From Chloroflexota bacterium (GTDB lineage: Bacteria; Chloroflexota; Chloroflexia; Thermobaculales; Thermobaculaceae): 41,391 nt of DNA. The position numbers and the translations under genes are program-made. The notes below the pieces were generated by a model, which worked only from the letters and a program-made list of their open reading frames with translations, was not told the origin of the DNA and did not search any database. The stretch covers positions 1 through 41,391 of the forward strand of contig CADDYR010000004.1 in the NCBI GenBank assembly GCA_902810765.1, written 5' to 3'. Shown here piece by piece: positions 1-41,391 of the stretch (positions are counted from its first letter, which is position 1; each line of letters begins with the position of its first letter).

Positions 1-1009
1 CCCGCTCCCTGAGCTCGACCGCGATCATGAGCCCCACCCCCCTCACCTGCCGCACGTTCGGCGACTCGATCTCCCGCAGCCTCGCGAGCATGTAGCTGCC
101 CACCTGCTCGGTGTGCGCGAGCAGGTCGAGCCGCTCGATCTCGTCGAGCACCGCGGTCGCCGCGGCTGCCGCGAGCGGGTTCCCCCCGAACGTGTTGCCG
201 TGCGAGCCCTGAGGCACCCTCTCGGAGACCTCCTCTGTCGTGATCGTCACGCCCATCGGCACCCCGTTCGCGACCGCCTTCGACAGGCACATCAGGTCGG
301 GCACGACGCCGCTGTGCTCGCAGGCGAAATATCTCCCCGTTCGAAAGCCCGTCTGCACCTCGTCCAGGATCAGCAGGGTGCCCCGCGCGTGGGCGAGCTC
401 CAGCGCGGCCCCGAGGTAGCCCTCGGGCGCGGGGTGCACGCCCGACTCGCCCTGCACGGGCTCGAGGATCACCGCGGCCGTGTCCTCGGTCAGCGCGGCT
501 TCGAGTGCGTCTGTATCCCCGTAGGGCACCTGCACGAACCCCTCGAGCAGCGGCAGAAACGGCTCGCGGTACTTCTTGTCGGCCGTCGCGCTCAGCGCTC
601 CCAGCGTGCGTCCGTGGTAGGCCCGCTTCGCCGAGACCACGCCACTGCGGCCCGTGGCCGCGCGCGCGAACTTGAACGCTGCCTCCACGGCCTCGGCTCC
701 CGAGTTGCTGAGGAACACCCTGCTCAGCCCCTGTGGAAGGGTGGAGCTCAGGCGCTCGAGGTACCGAGCGCGGGCGTCGTTGTAGAAGCTCTGGTGGCAG
801 CTGAGCAGCCTGCCCGCCTGCTCGCCGATCGCCTCCGTCACCGCCCTGTTCGCGTGCCCGAGCAGGTTCACGCCGTAGTTGCTCGCGAAGTCGTAGTAGC
901 GACGGCCATCGCTGTCCCACAGGAAGTAGCCCTCGCCGCGCACGAGTGCCACCTCCCGCTTCGCGTACATCGGCACGAGCAGCCTGTCCTCCGTCCGTTG
1001 TATGGTCAC
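1..1009 (-). CDS. lysJ: LysW-pathway aminotransferase LysJ (ArgD family), 3' end outside window
   Basis: This PLP-dependent class III aminotransferase would convert LysW-bound aminoadipate (or glutamate) semialdehyde to LysW-lysine (or LysW-ornithine). About 336 residues are present and the C-terminus runs off the left edge. The translation shows the family landmarks: an NSGAEAVEAAFKFAR phosphate-binding segment, LILDEVQTGFRTGR with the cofactor-binding Asp, and LSKAVANGVPMG, whose Lys should hold PLP. I start it at GTG 1009 because a strong AGGAGG lies just upstream (1015-1020). It is the last visible gene of the argG-lysJ operon, 27 bp after serC. On sequence alone it could be called ArgD or LysJ. 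The neighbouring lysW, lysX, lysY, lysZ and lysK favour a carrier-bound substrate, and a dual lysine/arginine role is inferred. Confidence 0.88.
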   Translation of the reverse strand, partial: MTIQRTEDRLLVPMYAKREVALVRGEGYFLWDSDGRRYYDFASNYGVNLLGHANRAVTEAIGEQAGRLLSCHQSFYNDARARYLERLSSTLPQGLSRVFLSNSGAEAVEAAFKFARAATGRSGVVSAKRAYHGRTLGALSATADKKYREPFLPLLEGFVQVPYGDTDALEAALTEDTAAVILEPVQGESGVHPAPEGYLGAALELAHARGTLLILDEVQTGFRTGRYFACEHSGVVPDLMCLSKAVANGVPMGVTITTEEVSERVPQGSHGNTFGGNPLAAAAATAVLDEIERLDLLAHTEQVGSYMLARLREIESPNVRQVRGVGLMIAVELRER

Positions 1010-1036
1010 GATGGCCTCCTTTCGCCAGGACCCGCC

Positions 1037-2122
1037 CTAGCCGTGGGCGCGCGCGAACTCTCCCATGAACTCCGCGAGCGCGCTCGCGCCCTCCAGAGTC
1101 ATCGCGTTGTAGAGCGAGACCCTGATCCCGCCCACCGACCTGTGCCCCTTGAGCCCGACGAAGCCCTCCTCGCCGGCGCGAGAGACGAACTCCCTCTCCT
1201 GCGCCTCGTCCGGCAGGCGGAACGTGACGTTCATGATCGAACGGCTGTCGGGCTCGGCGTGTCCGCGATAGTAGCCGTCGCTCGCGTCGAGCGCGTCGTA
1301 GACGACCTTCGCCTTCGCGCGGTTGCGCTCCTCCATCGCCCGAAGACCTCCCTGCCCCTCGATCCACTCGAGCACGAGGTTCGTGAGGTACACCGCGAAC
1401 ACCGGGGGAGTGTTGTAGAGCGAGAGCGACTCGGCGTGCGTGCGGTAGCTCAGCATCGTCGGCACGCCCTCGCGCGCCTGCCGCAGGAAGTCGTCGCGCA
1501 CGATCACGACGGTCAGCCCCGCGGGCCCGAGATTCTTCTGCGCGCCCGCGTAGATTAGCGCGAACCTCGCAGCGTCTATCGGCCGCGACATGATGTCGCT
1601 GCTCATGTCCGCCACGAGCGGCGCGCTCCCCACCTCGGGCCAGCGGTGCCACTGGGTGCCGTAGATCGTGTTGTTCGAGGTGATGTGCACGTACGCGGGC
1701 GAGTCGCTCAGGCGGACCTCGTCCGGCCCCGGCACGCGTCTGTACCCCCCGTCCCTCGTGCTCGCCGCCACGTGGGTCCGACCAATCCCCCTCGCCTCGG
1801 CGAGCGCCTTCTCCGACCACGAGCCCGTGAGTACGTAGTCCGCCGTCCTGCCCCCGGGGAGGAAGTTCATCGGGAGCATCGCGAACTGCGTGCTCGCGCC
1901 TCCCTGCAGGAACAGCACGTGGTAATCCGATCCCAGGCCGAGGAGCCCGCGGATCCGGTCCATCGCCTCGGCGTTGACCTGCTCGTACTCCTTCGAGCGG
2001 TGGCTGATTTCGAGCACGGACATCCCCGTGTCCGCGAAATCCAGCAGCTCTGCTTGCGCGCGCTCGAGCGCCTCCCTTGGGAGCACCGCGGGGCCGGCGT
2101 AGAAGTTGTATACCTTGCGCAT
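1037..2122 (-). CDS. serC: phosphoserine aminotransferase SerC
   Basis: This class V PLP aminotransferase normally converts 3-phosphohydroxypyruvate plus glutamate to phosphoserine in serine synthesis. The 361-residue length is typical of the family. Visible features are the N-terminal FYAGPAVLP motif, the FLQGGASTQFAMLPMNF phosphate/PLP region, ADMSSDIMSRP, and AGAQKNLGPAG, whose Lys is the Schiff-base residue. It starts with ATG 2122, 14 bp after the lysZ stop, and is followed 27 bp later by lysJ, so it is cotranscribed with the LysW operon. A serine gene inside a lysine/arginine operon is unusual. It may simply be co-regulated, or it may supply a second aminotransferase activity, since SerC enzymes are known to have side activities on other semialdehyde or keto substrates. 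The family call is secure; the reason for its position is not. Confidence 0.93.
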   Translation of the reverse strand: MRKVYNFYAGPAVLPREALERAQAELLDFADTGMSVLEISHRSKEYEQVNAEAMDRIRGLLGLGSDYHVLFLQGGASTQFAMLPMNFLPGGRTADYVLTGSWSEKALAEARGIGRTHVAASTRDGGYRRVPGPDEVRLSDSPAYVHITSNNTIYGTQWHRWPEVGSAPLVADMSSDIMSRPIDAARFALIYAGAQKNLGPAGLTVVIVRDDFLRQAREGVPTMLSYRTHAESLSLYNTPPVFAVYLTNLVLEWIEGQGGLRAMEERNRAKAKVVYDALDASDGYYRGHAEPDSRSIMNVTFRLPDEAQEREFVSRAGEEGFVGLKGHRSVGGIRVSLYNAMTLEGASALAEFMGEFARAHG

Positions 2123-2136
2123 TCGCCTCTCCTTGG

Positions 2137-2931
2137 CTAGCCGATGACCGTGCCCGCGCCCGCGAGCGCTTTCCGGATCGCCCCCTCGACGCGGCCGTCC
2201 GCGAACACGACCTGCCCGATGCCGCGCTCGAGGGCCTCGCGCGCGGCGAGCACCTTCTTCTTCGCACGCCCCTGCGCAACCTCCATCGCCTGCCCGATCT
2301 CGTCCCGGTCTATCCGGGAGATGAGGCTGCTCTCGTCGCTCACGTCTCGCATCAGGCCGGGGGTGTCGGAGAAGATCACGAGCTTGTCCGCCCCGAGCGC
2401 CACCGCGAGCTCCATCGCGAGCTTGTCCCCGTCGACGTTGATCGCCTCGCCCTCGTGCGAGATCGCGGGTGGGGTGAGCACCGGCAGGTAGCCGTTCTCG
2501 AGCAGCAGCGTGACGAGTTTTGTGTCCACGCTCTCGATGCTGCCCGCGTAGTCGCCCCTGAGCACCTTCGGCCTGCCGTCCTCGACCACCCGGATCTGGG
2601 GCTTGCGCCTGCCCCGCGCGATGCCCCCGTCGAGCGCGCTCAGCCCGACGGCGTTCACTCCCAGGCTCTGGAGCATCTCGACGATCGTCTTGTTCGCCTT
2701 GCCGCAGTACACCATCATGAAGACCTCCATTGTGCGGCGGTCGGTGTAGCGGCTCTTCTGCCCGGTGCTCGACGTCACTATCCGCGGAGGATGACCGAGC
2801 TGTTCGGAGACCTGGTCCATCTCGTAGTTAGCGCCGTGCACGAGCACCATCGGCTCCGAGACGCTCGGCACGTCGTCGAGGAAACGGTCGAGGTCCACCC
2901 CCTTGCTGCCCCCGATCTTTATGACGAGCAC
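2137..2931 (-). CDS. lysZ: [LysW]-aminoadipate/glutamate 6-kinase LysZ
   Basis: An amino-acid kinase family member, related to acetylglutamate kinase ArgB, that phosphorylates the side-chain carboxylate of LysW-bound aminoadipate or glutamate. The 264-residue protein opens with VIKIGGS, the Lys/Gly-rich nucleotide-binding strand. It continues with VLVHGANYEMDQV, a VNAVGLSALDGG segment, and INVDGDKLAMELA plus LVIFSDTPGL in the ATP-binding half. The GTG start at 2931 has a good AGGAGGGAA upstream. It is 11 bp after lysY and 14 bp before serC. The ArgB/LysZ family is clear. LysZ is preferred because lysW, lysX and lysY are adjacent. With only one kinase but two ligases in the operon, it probably serves both lysine and arginine branches (inference). 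Confidence 0.92.
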   Translation of the reverse strand: MLVIKIGGSKGVDLDRFLDDVPSVSEPMVLVHGANYEMDQVSEQLGHPPRIVTSSTGQKSRYTDRRTMEVFMMVYCGKANKTIVEMLQSLGVNAVGLSALDGGIARGRRKPQIRVVEDGRPKVLRGDYAGSIESVDTKLVTLLLENGYLPVLTPPAISHEGEAINVDGDKLAMELAVALGADKLVIFSDTPGLMRDVSDESSLISRIDRDEIGQAMEVAQGRAKKKVLAAREALERGIGQVVFADGRVEGAIRKALAGAGTVIG

Positions 2932-2942
2932 TCGCTTCCCTC

Positions 2943-3989
2943 CTATATCGGGTGCAGCCCCGGAAACTCGAGCGCGGCCGTCTCGGGGAACCCGAACCGG
3001 ACGTTGAACGCCTGCACGGCCTGCCCCGCGGCCCCCTTCATGAGGTTGTCGAGGGCAGCCATTACCACCACTCGCCCGTTGCGCTCGTCGAGCTCGAAGC
3101 CCACGTCACAGTAGTTGCTGCCCGCGAGGATCTTGGGCTCGGGATAGCGGTACACCCCGCTCGTCTCCTTGACGATCCTCATGAACGGCTCCTTCGCGTA
3201 CGCCCTGCGGTATATCCTCCAGAGCTCGCGCTCGTCCATCGGCTCCTTCAGGAAGACGTGGGAGGTCGAGAGTATGCCTCGCACGGCCTCGATCGAGGTC
3301 GCGGAGAACGAGATCCGTGGTGTGCCGTGGTCGCACGACAGCTCCTGCACGATCTCCGCGGTGTGGCGGTGGCCCGTGGGCTTGAACGACCTCATCGCGC
3401 CGCTCCGCTCGGGGTGGTGCGTGGCGAGCGAAACCCCGCCGCCCGCGCCAGACGAGCCGGTCTTGCCCTCGATCACCACCGGCTCGTCCAGGTCCACCAC
3501 CCCGGCCTGGAACAGCGGGTACAGTCCAAGGATCGCGGCCGACGAGAGGCAGCCACAGCCGGCGATGTAACTCGCTGTGTGCAGCTCCTCCCGGTGCAGC
3601 TCGGGCATCCCGTACACCCACTCCGAGAGGAGTTCGGGACGGCTGTGCTCGTGGCCGTACCATTCCGGGTAGTCATCCGGGTTGCGCAGCCGGAAGTCCG
3701 CGCTGAGGTCAATTATGACCGGCGCGAGCTCCAGCCACTCGCCGATGCGCTCCATCGCCCGGCCGTGAGGCAGCGCGAGGAAGAGCACGTCGCACCTCTC
3801 CAGGTCGTTCGAGCTCACGAACTTCAGGTCGGTGCGCTTGCGGAGGTTCGGGTGCACTTTGTACACGAACTTGCCCGCGTTCGACTCGGACGTCACCTGC
3901 TGAATGCGGACGTGCGGGTGAGAGAGGAGCAGGCGCAGGAGCTCTCCGCCCCCGTAGCCCGAGCCCCCGACTATCGAAACGTTCAGCAT
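2943..3989 (-). CDS. lysY: [LysW]-aminoadipyl/glutamyl phosphate reductase LysY
   Basis: An NADPH-dependent reductase of the ArgC/LysY family that converts the LysW-bound acyl phosphate to the semialdehyde. In the 348-residue protein the N-terminal VSIVGGSGYGGGELLRLL is a Rossmann dinucleotide-binding turn. YIAGCGCLSSAAILGL carries the catalytic Cys of the family. A SGAGGGVS loop and the HRHTAEI segment with the likely catalytic His follow. The C-terminal LDNLMKGAAGQAVQAFN is the classical ArgC/LysY ending. It starts with ATG 3989, 10 bp downstream of the ligase gene at 4000-4869, and ends 11 bp before lysZ. Whether it takes one or both carrier-bound substrates cannot be read from the sequence. 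The single copy beside two ligases favours both. Confidence 0.92.
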   Translation of the reverse strand: MLNVSIVGGSGYGGGELLRLLLSHPHVRIQQVTSESNAGKFVYKVHPNLRKRTDLKFVSSNDLERCDVLFLALPHGRAMERIGEWLELAPVIIDLSADFRLRNPDDYPEWYGHEHSRPELLSEWVYGMPELHREELHTASYIAGCGCLSSAAILGLYPLFQAGVVDLDEPVVIEGKTGSSGAGGGVSLATHHPERSGAMRSFKPTGHRHTAEIVQELSCDHGTPRISFSATSIEAVRGILSTSHVFLKEPMDERELWRIYRRAYAKEPFMRIVKETSGVYRYPEPKILAGSNYCDVGFELDERNGRVVVMAALDNLMKGAAGQAVQAFNVRFGFPETAALEFPGLHPI

Positions 3990-3999
3990 CTTCGCCTCC

Positions 4000-4869
4000 T
4001 CAGCCCGCGGCCGCCGGTTGGGCCCCGACGGTCCCCGCCTTCCGGACGAGGTATCCCACGATCTCGGCCGGGATGTCCACGTCGGTCGTCTCGATCAGAC
4101 CGTGGAACTCGGCGCCGACGTTGATCTCGATCACCTTGTAGCCATCGGGCGTCTCGATGAGATCCACCCCGGCTATGTCGGCGTCCACCGCCCCCGCAGA
4201 CCTCAGGGCTAGCTCCTCGATCTCCGGCGTGATGGGGCATCGTTCCGAGATGCCCCCGCGCGCCGTGTTGGTGATCCAGTGGTCGGATTTCCTGTACGAG
4301 GCCGCAATCACGCGGTCGCCCACGACGAACGCCCGGATGTCGCGCCCCGGCTTTCGGACGTACTCCTGAATGTAGAAGATCGAGTGGTGATACGAGCCGA
4401 GTATCTCCTTGTGCTCGAGCACCGCCTCGGCGGCCTCGCGGTCGTTGATCTTCGCCAGGAGCCTGCCCCAAGACCCCGTGTTCGGCTTGAGCACGACCGG
4501 GTAGCCCATCTCCTCTATCGCCTGCAGGGCGGAGGCCGGGGTGTAGGCGAGCATCGTGCGCAGGGTCGGGACGCCGTGCTCGATCAGCGCCATGTTCGTC
4601 AGGAACTTGTTGTCGCAGGTGATCGTCGCCTTGTAGCTGTTCACCGTGGGGATCCCCCAGCTCTCGAGCAGGCGCAGGGTGTACTCCGCGCGGCTGTGGA
4701 CGAGCCCCCGATCCAGCACGATGTCCACCTCCGGGAAGTCGCGCCTCTGGAGGTCGAACACGAGGTCGCGGTCGTCCACCCGGACGATCTCCACGCCGAG
4801 CTGCTCCGCCGCTCGGAAGATGAGCTTCTCCTCGATCCGGATTCGGGACAATAAGATACCTATCTTCAC
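4000..4869 (-). CDS. argX: LysX-family ATP-grasp ligase, probably ArgX ([LysW]-glutamate ligase)
   Basis: This 289-residue ATP-grasp ligase is predicted to join the alpha-amino group of an acidic amino acid to the C-terminal Glu of LysW. It shares with LysX the VLKPNTGSWGRLLAKI nucleotide loop, FYIQEYVRKPGRDIRAFVVG, and [12 protein letters not shown]. It differs from the second copy (5921-6769) where the substrate side chain is expected to sit: SYRKSDHW instead of [16 protein letters not shown] instead of GGGVVAID, and INVGAEFHGLIETT instead of [14 protein letters not shown]. The other copy resembles Thermus LysX as I recall it, so I infer that this one is the glutamate-specific ArgX. It begins with GTG 4869 in a GTGA overlap with lysK and is followed 10 bp later by lysY. 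The family is certain; the substrate is inferred. Confidence 0.72.
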   Translation of the reverse strand: MKIGILLSRIRIEEKLIFRAAEQLGVEIVRVDDRDLVFDLQRRDFPEVDIVLDRGLVHSRAEYTLRLLESWGIPTVNSYKATITCDNKFLTNMALIEHGVPTLRTMLAYTPASALQAIEEMGYPVVLKPNTGSWGRLLAKINDREAAEAVLEHKEILGSYHHSIFYIQEYVRKPGRDIRAFVVGDRVIAASYRKSDHWITNTARGGISERCPITPEIEELALRSAGAVDADIAGVDLIETPDGYKVIEINVGAEFHGLIETTDVDIPAEIVGYLVRKAGTVGAQPAAAG

Positions 4870-5924
4870 TTCGTCTCCGCCTCGTCAAGAATCTTGAGCG
4901 CGGCCTCGAGCACCCCTATCGCGCGCTCGTACTCCTCGAGCTCCAGATGCTCGTGCGGGGTGTGGTCGAGGGAGGAGTCGCCGGGACCGTACGCGAGCAT
5001 CGGGCACCGCCAGACCGGGCCAACCACGTTCATGTCGGAGGTGCCCGTCTTGACCTTGAACCTCGGCCGGGCACCAGCCCCGCGCAGCGCCCACAGGAAG
5101 CTTCGGACGAGTGGCGTGTCCCTATCTCCCCTCACCGCGGGATCGCCGTACGCTATCCGGAGCGCGGCCCCCTCGGCCCACTCCTCCAGCTGGCATCCGA
5201 GCCTCTCCGGCTCGTAGCCGAGCGGCAGCCGCACGCCCACGTCCATCTCGACGCGCTCGCTGAGGCCGTCGCTCGCGCTGTGGATCGAGCGCAGCGCGGG
5301 GGATACCTGATCGAACACCCTCTTCCCCTCGTTGTACTCGTCCGTCGCGCACTTGAGCCGGTTCCAGAACCGCACCGCGGCCTCGGGCGCGGACTCCTCG
5401 GGCCCCGCGCTGTGGCTCGGCGAGCGCTCGAGCGAGTAGCTCACCCGCAGGCTCCCCTTGTAGCCGAGCACGACGCTGTCCCACCCGCTCGGCTCGCCGA
5501 TCACGAGGTATCGCGGGCTGTACCGGTGTACGATGTATCGAGCGCCTCGCGAGTCGCCCTCCTCGCCCACCGCGCCGATCACCGTGAGCTTCAGGCGCTC
5601 GAGCGCTTGGGAGGCGGCGAGGCGCAGCGCCACGGCGGCGAACGCGGCCATCGCACCCTTCGCGTCCACGGCCCCCCGGCCGTAGAGCGCGCCGTCGCGC
5701 TCCTCTACCGGGATCTCCCCCGGCACGGTGTCTATGTGGCCGAGCAGCACGACCTCCACCGGCCCGTCGCCGACGGCGGCCACGAAGTTGCCCGCCTCGT
5801 CCGCGGCGGCCTCCAGCCCGTGGGAGCGGAACAGCCCGACGAGAAAACCGCAGACCCCGGCCTCCTCTCCCGTGGGGCTGTAGCGCTCGAGCATCTCCCG
5901 GAGGATGTCGCGCTCCCTCGTCAC
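4866..5924 (-). CDS. lysK: [LysW]-lysine/ornithine hydrolase LysK
   Basis: An M20-family metallohydrolase that releases free lysine or ornithine from LysW in the last step of the carrier cycle. The 352-residue protein has [16 protein letters not shown] with the first metal-binding His and the Asp two residues on. [14 protein letters not shown] carries the bridging Asp. [16 protein letters not shown] carries the catalytic and metal-binding Glu pair. A C-terminal [15 protein letters not shown] supplies the last His. GTG 5924 overlaps the lysX stop by 4 bp, and its stop overlaps the next ligase start by 4 bp, so it is translationally coupled on both sides. Homologous ArgE/DapE deacylases are alternatives, but the position between two LysX-family ligases and near lysW makes LysK the better call. 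Confidence 0.9.
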
Positions 5925-6769
5925 CTTCGCGCCCCCTCGCCCACGGCGATGACGTAGTCGGCGATGTGGCCGGGGATGTCCACCCCGGTCGTCGCGATGC
6001 TGTTGCGGAACTCCATAGTGTAGTTGACCTCGATGACCTCGAGGCCCTCGGGCGTCTCCACGAGGTCTATAGCCACCACTCCCCCGCCCACGGCCTGCGC
6101 CGCCTGCCTGGAGATGTGCTCCAGCTCGTCGGTTATCGGGCAGTTCTCCGCCCTGCCGCCCCGCGCGGTGTTCGTGATCCAGTGGTCGGAGTAGCGGTAG
6201 ATCGCGGCGATCACCCGGTCGCCCACGACGAACGAGCGAATGTCCCGGCCCGGCTTCTCCACCAGCTCCTGGATGTAGAAGATCGAGTGGTGGAACGTCC
6301 CGAGGATCTCCTTGTGCTCTAGGATGGCCTCGGCGGCGTAGCGGTCGCTGACGCGCGAGATCAGCCTGCCCCAGGAGCCGATGGGGGGCTTAAGCACGAC
6401 AGGGTAGCCGATCCGCTCGATCGCCTCCAGCGCCGACTCGGGAGTGAACGCGACGAGCGTGCGCGGCGTGGGCACGCCGCACCGGACCAGCGCCGCAGAG
6501 GTCTCGAGCTTGTTTCCGCAGATCGCCGCCACCTGGTGGGTATTGACTGTCGGCACCCCCCAGTCGTTCAGGATGCGGAGCGCGCTGAGCGCACGGGAGT
6601 GGTTGATCGCGCGCTCGAGCACGACGTCGTAGTCGAGGTCGGGGTGCTCGAGGTCGAGCACGACCTCTGGGTCGTAGATGCGCTCGGGCCGGATGCCCCG
6701 GTCCGCGAACGCTTCGAACAGCAGCTTCTCCTCGACACGGACCCGTGAGAGCAGGACGCCTATCTTCAC
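5921..6769 (-). CDS. lysX: [LysW]-2-aminoadipate ligase LysX
   Basis: A 282-residue ATP-grasp ligase that attaches 2-aminoadipate to LysW to start the second half of aminoadipate lysine synthesis. Visible are the N-terminal [19 protein letters not shown], the nucleotide loop [36 protein letters not shown], and [33 protein letters not shown] and [20 protein letters not shown] follow. The last segments agree closely with Thermus LysX as I remember it (AENCP, VGGGVVAVDL, EVNHTMEFKNS), so this is the better aminoadipate-specific candidate of the two copies. It starts with GTG 6769, 33 bp after lysW, and overlaps lysK by 4 bp. The specificity assignment rests on recalled motifs, not on an alignment. 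Confidence 0.85.
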
Positions 6770-6802
6770 CTTCGCCGCTCGTCGGTCATCGGCTTGCCGG
6801 GG

Positions 6803-6979
6803 CTACTCGCCCCAGTCCTCCTCTTCCTCTGGCGCGAGCTCGAGCTCGGGCGGGTCCACGCTCACCACCTCGAGCTCGGCAGCGCAGTCGGGGCACTGCA
6901 CGATCTCCCCCTTCTCCGCGTCCGCGAGCTGGATCTCGGCCTCGCACTCGGGACAGGTCGCGGTGTTCGTCTGGCTCAT
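6803..6979 (-). CDS. lysW: amino-group carrier protein LysW
   Basis: A tiny acidic carrier protein of 58 residues. Its C-terminal Glu is the attachment point for aminoadipate or glutamate, shielding the amino group and presenting intermediates to the Lys enzymes. The translation has two Cys pairs forming a zinc ribbon, CPEC (residues 9-12) and CPDC (29-32), and an acidic tail ending [13 protein letters not shown] at the very C-terminus is the diagnostic LysW signature. The start is ATG 6979, preceded by an AGGAGAGG-like site, 19 bp after argH. It ends at TAG 6803, 33 bp before lysX. The high Asp/Glu content matches the electrostatic binding known for the family. Confidence 0.96.
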
Positions 6980-6998
6980 CGTGACACCTCTCCTTGGA

Positions 6999-8348
6999 TT
7001 ACTTGTCGAACAGGTTCCTGAAGGATGCGTTCAGCTTCTCGATCTGTCCTGAGACCCGCTCCTGCTCGGCGCCTATGGCGTCCGTGAGGGCGGCGAGCCC
7101 CAGGTTGCCGCTCGCGCCCAGGTGGGTGCGCTTGCTCAGGCTCTCCCTGGGGTCGGCCGGAGGCAGGTCCTGAAGGCTCGCGCCCACCTGGCGGTACGCG
7201 TCTCGGAACGGCACGCCCCGCTGCACGAGCTCGTACGCCCGGTCGGTCGCGAACAGCTCGGGCGTGCAGGCCACGAGCATCCGATCCTCGTTCGGCTCGA
7301 GGCTGCCGACGGTCAGCTCCGCGACGGCCAGCGCGTCGAGCGTCGTCTGCACCGCCTCCATGAACGGCTTCTTCGTCTCCTGATAGTCCTTGTTGTAGCC
7401 AGAGGGCAGCCCGATCAGGACGCCCATCACCTGCTGCTGGTACCCCAGGACCAGGCTCGCCTTGGCGCGGATGAGCTCCATCATGCTCAGATTCTTCTTC
7501 TGGGGCATGATGGAGCTGCCGGTCACGAGCGCGTCCGAGACGGTGAAGAAGCCGTACTCGGCGGTCGTGAACAGCAGCGTGTCCTGCGCGAGCTTGCTGA
7601 GGTCGAGCATGATCTGGGCGAGCGCCTGGATCACCGCCGCCTCGACCTTGCCCCGGCTGTTCTGGGCGTACAACACGTTGTTCTGGACCTTCGCGAACCC
7701 CAGCCTGTCGGCGACGTACTGCCTGTCTATCGGCAGCGGCACCCCGTAGGAGGCCGCGGAGCCCAGCGGCGACTGGTCATTCAGGACATACGCCGTCCGG
7801 AGGAACAGCCGGTCGTCGAACAGCGCCTCCGCGAACGCCCCGGCCCAGGTGCCCGCGCTCGACAGCATCGCCCTCTGCATGTGCGTGTAGCCGGGCATCG
7901 GCACGAGCTCGTGCCTCTGGGCGAACCGCGCGAGCGCGGCGGCGCAGCTCAGGAGCGCGGCCTCCAGCTCCAGCAGCCTGCGCTTCGTGTACAGCCTGAG
8001 GGCGAGCAGCACCTGGTCGTTGCGCGACCTCGCCGTGTGGATCTTCTTGCCGACGTCGCCGTACCGCGCGACGAGGTAGTTCTCGATCTTCGTGTGAACG
8101 TCCTCGTCCTCCGGCGTCATCCGGAACTCGCCGGCCTCGTGGAGCCTGAGGATCTCCACGAGGCCGGCGCGCAGCCGATCGAGCTCCTCGGGAGCGAGCA
8201 CGCCGATCCTCTCCAGCATCTCGGCGTGCGCCAGGGAGCCGTACACGTCCGGCTCGACCAGCTCGTTGTCGAAGACCAGGTCGTCCCCGACCTCGAACCG
8301 CTCGATCGTCGCGTCCAGCCTCTGGCCCTTCTCCCAGAGCTTGCTCAC
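6999..8348 (-). CDS. argH: argininosuccinate lyase ArgH
   Basis: Cleaves argininosuccinate to arginine and fumarate, the last step of arginine synthesis. The 449-residue protein belongs to the fumarase/aspartase superfamily. It contains the signature [11 protein letters not shown], with the mobile-loop catalytic Ser in the SS pair, plus [17 protein letters not shown] and [10 protein letters not shown] with the catalytic His region. GTG 8348 overlaps the argG stop by 4 bp (GTGA), so the two are translationally coupled, and lysW follows after 19 bp. The direct argG-argH-lysW linkage is the strongest local evidence that the LysW genes take part in arginine as well as lysine synthesis. Confidence 0.96.
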
Positions 8349-9595
8349 TTAGCGGCTCCCACCTTCTGGGATTCCTGCTCCCTCCGCGCGAGCAGCTCGA
8401 ACGGCAGGCCCCAGATCTGTGCGGTCGGGCCGCAGAGCTGCTGGTTGAAGCTCGCGCTCGAGATCGAGCGAACGTCCGGGAAGAACAGGCCGGTCGGCGA
8501 CTTCCGCTCGAGGATGTCGACATTGCCCTTGTAGAGCTGGACCTTGTACGTGCCGTTCACGACGCCCTGCGACTGGGCGATGAACGCGTCGAGGTCGGCC
8601 TTCAGCGGGTGGTACCACTCGCCGTGGTACACCTTGTACGCCCACTGGGCGTCCACGATCTTCTTGAACTGGACCTCGTCCTTCGTGAGCGTGAACTGTT
8701 CGAGGTCCTGGTGGATCTTGATGATGATTTGGGCCGCGGGGGCCTCGTAGATCTCCCGCGACTTCATGTCCATGATCCCGTCCTCGAACATGTCTATCTT
8801 GCCGATGCCGTTCCGGCCACCGACATCGTTGAGCTCGTTGATGATGTCCTCGAGCTCCATCTTCCGGCCGTCGAGCGCGACGGGCAGGCCGGCCTCGAAC
8901 TCTATCGCGAGCGTCGTCGCCTGGTCGGGCGTCTTCTGGGGCGGGGTGTACCACAGCCACACGTCGTCCGGCAGCTCGGTCTCGAGGGTGATGCCGCCGC
9001 TCGCGATGGACCGGCACCACATCGTCTTGTCGTCGCCGCCCGCGATGATCTCGGTGACCGGCACGCCGTAGCGCTCGCAGAGCTCCATCTCCTCGGTCCG
9101 CGTGAGGTCGAAGTCGCGCACAGGCACGATGATCTCGAGCTGGGGCGCGAAGTACTTGAACACCTTGTGCATTCGGTACTGGTCGTTGCCCTTGCCGCTC
9201 GAGCCCTCCGCGAGCGCGTCGCAGCCGAGCTCCACCGCCTTCTGCGCGACCTTCCCGGCGATGAGCTGCCGCGTCATCGAGGTGGAGACGGGATAGCCGT
9301 TGTAGCTCGAGTTGGCGCGGATGGCCTTCGTGAGCCAATCGCTCGTGAACTCGTCCTTGGCGTCGATCAGGATCGGCTCGACTCCGAGGATCTTCGCCTT
9401 GCTGAAGCTCTGCTGGACCTCGTCCTCGCCCTGGCCGACGTCCACGGTGATGGGGACGATCTCCTCAGCCCTGTACTTCTCGCGCAGCAGCACCACGCAC
9501 AGCGCCGAGTCGAGGCCGCCCGAGTACGCGAGCGCGACCTTGCGCACCTTGGGCACGTCCGTCTGCTGAACCTTCTCGATTGCCGAAAGCGTCAT
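8345..9595 (-). CDS. argG: argininosuccinate synthase ArgG
   Basis: Condenses citrulline and aspartate with ATP hydrolysis to AMP to give argininosuccinate. The 416-residue protein has the N-type PP-loop ALAYSGGLDSALCVVLL near residues 22-38, the ALAEGSSGKGNDQYR region that binds citrulline/aspartate, and a C-terminal multimerisation domain. ATG 9595 is preceded by AGGAGGAGAACA. It is the first gene of the operon and lies directly behind the arginine T-box leader and its terminator (9638-9920). The first roughly 15 residues form a short polar extension before the PP-loop strand. Downstream it overlaps argH by 4 bp. Confidence 0.96.
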   Translation of the reverse strand: MTLSAIEKVQQTDVPKVRKVALAYSGGLDSALCVVLLREKYRAEEIVPITVDVGQGEDEVQQSFSKAKILGVEPILIDAKDEFTSDWLTKAIRANSSYNGYPVSTSMTRQLIAGKVAQKAVELGCDALAEGSSGKGNDQYRMHKVFKYFAPQLEIIVPVRDFDLTRTEEMELCERYGVPVTEIIAGGDDKTMWCRSIASGGITLETELPDDVWLWYTPPQKTPDQATTLAIEFEAGLPVALDGRKMELEDIINELNDVGGRNGIGKIDMFEDGIMDMKSREIYEAPAAQIIIKIHQDLEQFTLTKDEVQFKKIVDAQWAYKVYHGEWYHPLKADLDAFIAQSQGVVNGTYKVQLYKGNVDILERKSPTGLFFPDVRSISSASFNQQLCGPTAQIWGLPFELLARREQESQKVGAAK

Positions 9596-9637
9596 CTGTG
9601 TTCTCCTCCTTGTCGTATGACGTCATTTCCGGGCAAC

Positions 9638-9670
9638 AAAAAACTCCCGTCCCCAAAAAGGGACGAGAGT
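9638..9670 (-). terminator. T-box intrinsic terminator
   Basis: On the minus strand ACTCTCGTCCC and GGGACGGGAGT form an 11-bp stem with one T-G wobble around a T-rich loop, followed directly by a run of six or more T (9638-9643). The 5' arm is shared with the T-box antiterminator, so the two structures exclude each other. It lies about 40 bp before the argG start. Confidence 0.92.
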
Positions 9671-9915
9671 CATCGCGCTCCCGTGGTGCCACCCTTGTTG
9701 CCTGCGACCCTTCGAGAGGTCGCGCGGCCACTCTCGGTTGTTGCCTGCGCGGTAACCAACCGCCGGCCCTACTTGCCTGGAGGCTTTCTTCGGGCCGCCG
9801 CTCCGGCGCGCGTTCTGCGGAGGGTCTTCCGGTGCCGGGCTCCCACCGCCCCCGACTCGCTGTCGAAAGGGTCTCCGCGTACTACTCGCCTTCAGCGCGG
9901 GCGTATTCGGTTCAA
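9638..9915 (-). ncRNA. T-box riboswitch leader, Arg (CGC) specifier
   Basis: On the minus strand this leader ends in a canonical T-box element, AAGGGTGGCACCACGGGAG (9677-9695). In its antiterminator form it can pair with CTCTCGTCCCTT, the same bases that otherwise build the terminator stem at 9638-9670. Stem I can be drawn by eye: GGCG (9887-9890) pairs with CGCC (9805-9808), then AGTA (9883-9886) faces AGAACGCG (9809-9816), then GCGGAG (9873-9878) pairs with CTCCGC (9817-9822). The codon after GAA in the specifier loop is CGC (9810-9812), arginine. The bulge TGGC (9688-9691) would pair with a tRNA 3' end having discriminator G. Uncharged tRNA-Arg should therefore allow readthrough into argG. 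The T-box call is secure; the specifier was assigned by manual folding. Confidence 0.93.
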
Positions 9916-9920
9916 GGCAA

Positions 9921-9950
9921 AGTATAGAGGAGGCTGCCCGGCGATGTCAA
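9921..9950 (-). promoter_or_regulatory. promoter of the argG-lysJ operon
   Basis: Minus-strand TTGACA (9945-9950) and TATACT (9921-9926) are separated by 18 bp, close to the sigma70/A consensus. Transcription would begin near 9914, at the 5' end of the T-box leader. The promoter sits in the 29-bp gap after the acetyltransferase stop (9980), so the argG operon has its own start. Confidence 0.85.
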
Positions 9951-9979
9951 ACTCTTCCGGCAATCAATCTTCCCCTGCC

Positions 9980-10573
9980 TCAGGAGGGGGCAGGGTCATA
10001 GCCCAGCCGGACGACGAGGCGCTCCCGCACACCCGGCCACTCCTTGTCCGTTATGCTGTACATCACCGTGTCGCGCACGTACCCGTCGGCCAGGATCATG
10101 TGTTTTCGGAGCACGCCCTCCCTGAGGGCGCCCAGCTTCTCTATCGCCCTCTGGCTCTGCAGGTTGCGGGCATCGCACTTGAGCTGAACGCGCAGCGCTC
10201 CCAGCTCCTCGAACGCGTGACGCAGCATCAGGAGCTTGGCCTCCGGGTTGACGCGGCTGCCCTGATATCTTCTGCCGATCCAGGTATTGCCTATCTCGAC
10301 GCCCCGGTGCTCGGGACGGATGTCGAGGTAGGACGAGGTGCCCACCGCCCGTCCAGAGTCGCGGAGCACCATCGCGAAGCTGATCCTGTCCTCCATGCTC
10401 AGCAGACCATCGAAGTACTCGTCGAACGCCTCGCGCGTGTCGTCGCGCGGGTACAGCGTCAGGTATCGGTATACATCGGGCGTGGCGGCCGCGCGCAGGT
10501 CCTCGCGGTGTCCGGCGCCCAGAGGCTCCAGTCTCAGATCGTGACCCTCGAGGGTCACGGGCGTTACCTGCAC
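9980..10573 (-). CDS. GNAT-family N-acetyltransferase (RimJ/RimL-like)
   Basis: A predicted acetyl-CoA-dependent N-acetyltransferase of about 197 residues. The order of segments fits the RimJ/RimL branch: an N-terminal LEGHDLRLEPLG strand, FAMVLRDSGRAVGTSSYLDI, EIGNTWIGRRYQGSRVNPEAKLLMLRHAF with the acetyl-CoA-binding turn, and the late LKCDARNLQSQRAIEKLGA helix. That last segment is typical of members acting on amino groups or ribosomal proteins. I chose GTG 10573 because AAGGAG lies 9 bp upstream; a TTG at 10612 would add 13 residues without a comparable site. It is a single gene between divergent neighbours and just upstream of the argG promoter. The substrate is unknown, and a functional link to arginine synthesis is not supported by the sequence. 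Confidence 0.85.
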   Translation of the reverse strand: MQVTPVTLEGHDLRLEPLGAGHREDLRAAATPDVYRYLTLYPRDDTREAFDEYFDGLLSMEDRISFAMVLRDSGRAVGTSSYLDIRPEHRGVEIGNTWIGRRYQGSRVNPEAKLLMLRHAFEELGALRVQLKCDARNLQSQRAIEKLGALREGVLRKHMILADGYVRDTVMYSITDKEWPGVRERLVVRLGYDPAPS

Positions 10574-10689
10574 CGGGTTGCACTCCTTGGCGGGCTCGTG
10601 CACACTACGCAATGATATCAGCGGCGTGGTGGCCCTCGCTCCCGCGCAGTTCTGTCGATCTGCTATCCTGCGTTAGTGATGGAGTGATA

Positions 10690-10718
10690 TTGACGGCCGT
10701 CCCATAGTGCGATAGCCT
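10690..10718 (+). promoter_or_regulatory. promoter for the acyltransferase-PAP2-DedA genes
   Basis: TTGACG (10690-10695) and TAGCCT (10713-10718) are spaced by 17 bp, 27 bp before the GTG start at 10745. The -35 box is near consensus and the -10 box is weaker. Confidence 0.55.
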
Positions 10719-10744
10719 CGCCTCGGGGCGGGGAAGGAAGGTTC

Positions 10745-11827
10745 GTGAGTCAGCAGAGCAAGCACGTTCGCTGGCAGGATACGCCGCACGACCGGCGTGG
10801 ACAATGGGCGATAGATCTCGCGCTCCTGCGCGCCATCGAGCTCGCGGCCTGGGTGTGCTGGCTGCTGCCGTGGCAGGTGTGGCACGTCCTCGCCACCGCG
10901 GTCGGAGTAGCCGGGATGTGCACGCGCCTGCGCCCCACCGTGCTCGCGAACATCCGGCACGTGTGGCACTCGAATCCCCCACCGCGCATCCTGGCCTGGT
11001 ACGTGGGGATGCAGCAGATCGCGACCCACATCAAGACGATCGTGAGCGTGCTCAGGCTGAGCGTGAACCCGGACGTGGGCCACGACAGCCTCGTGATGGA
11101 GAACCCGGAATACCTCTCGCCCTACCTGGGCAAGCGCGGCATCGTCATCGTGGCCCCCCACGCCGGGCCTTATCCGTCCTTTGGAATGATGGCCGTGCCC
11201 TGGCTGAGGAGCATCGGCTATCACGGTGCGCTCGCGGTGGTGGTGAGACTCGCGCGTCCGTTCGGATCGGACGCGATAATGCGGTGGATGACCGAGCACT
11301 TCCGGCGCGCGGGCACGACGGTGATCCCCCTGGCCGAGTCCTCCTCGAAGGTGGCGCAGCAGGTACTGCGCATCCTGAGGGGGAACGGAGTGATGGTGCT
11401 GTTCGTGGACGAGCCGCTGCCAACGGCCTGCCGCCCGGTCAGGTTCTTTGACAGCACCATCGAGATGCCTACCGGTCCTGCCGCCCTGGCGCGTGCCACC
11501 GGCAGCGTCATCGTCCCCTGCATCGCCACGTTCGGCAAGGCTCATGTATCGCGCCTGACTCTCGCGCCCCCCATCGAGCCCGGAGAGCCCGACGAGACGA
11601 TGCGCTCCATCGCCTCTTCGCTCGAGAGGCTGATCTCGCGCCACCTCGATCAGTGGAGCATGCTTACCCCCATCTGGGAGCATCTGGAGGCGTCCTCGGA
11701 GCCGGCCGCTCGGGAGGGTTCGAGTGGGTGGCGAAGGCTCGCCCGGAGCGCGGTGCGCTCGAGCGCGCTACGCACCGTGGTGCTCGTGCTCATCGGGTCC
11801 CGGCTGTGGCGCACGAGCAAGTCGTGA
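10745..11827 (+). CDS. LpxL/HtrB-family lysophospholipid acyltransferase-like protein
   Basis: A 360-residue membrane-associated protein of the LpxL/phosphatidylinositol-mannoside acyltransferase family, expected to move acyl chains onto a lipid or glycolipid. Recognisable parts are the N-terminal hydrophobic segment (AAWVCWLLPWQVWHVLATAV), RPTVLANIRHVW, IVIVAPHAGPYPSFGMMAV at the active site, a VMVLFVDEP strand, and EMPTGPAALARATGSVIVP, the usual substrate-channel motif. The family's catalytic H-x4-D/E motif reads HAGPYP here, so the acidic residue is replaced by Pro; activity may be altered or lost. The GTG start has GGGGAAGGAAGG upstream. It is followed 16 bp later by a PAP2 phosphatase and then a DedA-like protein, suggesting envelope lipid metabolism. 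Nothing else in the window points to an LPS outer membrane. Confidence 0.78.
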   Translation: MSQQSKHVRWQDTPHDRRGQWAIDLALLRAIELAAWVCWLLPWQVWHVLATAVGVAGMCTRLRPTVLANIRHVWHSNPPPRILAWYVGMQQIATHIKTIVSVLRLSVNPDVGHDSLVMENPEYLSPYLGKRGIVIVAPHAGPYPSFGMMAVPWLRSIGYHGALAVVVRLARPFGSDAIMRWMTEHFRRAGTTVIPLAESSSKVAQQVLRILRGNGVMVLFVDEPLPTACRPVRFFDSTIEMPTGPAALARATGSVIVPCIATFGKAHVSRLTLAPPIEPGEPDETMRSIASSLERLISRHLDQWSMLTPIWEHLEASSEPAAREGSSGWRRLARSAVRSSALRTVVLVLIGSRLWRTSKS

Positions 11828-11843
11828 TGCCGACCCCGAACGA

Positions 11844-12530
11844 GTGAGCCGAGCCGGCAAACGCCCCTCCGGCCAACGGTCCAGTCACGTACCGCCCGCG
11901 TCGGCGCTTCCGCGCGAGCTGCTCGTTGGAGCGATAGCTCTGCTTGGGCTAGCCTTCGCCGCGCTCTGGGCGCTCGTCGGGCTGGGGCTGACGAGGCCGC
12001 TCGACCTCGCGGGACTCGTGCTGATCCACGAGGGCATTCACTCGGGGGAGGGGCTCGACTTCTTCCTCGGGATCACGCAGCTCGGATACAGCAGGGTATA
12101 CGCGCCCATCGCCGTGGGCGTGGTGGTCGTAATGGTGGCACTGAGGTGGTTCGCCGACGCGGTGCGGCTGATGCTCTCGCTTGCAGGTGCCGACGCGACG
12201 AACCTGCTCGTGAAGGTCGTGGTAGGTCGCCACCGTCCCCACGAGCCCTGGACGCTCACGCATCCCGGGGGATACAGCTTCCCGAGCGGCCACGCGACAG
12301 TGGCGGCGGCACTTTTCGCGTTCGCGTTCGTGCTGGTGGCGCGCCACGTGCCCGGGGTGTGGCGGATCCCCTTGCTCGTCACCGGGTCCCTGCTGGCGCT
12401 CGCGATCGCGTCCTCGAGGCTGGTACTTGCGGTCCACTGGCCCTCGGACGTGCTGGCGGGGATGGTGTGCGGGACGGCGTGGGCGCTGATCGCACTCCAG
12501 ACCCCCGTGCAGCGAGGCACGAATGTGTAG
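11844..12530 (+). CDS. PAP2-superfamily phosphatase, membrane-bound
   Basis: An integral-membrane phosphatidate or undecaprenyl-pyrophosphate phosphatase-like enzyme. All three PAP2 motifs are intact: KVVVGRHRP (K-x6-RP), FPSGH, and SRLVLAVHWPSD (SR-x5-H-x3-D). Hydrophobic segments cover LLVGAIALLGLAFAALWALV, VYAPIAVGVVVVMVAL, ALFAFAFVLVA and later stretches, consistent with about six membrane spans. I use GTG 11844, which follows the acyltransferase stop; the frame stays open further upstream but overlaps that gene and looks non-coding. No strong ribosome-binding site precedes it, so the start is uncertain by a few codons. With its neighbours it probably acts in lipid or cell-wall carrier recycling. 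Confidence 0.88.
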   Translation: MSRAGKRPSGQRSSHVPPASALPRELLVGAIALLGLAFAALWALVGLGLTRPLDLAGLVLIHEGIHSGEGLDFFLGITQLGYSRVYAPIAVGVVVVMVALRWFADAVRLMLSLAGADATNLLVKVVVGRHRPHEPWTLTHPGGYSFPSGHATVAAALFAFAFVLVARHVPGVWRIPLLVTGSLLALAIASSRLVLAVHWPSDVLAGMVCGTAWALIALQTPVQRGTNV

Positions 12531-12627
12531 TAGACTCATGGTACTGCCCGACACGCACACCATGGGCAAGGAGGGGGGCTGGCAGGAGTAACCGCGCTCG
12601 ACAATACCTGCTCCTGGGTGACCAGCG

Positions 12628-13560
12628 ATGTATGAGCTAATCGCCGACTATGGCCTCGCGCTCGTGGCCCTGCTCGTCTTCATCGGAGAGCTTGGGATAC
12701 CGACGGGTGTCCCCGCCGAGATAGCCCTGCTGCTGGTGGGAAGCCAGTCCATCCACTCCGCGCCGGAGCTTATATTCGGCGTGCTGCTCGTCAGCCTGGC
12801 GGATCTTCTGGGCACCACCGCCCTCAACGTGGCGTCCCGTACCGGCGGGTTCAGGCTGCTGGGCCTGGTGTACAAGCACCGGGAGGAGCGCGAGAAGATG
12901 GCAGCGCGCTGGCGCGCCCGGTTCCGCGGACACGACACGCTCGCGGTGTTCGTGATGCGCCTGATCCCGGTACTTCGCATGTGGTCCGCGGTGGGCACAG
13001 GGCTCATTCGCGTGCCGCTGCGAAGCTACCTGATCGGCGCCGCCCCCGCCGCGCTCCTGTGGTCGGGCACGCCGGTCGTCCTGGGCTACCTGTTCCGCGA
13101 GCGAATCAACTACTTCGAGCACCAGTACACCCTGCTCACGGCGATCGTGCTCGGGCTGGGGGTGGCGGGTGCGCTCGTCACGGTCCTGGGATGGTGGGTG
13201 CAGCGCGGCATCTCCACCGCGGCGAAGATGATGCGCGCGCGGTTTCTGGTGGGCGGCACGGCCGGAATAGTTGCGCTGGTACACTTTGCCAACACCGCGC
13301 GGGCGAACCACAAGGCGGCGCTGATCGGTGCGGAGACGATACCTCCCATCGTGCTCGCCGCGTGCCTGGCCGTGCTCGCGGTCGTGGCAGCCGGGCTGAT
13401 CTGGCAGGCCGTGCACGACGTCAAGCTCGCGGTGCTCGCCCACGAGAGCCGGCAGGCCAGCCTGAGGGTGGATCCTCGCAGCATCGTGCTGTGGCTGGGG
13501 CTGATCGTGATGCTCGCGGGCGTGATCGCCTGGACGGAGATGCGCTACCCGACGGTCTGA
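12628..13560 (+). CDS. DedA/VTT-domain membrane protein
   Basis: A 310-residue polytopic membrane protein. The first about 190 residues match the DedA (SNARE-associated/VTT) pattern: FIGELGIPTGVPAEIALLL as a re-entrant loop, a cytoplasmic basic stretch KHREEREKMAARWRARFRGH, VMRLIPVLRMWSAVGTG with the conserved Arg after the RLIP turn, and a final hydrophobic span. DedA proteins are known or proposed to flip phospholipids or undecaprenyl phosphate and to support membrane homeostasis. The last about 110 residues add further hydrophobic segments (GTAGIVALVHFANTA, VLAACLAVLAVVAAGLIW, IVLWLGLIVMLAGVIAW) that most DedA proteins lack. It follows the PAP2 gene by 97 bp on the same strand, matching a lipid-carrier theme. 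Confidence 0.82.
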   Translation: MYELIADYGLALVALLVFIGELGIPTGVPAEIALLLVGSQSIHSAPELIFGVLLVSLADLLGTTALNVASRTGGFRLLGLVYKHREEREKMAARWRARFRGHDTLAVFVMRLIPVLRMWSAVGTGLIRVPLRSYLIGAAPAALLWSGTPVVLGYLFRERINYFEHQYTLLTAIVLGLGVAGALVTVLGWWVQRGISTAAKMMRARFLVGGTAGIVALVHFANTARANHKAALIGAETIPPIVLAACLAVLAVVAAGLIWQAVHDVKLAVLAHESRQASLRVDPRSIVLWLGLIVMLAGVIAWTEMRYPTV

Positions 13561-13646
13561 GCGCCCGGGCCGCGCCCATATCGGGTTCCGCGGTGCCCTC
13601 TCCGGAGGAAGAGTCTCCCTACATGGACCGAACGGAGATGGGGGGG

Positions 13647-14657
13647 TCATCCGAAGCGCACGAGCAGTCTGCGTATCCCGCTCCAGGACGGCTCGCGTGG
13701 TGCGGAGTCCGCCTCCCAGGGGTTGAGCGCCCTCTGCAGCCCGTCGCCGAGGGCTGTGAAGGCGAGCGAGATCAGCAGCAGCGCGAGCGTCGGCAGCAGC
13801 GTCTCGTGAGGGTAGAACACCACCTCGCCCCACTCGGAGAAGATGACGCTCACCAGCCCCATCGGCTCGCCCAGTCCAGCGTGCACGCTCGCCAGAAATC
13901 CGTTCGCGACCATCAGCCCCGGCACCTGATAGGAGGCGGTGACGAGCGCGGTGCCGAGCGAGTTGGGCAGCACGTGGCGCAGGAGCAGCCTCGACGGCCG
14001 CATCCCAAGGGACCTCGCCGCCACGACGAACTCCTGCTCCTTGAGCGCAAGCACGTGCCCCCTCGTCATGCGTGCCGTGTAGGCCCAGCCTACCGAGGAG
14101 AGCACCACCCACATAAGGATCGTCATGTGCTCGTAGGATGCCTGCCCGAGGGTGTTCGTGATGAGCATCCCCACGAGCAGGTAGCCGAGGATCGAGGGCA
14201 CCGAGTCGGTTATGTCGGCCACCCTCATGATCACGGTGTCCCACCGGCCGCCGAACCACCCGGCCGCGAGCCCCGCGCCGATGCCCATCACCGAGAGCAC
14301 CGCGACCGCCCCGAGCCCGACGGCCATGCTCGTGCGCACACCCAGCAGGAGCACCGTCACCAGGTCTATCCCCTGGCTGTCGGTGCCGAGCAGGAACCGG
14401 GGGTCGTGCCCAGCGGCCCAGAACGGCGGGAGGTGAGGGGTGGGCTGTCTGTCCGGCTGGAAGAAGTAGCCGAGGTCGTAGGGGGCGAGCTCCGGCGCGA
14501 AGATGGCGAGCAGCGCGAAGAGCACGAGCACGACCAGTCCCGCGAGCGCGTAGCGGTCGCGCCGGATGGTGCGGGCCACTCCCCGCAGGGAGCCGCGCGG
14601 AGGGCTGGGCCTCGACCTCGGGCTGAGCGTCCCCTCTATGGCACCCCCCGCAGCCAT
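13647..14657 (-). CDS. ABC transporter permease, DppC/OppC type
   Basis: An inner-membrane permease of the peptide/nickel ABC uptake family, about 336 residues. After a short Arg/Pro-rich N-terminus comes a first span (ALAGLVVLVLFALLAIFA) and a periplasmic loop with LLGTDSQGIDLVTVLLLGVR, typical of DppC. The EAA cytoplasmic loop (EFVVAARSLGMRPSRLLLRHVLPN) contacts the ATPase. ATG 14657 overlaps the stop of the upstream dppB-like gene in an ATGA, so the two are coupled. The open frame continues upstream across the partner gene, but that part is a shadow translation. No substrate-binding protein or ATPase gene lies next to this pair in the window, so the substrate is unknown. Confidence 0.88.
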   Translation of the reverse strand: MAAGGAIEGTLSPRSRPSPPRGSLRGVARTIRRDRYALAGLVVLVLFALLAIFAPELAPYDLGYFFQPDRQPTPHLPPFWAAGHDPRFLLGTDSQGIDLVTVLLLGVRTSMAVGLGAVAVLSVMGIGAGLAAGWFGGRWDTVIMRVADITDSVPSILGYLLVGMLITNTLGQASYEHMTILMWVVLSSVGWAYTARMTRGHVLALKEQEFVVAARSLGMRPSRLLLRHVLPNSLGTALVTASYQVPGLMVANGFLASVHAGLGEPMGLVSVIFSEWGEVVFYPHETLLPTLALLLISLAFTALGDGLQRALNPWEADSAPREPSWSGIRRLLVRFG

Positions 14658-15613
14658 CACTCGCCCAGCCTCACCCTCGGATCGAGCACGGCCCGCACCA
14701 GGTCCGCCAGCAGGTTCGCGAGCACGACCATCAGGGTGTACACCATCACCGCGGCGAGCACTACGGGATACTCCCGCTCGCCCACTCCGTCGAACAGCAG
14801 GTGGGCCGTGCCGGGCACCATGAACACGTACTCTATGATCAGCGAGCCCGCGAGCACCGAGGCGAGCGTCTGCCCCAGCGCGGCGATCACGGGCAGGATG
14901 GAGTTGCGCATCACGTGCCGGTTGGCGAGGAGGAGCCTGGGCAGGCCCTTCGCGCGAGCCGTCCGCACGTAGTCCTGCGAGAGCACCTCGAGCGTGCTGG
15001 AGCGCGTGAGGCGGGCGAGGAAGCCCCCGGAGGACAGACCGAGCACGAGCGAGGGCACGATGTAGTTCTGCCACTCCCCCTCCCACAGCACGGGCACGAA
15101 CGACAGGTGAACCCAGTGGACGATCACGCCCGCGGCGAACATCAGCATGAGTATGCCCATCACCATCGGCGGCGTCGTGTAGCAGACGGTCGCAAGCGTC
15201 GCGATCAGCCTGTCGAGGATGCTGCCCTCCCTCAGCCCCGCGAGGGCTCCGAGGGGGATGCCGAACAGCACGGCGATCACAAAGCCCGCGATCGCGAGCC
15301 TGAGGGTGACCGTGAAGTGGGACAGCACCACCTGCCTCACGGGCAGGTCCGCCCCGTTGACGTTGAAGGCAGTGGTCGTGCCCCAGTGGAAGGTAATCGC
15401 GTCCTTGAGGTACACGAGATACGACTGGAGTAGGGAGCCGCCGAGGAGCTGCTCCTCGGGCAGGCAGGTGCTCTTGGCGACAGCCTGTGGCTCGATGTAC
15501 CTGAGGTCGAGCCCGTGCTGGTATGCCTGGTGGAGCGCGAGGAAGCTTATGGTCAGCACGATCCACAGCACCGGGATCGTCCACAAGAGGCGCCGAGCGA
15601 CGTAGCCGAGCAT
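14657..15613 (-). CDS. ABC transporter permease, DppB/OppB type
   Basis: First permease of the pair, 318 residues. It opens with MLGYVARRLLWTIPVLWIVL, the classical DppB N-terminal span. It continues with an extended periplasmic loop of about 80 residues, several further spans, and the EAA loop DYVRTARAKGLPRLLLANRHV. The C-terminus LLADLVRAVLDPRVRLG is the standard DppB ending. It starts with ATG 15613 and is served by a good promoter at 15646-15674. The periplasmic loop contains YIEPQAVAKSTCLPEEQLL, which I do not recognise as a substrate signature. Confidence 0.9.
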   Translation of the reverse strand: MLGYVARRLLWTIPVLWIVLTISFLALHQAYQHGLDLRYIEPQAVAKSTCLPEEQLLGGSLLQSYLVYLKDAITFHWGTTTAFNVNGADLPVRQVVLSHFTVTLRLAIAGFVIAVLFGIPLGALAGLREGSILDRLIATLATVCYTTPPMVMGILMLMFAAGVIVHWVHLSFVPVLWEGEWQNYIVPSLVLGLSSGGFLARLTRSSTLEVLSQDYVRTARAKGLPRLLLANRHVMRNSILPVIAALGQTLASVLAGSLIIEYVFMVPGTAHLLFDGVGEREYPVVLAAVMVYTLMVVLANLLADLVRAVLDPRVRLGE

Positions 15614-15645
15614 TACCTACCTGCCCTCGCCACGAGATGCTCTGC

Positions 15646-15674
15646 ATACTAACCTCGTCTACTGACATGGTCAA
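15646..15674 (-). promoter_or_regulatory. promoter for the dppB/dppC-like permease pair
   Basis: Minus-strand TTGACC (15669-15674) and TAGTAT (15646-15651) are separated by 17 bp. Transcription would start about 27 bp before the ATG at 15613. It is divergent from the promoter at 15742-15770. Confidence 0.7.
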
Positions 15675-15741
15675 GCACCTGTCTGGAACATCGTACGACC
15701 ACAGCATCCGACTGGATGCTCATACCAAGCTGCGTGAGCAG

Positions 15742-15770
15742 TTGACTATATCGGAGAGATGGTGTACTTT
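15742..15770 (+). promoter_or_regulatory. promoter for the CPLC-Tat-Cys-rich gene
   Basis: TTGACT (15742-15747) and TACTTT (15765-15770) with a 17-bp spacer lie about 40 bp before ATG 15813, which has AGGAGG at 15796-15801. A working promoter and ribosome-binding site ahead of a frame-disrupted gene suggest recent damage or a sequence error. Confidence 0.7.
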
Positions 15771-15812
15771 TTGCTCGTCTGGAGCAAACCGTATCAGGAG
15801 GTAGGCGACACC

Positions 15813-16447
15813 ATGAGGTGCTATCTCACGTACGATGCTCACTGCCCGCTGTGCACCCATCTGGCAGAGGTGGTGCAGGAGGCCTCCGGCGACAGGGTGG
15901 AGACCCTAGCGCTCGATGATCCCGGGACGAGGGAGTTGCTCGACCGAGCGTTCCCCAAGGGGTGGCCATCCGGCTCCCTACCTCGTGCTAGAGAGGGTGC
16001 GCGCCTGGACGGGGATGACCTGCGGGCTCCTCTGCGTTGGTGGGTCCTCGCAAGGCTTGGATTGTGTGGAACGAGGGCCGCAGGTACGGCATCCACCTGC
16101 CTCCCGGACACAGGACGACTTCTGCGACGGCTCTGTCCCGGCGCAGGTTCCTGAGGCGTGCGGCGAGTGTGATGGCAGGACTCGTCGGCACTGGATTCCT
16201 CGCTTCCAAGGCACTCGCAGCACCACAATGCGTTTATTGCAGTAACGGCCCGGGTGGTTGCGGCATTGTGTGCGACACCACGGGACCTTGTGTGCAGGCT
16301 GGCCCCTGCGACAGCGAGCCTGGCAGAGATCCAGCAGTCCCCGCCTACAAGTACTGTCGCAAGATCGCTTGCCGAGATGGGGCTACCGGGGACGTGTGTT
16401 ACTACAAGTACACGCACTGCGGCTGTAACTGCAACTGCTGTGGTTAG
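15813..16447 (+). pseudogene. frame-disrupted fusion: thioredoxin-like CPLC domain + Tat signal + Cys-rich tail
   Basis: Three frames read in succession look like one protein. Frame A from ATG 15813 gives MRCYLTYDAHCPLCTHL, a DCC/thioredoxin-like start with a CPLC redox pair, and runs to FPKGW. Near 15966 it must shift to a second frame (HPAPYLVLERVRAWTGM), and near 16020 to a third (ALVGPRKAWIVWNEGRRYG), which runs to the stop at 16447. Each shift is equivalent to one extra base. The third frame holds a Tat motif (SRRRFLRR), a hydrophobic span ending ALAAP, and a tail of about 73 residues with 14 Cys ending HCGCNCNCCG. No plausible start codon and Shine-Dalgarno lie close before the Tat motif, which favours an original fusion over two genes. 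Function is not known; membrane or exported redox or metal handling is a guess. Sequencing error is a real alternative to pseudogenisation. Confidence 0.65.
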
Positions 16448-16615
16448 TCGGACGTGACTGAGATCCCCGGTGACGCCTCACCATTGGTGGTCTCGCCGCC
16501 CCCTCCACAAGGCCAAGTTGTCACCGCTGTGTTGGGCGTCGTGAAGAAGGGGCGAAGCATACGAAGGAGCTTGGGCTTTCTTGATAACCCCTGGGGTGGG
16601 GAGGAAGCGCCCCCG

Positions 16616-17203
16616 ATGTGGAGATCAATGATGATTTGCCATATGGTCCCAATCCTGGCACTCACCCTCCTCTCTGTTGGGTGTGGCATCAGTCCGATGA
16701 GCAAACCTGCTCCACCCGTGAAATCCGTGCAACAGACCTCGGGGTCCGATACGCTGGTGGGTGTGGACGTAGCTGTCAGAGTCAGATGTACAGACAAGGG
16801 TGATCTCGAGTATTTGGACATCCAGAACAACTCGACCTCCCAGTTTACCGCAGTGGTCAGCACGGTCAATGTAGTGACCAGGGATCAGGCGCTCACGAAG
16901 CACTGGGCTGGCAGGTCGATAGCCAGGGATGACGAAATCCCACCTGGCGGGGCCTCGGAGTACGACGCGCCGAAGGGGGCAGGGGAGGACACGGCGCTCG
17001 CGCTGGTGCTGCCGAGGCTGTCTATCTCCGGGGAGTCAGAGCGTGGCGGCAGGGCCGACTTTACCACTGCGGAAGCAGGGGGAGGGACCATCGTCTTCAT
17101 GGGGTGCAACGGCAGCAACGAATTCGATAGCGGCGTAGTCCTGTTGTCCACGGACTTCACAGCTCCTGGCGTATCACCTCCCATACACACGAACGGTGGA
17201 TAA
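16616..17203 (+). CDS. predicted lipoprotein, unknown function
   Basis: A 195-residue protein beginning at ATG 16616, with GGGGAGGAAG about 8 bp upstream. An in-frame upstream extension to 16454 is unlikely to be used. Residues 1-23 form a lipoprotein signal (hydrophobic VPILALTLLSVGC) with the lipobox Cys at position 23. The mature part has a Pro/Ser-rich linker and a domain containing VAVRVRCTDKGDLEYLDIQN, IPPGGASEY, TALALVLPRLSISG and GGTIVFMGCNGSNEF. It has two Cys in the body and looks like a small beta-rich extracellular domain. I do not recognise a family. It follows the Cys-rich fusion gene by 168 bp on the same strand, so the two may have been expressed together as surface proteins. 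Confidence 0.65.
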   Translation: MWRSMMICHMVPILALTLLSVGCGISPMSKPAPPVKSVQQTSGSDTLVGVDVAVRVRCTDKGDLEYLDIQNNSTSQFTAVVSTVNVVTRDQALTKHWAGRSIARDDEIPPGGASEYDAPKGAGEDTALALVLPRLSISGESERGGRADFTTAEAGGGTIVFMGCNGSNEFDSGVVLLSTDFTAPGVSPPIHTNGG

Positions 17204-17921
17204 GTGCCCCTGATTGACCAATATGACCACTGTAGCTGCAAGCGCTGCGGCTAGTACCGTATCACGTTTTCGGATGGCAGGCCCGGGTCGTACCAAGCAC
17301 ACGTTGACAGGATGGGCTGTTCCTATCCTGGCGGGCTGTGATCAGGACCTGCACGAAGGAGACTCCGGGCAGAGGGGTGTGTATTGTGCTCGCGGTCATG
17401 TACAGTGCCGAGGGCAGTTCCGTCCTGGCGCTGAAATTCCTGTTGGTCGCTTGCGGCTGGGGGGTGCCCACAACTCTTCCGGTAATGCCAGGCATTCGGC
17501 TCGCCCATCACATATCGCCACAGTCTCGGCGCGTTCCAACCCACGGCCGGGCATGATCGCGACATCACATCAGCAACGGGACCGCAACAGGGCGTGCCGG
17601 ATGTGGATGTCGAGATGGGAAGCAGGTGGAGAGAGAAGAGCATACCCGAGTACGCAGCGCGGGGTGAACCGCTCGACATCTCTAGGGAAGGCGTTAGGGC
17701 GGGGTGGCCGAGTTTCTTGGCTGTAACGTCATTTGCGGTACAGTGGTCAACGCTCGATCGTTCTCAGCGATACCGAGCAGAAAGCCTTAAGATCTGCTGC
17801 GCCACAGAGGCGGGCTTGGTTTGCTTGGACATCCAACGGAGCTCGCGGAGTGGTCTGCGTCGAACACGACCTTCGAGCCGTGCAGCCCCGACGCTCTCGC
17901 AATGCTGGCAGGCTCGAACGC
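17204..17921. other. about 700 bp without a convincing gene
   Basis: Open frames here on both strands have irregular composition and no recognisable motif, no good ribosome-binding site and no family resemblance. The one detail of note is a 15-codon frame directly after the lipoprotein stop, from GTG 17204 to TAG 17251, ending CSCKRCG. This recalls the Cys-rich terminus of the gene at 15813-16447. The stretch may be a decayed gene or the untranslated region between convergent transcription units. Confidence 0.5.
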
Positions 17922-18626
17922 TCAGTCGCCGCGCCAGAGGAACAGCCTCGACTCGAGCGCGGGGTCGGGCGTGATACCGAACGCCTCGAGCTGGCCGCGG
18001 ATCCGCGCGCGGGCGGCCGACGGCGCGGTGGCGGCCGCCTCGCGGAACGCGTCCGGAACGAACCTCTCCGCCAGGTCCCACACGTAGGAGTACGTCCCCC
18101 GCGTGCGCCCGGTGATCCCGACCTTGCAGACAATGAGCCGTCTCTGCAGCTCGACGAGCGCGCGCTCGGCCACTGAGCCCGACAGGAGCGCCCCGCTCCT
18201 CAAGCCCCTCGTGGGCGTGGCGCCCTGCTCCCGCAGCAGGTCGCAGATCGCCTTCGCCTCGCGCGAGAGCCTGCCCTCCGCGTACAGCTCCTCCGGGTCG
18301 CGCTCTCCCTCCATCCCGCGGCCGCCCAGCGCCGCGATGAGGTCCGGCAGGTAGTCGTTCGCGACGAAGCTCGTCTGCCCGCGAACGACCCGCCCGAAGA
18401 ACAGCCTGCGCTCGACGTGCAGGTCGTCCTTCCAGAACCAGGTGGCGTTCTCCGTCTCGAGCGCGCTCGCGCCCATCGCGTCCGCGAGGTTCGGGAAGGC
18501 CAGACTCTTTATGGGCCCCCACGTGCAGAATCCGACGGCCTCGACGAACCGCACCGCGTCGTCGGGGGTGCGCACCACTCCGGGGTACAGGTCGCGCCAG
18601 CCCGAGGCGTCTACCTCGTCGCCCAC
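17922..18626 (-). CDS. AlkZ-related winged-helix protein
   Basis: A 234-residue protein that resembles the family often annotated as AlkZ/YcaQ-related or winged-helix DNA-binding. The recalled family pattern is visible: [78 protein letters not shown] as a winged-helix-like segment, then [17 protein letters not shown] and [16 protein letters not shown] start it at GTG 18626, overlapping the ThuA gene by 16 bp; upstream codons in this frame are shadow. True AlkZ enzymes are glycosylases for crosslinked DNA, but activity cannot be claimed here. Its coupling to sugar-metabolism genes suggests a regulatory or unrelated role. Confidence 0.68.
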
Positions 18627-19258
18627 AGCATCCCGCGCCGGACCAGCTCGCGGGCTTCCGGCACGTCGAACACGCTGAGCTGGTGCCCGAGCGTGCAGTG
18701 GAACACCTTGCCCCTGCCCCAGCGCCTCCTCCACACCACAGGCATCACCACACCCTCTATCCAGGGCACGTGCTCCCCGCTGAAGGTCGTCGTCGCGAGC
18801 ACCTCGTTCGAGGGGTCGACGTGCATGTAGTACTGTTCCGTGTGCACCTGGAAATCGGCGATACCCTCGGTGATCGGGTCGTCGTGGTTGGTGATGTTCA
18901 CCGTGTAGTCCACGAAGTTGCCTGGGTGGGCCACCCACTGCCCTCCGACCATGAACTGGTAGTTCACGCTCTCGCGGAAGGCGTCGGACATCCCGCCGTG
19001 CCATCCTGCGAAGCCAGTGCCCTCCTCGATAGCCCTGAGCAGCCCCGACTCCTGCTCGGGCGTGATCTTGCCCATCGTCCACACCTGGGCTATCAGGTCC
19101 TTCGACGCCAGGTTCTCGGCGTCCAGATACGAGTCGAGGGTGTCGGACATCTCGATCTCGTAGCCCTGTCCCTCCAGACAGCGGGCGAACAGCTCGGCGC
19201 ACTGCCTGGGCTCATGGCCCTCCCAGCCGCCCCACACGAACAACGCCTTCTTCGCCAT
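18611..19258 (-). CDS. ThuA-domain protein (first copy)
   Basis: A 215-residue ThuA-like (trehalose utilisation, class I glutamine-amidotransferase fold) protein. It begins [20 protein letters not shown], a typical ThuA first strand and loop. It contains [18 protein letters not shown], the nucleophile-elbow position, where ThuA proteins lack the catalytic Cys. It also has [34 protein letters not shown], and the late [18 protein letters not shown]. ThuA proteins accompany sugar oxidoreductases in many genomes; their reaction is not firmly known. It lies 15 bp after a Gfo/Idh/MocA gene and overlaps the AlkZ-related gene, so the three form one operon. Confidence 0.87.
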
Positions 19259-19273
19259 CTTCTCCCCCTGGTA

Positions 19274-20374
19274 CTAGATCTCTCCCGGCTCGAGCGGCGC
19301 GGGCCGCTCGCACGTGCTCTCGATCTCGACGAATCTGCCTTCCTCCGACGATTCGTGGAACGCCTGCATCAGGTCGAGCACGTGGTACGCCAGCTCCCCG
19401 CTCGCTCGGTGCGGCCTGCCCGTCTGGATCGCCAGCGCCATGTCCGCCAGGCCGATGCCCCGGCTCTGCTCGGTGTGGCCGTGCGTGAGCGGCACCTCCC
19501 GCCACTCCCTGTCGGTCCCCGTCCGGATGTGGACGGGGCCGCCGAAGGTGTTCGGGTCGGGCACCGAGAGCGTGCCCTCCGAGCCGTAGACCTCGATGCG
19601 CGGCAGCTGCGCGGCCCAGACGTCGAACGTCGTGATGATCGTCCCGATGGCGCCGCTCCGGAACTCGAGCAGCCCCGCGACGTGGGTGGGCACCTCGACC
19701 CGGATCGTCTGGCCGAGTTTGGGCTGGCTCGTGATCGTCCGCTCGGGGAAGGTGATGCGGGTCATCCCGGCGACCCGTCGCACCGGCCCGATGAGGCTCA
19801 CGAGCGCCGTGAGGTAGTACGGACCCATGTCGAACATCGGACCGCCGCCCGGCTGGTAGTAGAACTCGGGGCTGGGGTGCCAGCTCTCGTGGCCGTGGCT
19901 CATCATGAACGCCGTGGCCGCAACGGGCTCCCCGATCGCCCCTTCGTTGATGAGCTCTAGGCAGGTCTGTATCCCTCCCCCGAGGAAGGTGTCGGGGGCG
20001 CAGCCGACCCTGAGCCCCCTCTCGCGGGCGAGCTCGAGCACCTCGCGGCCGTCCCTCCGGTCGAGCGCGAAGGGCTTCTCGCTGTACTCGTGCTTGCCCG
20101 CCCGAAGCGCCCTCAAGGCGATCTCGGCGTGCGCCGCAGGGATCGTGAGGTTCAGCACGACGTCGAGCTCGGGGTCGTCGAGCAGCTCCTCGACCGAGCA
20201 CGCCCTCGGCACTCCGTACTCCTCGGCGCGCTCCCTCGCCCTCTCGGGCAGCACGTCGGCACAGGCGGTGATCCGGAACGAGGGGAACTTCCTCGCGGCC
20301 GTGAGGTAGGCCGGGCTGATGTTGCCGCAGCCGATCATCCCGACCCTGAGCGGCCGGCCACTGGTTGAGCTCAC
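19274..20374 (-). CDS. Gfo/Idh/MocA-family oxidoreductase (first copy)
   Basis: A 366-residue NAD(P)-dependent dehydrogenase-like protein, probably acting on a sugar, sugar acid or cyclitol. The N-terminal [15 protein letters not shown] is the Rossmann turn. [14 protein letters not shown] carries the family EKP motif with the catalytic Lys. The C-terminal half has the mixed-sheet domain with [18 protein letters not shown], where the GGG-D-G-YY pattern often contributes active-site residues. The GTG start at 20374 has GGAGGCGAAGG upstream. It is the first gene of a three-gene operon (oxidoreductase, ThuA, AlkZ-related) driven by the promoter at 20496-20525. The substrate cannot be inferred. 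Confidence 0.9.
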
Positions 20375-20495
20375 CCTTCGCCTCCTGCAGACGACTCTCG
20401 CATGATCGTCTATGTGGTGACGCGCCCCCTATCCGTCATCTTTTGCCACGGACAAAGGCGCGCGTCTCCCATGGTCGCGCATCTGGTCAGCCCCA

Positions 20496-20525
20496 ATTGT
20501 AGTGCTGTCCTGCCAGGCGGGTCAA
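20496..20525 (-). promoter_or_regulatory. promoter of the Gfo/ThuA/AlkZ-like operon
   Basis: Minus-strand TTGACC (20520-20525) and TACAAT (20496-20501) with an 18-bp spacer. It leaves a leader of about 115 bases before GTG 20374, in which I see no riboswitch. Confidence 0.72.
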
Positions 20526-20552
20526 CGCGCTCAAGACGGGAAGGCGAGGCGG

Positions 20553-20582
20553 AGGGACCGGGCCCGCGCGGGTCCGGTCCCT
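20553..20582 (-). terminator. GC-rich terminator-like hairpin
   Basis: AGGGACCGG and CCGGTCCCT form a perfect 9-bp stem around a GC-rich loop, 26 bp after the stop of the Asp-box protein gene. There is no clear T-run, so an intrinsic terminator is likely but not certain. Confidence 0.5.
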
Positions 20583-20607
20583 GTCTGGCTCTGGTGAGAC
20601 GCTCGTC

Positions 20608-23331
20608 CTACGGGGCGTATGCCTTCCAGATGCCGCGCCCATGCGTGGCCCCGTAGAGCCAGTTGCCGTCGGGGCTGAGGGCGAGCTGGTACACCGGAGC
20701 GTTGGCGAGCACGTAGTCCTCGCGCCTCCAGCTCTTACCGCCGTCCTTGCTCATGAAGACGCCGTAGTCCGCGGCCACGAAGAGGTGGCCCCTGCGGTTG
20801 ACCACGATGCCGTTCGTCGGCATGTCTGGCAGGTTGGAGGTGATGTCGGTCCAGGTCGTGCCGCCATCGCCGGTCACGAAGACGTGGCCGGGAGCGCCGG
20901 GCGTGTTCTCGTCGAAGCCGGAGAAGGTCGCGTACAGCTTGCCCTCCTGATCGAAGGTGAGCGAGGTCACCCAGCGGGTCGGCAGGAGCTGCGTCGAGCC
21001 GTCGTTGTCGATCCGCTTCCAGTCGACCCCGCTCTCATAGCCACAGAACGACGAGGTATCGTAGGTGTTCAGCCACGGCTGGCTGCACACCTTCTCACCG
21101 CTCCAGGTCGGGTCCACGTGAGCGGCCCTGCAGTAGAGCTGGATCGTGCCATCAGTCGAGGTCGCGCACAGGTTCACCGTCTTGACGGGAGCGAGCGCGT
21201 TCTCGGTGTAGTAGATCCTGCCGTCGGTGAGGCCGATAGCCACCCTGTTCGGGTCGGTCGGGGACACCGCGATGACCGAGATGTTGGCGCTGTACATCGG
21301 CGTGATGGGCACGAAGTCGGTGGTGTCGGACGGGTCGTTGGTCGCGTCGCCGTCGTTGTTGCCGTCCACTCCGCCGCCCTGCGACGAGCGCCACAGTCTG
21401 TTGGTGGCGCTGAACACGTCGTTGGAAGCGCTCGTGCCGTCCGGGTTCTTCGTGCCGAGAGCCACCGGCTCGTAGAAGAGGCCCTGACCGAAGCAGAAGT
21501 AGTCGCACCACCACCCGGCCATCCAGGTGTGGCGGCCCGTCCGCATGTCGAAGCGCTGCAGCGTCGAGCCGTAGTTCTCGTCGAAGACGATGTTCGGGTT
21601 GTTGGGATCGGCCGCGGTCATGCCGCCGTCGCCACCCAGGATGTGCACCCCCTTCGTCTTGTTCGGCGCCATCATCCAAGTGCCGTTGTCCTGCGTGCCT
21701 CCGAAGACATAGCCGTTCGAGTTTACGGACACGCTCTGGAACTGCAGGCTTCCGATGCCGTTGTTCAGCGACTCCCAGGTCGCGCCGTCGTCGGCACTGT
21801 GGTACAGGCCACCGTCGTTCGCGGTGTAGAGCCCACCGTCGGCGGTCGGGAGGATCGCGTGGTCGTCGGGGTGGACGTTATCGCCCTTCTCGTTGTAGCC
21901 GATGTCCCTCCATGTGGCTCCCCCGTTGGTCGACTTCATGATCACGGTGTTCCCGTGAGCCGGGAATGGGTACGCGGGACCGGCGCCAGCGTAGTTGAAC
22001 ATGCCTCCCACGTACACCTCGTTCGGGTCGGTGGGCGAGACCGCAACGGGCATGTCGTACCAGCACTGGCCGTCGCAGGCGTCCGGTGTGTCGGGGCGCT
22101 TGGTCCAGCTGGATCCCCCGTCCGTGGATTGATAGAAGGTCATCGGACCGCTGCCGTCGATCGTGTGGCTGAAGGCGGCGTAGAGCACGCTCGGGTCGCT
22201 CGGAGCCACCGCGAGCGTGACCCGGTCGAACCTGCCCCGCGTCTCACCGGGGTTGGCGACCGGACTCCAGTGCTGCCCACCGTCCGACGACTCGTAGATG
22301 CCCTGACCGTAGACGCCGATGTACAGCGTGCCGTCGGAGGCCCTCACCAGGCTGGTGGGACCGCTGCGGCCCGTGGAGTCGGTGAACAGGGTGCTGGTCG
22401 GGTTCGAGAGAGTCCAGCTCTTGCCGCCGTCTGTGGATCTGTAGAACCCGACCGGCGGCAGGTACGGATTGTTCAGGCTGTTGCCGTAGGTGGTCCCCGC
22501 GCCGCCGCTGCGGGCTAGGTAGCTGATGGCGTAGATGTTGCCGTTGGCGGGATCGACGACGATGTCGGCCACCGCCCGGTTGACGAAGTGATCGTAGCCG
22601 AGGACGGTCCAGGTGTGGCCGCCGTTCGTCGACTTGAGGATGCCACCACCGCGATTGTTGTCGATCGCGTTGTTGGGCTCGCCCGTGCCCGCATAGATCA
22701 CGTTCGAATTGCGCGGATCGAGCGCCAGCGAGCCGATGGCCTCGGTGGACTGGTGGTCGAACACCTCCACCCAGTTGTGCCCACCCGTGGTTGACTTGAA
22801 GATGCCGCCGTTGGCGGTGCCGAGGTAGATCGTCTTGCAGCTGCCGCCCGAACACGTCGAGGGGTCGACCGCGATGGCAGTCGCTCGGCCGGAGACGGTG
22901 GAGGGCGCGGCGGGTCCCCAGATGCTGCCGTTGGGGGTGCTCAGCGGGCCGAGCTCCCTCCAGCCGTAGCTCGTCCCCGGCTGATTCATGAGGCTGTACT
23001 GGTTGAGCGCGATCGCGTACCCGTCGGGCGGGATGTCCGCGGCCGGATACGCGCGCTGCTCGAAGAACTGCTGGTTCGCCGAGGAGATCGGCCCCTCGCG
23101 ATCGGTATCCACCGAACCCGGGCTCGCCCGATCGGGATCTGCGGAGACTGCGCTGTCCGGGTCTCCCCGTCCGCTGATGAGCGCGGCCTTGAACTCGCGT
23201 GCCTCCTGTGCGCTCATCACACCTTGATCTGATGCGTGCTCTGTCCGGACTACCGCGCCGATCACGATGGCCAGGATGGCGACCACGGTGAGGGGAACCG
23301 CGACCCAGGCCAGCTTCCGTGGAGTCTTCAT
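20608..23331 (-). CDS. exported Asp-box/BNR-repeat beta-propeller protein (sortilin/VPS10-like)
   Basis: A 907-residue protein with an N-terminal basic stretch and one hydrophobic span at residues about 8-28 (signal peptide or membrane anchor), then a low-complexity Asp/Ser-rich linker. The rest is built of beta-propeller blades marked by Asp-box motifs of the S/T-x-D-x-G-x-x-W type. Examples are STTGGHNW (about 180), STNGGHTW (about 234), STDGGKSW (about 299), SSDGGQHW (about 348), STDGGSSW (about 402), STNGGATW (about 467), SADDGATW (about 512), TGDGGTTW and SKDGGKSW near the C-terminus. Such proteins are annotated as sialidase-like, VPS10-like or xyloglucanase-like; no catalytic set is evident. 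Several Cys pairs in the distal half suggest an extracytoplasmic location. It is monocistronic, with a likely promoter at 23431-23459, and lies between two sugar-catabolic groups, so a role in binding or cutting a polysaccharide is possible. Confidence 0.85.
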   Translation of the reverse strand: MKTPRKLAWVAVPLTVVAILAIVIGAVVRTEHASDQGVMSAQEAREFKAALISGRGDPDSAVSADPDRASPGSVDTDREGPISSANQQFFEQRAYPAADIPPDGYAIALNQYSLMNQPGTSYGWRELGPLSTPNGSIWGPAAPSTVSGRATAIAVDPSTCSGGSCKTIYLGTANGGIFKSTTGGHNWVEVFDHQSTEAIGSLALDPRNSNVIYAGTGEPNNAIDNNRGGGILKSTNGGHTWTVLGYDHFVNRAVADIVVDPANGNIYAISYLARSGGAGTTYGNSLNNPYLPPVGFYRSTDGGKSWTLSNPTSTLFTDSTGRSGPTSLVRASDGTLYIGVYGQGIYESSDGGQHWSPVANPGETRGRFDRVTLAVAPSDPSVLYAAFSHTIDGSGPMTFYQSTDGGSSWTKRPDTPDACDGQCWYDMPVAVSPTDPNEVYVGGMFNYAGAGPAYPFPAHGNTVIMKSTNGGATWRDIGYNEKGDNVHPDDHAILPTADGGLYTANDGGLYHSADDGATWESLNNGIGSLQFQSVSVNSNGYVFGGTQDNGTWMMAPNKTKGVHILGGDGGMTAADPNNPNIVFDENYGSTLQRFDMRTGRHTWMAGWWCDYFCFGQGLFYEPVALGTKNPDGTSASNDVFSATNRLWRSSQGGGVDGNNDGDATNDPSDTTDFVPITPMYSANISVIAVSPTDPNRVAIGLTDGRIYYTENALAPVKTVNLCATSTDGTIQLYCRAAHVDPTWSGEKVCSQPWLNTYDTSSFCGYESGVDWKRIDNDGSTQLLPTRWVTSLTFDQEGKLYATFSGFDENTPGAPGHVFVTGDGGTTWTDITSNLPDMPTNGIVVNRRGHLFVAADYGVFMSKDGGKSWRREDYVLANAPVYQLALSPDGNWLYGATHGRGIWKAYAP

Positions 23332-23430
23332 CGTCCTGCTCCTGTACGAATCTAACGTGTAGGGCGCCCCGACTAGACAGACCGCGTGCTCGCTGCTCCA
23401 CCTCCCTTCCCTGGACCGAAGCCGGCAGCA

Positions 23431-23459
23431 AGTCTATACCCGAACACGAATCTTGTCCA
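23431..23459 (-). promoter_or_regulatory. possible promoter of the Asp-box protein gene
   Basis: Minus-strand TGGACA (23454-23459) and TAGACT (23431-23436) have a 17-bp spacer, about 100 bp before ATG 23331. Both boxes deviate from consensus. Confidence 0.4.
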
Positions 23460-23493
23460 GAGCCTCGTTGCCCTGGCTCGACTCCAGGACACG

Positions 23494-23530
23494 AAGGAGG
23501 GCTTGCGCCCTGTGGGCGCAAGCCCTCCTT
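23494..23530 (-). terminator. perfect 17-bp hairpin after the second ThuA gene
   Basis: AAGGAGGGCTTGCGCCC and its exact complement flank a 3-base loop, 27 bp after the ThuA stop at 23557. The stem is long and GC-rich but lacks a T-tract on either strand. It most likely ends the operon at 23557-28572 and shields the Asp-box gene promoter just downstream. Confidence 0.65.
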
Positions 23531-23556
23531 GCCCTCGCTCTTGGAGAGAGCGACTG

Positions 23557-24288
23557 CTAGGCGTGCACCTTCGCCTCAAGGGGCTGGGTGTTGCCGAACA
23601 CGGGCGCTGCGTGTGTCGTCGGACTCGCCCAGCTCACCGCGTTGACGATCACGCGCTGCACGTCCTTGTTGTGGTACGTCGGGTTCTCCTCGTGACCGGG
23701 CCGGAAGTAGAAGATCTTGCCCAGGCCGCGGGTGTAGCAGCAGCCGCTGCGGAACACCTCGCCGCCCCCGAACCAGCTCACGAACACGAGCGTCTCCGGC
23801 TGCGGGATGTCGAACGGCTCGCCGTACATCTCGTCCTCGAGCTCGATGTACTCGCCGATGCCCTCGACGATCGGGTGCCCGGGGGCGACCACCCACAGCC
23901 TCTCCTTCTCGTCGTGCCGCCACTTGAGGTTGCAGCTCGTGCCCATCAGCCTCTTGAAGATCTTCGAGAAGTGCGCGGAGTGCAGGGGGATCAGCCCCAT
24001 GCCGTTCAACACCCGCCTGTGCACCCGGTCCACCACCTCGTCCGCGACCCGGTCGTGGTACATGTGCCCCCACCAGATGAGCACGTCGGTGTCGTCGAGC
24101 ACCTGCTGGGTCAGGCCGTGCTCGGGCTCGTCGAGCGTCGCCGTGCGGACCTCGAACCCAGCCTCCCTCAGGAACGCCGCGATCGTGCTGTGGATGCCCT
24201 CCGGATAGATCTGCCTGACGTGCTCGATCCTCCGCTCGTGCTGAAACTCGTTCCAGACGGTCACGCGTAGCTTGTCTGCCAAGATCAT
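23557..24288 (-). CDS. ThuA-domain protein (second copy)
   Basis: A 243-residue ThuA-like protein, clearly different from the copy at 18611-19258. Key segments are [58 protein letters not shown] (the WWGH turn is characteristic), [20 protein letters not shown], and [40 protein letters not shown] closes the fold. The last about 20 residues are a variable tail. It starts at ATG 24288, 52 bp after an oxidoreductase gene, and is the last gene of a five-gene sugar operon. Proteins of this subgroup accompany Gfo/Idh/MocA dehydrogenases and TIM-barrel isomerases; the reaction is not established. Confidence 0.87.
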
Positions 24289-24340
24289 GGTTCCCTTTCT
24301 CGCATTGCGGTGCCCAAGGGGTGCCGACTGTCCCCTCGGG

Positions 24341-25510
24341 CTAGCTCAGCTCGTACTCGGGCTTCGTCCACTGTCGGCTCTGGGCGCTGCGCTCGACCGC
24401 GTCGAGCACCGCCTGCACCTTGTAGCCGTCCTCGAAGGTGGGCGCCGGGCTCCTGTTCTCTCGGACGCCGTCGAGCAGGTCCTTGAAGGTGTTCACGAAC
24501 GTGTGCTCGTAGCCCAGGATGTGGCCCGCCGGCCAGTACGCCCCCGCGTACGGGTGTACCGGCTCCGTGACGTTGATCGTGCGGAAGCCCTGAGCGCCCT
24601 GCGGGTCGTCCGCGAAGAACACCTCGAGCTCGTTCAGGCGCTCGAGGTCCCACACGATGCTGCCCAGCGAGCCATTGATCTCGAAGGAGTTGCGGTTCCG
24701 GCGACCGGGAGCGAGGCGCGTCGCCTCGAAGGTGCCCATCGCGCCGTTCTCGAAGTACGCGATGAACGCCGCGGCGTCGTCCACGGTCACCTCTCCGCGC
24801 TCGGCGCCCCTCGCGGCCTGCAGGCCGGAGCCTCCGGTGCTCGCCGTCTCGACCGGGCGCTCCTTGATGAAGGTCTTGAGGGTCGCGCTCAGCTCGGCGA
24901 TGGGGCCGACGAGGAACATAGCGAGGTCGATCACGTGGGCGGCGATGTCCCCAAGCGCGCCCGAGCCAGCGGTCTCCCTGCGCAGCCTCCAGGTTATCGG
25001 GAACTCCGGGTCTACGATCCAGTCCTGCAGGTACGTGCCGCGGAAGTGCCGGATCTCGCCGATCCTGCCCTCCTCGATGAGCTGTTTGGCGAGCTGCACG
25101 GCCGGCGCGCGGCGGTAGTTGAAGTCCACCATGTTGACCGTGCCGGCCTTGCGCGCGGCCTCTACCATCCGCCTCGCCTCCTCGAGCGTGTTCGCCAGGG
25201 GCTTCTCGCACAGCACGTGCTTGCCCGCCTCGAGTGCCGCGACCCCGATCTCGCAGTGAGTGTTGCCAGGCGTCGCCACGTCCACAAGCTGGATGTCGTC
25301 TCTGGCGAGCAGCCTGTGGTAGTCAGTCTCGTAGCCCTCCCACCCGAGCTGCTTCGCGGCCTGTGCGGTGGCCTGCTCGTCCCGCCCGCAGATCGCGCGC
25401 AGCCGGGGCGCGGGGTCGACGTCGAAGAAGTGGGCCACCTGCCTCCAGGCATTGGAGTGCGCGCGGCCCATGAACTTGTATCCGACGAGGCCAATACCGA
25501 TCTCAGACAT
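24341..25510 (-). CDS. Gfo/Idh/MocA-family oxidoreductase (second copy)
   Basis: A 389-residue predicted sugar or cyclitol dehydrogenase. ATG 25510 starts [18 protein letters not shown], a Rossmann loop of the subgroup with the FMG-AH pattern. [18 protein letters not shown] carries the EKP motif. [22 protein letters not shown] and [18 protein letters not shown] continue the C-terminal sheet domain, the last with catalytic-site Asp and His. Upstream codons in the same frame (to 25654) lie inside the neighbouring isomerase gene and are not coding. It follows that gene by 26 bp and precedes ThuA by 52 bp. The G-D-x-x-x-H pattern is typical of myo-inositol/scyllo-inositol or aldose members, but the substrate remains open. 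Confidence 0.9.
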
Positions 25511-25536
25511 GCGTGGTCTCCAGTCGTCTGCTACGA

Positions 25537-26535
25537 TTACTTTCTCTGGAACGCCGCGTCGAACGCGACCGCCGACGGTGGGAAGTCGGTGCGCTTGACG
25601 AACGCCGCGGCGTCGGTCGCGCCCCACTCGCGGTCCATCCCCGAGTCCTCCCACTCGACCGAGAGCGGTCCGTCGTACCCGATGCGGTTGAGCGCGCGGA
25701 ACATCTCCTCGAAGTCCACGTCGCCGTGACCGGGCGACACGAAGTCCCAGCCGCGCTCCGCCGAGCCGAAGTCGAGGTGCGAGCCCAGGATGCTGCGGCG
25801 GCCGTTCAGCCGCTTCTTCGAGTCCTTCACGTGCACGTGGTAGATGCGGTCGGCGAACTCCTCGATGAACGCGACCGGGTCGAGGAACTGATGGGCGAAG
25901 TGGCTGGGGTCGAAGTTGATGCCGAAGCCGGGGCGGCGGCCGATCGCGTCGAGCGTCTTCCGCGTCGTCACGAAGTCGTACGCGATCTCGGTCGGGTGGA
26001 CCTCGAGGCCGAACCTGACGCCCTCCTGATCGAACACGTCAATGATCGGGTTCCAGCGCTCGGCGAAGTCCTCGTATCCCCTCTCGATCTCGGCGGGGTC
26101 GTTCGGCGGGAAGGAGTAGAGCAGGGGCCAGATGCTCGAGCCCGTGAAGCCGTTCACCTGGTTCACGCCGAGCTTCGCGGCCGCGCGGGCGGTGTCCATC
26201 ATCTCCTGTGCCGCGCGCTGACGCACCCCCTCGGGGTCGCCGTCGCCCCACACATAGTCGGGGAGGGTTGCCTTGTGCCGGTTGTCTATGCGGTCGCACA
26301 CGGCCTGGCCGACGAGGTGGTTGCTGATCGCGTAGCACTCGAGGCCGTGCTTGTCGAGGATGTCGCGGCGGGACTGCACGTAGTCGGGCTCGGCGAGAGC
26401 GCGCCTCACCTCGAAGTGGTCCCCCCAGCAGGCCAGCTCCAGGCCGTCGAAGCCGAACTGCTTCGCCTTAGCCGCGAGCGTCTCCAGCGGCAGGTCGGCC
26501 CACTGGCCCGTGAACAGAGTAACCGGTCTCCCCAT
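25537..26535 (-). CDS. sugar-phosphate isomerase/epimerase-like TIM barrel (first)
   Basis: A 332-residue xylose-isomerase-like TIM barrel. Likely metal ligands fall in the family positions: Glu in FGLEVHPTE, Asp in GINFDPSHF, His in [10 protein letters not shown], and Glu in [10 protein letters not shown]. The start [20 protein letters not shown] and [13 protein letters not shown] are usual first and second strands. ATG 26535 has GGAGG close upstream. The preceding gap of 111 bp contains TACAAT near 26586 without a clear -35, so internal initiation is possible. It belongs to the operon 28572 to 23557. Related proteins isomerise ketoses or dehydrate inososes; I cannot say which applies. Confidence 0.88.
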
Positions 26536-26646
26536 ACTTGCCTCCTCGATTGTGTTCCTGCTGCGCGTGATGGCCGCTATTGTACTACAGTCGTCGGCTG
26601 GTGCGTGTTGGTTTTCTGGGACTTCTTGTGAGATCCGGCCTCCGAA

Positions 26647-27684
26647 TCAAGCCTGGCCGGACAGCATCGCCTGGAGCGGCGAGTCCTCGATCTCGAGCGG
26701 CAGGTCCACCCTCCCCCGGCGCCGGCTCGACTCGTATGTGCCGAAGATGAGCTCCGTGGCCCGGAGCGCCCTCCTGCCCGAGAGCTCTGGCTCGCGGCCG
26801 TCCTCGAGCGCTGCCACGAGGTCGAGCACCCCGTCGGCGGTGGCCTCCAGATCGTTCGCCTTCGGGATCTCGCAGGTCCTCCAGCCGGGGGCCTCCCGGT
26901 TCCACACCCTCAGGAGGGCGCCGCTCGCGCGGTGGTTCACCTCGACGACTCCCTCCTCGCCGACGAGCCGGTTGCCGGCCTCCCAGCCGGCCCGATAGCC
27001 GGTGACCAGGAGGCCGTGCACGCCGTTCGCGAACTCGAAGTGGCTGAGCCCCTGTCCCTCCATGGAGAGCCCGAAGACCGTGTCCCCGTCCCGCAGGTCC
27101 ACCTGGCCGATCACCCACTCGGCGGGGATCTCGTCGTTATAGTAGAAGAGCATGTCGAACCAGTGTGTGCCCCAGTCGAAGAGGTTGGGACACGATGCCT
27201 CAAGCCGGATGAGTTCGCCTATCGCGCCGTCCTCGAGGAGCCGCTTCGCCTCGCGGTACTGCGGCATGAATCTGCGCTGGTGGTTGAAGCTCAGCTGAGT
27301 GCCCCGCGCCTCGCACACCTCGACCATCCGCCGGGCCTCGCCGAAGGTCGGGGCCATCGGCTTCTCGCAGTGCACCGCTCGCACGCCCGCATCCGCCGCG
27401 GCGATCACCATCTCCGCGTGCAGGTGCGGCCAGGTGCACACGCTCACGATGTCGAGGCTCTCCTTCTCGAGCATCTCGTGGTAGTCCTCGTACAGGCGCT
27501 CGCCACCGTGTCGCTCCTGGAAGGCGCGCGCGTTCTCGATCCGTACGTCAGCGAGCGCGACTATCTCGCACTCGGGCGACCTCTCGTAACCGAGGGCGTG
27601 CCAGTGGGACATTCCGTACCCGGTGGCTCCCTCCGTCCTGAGCGGCCGCCCGCACCCGATGATCCCCACCCGAAACCGGCTCAT
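26647..27684 (-). CDS. Gfo/Idh/MocA-family oxidoreductase (third copy)
   Basis: A 345-residue predicted dehydrogenase. The N-terminus VGIIGCGRPLRTEGATGYG has a longer loop after the Rossmann glycines than the other two copies. VHCEKPMAPTFGEARRM has the EKP motif. FNHQRRFMPQYREAKRLLEDGAIG, CPNLFDWGTHWFDMLFYY and VTGYRAGWEAGNRLVG mark the C-terminal domain. The segment DWGTHWFDM holds the conserved Asp and His of the active site. It is 12 bp after the IolE-like gene, so the two are almost certainly cotranscribed. The three oxidoreductases in the window are only distantly alike, so they are not recent duplicates. Confidence 0.9.
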   Translation of the reverse strand: MSRFRVGIIGCGRPLRTEGATGYGMSHWHALGYERSPECEIVALADVRIENARAFQERHGGERLYEDYHEMLEKESLDIVSVCTWPHLHAEMVIAAADAGVRAVHCEKPMAPTFGEARRMVEVCEARGTQLSFNHQRRFMPQYREAKRLLEDGAIGELIRLEASCPNLFDWGTHWFDMLFYYNDEIPAEWVIGQVDLRDGDTVFGLSMEGQGLSHFEFANGVHGLLVTGYRAGWEAGNRLVGEEGVVEVNHRASGALLRVWNREAPGWRTCEIPKANDLEATADGVLDLVAALEDGREPELSGRRALRATELIFGTYESSRRRGRVDLPLEIEDSPLQAMLSGQA

Positions 27685-27696
27685 CCCGCTCTCTTT

Positions 27697-28572
27697 CTAG
27701 TAGCCGAGACTCCTGAGGTACTCGCGGCTGATCACGGCGCTCTCAAACGCCGTCGGCTTCTGGGTCACGTCTGTCTCGACTATCGCCCAGCCAGAGAACG
27801 CGGCGTCCTCCAGCGCGCGGAACACGCTCGGGAAGTCCACGTCACCCTCCCCGAGCTCCGCGAAGATGCCGTTCCGGTTGAACGCGGCGTAGTCCCAGCC
27901 CTCGGCACATCCCCGCTCGCGCACCCGCTCGCTCACGTCCTTCAGGTGGATCGTGCGAATCCGCCTCGCGTGCTTCCGGACGAACGGCACGACCTCCACG
28001 CCCGCCCACGCCAGGTGCCCGGTGTCCGGGCCGAGGAACACGGCCTCCTCGTCGGCGAGGGAAAGCAGGCGCTCGATCTCCTCGCCCGTCTCGATGACGC
28101 TTCCGACGTGGTTGTGGAAGCAGCTTCGGACGCCCTCCCCGAGCGTGACCCTGCCGACATCGCTCAGGGTGTCGGCAAAGACCCGATACTCCTCGTCCGA
28201 GAGGGAGTCCTCGGGCGAGACGTGGCCGGCCAGCTGGCTCCGCGTTCTTCCGCTCCGGGTCACGCGGTCGAAGCCCCCGGCCGCGACGTACATCTCGCTG
28301 CAGCCCAGCTCGCGTGTGAAGGCGGCGAAGCGGCGAGCGCTCTGGACGATGCGGTCTCGCTCGCCCGCCTTCCAGAAATCAGCGGAGAAGTAGCCGGGCG
28401 CGGGCACGAGCCCATAGCTGGAGAAGATGCGGATCGTCTCCTCGGGGCTGCGGTCTCCGGACGGTCCCGCTGGCGCTCCCTCGTACCCCGCGCGGGCGAT
28501 CTCCTCGAGCACCTGCTCCTCGGGCACGCCGCGCCACGTGATCTGCCCACAGCCTACGCGAATCGTCGTCAC
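27697..28572 (-). CDS. sugar-phosphate isomerase/epimerase-like TIM barrel, inosose dehydratase-like (second)
   Basis: A 291-residue TIM barrel with the pattern of the inosose dehydratase (IolE) branch. It begins RVGCGQITWRGVPEEQVLEEI. Metal ligands are expected in SCFHNHVGSVIET (His/Glu), GPDTGHLAWAG (Asp and His), IRTIHLKDV (His), and WAIVETDVTQKP (Glu). The C-terminal SAVISREYLRSLGY is also typical. The GTG start at 28572 is the first gene of the five-gene group, 77 bp after ppc. Readthrough from the ppc operon is possible. A weak TACACT (-10-like) lies in that gap without a clear -35. Together with three Gfo/Idh/MocA enzymes it makes cyclitol catabolism the leading but unproven idea. Confidence 0.83.
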   Translation of the reverse strand: MTTIRVGCGQITWRGVPEEQVLEEIARAGYEGAPAGPSGDRSPEETIRIFSSYGLVPAPGYFSADFWKAGERDRIVQSARRFAAFTRELGCSEMYVAAGGFDRVTRSGRTRSQLAGHVSPEDSLSDEEYRVFADTLSDVGRVTLGEGVRSCFHNHVGSVIETGEEIERLLSLADEEAVFLGPDTGHLAWAGVEVVPFVRKHARRIRTIHLKDVSERVRERGCAEGWDYAAFNRNGIFAELGEGDVDFPSVFRALEDAAFSGWAIVETDVTQKPTAFESAVISREYLRSLGY

Positions 28573-28649
28573 GTCATCTTCCTTTCGCTAACGGGCCAAC
28601 GAGGGGGCTCGACTGACAGTGTAGTGGATCGCGACGCTGACGTGTAGAG

Positions 28650-31466
28650 CTACCCGGTGTTCTGCAGTCCCGCGGCGATGCCGTTGATCGAGAGGAAGAT
28701 CGCCTCGAGCAGGGCCTCGCGCTCGGTACTTGCCTCCTCGGGCAGCCCTCGCAGCCTTCTAAGCAGCGCGACCTGAATGTAGCTCATGGGGTCGACGTAC
28801 GGGTTGCGCAGCCAGATCGAGCGCTGGAGCACGGGCTGGTTGTCCAGGAGCCGCTCCCCGCCGCTCGCCCTCACCACCCACTCGACCGTGCGCTCGTACT
28901 CCTCCCTGATCCTCGGCCAGATCTCTTGTGCGACCTGGCGGTCCGCGACCAGCCCGGCGTAGATACCGGCGACGTGGACGTCCGCCTTCGCGAGGATCAT
29001 CTGCGCGTTGTCTATCGCCGAGCGGAAGAACGGCCAGCGCCTGTACATGTCGCGCAGCGTCTCGACCCTGTCCGGGTCGTCACCCGCGTACTCCCGCATC
29101 GCGGTGCCGAGGCCGTACCACCCGGGGAGGGTGTGACGGCTCTGCATCCAGGAGAACACCCAGGGGATGGCTCGGAGGTTCTCGATGTCGAAGCCGGACT
29201 GCCTGCGCGCGGGCCTGGACGCCATCGGCAGCTCGCTGATCTCCGCGATCGGCGTGGCCTCTCGGAAGTAGTCGGCGAACTCCGGCGTCTCGTACACGAG
29301 CTGGCGGTAGGCCCGATACGACACCTCGCTCATCGCGCTCGCGGCCTCCTCCCACGCGGGCTCGACGTGGGCGCGCTCGGAGAGCGTGGCGGGGCTGAGG
29401 CTCGCCTGCAGCACCGCGTTCATCACCTGGTCCATGTACCTGAGCGCGATCGAGGGGTTGCCGTAGCGCGCGAAGATCACCTCGCCCTGCTCGGTGAGCT
29501 TCAGGGTGCCGTGGATCGTGCCCGGCGGCTGCCCGAGGATCGCCCGATGGGTCGGGCCGCCGCCCCGCCCGATCGCTCCACCCCGGCCGTGGAACAGCCT
29601 CAGCCTGACCCCGCGCGCCTCGCAGGTGTCGGCAAGCAGACACTGCGCCTTGTACAGCTCCCAGTTGCTCGTGAGGAAGCCCCCGTCCTTGTTCGAGTCG
29701 GAGTACCCGATCATGACCTCCTGCTGCCGGTCCCAGGCGACGACGTTCGACCAGTAGGCCGGGTGATCGAACAGCTCGTTCAGGACGCGCCCGCAGCCCC
29801 GCAGGTCCTCCACGCTCTCGAACAGCGGCACGATCTGCAGCCTGCTCCATCTCCCCTCGGGCGAGAGCAGACCCATCTCCCGCGCGAGCAGCTGCACCTC
29901 CAGGACGTCCGCCGCACAGCGGGTGAAGCTGATGATGTAGGTGTCGCACGCGCCGCGCCCGATCTCGTCCTGGATCGAGCGGATGGCCTCGAACACGGCG
30001 AGGGTGTCCTCTGTCGGAGGGGTGTACGAGCGGACGACGCCCACGAGCGGCCTCCGCTCGCCGAGTAGTCCGCCGAGGAGCTCGAGGCGCTCCCGATCCG
30101 AGAGCCGCTCGTAGCCGTCGCACACGCCCGCCGCCCGGAGGACCTCCGCCAACGCCTCCCTGTGGCGGCGGCTGTGCTGCCGCACGTCTATCTTCGCGAG
30201 GTGGAAGCCGAAGACCTCAATCCGCCGCCTGAGATCCGCGAGCGCTCCGCGCGCCAGCCGCTCGCCCGCGTGCCCCTCGAGGCTGCGGGCGACTGTCTCG
30301 ACGTCCCGCAGCAGCTCCTCTGAGCTCATGTAGCACCTTCTGGCCGAAGGCGTCAGCCCCTCCTGCATCGCGCCGATCGTGTTGCCGAGCTTCTCGATCA
30401 TCAGCCCGAGCTTGCGCCGGTACAGCTCGTTGCCACTGCGCTCGCGCTGCCTCGCCGCGGCCTCGGGCAGCGCCCGCTCGTCCTCCTCGATGGAGCGCAC
30501 GAGCTCGCCGCTCACGCCCGCCCTGCGCACGCTCACGGAGATCCGACGGCGCAGCTGGGTCAGCGCCGCGACGTACGACTGCATGACCACGCCCTTCTGG
30601 AGCCGGGCCGTGCGCACGGTGATCTCGGGCGTGACGTTCGGGTTGCCGTCGCGATCCCCGCCCATCCAGGAGCCGAACCGAAGGAGCGCGGGCATCCGAA
30701 ACTCCCGACCCGGGTAGGAGCGTCTCAGCGCCCTCGCGAGACCCCTGTAGGCCGCGGGGATGACGTCGAACAGGCTCTCCTGGAAGAAGTACAGGTTGTT
30801 GTACACCTCGTCGAGGGGCGTGGGGCGGGTCTGCCTGACGGCGTCCGTCTGCCACAGCGTCGTGATCGTCTCGCGCAGCCTCTCGACGATCTCCTCCCGC
30901 GCGCTCTCCGTGAGGGTGGCGGAGTCGAGGGCGGCCACCAGGTTCGACACGTCGCGCAGGTGTATGAGCGTAGTCCGCCGCCTGGACTCGGTGGGGTGGG
31001 CGGTGAACACGAACTCGATGCTCAGGCGGTCGAGCAGCTCCTGCACGTCCCGCGCCGTGATCCCCTGCTTGGACAGGCGGTCCACGGCCTCGGCGACGGA
31101 GCCGGAGATGGGCTCGGGGTAGGACTCCCTCTCCCGCTGGCGCAGCACGCGTATCCGGTGGTTCTCCTCGGCGACGTTGATGATCTGGAAGAAGAGGTTG
31201 AATGCGCGCAGCACGTCGTACGCGGCGCGGACGTCGAGCGCGGAGGCCAGCTCCTCCACCTTCCGGTTCAGTTCCTCGGAGTACTCGCTCCGCAGCGTGA
31301 TGCAGTTCCTGCGGAGGGTCTCCACCAGCTCGAACAGCTCGTCTCCGCCCTGCTCGCGCAGCACGTCCCCGACTATCGCGCCGAGCAGCCGCACGTCGCC
31401 GCTCAGCCTGTCCCCTCCGCTGGCCCTTCGGCCGATCGTGCCCGTGCTCTCCATGCGATGGCTCAT
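28650..31466 (-). CDS. ppc: phosphoenolpyruvate carboxylase
   Basis: Adds bicarbonate to phosphoenolpyruvate to form oxaloacetate, the precursor of aspartate. The 938-residue length is usual for bacterial enzymes. The catalytic motifs are intact: FVFTAHPTES with the essential His, GYSDSNKDGG, FHGRGGAIGRGGGPTH (active-site loop), and the C-terminal NGIAAGLQNTG. ATG 31466 is 23 bp after the asd stop, and the upstream genes overlap or are closely spaced. It is therefore the last gene of the operon metX-aspartate kinase-hom-asd-ppc, which would put an anaplerotic enzyme under SAM-I riboswitch control. I cannot judge allosteric regulation from the sequence. Confidence 0.97.
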   Translation of the reverse strand: MSHRMESTGTIGRRASGGDRLSGDVRLLGAIVGDVLREQGGDELFELVETLRRNCITLRSEYSEELNRKVEELASALDVRAAYDVLRAFNLFFQIINVAEENHRIRVLRQRERESYPEPISGSVAEAVDRLSKQGITARDVQELLDRLSIEFVFTAHPTESRRRTTLIHLRDVSNLVAALDSATLTESAREEIVERLRETITTLWQTDAVRQTRPTPLDEVYNNLYFFQESLFDVIPAAYRGLARALRRSYPGREFRMPALLRFGSWMGGDRDGNPNVTPEITVRTARLQKGVVMQSYVAALTQLRRRISVSVRRAGVSGELVRSIEEDERALPEAAARQRERSGNELYRRKLGLMIEKLGNTIGAMQEGLTPSARRCYMSSEELLRDVETVARSLEGHAGERLARGALADLRRRIEVFGFHLAKIDVRQHSRRHREALAEVLRAAGVCDGYERLSDRERLELLGGLLGERRPLVGVVRSYTPPTEDTLAVFEAIRSIQDEIGRGACDTYIISFTRCAADVLEVQLLAREMGLLSPEGRWSRLQIVPLFESVEDLRGCGRVLNELFDHPAYWSNVVAWDRQQEVMIGYSDSNKDGGFLTSNWELYKAQCLLADTCEARGVRLRLFHGRGGAIGRGGGPTHRAILGQPPGTIHGTLKLTEQGEVIFARYGNPSIALRYMDQVMNAVLQASLSPATLSERAHVEPAWEEAASAMSEVSYRAYRQLVYETPEFADYFREATPIAEISELPMASRPARRQSGFDIENLRAIPWVFSWMQSRHTLPGWYGLGTAMREYAGDDPDRVETLRDMYRRWPFFRSAIDNAQMILAKADVHVAGIYAGLVADRQVAQEIWPRIREEYERTVEWVVRASGGERLLDNQPVLQRSIWLRNPYVDPMSYIQVALLRRLRGLPEEASTEREALLEAIFLSINGIAAGLQNTG

Positions 31467-31489
31467 CCTCCTGCCGGTCGTGGCCGCGT

Positions 31490-32539
31490 CTACCGGCCCT
31501 CCGTCGTCGCGAAGTACAGCTCAGCGTTCAGGATCGAACACCCGGCCGCGCCGAGCACCGTGTTGTGCCCGAGCGCGTTGAACTTCCAGCCGAGGAGCGG
31601 GCAGGGCCTGAGCCTCCCCAGCACCTCGCCCATGCCGCCGCTCTCCCACACGTCCTTCGCCGGCTGCGGCCGGTCGGGCCGGTCCCGGTACACGAGCGGC
31701 CTCTCAGCCGCGCTCGGCAGCCCCAGGCCGAGCACCCGTGGCCGCCACTCCCCCCACGCCGCCAGGATCTGCTCCCGCGCGACCTCCCGCGCGAGCTCCA
31801 TCGAGACGGCGAGCAGGTGCCCCTCCCGCACGGGCACGCGGTGGCACTGCGCGCTCAGCCCGATGTCGGCGAGCTCGAACCCGGACCCGCGCCACTCGCC
31901 TAGGAGCTTGAGCGGCTCGCTCTCGACCTTCTCCTCCTCGCCCGGGATGTATGGCACGACGTTCCCCATTATGTCATACGAGGGCACGCCAGGGTACCCG
32001 GCCCCGCTGATCGCCTGCATCGTCACGACAGAAGCGCGCCGCACGCCGAACCTCTCGTGCAGCGGCTTCAGCGCCATCGCGAACGGGATCGAGGAGCAGT
32101 TCGGGTTCGTGAGGATGAAGCCGGGCCAGCCCCGACGCTTCCGCTGCTCCTCGACGGCCGCCAGGTGCTCGGGGTTGACGTACGGCACGACGAGCGGCAC
32201 GTCCGGGTCCATCCGGTGGCTGCTCGCGTTGCTGAACACCCTGTAACCGGCGGCCGCGAACGCGGGCTCCGCTTCGGAGGCGCTCTCGGACGGCAGCGCG
32301 GAAAACACGACCTCGCAGTCCACGCCCGGCTCGGTCGGGGAGAGGGTGAGACCGCGCGCGTACTCCGGCACATCCCCGCCGAGGTGCCACGTCACCGCCT
32401 CGCCATAGCACCTGCCGGCGGTGCGCTCGGACCCCGTGACCACGGCGAGCTCGAACCAGGGGTGCCCGTCGAGCATCTGCACGAAGCGCTGACCGACAGT
32501 CCCCGTCGCGCCGAGCACCCCAACCCTTATCCTGCGCAC
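31490..32539 (-). CDS. asd: aspartate-semialdehyde dehydrogenase, archaeal/fungal type
   Basis: Reduces aspartyl phosphate to aspartate semialdehyde with NADPH. The 349-residue protein starts RVGVLGATGTVGQRFVQML (Rossmann turn). FSALPSESASEAEPAF follows, then TNPNCSSIPFAMALKPL with the catalytic Cys and YDIMGNVVPYIPGEEEKV. Its length and the PYIPGEEEK pattern match the archaeal/fungal-type enzymes rather than the E. coli type. It begins with GTG 32539, overlapping hom by 13 bp, and ends 23 bp before ppc. In this organism the product would feed homoserine; a diaminopimelate branch is unnecessary for free lysine if the LysW pathway makes it, although cell-wall DAP may still need it. Confidence 0.94.
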   Translation of the reverse strand: MRRIRVGVLGATGTVGQRFVQMLDGHPWFELAVVTGSERTAGRCYGEAVTWHLGGDVPEYARGLTLSPTEPGVDCEVVFSALPSESASEAEPAFAAAGYRVFSNASSHRMDPDVPLVVPYVNPEHLAAVEEQRKRRGWPGFILTNPNCSSIPFAMALKPLHERFGVRRASVVTMQAISGAGYPGVPSYDIMGNVVPYIPGEEEKVESEPLKLLGEWRGSGFELADIGLSAQCHRVPVREGHLLAVSMELAREVAREQILAAWGEWRPRVLGLGLPSAAERPLVYRDRPDRPQPAKDVWESGGMGEVLGRLRPCPLLGWKFNALGHNTVLGAAGCSILNAELYFATTEGR

Positions 32540-33618
32540 GACCTAGCCGCCTCCAACAGGTCCGAGAGCACCCCCATCGCGGTCACGACCGGCCCCGCGC
32601 CCGGGCCGATCACCACGAGCGGATGCTCGCGATACTCCCGAGTCCTCATCTGGACTATGTTGTCGGGACCGCTGAGCGAGCCGATCCTGCTCTCGGCCTC
32701 CACCTCCACGAGCCCCACGGTGACCTCGCCCTCGGCGGGGACCCTAGCGACGTACCTGAGCGTCCTGCCCCGGCGGCGCGCTCTCTCGACGAGGCTCCCG
32801 AACCGCTCGTCTCCTGCCTCCGCGGCCGCGAGGAACTCCCGGACACTCAGAGCGGGGTCCAGGGGCGGGAGCAGGGGCTGGACCCTCACGTCCTCGAGGC
32901 TCAGCCTGCGTCCGGAGACCCTCGCGAGGATCAGCGCCTTGCGCGCCACGTCCAGCCCGCTCAGATCGTCCCGGGGGTCGGGCTCGGTGTAGCCGAGGTC
33001 GCGGGCCCTCCTCACCGCCTCCGAGTACGGGGTCCCCGCCACGAGCTCGGTCGTGATGAAGCCGAGCGTGCCGCTCAGGCAGCCCGCGATCTCCTCCACC
33101 TCGTCCCCGGCCTCGAGGAGCGAGCGGAGGGTGCCGATCACCGGCAGGCCCGCGCCGACGGTCGCCTCGTGCCACAGCCTCCCACGGGCGGCGCACGCGA
33201 GCGCGTCGTAGCGCTCCTGGCTCACGGCCAGCGGCGCCTTGTTCGAGAGCACGGAGCGCCACCCTCGCCGGAGCGCGAGCAGATGGGCATCGTAGGTCGC
33301 GTCGCCCACAGCGCAGTCCACGAGTACCGCGCTCTCGAGACCCGAGAGCAGCCCGACCAGCTCCTCCGGGCAGAGCGTCCGGCCGCCCTCCAGCTCCGCG
33401 AGCGCTCGGCCCGCCCGCTTCGCCTCGACCGCACGTGCCACGATTCCGGGCGGGAGCCCGTCGGGGGAGACAACGGCTCCGGAGGTGTCGGCGAGCGCGG
33501 CGTAGGTCAGGTCGAGCCCCTGGGCAAGCTGGCGCGCGCGGCCCGCGAGCACCAGGCGGGCGACTTCCGAGCCCACCGTGCCCACCCCGATCTGGACGAT
33601 GCTGACCCGGCGGCTCAT
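32527..33618 (-). CDS. hom: homoserine dehydrogenase
   Basis: Reduces aspartate semialdehyde to homoserine. The protein is about 363 residues. It starts with VSIVQIGVGTVGSEVARLVL (NAD(P)-binding turn) at ATG 33618, overlapping the aspartate kinase stop by 4 bp. It has WRSVLSNKAPLAVSQERYDAL, GAGLPVIGTLRSLLEAGDEV, GCLSGTLGFITTEL, and ARDLGYTEPDPRDDLSGLDVARK. The last carries the conserved Glu, Asp and Lys of the active site. It ends without an ACT domain, so direct threonine feedback is less likely; it resembles the short, ACT-less class. In-frame codons upstream of 33618 lie in the kinase gene and are shadow. Confidence 0.94.
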   Translation of the reverse strand: MSRRVSIVQIGVGTVGSEVARLVLAGRARQLAQGLDLTYAALADTSGAVVSPDGLPPGIVARAVEAKRAGRALAELEGGRTLCPEELVGLLSGLESAVLVDCAVGDATYDAHLLALRRGWRSVLSNKAPLAVSQERYDALACAARGRLWHEATVGAGLPVIGTLRSLLEAGDEVEEIAGCLSGTLGFITTELVAGTPYSEAVRRARDLGYTEPDPRDDLSGLDVARKALILARVSGRRLSLEDVRVQPLLPPLDPALSVREFLAAAEAGDERFGSLVERARRRGRTLRYVARVPAEGEVTVGLVEVEAESRIGSLSGPDNIVQMRTREYREHPLVVIGPGAGPVVTAMGVLSDLLEAARSCAG

Positions 33619-35006
33619 CGGTGCACGAACTCCCTGTGCAGCACACGGACGGAGTCGTCCAGCCGGTCCCCCTCGACGACGAACGCGAAGCTCGTGCCCG
33701 AGGGAGCCTGGGCGAAGCCGTGGACGCTGACGCCGATCCCGCCGAGCGCGCCGAACACGCGCGCGCCTATGCCCGAGGTGTCGCCCAGCCCCTCGCCCAC
33801 GCACGCGAACACCCCGTAACCGTTGTGCACGTCGATCCGCCTGACCTCCCCCCGACGCATCTCCTCGGCGAACTCCGCGGCGAGCTCTCGGTGCACGACG
33901 AGCGCACGGTCGGCCGGAAGGATGAAGCTCAGGTTCTGCTCGGGCGAGGACGCGTTGGTGAGGAGCGCGTCCACCGAGAGCCTCTCGAGCGTGCCGAGTG
34001 CTCGGGCAGCCACCCGGGGGCCTCCCGGACGCCCGGAGCCCTCGACGGTTACCACCGACACGGTGCGGGAGTAGGCTATGGACTTCACCGGCTCGCCGTT
34101 GCGCTCGCCGTCGGTCGTGATGAGCGTGCCCTCGAAGGACGGCTCGAAGCTGTTGAGCACCCTTATCGGGAACCCGTGGTCCACGGCGGGAAGCACCGTG
34201 CGGGGATGTATGACCTTCGCGCCGAAGAACGAGAGCTCGCGCGCCTCGGCGTAGGAGAGGTGGGGCACCGGCCTGGCCTCCGGCACGACCTTCGGGTCGG
34301 CCGTGAGCACGCCGTTCGTATCGCTGTAGATGCGCACCTCGTCCGCGTCCAGCGCGGCGCCCAGGATCGTCGCGGTGTAGTCCGAGCCTCCCCGACCGAG
34401 CGTGGTTGTCAGACCGGAGGTCGTCGAGCCGGCGAAGCCCGGCACGATCGGCAGGATTCCCGCGCTCAGCAGGGGGCAGATCTGCTCCCGCGTGGCCTCG
34501 CGCGTCAGGTCGGTGAGGGGCATCGCCTCCTGGAAGTTGTCGTCGGTCTTGACGATGGACTCGGCGTCGAGCACGCGCGCCTCGATGCCCTGAGAGCAGA
34601 GGAGGGCGACCATGACCGCGCAGGAGAGGCGCTCGCCATAGGCCGCGACGCGGTCGAGCGAGCGCGCGCTGGCCTCCTCGAGCAGGCAGAGCGCGGAGTA
34701 CACCTGCTCGAGCTCGTCGAGGTGGTGCTCGATCTCCTTGAGCAGCCGGGCATCGTGATCCCCCAGCCCCAGCTGCTCCACCGTCGAGCGATGGCGCTGC
34801 CTGAGGTACCTCATCACCGAGTACACCGTCGTGCGGTCGCCGCGCTCCGCCGCCTGACAGCCGAGCAGCAGCGCGTCCGTCACGCCGCTCATCGCCGAGA
34901 GGACGACCACGGGCCTCCTAGGGAGGTGGCAGCGGATGATCCCCGCCACCCGTCTGATGCACCCGGCGTCTCCGACGCTCGTGCCACCGAACTTCAGTAT
35001 CAGCAA
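33615..35006 (-). CDS. aspartate kinase
   Basis: Phosphorylates aspartate, the first step of the aspartate family. The 463-residue monofunctional enzyme has LILKFGGTSVGDAGCIRR, the Lys-rich nucleotide-binding start, GLTTTLGRGGSDYTATIL, and VRIYSDTNGVLTADPKVVP. The C-terminal about 150 residues (from SVVTVEG through PSGTSFAFVVEGD) contain two ACT-type regulatory segments, so feedback by an amino acid, probably threonine, is expected. The start is TTG 35006, supported by GGAGAGG a few bases upstream. It lies 65 bp after metX and overlaps hom by 4 bp. The kinase and the dehydrogenase are separate, unlike the ThrA fusions of enterobacteria. I leave the symbol blank because several paralogue names would fit. 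Confidence 0.94.
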   Translation of the reverse strand: MLILKFGGTSVGDAGCIRRVAGIIRCHLPRRPVVVLSAMSGVTDALLLGCQAAERGDRTTVYSVMRYLRQRHRSTVEQLGLGDHDARLLKEIEHHLDELEQVYSALCLLEEASARSLDRVAAYGERLSCAVMVALLCSQGIEARVLDAESIVKTDDNFQEAMPLTDLTREATREQICPLLSAGILPIVPGFAGSTTSGLTTTLGRGGSDYTATILGAALDADEVRIYSDTNGVLTADPKVVPEARPVPHLSYAEARELSFFGAKVIHPRTVLPAVDHGFPIRVLNSFEPSFEGTLITTDGERNGEPVKSIAYSRTVSVVTVEGSGRPGGPRVAARALGTLERLSVDALLTNASSPEQNLSFILPADRALVVHRELAAEFAEEMRRGEVRRIDVHNGYGVFACVGEGLGDTSGIGARVFGALGGIGVSVHGFAQAPSGTSFAFVVEGDRLDDSVRVLHREFVHR

Positions 35007-35071
35007 CTCAGCCTCTCCAAACCGGGGGCGAGCACTCGCCCCGTATCACGCGTCTTCATGGACGTGCCCGG

Positions 35072-36241
35072 TCAGCCTCCGCGACGGGCAGCGGCCGCGG
35101 GCTCGGCACCGCGGTGGCCGTTGGGGCCGGGTCGGCTCCCTCCGAGGAAGCTCGTCACGACCTCCGTCACCGCGTCCCAGTCCTTCAGGAACGCGTCGTG
35201 CCCGTTGAGCGACTCGATCTCGACGTACCGCGCGGACTTGCCCAGGCTACGCAGCAGATCGGCCTCGGCCTTCACCTCTACCGGCGGGTACAGCCAGTCG
35301 GTGCTGATGCCGACGTGCAGCGTGCGGGCCCGGACGCGCTCGAACGCCTCGGCGAGCGAGCCGAAGCCCTCGGCCGCGTCGTACAGGTCCATCGCGCGGG
35401 TTAGGTACAGGTACGAGTTGGCGTCGAACCGCCTGGTCAGCTTCGTACCCTGGTGCTCCAGGTAGCCCTCGACGTCGAACTTCTCCCCGAAGATCGAGGG
35501 CTCGGAGGGCCTGGTGGCGGGGCTCCGCCCGAACCGCTCCCACATCCCCTCCCGGCTCTGGTACGTGATCATCCCGATGATGCGCGCGATCGCGAGCCCC
35601 GCCGACGGTCCCTCGTCCGGATAGTATCGGCCGTTCCGCCAGGCGGGGTCGAGCAGGATCGCGTTCCGGCCCGCGAGGTTGAAGCCGATGGCCTGAGGAG
35701 TGATCCGCGAGGTCGCCCCGAAGATCAGCGCCGACTCCGCCATCTCCGGGTAGCGCACGACCCACTCGATGGCCTGCATTCCACCGATGGAGCCCCCGGC
35801 GACCGCCGCGAGCCGCTCGACCCCCAGCGCCCGGAGCAGGCGCACCTGCGCGAGCACCATGTCCTGGATCGTGATGACGGGGAAGTCGGTCGCGTAGGGC
35901 TCGCCGGTGGCGGGATTGACCGAGGAGGGTCCCGTCGAGCCCTGACAGCCCCCGAGCACGTTCGAGCAGATCACGAAGTAGCGCTCGGTGTCGAAGGCGC
36001 GGCCCGGCCCCACGAGGGGGTCCCACCAGCCGGGTGGACACCCCTCCCCTCCGTCCAGGCAGGCGGCGTGGGAGTCTCCGGTGAGGGCGTGCAGCAGCAG
36101 GACCGCGTTGTCGCGCGCGCCGGAGAGCTCGCCGTACGTCTCGTACGCGAGCGTGACCCGCTCGAGCTCCCCACCCCGCCACAGTGGCAGGGGAGCCTCG
36201 AGGGTATGGAACTGCTTTTGCTGCGACCGCGTCTGCTGCAT
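35072..36241 (-). CDS. metX: homoserine O-acetyltransferase MetX
   Basis: Transfers an acetyl group from acetyl-CoA to homoserine, committing it to methionine. The 389-residue alpha/beta hydrolase has LLHALTGDSHAACLD, FVICSNVLGGCQGSTGPSS, VAGGSIGGMQAIEW with the nucleophile Ser, VGISTDWLYPP with the catalytic Asp, and LNGHDAFLKDW with the catalytic His. It ends with an Ala/Arg-rich tail. I start it at ATG 36241, which follows the riboswitch terminator and has GGTGGAGCGGG upstream; the open frame to 36313 runs into the terminator hairpin. It is the first gene of the SAM-controlled operon. Codons 1-80 and the leader are duplicated exactly at 39164-39693. Confidence 0.95.
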   Translation of the reverse strand: MQQTRSQQKQFHTLEAPLPLWRGGELERVTLAYETYGELSGARDNAVLLLHALTGDSHAACLDGGEGCPPGWWDPLVGPGRAFDTERYFVICSNVLGGCQGSTGPSSVNPATGEPYATDFPVITIQDMVLAQVRLLRALGVERLAAVAGGSIGGMQAIEWVVRYPEMAESALIFGATSRITPQAIGFNLAGRNAILLDPAWRNGRYYPDEGPSAGLAIARIIGMITYQSREGMWERFGRSPATRPSEPSIFGEKFDVEGYLEHQGTKLTRRFDANSYLYLTRAMDLYDAAEGFGSLAEAFERVRARTLHVGISTDWLYPPVEVKAEADLLRSLGKSARYVEIESLNGHDAFLKDWDAVTEVVTSFLGGSRPGPNGHRGAEPAAAARRGG

Positions 36242-36288
36242 TCCCGCTCCACCGACTTTCGGGCCCGAGGAGGTCGGAGTCGGCGGGC

Positions 36289-36317
36289 AAAATAAAGCCC
36301 CTTGCCGCAGCAAGGGG
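36289..36317 (-). terminator. SAM-I riboswitch terminator (copy A)
   Basis: Minus-strand CCCCTTGC, loop TGCG, GCAAGGGG, followed by C and TTTATTTT. The hairpin lies 41 bases after the aptamer and 48 bases before the metX ATG, as expected for a transcriptional SAM-off switch. Confidence 0.93.
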
Positions 36318-36357
36318 ATGGCAGGAATCTAAGCGGTTGCTCTCTTAGCCTGATACC

Positions 36358-36460
36358 CCTTATCTCGCGGGCTGAGCACCCGCCGGAATTGGCACCTGGC
36401 GCTTGCGCGCTGGTTGTCGGGCTTCACAGGGCCGTCTCCCTCCACCTCTCTTGATAAGGC
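36358..36460 (-). ncRNA. SAM-I riboswitch (S box), copy A, controls metX operon
   Basis: The minus strand shows the S-box consensus in order. The P1 strand CCTTATC (36453-36459) pairs with GATAAGG (36358-36364). AAGAGAGGTGGAGGGA, GTGAAGCCCGACAACC and GGTGCCAATTCC match the conserved core, which includes the kink-turn and the SAM-binding bases. The downstream CTAAG/CTTAG sequences can form the antiterminator. SAM binding should favour termination at 36289-36317 and so lower expression of metX, aspartate kinase, hom, asd and ppc. Confidence 0.96.
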
Positions 36461-36509
36461 CGGCTCGGTATTCGATTGTTCAGGTAACGGGCCACCAAAG
36501 ACTGTGTAG

Positions 36510-36539
36510 ATAGTACCAGAACCGCCCGCGCACAGTCAA
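36510..36539 (-). promoter_or_regulatory. promoter of the metX operon
   Basis: Minus-strand TTGACT (36534-36539) and TACTAT (36510-36515) are spaced by 18 bp. Only the -10 box is inside the 530-bp repeat; the -35 box lies just beyond its edge at 36531. The equivalent site in the second copy (39696-39701) reads TCAAGG, so copy B lacks a good -35. Confidence 0.8.
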
Positions 36540-36922
36540 CAGCCACCGACACCCCCGCGTGACCCAGCCGGCATCCACTATGCATCGCAACTCCCACAGA
36601 TCCTAGACGAACCACCCGCGCTCCGCGGGTCCACACCCTCCCACTCGGGAGCCGTCGCCTCAAGTCCTTGAGTGCCAGCCTGATGGTGCCCGCGAGTCTC
36701 TTATCTACCTCCAGGTCCGCGTGTTCACGTCTGCCCTCCGGGCGTTCCCCCCTCCTCCTACTGGCCTCCCACCGCTTTCGGCACACCTTCGCTGCTGGGA
36801 GGTCGGGCGTCGGACTTGAAGGCTGTCAGTCGGGAGCTGGTGAAGGCTCGCAGGCGCAGGGCTCGCCTGGGAGCCCTGACCAAATACAGATACCATCCTA
36901 TGAGGAAGTATGTCCTGAGAAG
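36540..36922. other. about 380 bp without a recognised gene
   Basis: Open frames exist on both strands, but none has a good start site or a family resemblance. One plus-strand frame encodes a very basic helical stretch (KAVSRELVKARRRRARLGAL), and a minus-strand frame reads DLEVDKRLAGTIRLALKDLR. Either could be decayed coding DNA, but I cannot assign it. Confidence 0.4.
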
Positions 36923-37198
36923 CTATGAGAGGCTGTCAGTTATACGGTCGTACTCGGCGTGTGAACCTATCCACACCCACAGATAGTAATCCTGCTCGAT
37001 GATACACAAAGCCCTGTATCGCCTTCCAACCCTCACCGAATAGACTGGTGGCTCCACGCTCCCTATCCGCTTGAAATGGAGGCTTGGATGACGTGGATTC
37101 TCCCTGAACAAGGCATAGGATCGCTGGGCCTGACGCTGCACCTCCTTCGGCAGCTGACTCAGCAGCCGTCTGAACTCGGTAGTGGTCTTTGACCTCAC
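36923..37198 (-). CDS. RelE/ParE-superfamily toxin-like protein
   Basis: A 91-residue basic protein that would act as the toxin of a type II toxin-antitoxin pair. The pattern is typical of the RelE/ParE/HigB fold: TEFRRLLSQLPKEVQRQAQRSYALF as the N-terminal helices, NPRHPSLHFKRIG, YSVRVGRRYRALCII as central strands with the conserved Arg residues, and YYLWVWIGSHAEYDRI with the terminal His/Tyr. ATG 37198 overlaps the antitoxin stop by 4 bp (ATGA). Toxins of this type cut mRNA or poison gyrase; the sequence does not tell which. Confidence 0.82.
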   Translation of the reverse strand: MRSKTTTEFRRLLSQLPKEVQRQAQRSYALFRENPRHPSLHFKRIGSVEPPVYSVRVGRRYRALCIIEQDYYLWVWIGSHAEYDRITDSLS

Positions 37199-37413
37199 CA
37201 GTTATCATCGGACTCTACCGTGCGCCCCGCCCGATCCTCCTCAAGTGCCTCTTCGACCAGCTTGCTCAGGAAGCGCTCCGAGCCAGGCTTGCTCGTAATC
37301 GCCTCCCACTCCCTCTCCTCCACCTCCCGCTCGAGCAGCTCCGCTAACCTGTTCTGCTCCTCCTCAGGCAGTTTCTCTATCTCGTCAAGTACAGCCCTCA
37401 ACGCCTCGGTCAT
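37195..37413 (-). CDS. antitoxin-like partner of the RelE/ParE toxin
   Basis: A 72-residue acidic protein starting at ATG 37413 with AGGAGGACAGG upstream. It is mostly helical and Glu-rich (LRAVLDEIEKLPEEEQNRLAEL, EREVEEREWEAI), followed by KLVEEALEEDRAGRTVESD, which fits a toxin-wrapping C-terminus. It overlaps the toxin start by 4 bp, the usual antitoxin-first order. No clear DNA-binding domain is seen, so autoregulation is uncertain. The frame is open upstream to 37578, but that extension has no start signal of comparable quality. Confidence 0.75.
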   Translation of the reverse strand: MTEALRAVLDEIEKLPEEEQNRLAELLEREVEEREWEAITSKPGSERFLSKLVEEALEEDRAGRTVESDDNW

Positions 37414-37887
37414 CTCCTGTCCTCCTTGCACCTTGCTGGCCTGGTAACCAAACATCCGGACTGCCGAAGCTAGGCAGATCCTATATATCTTGGGGTGTCG
37501 GCTGCGCTCCCTGGACTCGGGATCCTCCCGCAGCCACCGCCGATCCTCGGGCGAGAGCTTGTTGGCTGCTGTGAGCACCTCCTCGCGGGCATGGTTGAAC
37601 CACTAGATCGCTTGCCTTTGGGAGGTTATCTGCCCCTCATTATAGCCTCCAGGCAGTCGGGGTGACCCCTCCCTCGGACGCCATCTGCCCAGCCTCCTCG
37701 CCGCCGATCTTCTCAGGCTCAAGCGAGGCATCCGCCCTCTCGACATATCCGCTACGACCTTCCTCGTCACCATTATCCTCAAGCCTACTCAGTAGCCCGG
37801 CAGCTTGCCCAGGCATACTCGGCTCCCTGGCGAAGCAAACTGGGACGAGGTCTGCGCCTCGGATGGTCAACAAACCCGCAGTGTGTG
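37414..37887. other. about 470 bp without a recognised gene
   Basis: Between the antitoxin start and the MFS stop I see only open frames with no family resemblance. A minus-strand stretch near 37480-37578 (LSPEDRRWLREDPESRERSRHP) is in frame with the antitoxin and could be the residue of a lost gene or an upstream extension. A TATATA lies near 37482-37487 without a clear -35. Confidence 0.4.
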
Positions 37888-39105
37888 CTACCTCGATGCT
37901 GCCTCACGCAGCGTCCACAGGGGCGAGCGCACGGTCCACAGGAGCGCCAGCGCCATCAGCACCGCCGCAACGAGGAGTGTGGGACGCAGCCCGACCGCCT
38001 GTCCCAGGTAGCCACTTATGATGGCGCTCAGCGGGGCGGCCCCGAGCATCAGGAAGCGGCGCGTGGCGTTGGCACGCCCCTGCAGATGATCCGGGACTGC
38101 CGCCTGTCGGACGGTGAGTTGATTTATGGCGTAGATGGGAATTCCGATGCCGGCTAGGATCTGTCCAACCGCCAGGACGGCCACGATCATAGGTTGCGGG
38201 CCGTGCGCAAGCGGCGTAAGCAGCATGCCCAGGCTGACGAATAGCGTGCCGGTCGCAGTAGCTGGCCCTTCCCCCAGCCGGCTGGCAATCGGCCTCGCCA
38301 ACAAGCCGCCAGGGACAGCGGCAACGCCGCTTACGGCGAGGATGGCCCCGAGCGTCGTAGGAGAAAGCCCCAGCTCGCGTGCAAGGTACAGGATCAGCAG
38401 CGGAGCCTGCACCGCCCCTGCCAGTTGGCCCAGGATCGACGTCCCGGCTATCGAGCGCAGGATGGGGTCGCCCCACACCAGCCTGAGCCCCTCCACGAGA
38501 TCCTCCCTCCAACCGCCCCGAATAGCTCTTGCGGCCAGCGGCGCCTCGGCGACACGGACAGCCGCGGAGCAGGCGGCAGAGACAAGGTACGACAGAGCAT
38601 CGAGCACGATCGCCAGGGGGGCGGTAAGAGCCTGGATCAGTACTCCGCCCAGCGAGGGGCCGGCGACCTTGGCGATCTGGCCGTTCGTGACAAGCAATGT
38701 GTTGCCGTCGATGAGGAGCTTACGGCCGAGCACCACCGGCACGAAGCTGGTAGCAGCGAGATCGAAGCAGATGTCCAGCACGGCCTCAAGGAAGGCGACC
38801 GCGTAGAGTTGCTCGAGCCGAAGCACGCCCATCAGGGCGGCGACGGGGATGCTGAGCAGGAGGAATGCACGACCAACGTCCGCGACGATGAGGATCAGAC
38901 GTCGCGGGAATCGATCAACTGCCACTCCAGCTGGCAACCCGATCAACAGATTCGGCAGAGTACCGGCCGCGGTCAGCGGCAGAGCCAGACGCGTGATGCC
39001 CGTGCCGAACTTGGAGACGAGGTCACCAGCCCACAGCTTGCGAAACTCGGGCTGCTCGCCCACGAGGACGAACGGTCGCAGTATTAGCTTCCGGGCTCGC
39101 TTCAC
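37888..39105 (-). CDS. MFS transporter, MFS_3 type, possibly inactive (short internal deletion)
   Basis: A 405-residue major facilitator of the enterobactin-exporter-like MFS_3 group, probably an exporter of a small molecule. Typical parts are FRKLWAGDLVSKFGTGITRLALPLTA, LPAGVAVDRFPRRLILIVAD, VLGRKLLIDGNTLLVTNGQIAKVAGPSLGGVL, and VPDHLQGRANATRRF. In relatives I recall about 16-20 residues between the LPLTA segment and AGTLPNLLIGLPAG. Here the two abut near residue 46, which would remove much of the second membrane span. GTG 39105 overlaps the stop of a truncated upstream frame in a GTGA (39102-39105). The frame is otherwise intact, so the deletion may be tolerated, but loss of function is likely. 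Its only nearby promoter and leader is the copied SAM-I region (39451-39677). Confidence 0.78.
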   Translation of the reverse strand: MKRARKLILRPFVLVGEQPEFRKLWAGDLVSKFGTGITRLALPLTAAGTLPNLLIGLPAGVAVDRFPRRLILIVADVGRAFLLLSIPVAALMGVLRLEQLYAVAFLEAVLDICFDLAATSFVPVVLGRKLLIDGNTLLVTNGQIAKVAGPSLGGVLIQALTAPLAIVLDALSYLVSAACSAAVRVAEAPLAARAIRGGWREDLVEGLRLVWGDPILRSIAGTSILGQLAGAVQAPLLILYLARELGLSPTTLGAILAVSGVAAVPGGLLARPIASRLGEGPATATGTLFVSLGMLLTPLAHGPQPMIVAVLAVGQILAGIGIPIYAINQLTVRQAAVPDHLQGRANATRRFLMLGAAPLSAIISGYLGQAVGLRPTLLVAAVLMALALLWTVRSPLWTLREAASR

Positions 39106-39163
39106 CCCGCAACCTCAAGGCACACTGCGTTTCCTTCAAAACCGGACATCTCCACCCTGTCTA
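39102..39163 (-). pseudogene. 3' remnant of a lost gene, coupled to the MFS start
   Basis: From the repeat edge at 39163 a frame reads LDRVEMSGFEGNAVCLEVAG and stops at TGA, which overlaps the MFS GTG (GTGA). Such overlap is typical of real operon neighbours, so these about 20 codons are probably the end of a gene cut by the duplication junction. A short ORF starting at the internal ATG (MSGF...) is the alternative. Confidence 0.5.
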
Positions 39164-39403
39164 GCCCGGCCCCACGAGGGGGTCCCACCAGCCGGGTGGA
39201 CACCCCTCCCCTCCGTCCAGGCAGGCGGCGTGGGAGTCTCCGGTGAGGGCGTGCAGCAGCAGGACCGCGTTGTCGCGCGCGCCGGAGAGCTCGCCGTACG
39301 TCTCGTACGCGAGCGTGACCCGCTCGAGCTCCCCACCCCGCCACAGTGGCAGGGGAGCCTCGAGGGTATGGAACTGCTTTTGCTGCGACCGCGTCTGCTG
39401 CAT
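39161..39403 (-). pseudogene. truncated metX, codons 1-80 (copy B)
   Basis: Identical to the first 80 codons of metX (start ATG 39403), then cut at the repeat edge and closed by TAG 39161-39163. The piece lacks the nucleophile Ser, Asp and His and cannot be an acetyltransferase. It has the same ribosome-binding site and riboswitch leader as the intact gene, so an 80-residue peptide could still be made. It lies 55 bp upstream of the MFS start. Confidence 0.92.
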
Positions 39404-39450
39404 TCCCGCTCCACCGACTTTCGGGCCCGAGGAGGTCGGAGTCGGCGGGC

Positions 39451-39479
39451 AAAATAAAGCCCCTTGCCGCAGCAAGGGG
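39451..39479 (-). terminator. SAM-I riboswitch terminator (copy B)
   Basis: Same hairpin and U-rich tract as 36289-36317, at the 3162-bp offset. It would stop transcription ahead of the metX fragment and the MFS gene when SAM is plentiful. Confidence 0.92.
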
Positions 39480-39519
39480 ATGGCAGGAATCTAAGCGGTT
39501 GCTCTCTTAGCCTGATACC

Positions 39520-39622
39520 CCTTATCTCGCGGGCTGAGCACCCGCCGGAATTGGCACCTGGCGCTTGCGCGCTGGTTGTCGGGCTTCACAGGGCCGTCTC
39601 CCTCCACCTCTCTTGATAAGGC
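39520..39622 (-). ncRNA. SAM-I riboswitch (S box), copy B
   Basis: Sequence identical to copy A, with P1 strands and core intact, so it should fold and bind SAM if transcribed. The downstream genes are now the metX fragment and the MFS transporter. Expression is doubtful because the -35 region differs: TACTAT (39672-39677) remains, but TTGACT is replaced by TCAAGG. Confidence 0.95.
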
Positions 39623-39697
39623 CGGCTCGGTATTCGATTGTTCAGGTAACGGGCCACCAAAGACTGTGTAGATAGTACCAGAACCGCCCGCGCGCCC

Positions 39698-39726
39698 TTG
39701 ACGTCACCCACCGTTGTAAGTACATT
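39698..39726 (+). promoter_or_regulatory. promoter of the RHH-like/kinase gene pair
   Basis: TTGACG (39698-39703) and TACATT (39721-39726) with a 17-bp spacer, about 45 bp before ATG 39771, which has AGGAGG upstream. It abuts repeat copy B. Confidence 0.7.
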
Positions 39727-39770
39727 ACACACAAGCAAGGACTATCATCAGGTGTTAGGAGGTTACAAAG

Positions 39771-40184
39771 ATGACCCGTGGGGAGGAGTACGAGGGGCAC
39801 GAGGAGCCCCTTTCGGGCGAGGACCTGAGGCACATCGAGCACGAGAAGGGGTTCATGAAACACGACCTGAGGCGACAGCTGCGCGAGGCCGCGAGAGAGC
39901 TCCGACGCGAGGGCGGGACGCGCGACACGGTCGTGGCCTGCAGGGTGGACGCCGCCGACCTCGAGGTGATAGACGTGCTGGTCGAGTCCGGCATACGCAC
40001 CACGCGGAGCGATGCCGCCTACTGGCTGATCCACGAGGGGGTCAAGGCCAACCAGGGATTGATCCAGGACGTGCGCTCGACCGTCGAGCAGATCCGGCGC
40101 CTGCGCGAGGAGGCTCAGACGAGGGCGCGCAGATACTCGGGAGAGCAGCAGCCCGAGGGCCCGACGGAGCCGGGTGGATACTAG
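39771..40184 (+). CDS. small ribbon-helix-helix-like protein, probable regulator
   Basis: A 137-residue charged protein of no recognised named family. The first about 50 residues are acidic, then Arg/Glu-rich helices. The middle (about 53-92) reads TVVACRVDAADLEVIDVLVESG and IRTTRSDAAYWLIHEGVKAN. That is one strand followed by two helices with TRSDAAYWL, which fits a ribbon-helix-helix or CopG-type fold. The C-terminal helix has heptad-like charges (DVRSTVEQIRRLREEAQTRA), suggesting a coiled coil, then a Pro/Gly tail. ATG 39771 has AGGAGG upstream. It overlaps the following kinase gene by 11 bp and shares its promoter. DNA binding is inferred from the fold pattern only. Confidence 0.62.
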   Translation: MTRGEEYEGHEEPLSGEDLRHIEHEKGFMKHDLRRQLREAARELRREGGTRDTVVACRVDAADLEVIDVLVESGIRTTRSDAAYWLIHEGVKANQGLIQDVRSTVEQIRRLREEAQTRARRYSGEQQPEGPTEPGGY

Positions 40185-41133
40185 CGCGGAGGGCTTCGCG
40201 CGGAGCCTGCTGGAGCGGCTGGGCCTGCCCGCCGAGCCGCTACGCCCCGCAAGCGGCTGGTCGAACCAGGTGTGGCTTGCCCCACGCCACGTCGTGCGCC
40301 TCTCCTCGGGCCGGTTTCGCGATGCCTATGTCCACGAGGTACGGGTGCTCGGGATGCTGCCGGACGAGGTCCCGTACGCCCGTGCGGTCGGGCACGGCAG
40401 GATCAACGACCGCGAGTGGCTCGTGCTCGAGCGCGTTCCGGGCGAGGCGCTGCTCCGAGCCTGGCCGGAGATGACCTCCGTGGGAAGGCGCGAGGCCCTG
40501 CGCTCCCTGGGACGGGCGATCCGCGCGCTGCACTCCGTCGAGCTCCCGCCCGGCTTCTACAACCCCTGGCTCGAGGACGCCTACTCCCCAGGAGGGGAGA
40601 TACGCAACGCCTACCACGCGCCCCCAGCGCTCTACCCGAGGCTCCTCGAGACCGCCGAGCGCGTGCCGGGCACCGACCCGGGCGTGCTCGCGGAGCTGGG
40701 ATCGTTCATCGAGGACCGCCTGAGCGCGTTCGGCGACGGGCGCGAGGTGCTCGTGCACGGCGACCTCCACTTCGGCAACCTGCTCTGGGGCGGCTCGTGC
40801 CTCACGGCTCTGCTCGACTTCGAGGGCTCGAGGCCGGGCCCGGCCGACGTGGAGCTCGACACCCTCCTGAGGTTCGCGCGCGAGCCCGGACAGTACCGGG
40901 CCTCAGACGGCGACCCTCTGTTGTCGCCGAGCGACCTCTCGGGCGTGCTCTCCTGGCTGACAGAAGGCTACCCCGAGCTGTGCTCGCACCCGCGCCTTCG
41001 TGAGCGGCTGGAGGTGTACGAGGCGACGTGGCATTTGGTGCAGCTCCAGCACTTTCCTCCGGGGAGCGGCGGACCCGACCCGTGGGGGCACATCCTCGCC
41101 CTCCTCTCCGGGAGCTTTCGCCCGCTGCCCTGA
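40174..41133 (+). CDS. APH-family phosphotransferase (aminoglycoside/choline kinase-like)
   Basis: A 319-residue protein-kinase-like phosphotransferase. The C-terminal lobe has VLVHGDLHFGNLLWGG, with the catalytic Asp and the metal-binding Asn, and TALLDFEGSRPGPADVELD, the DFE equivalent of DFG. The N-lobe has RPASGWSNQVWLA and HVVRLSSGRFRDAYVHEV, but the usual ATP-binding Lys is Arg here (VVRLSSG). GTG 40174 overlaps the upstream gene by 11 bp, so the two are translationally coupled. The family includes antibiotic kinases, homoserine kinase ThrB type II, choline kinases and fructosamine kinases. With the nearby homoserine operon a homoserine kinase is conceivable, but I have no direct evidence for any substrate. 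Confidence 0.8.
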   Translation: MDTSAEGFARSLLERLGLPAEPLRPASGWSNQVWLAPRHVVRLSSGRFRDAYVHEVRVLGMLPDEVPYARAVGHGRINDREWLVLERVPGEALLRAWPEMTSVGRREALRSLGRAIRALHSVELPPGFYNPWLEDAYSPGGEIRNAYHAPPALYPRLLETAERVPGTDPGVLAELGSFIEDRLSAFGDGREVLVHGDLHFGNLLWGGSCLTALLDFEGSRPGPADVELDTLLRFAREPGQYRASDGDPLLSPSDLSGVLSWLTEGYPELCSHPRLRERLEVYEATWHLVQLQHFPPGSGGPDPWGHILALLSGSFRPLP

Positions 41134-41391
41134 CGTATTATTGCAGTTCGCTCCACTTGCTCAGAGGCGGCGACCGGACGAGTATCGGCGCGAGCTGCTA
41201 TCAGTGACACCAGGCATCTATCTGCACTCGGTCGCAACAGGTGCCGCGCAGCGACTGCAACTCGCCCATTGCACCACGAGAGTCCGTGTGCTACTCTTAT
41301 CTCTGTCGCGGCCGAGTGCGCGATGTGCAAGTAACTGCAGTTGGCACTATTCGGACGGAGTTCAGGCGATGTCACCAGGCACCATTAGATG
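41134..41391. other. intergenic right edge, no gene seen
   Basis: About 260 bp after the kinase stop. No open frame with a good start, no clear promoter pair and no strong hairpin with T-run. A neighbouring gene may start beyond the edge. Confidence 0.5.

Follow-up and report, generated by a model that had tools for sequence, protein, structure and literature searches.

Does this Chloroflexota bacterium make arginine and lysine on the same carrier protein, and which amino acid governs the shared enzymes? The question is raised by a gene cluster on the 41,391-nucleotide stretch of DNA analyzed here (the window), which is the entire contig C4 of an assembly of 384 contigs (completeness, 96%; contamination, 4.6%), so that single absences from this genome carry little weight. 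The cluster, argG-argH-lysW-lysX-lysK-argX-lysY-lysZ-serC-lysJ, is read from the minus strand behind a sigma-70-like promoter, a T-box leader, and a terminator, and its adjoining genes share 4 bases or lie no more than 33 bases apart. Open reading frame calls and NCBIfam models, from which all gene identities are taken, bear out this order as given in a preliminary description of the DNA; serC is a further member of the operon, and the argG is of a divergent subfamily.

The cluster (all coordinates on the minus strand) begins with argG1 (8345..9595; TIGR00032, 353.3 bits, cut-off 268.2), which encodes a divergent argininosuccinate synthase with motifs YPVSTSMTRQ, EGSSGKGNDQYRMH, and GGDDKTMWCRSIAS, and argH, encoding argininosuccinate lyase (6999..8348; TIGR00838, 334.8 bits, cut-off 279.5). 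These are followed by a LysW pathway set: lysW, encoding the amino-group carrier protein (6803..6979; TIGR01206, 79.3 bits, cut-off 53.2), whose C-terminus EEEEDWGE includes the EDWGE end; two LysW ligase genes whose products both carry GSWGR, lysX (5921..6769; LysX-type motif of 12 protein letters, not shown) and argX (4000..4869; ArgX-like motif AEFHGLIETTDV); lysK, for the [LysW]-lysine/ornithine hydrolase (4866..5924; NF003367, 415.8 bits, cut-off 363); lysY/argC, for the LysW-aminoacyl-phosphate reductase (2943..3989; TIGR01850, 397.9 bits, cut-off 233.6); lysZ/argB, for the LysW-aminoadipate/glutamate kinase (2137..2931; NF010659, 416.2 bits, cut-off 223); and lysJ, for the LysW-semialdehyde aminotransferase (2..1009). 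The contig stops within lysJ and so leaves the operon without a visible 3′ end, and the truncated gene scores under its model cut-offs (best NF042418, 380.8 bits, cut-off 700). Between lysZ and lysJ lies serC, encoding phosphoserine transaminase (1037..2122; TIGR01364, 490.9 bits, cut-off 443.6), a passenger or unexplained member with no counterpart at the matching place of the operon in the related genome G003.

On the arginine side, searches of the genome for argJ and argB, proposed in the preliminary description, returned no ArgJ match and no second ArgB among five AA-kinase matches, leaving lysZ as the sole ArgB-like kinase. The known arginine branch requires the ornithine carbamoyltransferase ArgF. 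None of the seven family genomes, including that of Thermobaculum terrenum, has an OTCace match of at least 175 bits, compared with 22 of 24 other genomes of the class, and thus the final steps of arginine synthesis, as known, are incomplete in these seven genomes. The family has two types of argG, ArgG1 and a canonical ArgG2, beside ArgX and argH. ArgG1 occurs in six of the seven family genomes and, among genomes examined for ArgG, in 7 of 8 that lack ArgF versus 0 of 4 that bear it. Like canonical argininosuccinate synthases, such as that of T. thermophilus (PDB 1j1z), ArgG1 scores above the TIGR00032 cut-off and retains GKGNDQ; because the ArgG1 proteins scanned pass this cut-off, routine annotation would hide them. 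Unlike those enzymes, it sits on a stem of 2.39 changes per site in the tree, and a 2-residue deletion with GGDDKT[ML]WCRS replaces the YSxDxN segment, which presumably has a role in the ArgG substrate pocket and is missing in 9/9 ArgG1 proteins but kept in 19/19 other ArgG rows. A tentative and rather doubtful suggestion is that ArgG1 replaces ornithine carbamoyltransferase, making the guanidino group together with ArgH by another condensation and so finishing arginine without ArgF. It might, for example, join ornithine and N-carbamoyl-aspartate (the PyrB product) directly into argininosuccinate, or perform a citrulline-forming step ahead of canonical ArgG2. If true, carrier-bound ornithine and an ArgF bypass would both stand under one Arg T-box.

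The same absence of ArgF in 7/7 family genomes would suit an operon for lysine whose arginine branch has degenerated, with arginine or citrulline taken from the surroundings and the Arg T-box serving citrulline salvage by argG and argH. T. terrenum is described as growing best on complex media, with yeast extract giving growth factors (PMC3035366), and the family genome G004 has an arginine-deiminase-like gene that falls under its model cut-offs. Salvage would, however, have no use for ArgG1 or for an additional ligase bearing an Arg-type motif, each present in six of the seven family genomes (the ligase is broken in G005, and no ArgX-type ligase was found in G004, which is 78% complete), and at further loci in Chloroflexota, too, ArgG1 lies close to argX and argH. 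We consider this alternative unlikely.

The two ligases bear on the case for two products. NCBIfam models do not separate them: at 346.5 and 321.2 bits, each exceeds the cut-off of the LysX model TIGR02144 (275.6). The window LysX has the motif RNS, in one class with KNS of the Thermus enzyme, and the window ArgX has HGL, which is close to KGF of Sulfolobus ArgX, with its GL differing from both Sulfolobus GF and haloarchaeal AL. At full length, the structure entries for Thermus LysX outscore Sulfolobus ArgX as matches to both ligases. In the tree the window ArgX is placed apart from its Sulfolobus counterpart, a placement that is tentative because the archaeal branch is long. Sulfolobus LysX is described as shifting to glutamate upon an Asn-Thr to Gly-Phe exchange, and the haloarchaeal enzyme as not being switched by motif swaps (both PMC10433800). 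A dual-use signature of one LysX-type (RNS) and one ArgX-type (HGL) ligase is found here, with substrates predicted from motifs and HGL not identical to a proven ArgX motif.

Genes for the entry into lysine synthesis lie elsewhere. A search for homocitrate synthase, homoaconitase, and homoisocitrate dehydrogenase, also proposed in the preliminary description, located a homocitrate synthase scoring above its NCBIfam cut-off and homoaconitase-family subunits, encoded as hcs-hacA-hacB on another contig behind a separate T-box with Lys specifier AAG, whose UGGU matches A73 of both tRNA-Lys read. The third enzyme could not be singled out, as none of the three Iso_dh proteins of the genome passes a model for homoisocitrate dehydrogenase. 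DapB has no match in the genome and LysA is present, possibly as a relic or as a sign of a diaminopimelate (DAP) branch. A complete acetylated arginine pathway together with a complete DAP lysine pathway, named beforehand as contrary evidence, was not found, the former judged by ArgJ and an extra ArgB and the latter only by DapB (absent) and LysA (present). LysA would fit an operon for arginine or ornithine only, in which both ligases take glutamate or another substrate and lysine is made through the DAP branch, as would the operon's argG/argH and its Arg T-box. In that account the two enzymes encoded behind the Lys T-box, homocitrate synthase and homoaconitase, would have no outlet; it is also at odds with the Thermus LysX class of the lysX motif and with the failure to find DapB in the genome, and we regard it as quite improbable.

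The evidence for arginine sensing comes from the leader. The promoter, TTGACA-18-TATACT (9921..9950), has 11 of 12 consensus bases (1 found versus 0.0 expected in shuffles). The T-box leader (9656..9904) matches the whole Rfam model RF00230 from stem I to antiterminator; its score of 59.5 bits (E = 1.5e-12) lies under the gathering score of 93, as do the scores of 7 among the genome's 10 other T-boxes. An intrinsic terminator (9642..9671) overlaps the antiterminator (2 terminator-like sites found versus 0.6 expected in shuffles). Folded freely, the leader is unexceptional (z = −1.14; 12/100 shuffles fold equally well), and the evidence for it is therefore the covariance match, conservation, and covariation. 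The covariance alignment (GAA-CGC-G-stem), checked over 9904-9656 and calibrated on the 10 other leaders, upholds the specifier CGC (Arg) at 9810..9812 first read in the preliminary description. AACGCG at this position is invariant in all seven Arg leaders of the family (the window and six others). Of the two helices flanking it, the lower shows pairing in every cell (100%) and double changes in 3 of its 4 pairs; the upper pairs less regularly, in 69% of cells. A tRNA-Arg(GCG) is encoded in the genome, and its discriminator G73, present on 4/4 tRNA-Arg read, complements the C of the leader UGGC. At all 11 T-boxes found in the genome the specifier suits the downstream gene or pathway and the N of UGGN complements the discriminator of a tRNA for that amino acid (downstream genes of the other 10 were identified by eye, and hcs-hacAB additionally via NCBIfam). 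A misread specifier, with another tRNA sensed through a shifted codon (ACG Thr, AAC Asn, or GCG Ala), would fit the low Rfam score and a loop length that differs by one base among leaders, but is highly improbable given that the stem below the specifier fixes the frame with its double changes, that UGGC requires a G discriminator where tRNA-Thr (the only one of the three read) has U, and that the 10 other leaders follow the same rule.

The operon is kept in G003, L034, L036, and L039, with a fragment in L035, and L037 has T-box-argG-argH-argX with the Arg specifier CGG (read by eye). At four other Chloroflexota loci the shared set lies behind a Lys T-box, not an Arg T-box.

We therefore favor, at a probability of about three in four, a bacterial dual-use LysW operon with an Arg T-box on the shared enzymes and a Lys T-box on lysine entry. 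This reading is built on leader, specifier, tRNA match, gene set, the two ligase motif classes, and the second T-box, from which we infer the substrates of the ligases, the sharing of the later enzymes between both products, and readthrough. LysX would load alpha-aminoadipate and ArgX glutamate onto LysW; LysZ, LysY, LysJ, and LysK would process both conjugates, to lysine and ornithine; and ArgG/ArgH would complete arginine. The Arg T-box is predicted to respond to uncharged tRNA-Arg by terminator/antiterminator readthrough: when arginine is short, the anticodon of tRNA-Arg(GCG) would pair with the CGC specifier and its GCCA end with the antiterminator UGGC. The Arg leader would thereby set carrier and shared enzyme capacity, and the Lys leader (AAG, UGGU) would gate the aminoadipate feeding LysX and hence the share of capacity used for lysine. 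The dual use of LysW put forward in the preliminary description is favored by the Arg T-box over the LysW set, both ligase classes, the lack of matches to ArgJ, a second ArgB, and DapB, and the hcs and homoaconitase genes; the ArgF not found counts against it. Its further proposal, that lysine synthesis would also rise with uncharged tRNA-Arg, is not supported in the sense of tRNA-Arg acting alone: the committed hcs-hacA-hacB genes have their own Lys T-box, so that arginine starvation should raise shared capacity, with lysine entry answering to tRNA-Lys.

The closest parallel is the dual arginine-lysine pathway described for Sulfolobus acidocaldarius, with a single LysW, the two ligases ArgX and LysX, and one shared set of later enzymes (PMC10433800); the present system differs in being bacterial, in having one cluster with argG-argH and a T-box, and in that ArgF was not found. 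The Thermus thermophilus lysine pathway shares LysW, LysX (RNS/KNS motif class), LysZ, LysY, LysJ, and LysK but is described alongside a classical arginine pathway (PMC10433800). The Caldithrix abyssi LysWXZYJ-Hcs locus is likewise a bacterial LysW cluster outside Thermus/Deinococcus, which PMC5317091 assigns to lysine synthesis, with argAGCBEH as a separate arginine locus. The ArgW-ArgX pathway of Natrinema and other haloarchaea also makes arginine on a carrier, but is described as arginine only, with DAP lysine and ArgF (PMC10433800), whereas the window genome has LysX and aminoadipate-route genes. T-boxes have been reported in Chloroflexi (PMC2494555, PMC3766115), and the Arg leader resembles other RF00230 T-boxes of amino acid operons in its stem I specifier, UGGN contact, and terminator (the transcriptional attenuation type), with the difference that its target is a carrier-protein operon. 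Our literature search found no report joining "T-box" and "homocitrate synthase," and the only joint mention of "T-box" and "LysW" that it found uses LysW as a transporter name. The individual parts are known, and their combination here appears to be a variant.

Judged from its genes, this lineage of Chloroflexota seems to use a single small carrier protein for the synthesis of arginine as well as lysine. As cultured T. terrenum also has no recognizable ArgF, the missing arginine step is directly testable. If our reading holds, one carrier pathway with two products would be steered by two tRNA sensors, and in different Chloroflexota the shared genes appear to sit behind either the Arg or the Lys sensor; the family would then offer a clean system for how a shared pathway is allocated between two products.

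The operon opens on the minus strand with a promoter-like site (9950-9921), a T-box leader (9904-9656; RF00230, 59.5 bits, E = 1.5e-12), and a terminator-like site (9671-9642), downstream of which lie ten densely packed minus-strand genes: argG, argH, lysW, lysX, lysK, argX, lysY, lysZ, serC, and lysJ, the last interrupted by the contig end. The window is the entire contig C4 of an assembly of 3.98 Mb in 384 contigs (96.11% complete, 4.62% contaminated). The nearest loci come from metagenome genomes, mainly Chloroflexota by label, with one Thermobaculum sp. and one Rubrobacter sp.; four related loci (L034, L036, L039, and L035) overlap with the relatives' genomes G002, G001, G005, and G006 and are not independent samples. 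The operon is also known from a cultured organism, because it is present in G003, taken as Thermobaculum terrenum, as T-box(CGC)-argG-argH-lysW-lysX-lysK-argX-lysY-lysZ-lysJ, followed by two other genes and a second argG. The serC gene (1037-2122) lies within the operon in the window and in loci L034, L036, L039, and L216 and is missing from that of T. terrenum. Elsewhere in the window are two SAM riboswitches (36357-36460 and 39519-39622, minus strand, 73.7 bits each), identical over 104 bases; they belong to a repeat some 500 bases long (about 36000-36500) that recurs at an offset of 3162 bases.

At the sequence level, T-box regulation of the operon is solid. The window leader falls under the Rfam gathering cut-off, as do 7 of the 10 other T-boxes in this genome, and its free fold did not add support (z = -1.14); the covariance model and comparison were used instead. 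The ten further T-boxes (contigs C104, C108, C99, C14, C28, C121, C18, C199, C137, and C30) precede leu/ilv, thr, trp, lys, leu, ile, met, gly, val, and asp genes. Specifiers were read at one Rfam alignment position in seven leaders, including that of argG, and by eye with the same rule in the other four; downstream genes were named by eye unless scanned. On this ruler, the codons are CUC before both ilvB-ilvC-leuA and leuS, ACC before thrS, UGG before trpE, AUC before ileS, AUG before metG (in a leader with GAC where others have GAA), GGC before glyS, GUC before valS, GAC before aspS, AAG before homocitrate synthase, and CGC before argG. For each of the 11 T-boxes, there is a tRNA for the same amino acid whose discriminator base complements the N of UGGN. 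The genome encodes a tRNA-Arg whose anticodon, GCG, exactly complements CGC, and the discriminator is G in all four tRNA-Arg read, which fits the UGGC of the argG leader; it is A in both tRNA-Lys read, a misfit to UGGC (ARAGORN covered 30 tRNA loci and three further stretches, out of 45 tRNA matches).

Seven Arg leaders from the family were compared: one each from the window, G003, and three relatives, plus a tandem pair from G004. AACGCG is invariant in all seven; the helix below it shows changes on both sides in three of four pairs and is 100% paired, and the helix above is less regular (69% paired). Across both helices, 81.4% of cells pair, versus at most 41.4% when the partner is slid. Together, the T-box ruler, the tRNA match, and the invariant AACGCG with its covarying helix make the Arg specifier well supported, and the CGC reading of the preliminary description was borne out by the covariance-model run. 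The tandem leaders of G004 (L212, about 140-690), both CGC, stand before argG1-argH-lysW-argG2; the genome, which is 78% complete, yielded no LysX/ArgX ligase. For Dehalococcoides, PMC2494555 gives three T-boxes.

The two ligases of the operon differ in motif. That of lysX belongs to the Thermus LysX class (MEFKNSVHTTGVDIP in Thermus LysX), and that of argX reads AEFHGLIETTDVDIP, versus PEFKGFMVATNINVA in Sulfolobus ArgX. Three PDB entries, 3vpd, 1uc8, and 1j1z, are from T. thermophilus, the first being its LysX. According to PMC10433800, 3vpb is Sulfolobus tokodaii ArgX and 5k2m is Thermococcus LysX; two residues of the signature are diagnostic, Asn-Thr in the LysX of Sulfolobus and Gly-Phe in its ArgX, and exchanging them shifts substrate preference, although swaps in a haloarchaeal enzyme failed. 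Because of those failed swaps, because both window ligases pass one and the same NCBIfam LysX model, and because both are closer over their full length to Thermus LysX than to Sulfolobus ArgX, we regard the motif as good but not conclusive evidence for substrate class.

At least one ligase occurs in all 78 loci, and NS-type and non-NS-type ligases occur together in 18, of which L039 (second ligase broken), L090 (labelled an archaeon), and L077 (like L090, with unclear motifs) are doubtful. The dual-class loci come from Chloroflexota, Bipolaricaulota, and others. A quick tree was built from 62 of the 105 sequences, with the partial L039 ligase left out. On it, the class label switches eight times by parsimony, and starred branches require at least three switches; a small number of ArgX-like copies adjoin the LysX of the lineage they come from (Bipolaricaulota, 98; L108, 100; the L044 group, 87 without a star). 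Given these dual loci and label changes, dual-ligase LysW clusters are spread in bacteria, so that the window is not unique in this respect, and they may have originated repeatedly. Six loci (L042, L054, L111, L188, L189, and L187, the last three in genomes G012, G030, and G024) encode a further LysX-like ligase, about 30% identical, between lysW and lysK; its motif is EFR-SL in L042, L054, and L111.

Dual use of the LysW operon for arginine and lysine is probable. The preliminary description had pointed to genes elsewhere in the genome by which such use could be judged. ArgJ had no matches (control positive in 10 of 14 genomes), and there is no separate ArgB, since the five amino acid kinase matches are aspartate kinase, glutamate 5-kinase, LysZ, and two UMP kinase matches. 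Homocitrate synthase is encoded on contig C14 (TIGR02146, 440.7 bits; cut-off, 413.55), adjoined by genes for the large and small subunits of a homoaconitase-family enzyme, the three lying directly 3′ of the T-box with AAG and UGGU. A homoisocitrate dehydrogenase model was passed by none of the three Iso_dh proteins, which are LeuB-, isocitrate dehydrogenase-, and tartrate dehydrogenase-like. LysA is present, divided between two contig ends with an overlapping stretch, and could be a relic or a sign of a working diaminopimelate (DAP) pathway; the one other component of that route searched, the DapB C-terminal domain, had no matches in this genome (control, 11 of 14).

The family has no recognizable ArgF. 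PF00185 was searched in this genome and 30 relatives, with a control that was positive in 14 of 14. Matches in the seven family genomes do not exceed 101.4 bits, whereas 22 of the 24 other genomes of the class have one of at least 175 bits, of which that of G024, the sole one directly checked, is ornithine carbamoyltransferase. The match in the window's genome is PyrB by NCBIfam rather than ArgF, adjoins pyrC- and carB-like genes (by eye), and has aspartate carbamoyltransferases as its best PDB sequence matches; the remaining matches in the family were classed on their scores. An assembly gap is rejected for the family because all seven genomes share the loss, among them G003 with two contigs and 99% completeness, and by these profile searches the gap in these genomes is real.

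The window argG belongs to a divergent subfamily, ArgG1, that is set apart by a 100/100 branch and has a stem 2.39 changes per site long. The YSxDxN segment has a role in the ArgG substrate pocket, and GGDDKT[ML]WCRS[IL]AS replaces it in 9 of 9 ArgG1 sequences versus 0 of 19 other rows. The alignment was given 24 loci and left 28 rows, including the window and a reference; ArgG1 of L051 and L055, ArgG2 of L039 and L055, and both L196 and L201 dropped out through the length filter, duplication, or frame breaks. Among 12 chosen genomes, a set outside which G010 falls (83% complete, without an ArgF-like match), ArgG1 occurs in 7 of the 8 without an ArgF-like match (G000 to G005 and G030) and in none of the 4 with one (G008, G011, G012, and G024). 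The remaining genome, G006, has a fragmented operon whose argX contig (4137 bases) stops short of argG. Canonical ArgG2 was found in 6 of the 7 ArgG1 genomes; in the window's genome, the place where it would be expected lies beyond the contig end. This distribution suggests that ArgG1 makes ArgF dispensable, but since the genomes are related and mostly of one family, the association represents few events, not twelve independent ones.

Carrier-bound arginine and lysine synthesis and T-boxes are both known already. Our literature search, mostly without subscription papers, found no paper joining a T-box with the LysW carrier pathway or homocitrate synthase, and nothing nearer appeared among titles and abstracts; the sources consulted include PMC10433800, PMC3766115, PMC2494555, PMC7311316, PMC5317091, and PMC4490483. 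In PMC5584792, "LysW" denotes a transporter and not the carrier protein. PMC8129789 lists the LysW pathway among pathways with most genes present but with gaps.

Four Chloroflexota loci with depth-labelled names (L044, L051, L055, and L056), probably from soil, have a contrasting design. In these, a Lys T-box (AAG; by covariance model in L044, by eye in the others) precedes hcs-hacA-hacB-lysW-lysX, and the three loci long enough to show it continue with lysK-lysY-lysZ-lysJ. A GF-type ArgX is encoded apart, divergent from argG-argH. The three loci reaching further on that side (L044, L051, and L055) carry argG1-argH-ArgR-like-argG2 upstream of hcs, divergent from argX; these loci may control arginine synthesis through a repressor, the ArgR label being by eye, rather than through a T-box. 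In G024, an Arg T-box (CGC) precedes argF-lysW-ligase-lysK-argX, and a weaker second T-box in the same cluster (L187, 10635-10895, 39.1 bits), to which no safe specifier could be assigned, precedes lysX-lysY-lysZ-lysJ. Another candidate, L058, was rejected as a leader, having just a T-box-like core with flanks unlike a leader.

Arg and Lys leaders were seen together only in the window's genome. The preliminary description had proposed that a lack of charged tRNA-Arg would also raise lysine synthesis through LysW; this needs a change, because the Arg leader would govern the shared carrier and enzymes but homocitrate synthase, where the route feeding LysX would begin, has its own Lys leader. The likely arrangement in this organism is thus one of two sensors, in which shared capacity would be set by tRNA-Arg and entry into lysine synthesis by tRNA-Lys.

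Follow-up and report, generated by a model that had tools for sequence, protein, structure and literature searches.

The window analysed here, a stretch of 41,391 nt, carries at positions 15813 to 16447 of the forward strand a gene whose coding sequence is divided over three reading frames. Around it lie genes for amino-acid biosynthesis and one for a permease of binding-protein-dependent transport; an arginine/lysine biosynthesis group occupies 2943 to 9595 on the reverse strand (semialdehyde dehydrogenase, M20 peptidase, a LysX-like ligase, ArgH and ArgG). Directly behind the broken gene is a lipoprotein-like ORF without family match (16616 to 17203, forward strand; MVPILALTLLSVGCG). A Shine-Dalgarno-like AGGAGGT (15796 to 15802) lies about 10 nt before the ATG at 15813, in keeping with a preliminary description of this DNA that called the ribosome-binding site intact. 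The same description held the promoter to be intact as well, and this we could not uphold: the promoter scan of the upstream forward strand returned no sigma-70-like site.

One protein over three reading frames

Frame 0 begins at the ATG with MRCYLTYDAHCPLC and runs to LLDRAFPKGW (15813 to 15968); it encodes the first half of a DCC1-like thioredoxin-fold domain, with the CPLC motif at residues 11 to 14. Frame 1 (15969 to 16017) supplies the DCC-like third-strand region, including PYLVLERVRAWTGM (15976 to 16017), and the frame switches fall just before and just after this segment. Frame 2 resumes with the LVGPRKAWIVW helix and a linker (16025 to 16129) and continues through an internal Tat signal, LSRRRFLRR and a hydrophobic span, that ends at an ALA/AP cleavage-like site, with SRRRFLRRAASVMAGLVGTGFLASKALA standing directly before the AP (16130 to 16219). 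The predicted exported tail follows, from APQC to HCGCNCNCCG and the stop codon at 16445 to 16447 (16220 to 16447); it comprises 75 aa with a calculated mass of 7.8 kDa, and the 14 Cys of the preliminary description are borne out by the count.

The proposal that the three frames make up a single protein is supported by a profile built from relatives with the window excluded. Frame 0 matches it at model positions 1 to 51 (i-E 2.8e-13) and frame 2 at positions 77 to 131 (i-E 1.5e-05), in the expected order. The frame-1 piece, at 0.3 bits too short for significance against that profile, aligns with YLVFVDA(stop)QVQAWRGM of the closest homologue, L086 (WYDT01000025.1 of Chloroflexi bacterium AL-N1, a locus that also appears as G139:C26/L015). 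L086 has the layout of the window gene, a DCC part (with one in-frame TAG), a Tat signal and a Cys-rich tail, and is colinear with the joined reading from the first residue through the last Cys at 37% identity. Shared positions in the two colinear tails include Cys, GG, AY and CY.K, but the tail similarity is modest (shuffle z of about 2.5, with about 2% of shuffles scoring as high), so the shared layout bears the rest of the homology argument. Neither in 101 genomes from the window's own family and class nor in plasmids or viral contigs were convincing close tail relatives found; the wider search of genome contigs recovered one. By profile and alignment, then, 15813 to 16447 encodes one ancestral protein, its parts now lying in frames 0, 1 and 2. 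The preliminary description attributed the breaks to two single-base shifts. Only the net shift of frame at either point is certain: spacings between fixed points differ by several bases on both sides in the comparison of window and L086 (34 versus 27, 36 versus 45 and 28 versus 33 nt), and these allow several indel histories, of which two single-base shifts are the simplest.

The constant front and its distribution

The only Pfam family that recurs among the members is PF04134 (DCC1-like), which stays under its gathering cut-off of 27.8 bits wherever scores are shown: the window frame-0 ORF reaches 15.9 bits and the best relative 24.9 bits, and 11 of 27 members have E <= 0.01. Resemblance to the DCC1-like thiol-disulfide oxidoreductases (PF04134, formerly DUF393) lies in the N-terminal YDxxCxxC and in the thioredoxin-type fold of the structure model, and several members align to profile positions 1 to 95; what distinguishes the present family from them is the sub-cut-off score and the fusion to a Tat signal and exported cargo. 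Conservation over 27 loci and the predicted fold put the CxxC behind strand one of a thioredoxin-like fold. AlphaFold2 models the N-terminal 95 residues as beta-alpha-beta-alpha-beta-beta-alpha-alpha with pLDDT of about 90 and draws a helix across the Tat span behind them. Among PDB structures the best fold matches are mostly thioredoxin/PDI/GST-like, though weak (E 3e-3 and worse), and PDB sequences searched with a profile returned chance matches only.

The window Tat signal scores 17.1 bits with NCBIfam TIGR01409 (cut-off 16.7), and its twin-arginine motif, hydrophobic span and cleavage-like site are those of a Tat substrate. The S/G-RRxFLxR motif, hydrophobic span and AxA-like end of the family are as in Tat signal peptides generally, but here the signal sits inside the protein, and a folded domain makes up its N-region of about 100 aa. 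Tat components were looked for in the window's genome, and TatC was found twice, in two adjacent tatC genes (G000:C259:2527-4252).

Searched with a profile of 11 members, 24 of the 158 class genomes carry the module (E<=0.001; the weaker matches among these are short and confined to the DCC portion), as do 13 of 400 genomes drawn from the phylum (E<=1e-9) and 17 of 249 genomes of another Chloroflexota class (E<=1e-8). Intact fusions, the existence of which the preliminary description had left to be seen, occur in many Chloroflexota genomes, sometimes in multi-copy arrays, and on Streptomyces plasmids. Copy number reaches 9 matches in the single-contig genome G341 and 17 in G605, where some are pieces of one gene. 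All of 27 loci have C11, and at least 90% of them have C14 and the twin Arg; this N-terminal module (a near-invariant CxxC, then RRxFL) is constant, whereas the part downstream changes completely. A literature search, which covered few subscription journals, found no paper on DUF393/DCC fusions with Tat or halocin, and for fulvocin C found one mention each in two papers on other topics. DCC-Tat-cargo fusions constitute a real and apparently undescribed family of bacterial export precursors.

A possible objection is that an unrelated DCC-like gene has come to lie by chance beside a gene for a Tat-exported Cys-rich protein, as the physical division of the window copy over three frames might suggest. 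Intact fused homologues (for example L016, L036, L071 and L104) refute this, the two parts being joined in many genomes, and we regard chance adjacency as very improbable.

Arrays of DCC-Tat genes, with many decayed copies, lie in G341 at C1:2390000-2407000 (L089) and 600000-618000 (L090), adjoining genes for WD40-type repeat proteins, and in G605 on contigs C54, C58 and C73.

In the window itself the gene is probably a pseudogene. The main rival to this reading is that the same precursor gene is intact in the organism and that errors of sequencing or assembly in a draft of 384 contigs produced both frame changes, for which it can be said that the Cys tail, the Tat signal and the ribosome-binding site are all in good order despite the frame changes, and that the genome holds a single copy of the module. 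Yet the neighbouring genes for ArgG, ArgH, LysX, semialdehyde dehydrogenase and the permease are full length, and broken copies are common: 7 of the 19 strong loci in the class (window included) have stops or frame changes inside the module, as do 4 of the 9 matches in G341 (stops), a single-contig assembly. These two observations favour real decay, and we consider draft error rather unlikely; decay of a non-essential gene with fast turnover is the simpler reading. Programmed readthrough or frameshifting, brought to mind by the TAG or TGA codons in the DCC part of relatives, was rejected, since the lesions stand at differing positions and several copies have damage in the cargo as well, for which ordinary decay is preferred.

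Cargos and their immediate neighbours

Behind the constant front the cargos, usually rich in Cys, fall into several types. Hydrophilic Cys-rich tails are found in the window, L086, L105 and L071, the last with near-copies in L137 and L149. In L016, L033, L036, L038, L073 and L074 a variable middle domain leads into a hydrophobic, Cys-rich end of halocin type. Long Cys-rich ends bring the whole-cargo count to 22 Cys in L120 and 26 in L140. Others are Cys-poor domains, HExxH metalloprotease-like domains (L133, L134) and a Cys-containing domain of about 490 aa with TPR-like repeats (L116/L145, L143). Small separate Cys-rich ORFs lie directly behind some of the Cys-poor members (L108, L089).

Leaving aside the Tat-signal models, the best NCBIfam matches of cargos to named families are to bacteriocin families, of which only NF033852 (bacteriocin fulvocin C-related; cut-off 35 bits) is passed. 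The cargo of L104 (Chloroflexota), behind a DCC-Tat front, scores 107.9 bits (8e-31), and three Streptomyces plasmid proteins annotated as 'bacteriocin fulvocin C-related' (L153 to L155) score 94.8 to 105.6 bits; in L154 and L155 the DCC-Tat front is inside the annotated protein, while the annotated start of L153 falls within it. The model covers 150 aa of cargo only, and neither DCC nor Tat. In the draw from the phylum NF033852 was found in G465 alone among 400 genomes, and it had no match in the window or anywhere in the window's genome (G000).

The mature peptide of halocin C8 is Cys-rich. The halocin C8 models TIGR04449 and TIGR04450 give weak, on-target matches to relatives that stay below threshold (10.9 bits against a cut-off of 24) and no match in the window tail; the structure model of a member with halocin-type cargo is of low confidence beyond residue 95 and yields uninformative fold matches. 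The halocin C8 precursor (ProC8), a putative immunity/bacteriocin fusion, is exported by Tat and matured extracellularly (PMC11509114), with release of a C-terminal peptide after export (PMC11509114, PMC12893001). Tat export, predicted for our family, and a C-terminal Cys-rich peptide are common to it and to our family, which differs in placing a DCC1-like thioredoxin-fold domain ahead of the Tat signal and in having its immunity-like protein, where present, as a separate small membrane protein encoded downstream. The window tail differs further in being hydrophilic. A likeness of this tail to the methylamine dehydrogenase light chain was considered and dropped, as Pfam gave no match at E up to 10.

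For the immunity-like partner we applied a topological rule: an ORF of 55 to 135 aa with at least two hydrophobic spans, starting between -30 and +260 nt from the cargo stop. Such a gene, small and with 2 to 4 TM segments, is directly downstream in 12 of 14 members with hydrophobic cargo. Of 288 control genes taken from the ORFs of these loci 2 have one, and of 18 members with hydrophilic Cys-rich, long-domain or Cys-free cargo none does. The corresponding p-values, 4e-7 for one comparison and 8e-18 for another, are indicative only, because the rule was set after the pattern had been seen, the classes were assigned by eye and several of the loci are related. At neither the window nor L086 is there an immunity-like neighbour of the kind generally expected at a bacteriocin locus. 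Conserved neighbours over the loci are otherwise few and mostly among near relatives or same-genome copies, so that no separate maturation enzyme is indicated. In L095 and L097, behind halocin-like members, ABC-2-type permease-like genes with 6 hydrophobic spans lie about 1060 to 1890 nt downstream of the DCC-Tat gene start; these are possibly immunity exporters.

A redox domain ahead of a Tat signal

Since proteins leave through Tat in the folded state and the cytosol is a reducing compartment, it is an open practical question how the disulfides of Cys-rich peptides form ahead of such export. We favour, with moderate confidence, the reading that 15813 to 16447 is a disrupted modular export precursor, probably a pseudogene, of a kind whose intact members would export bacteriocin-like cargo through Tat. 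Their thiol-redox CxxC domain would stay on the cytosolic side, forming a long N-region for the Tat signal, where it may assist disulfide formation in the cargo or keep the attached Cys-rich cargo competent for export; Tat would translocate the folded cargo, and cleavage at AxA outside would free it, leaving the redox domain behind. The suggestion of the preliminary description that a redox domain handles its own disulfide-rich secreted product still appears the best mechanism, narrowed by the relatives to bacteriocin-like precursors, while its other suggestion, metal binding by the Cys-rich peptide, found no support in our analysis. If the favoured reading is correct, the precursor's own thiol-redox domain on the cytosolic side would be a built-in answer to making disulfide bonds before Tat export.

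The cargos are most likely bacteriocin-like peptides, to judge by the recognisable cases, which are related to fulvocin C or resemble halocin C8. The window's own cargo would be a hydrophilic relative with 14 Cys, and an activity of this sort is putative in its case, given that it matches no named bacteriocin family and has no immunity-like neighbour. Nor can the word bacteriocin cover every member, since some cargos are almost without Cys, metalloprotease-like or long and TPR-like. Such cargo domains, HExxH, TPR-like of about 490 aa or Cys-free, invite the alternative that the DCC-Tat front leads the export of surface or secreted proteins at large, whether redox, metal-binding or structural, with bacteriocin-like cargos as just one use; a Tat-less DCC-redoxin fusion beside DCC-Tat genes in L145 and L143 would also suit it. 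Against it count the bacteriocin families as best named matches, the immunity-like partner that accompanies hydrophobic cargos, and the multi-copy arrays with decayed copies, which fit conflict genes. We hold this alternative possible, at clearly less than an even chance.

Beyond the favoured reading of an export precursor for bacteriocin-like cargo, we tentatively propose, at only a little short of even, a polymorphic secretion family in which a constant 'foldase leader', a thioredoxin-fold domain with CxxC acting as the long N-region of a Tat signal, would mature and export unrelated disulfide-rich antagonistic peptides in cis, recombination in multi-copy arrays swapping the cargos. The family would moreover supply, in DCC-RRxFL, a single search key for many unannotated bacteriocin-like peptides in Chloroflexota and Actinomycetota, and this would reach cargo types that current models miss.

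Fusions of a DCC domain to a TlpA/redoxin-like domain, with no Tat motif, occur in L145 (4272-5170), L143 (5627-6120 and neighbouring, on the reverse strand of the contig piece), L119, L121 and L122. In L145 and L143 the fusion adjoins a DCC-Tat gene with long cargo, and it may serve the DCC-Tat system as a partner oxidoreductase.
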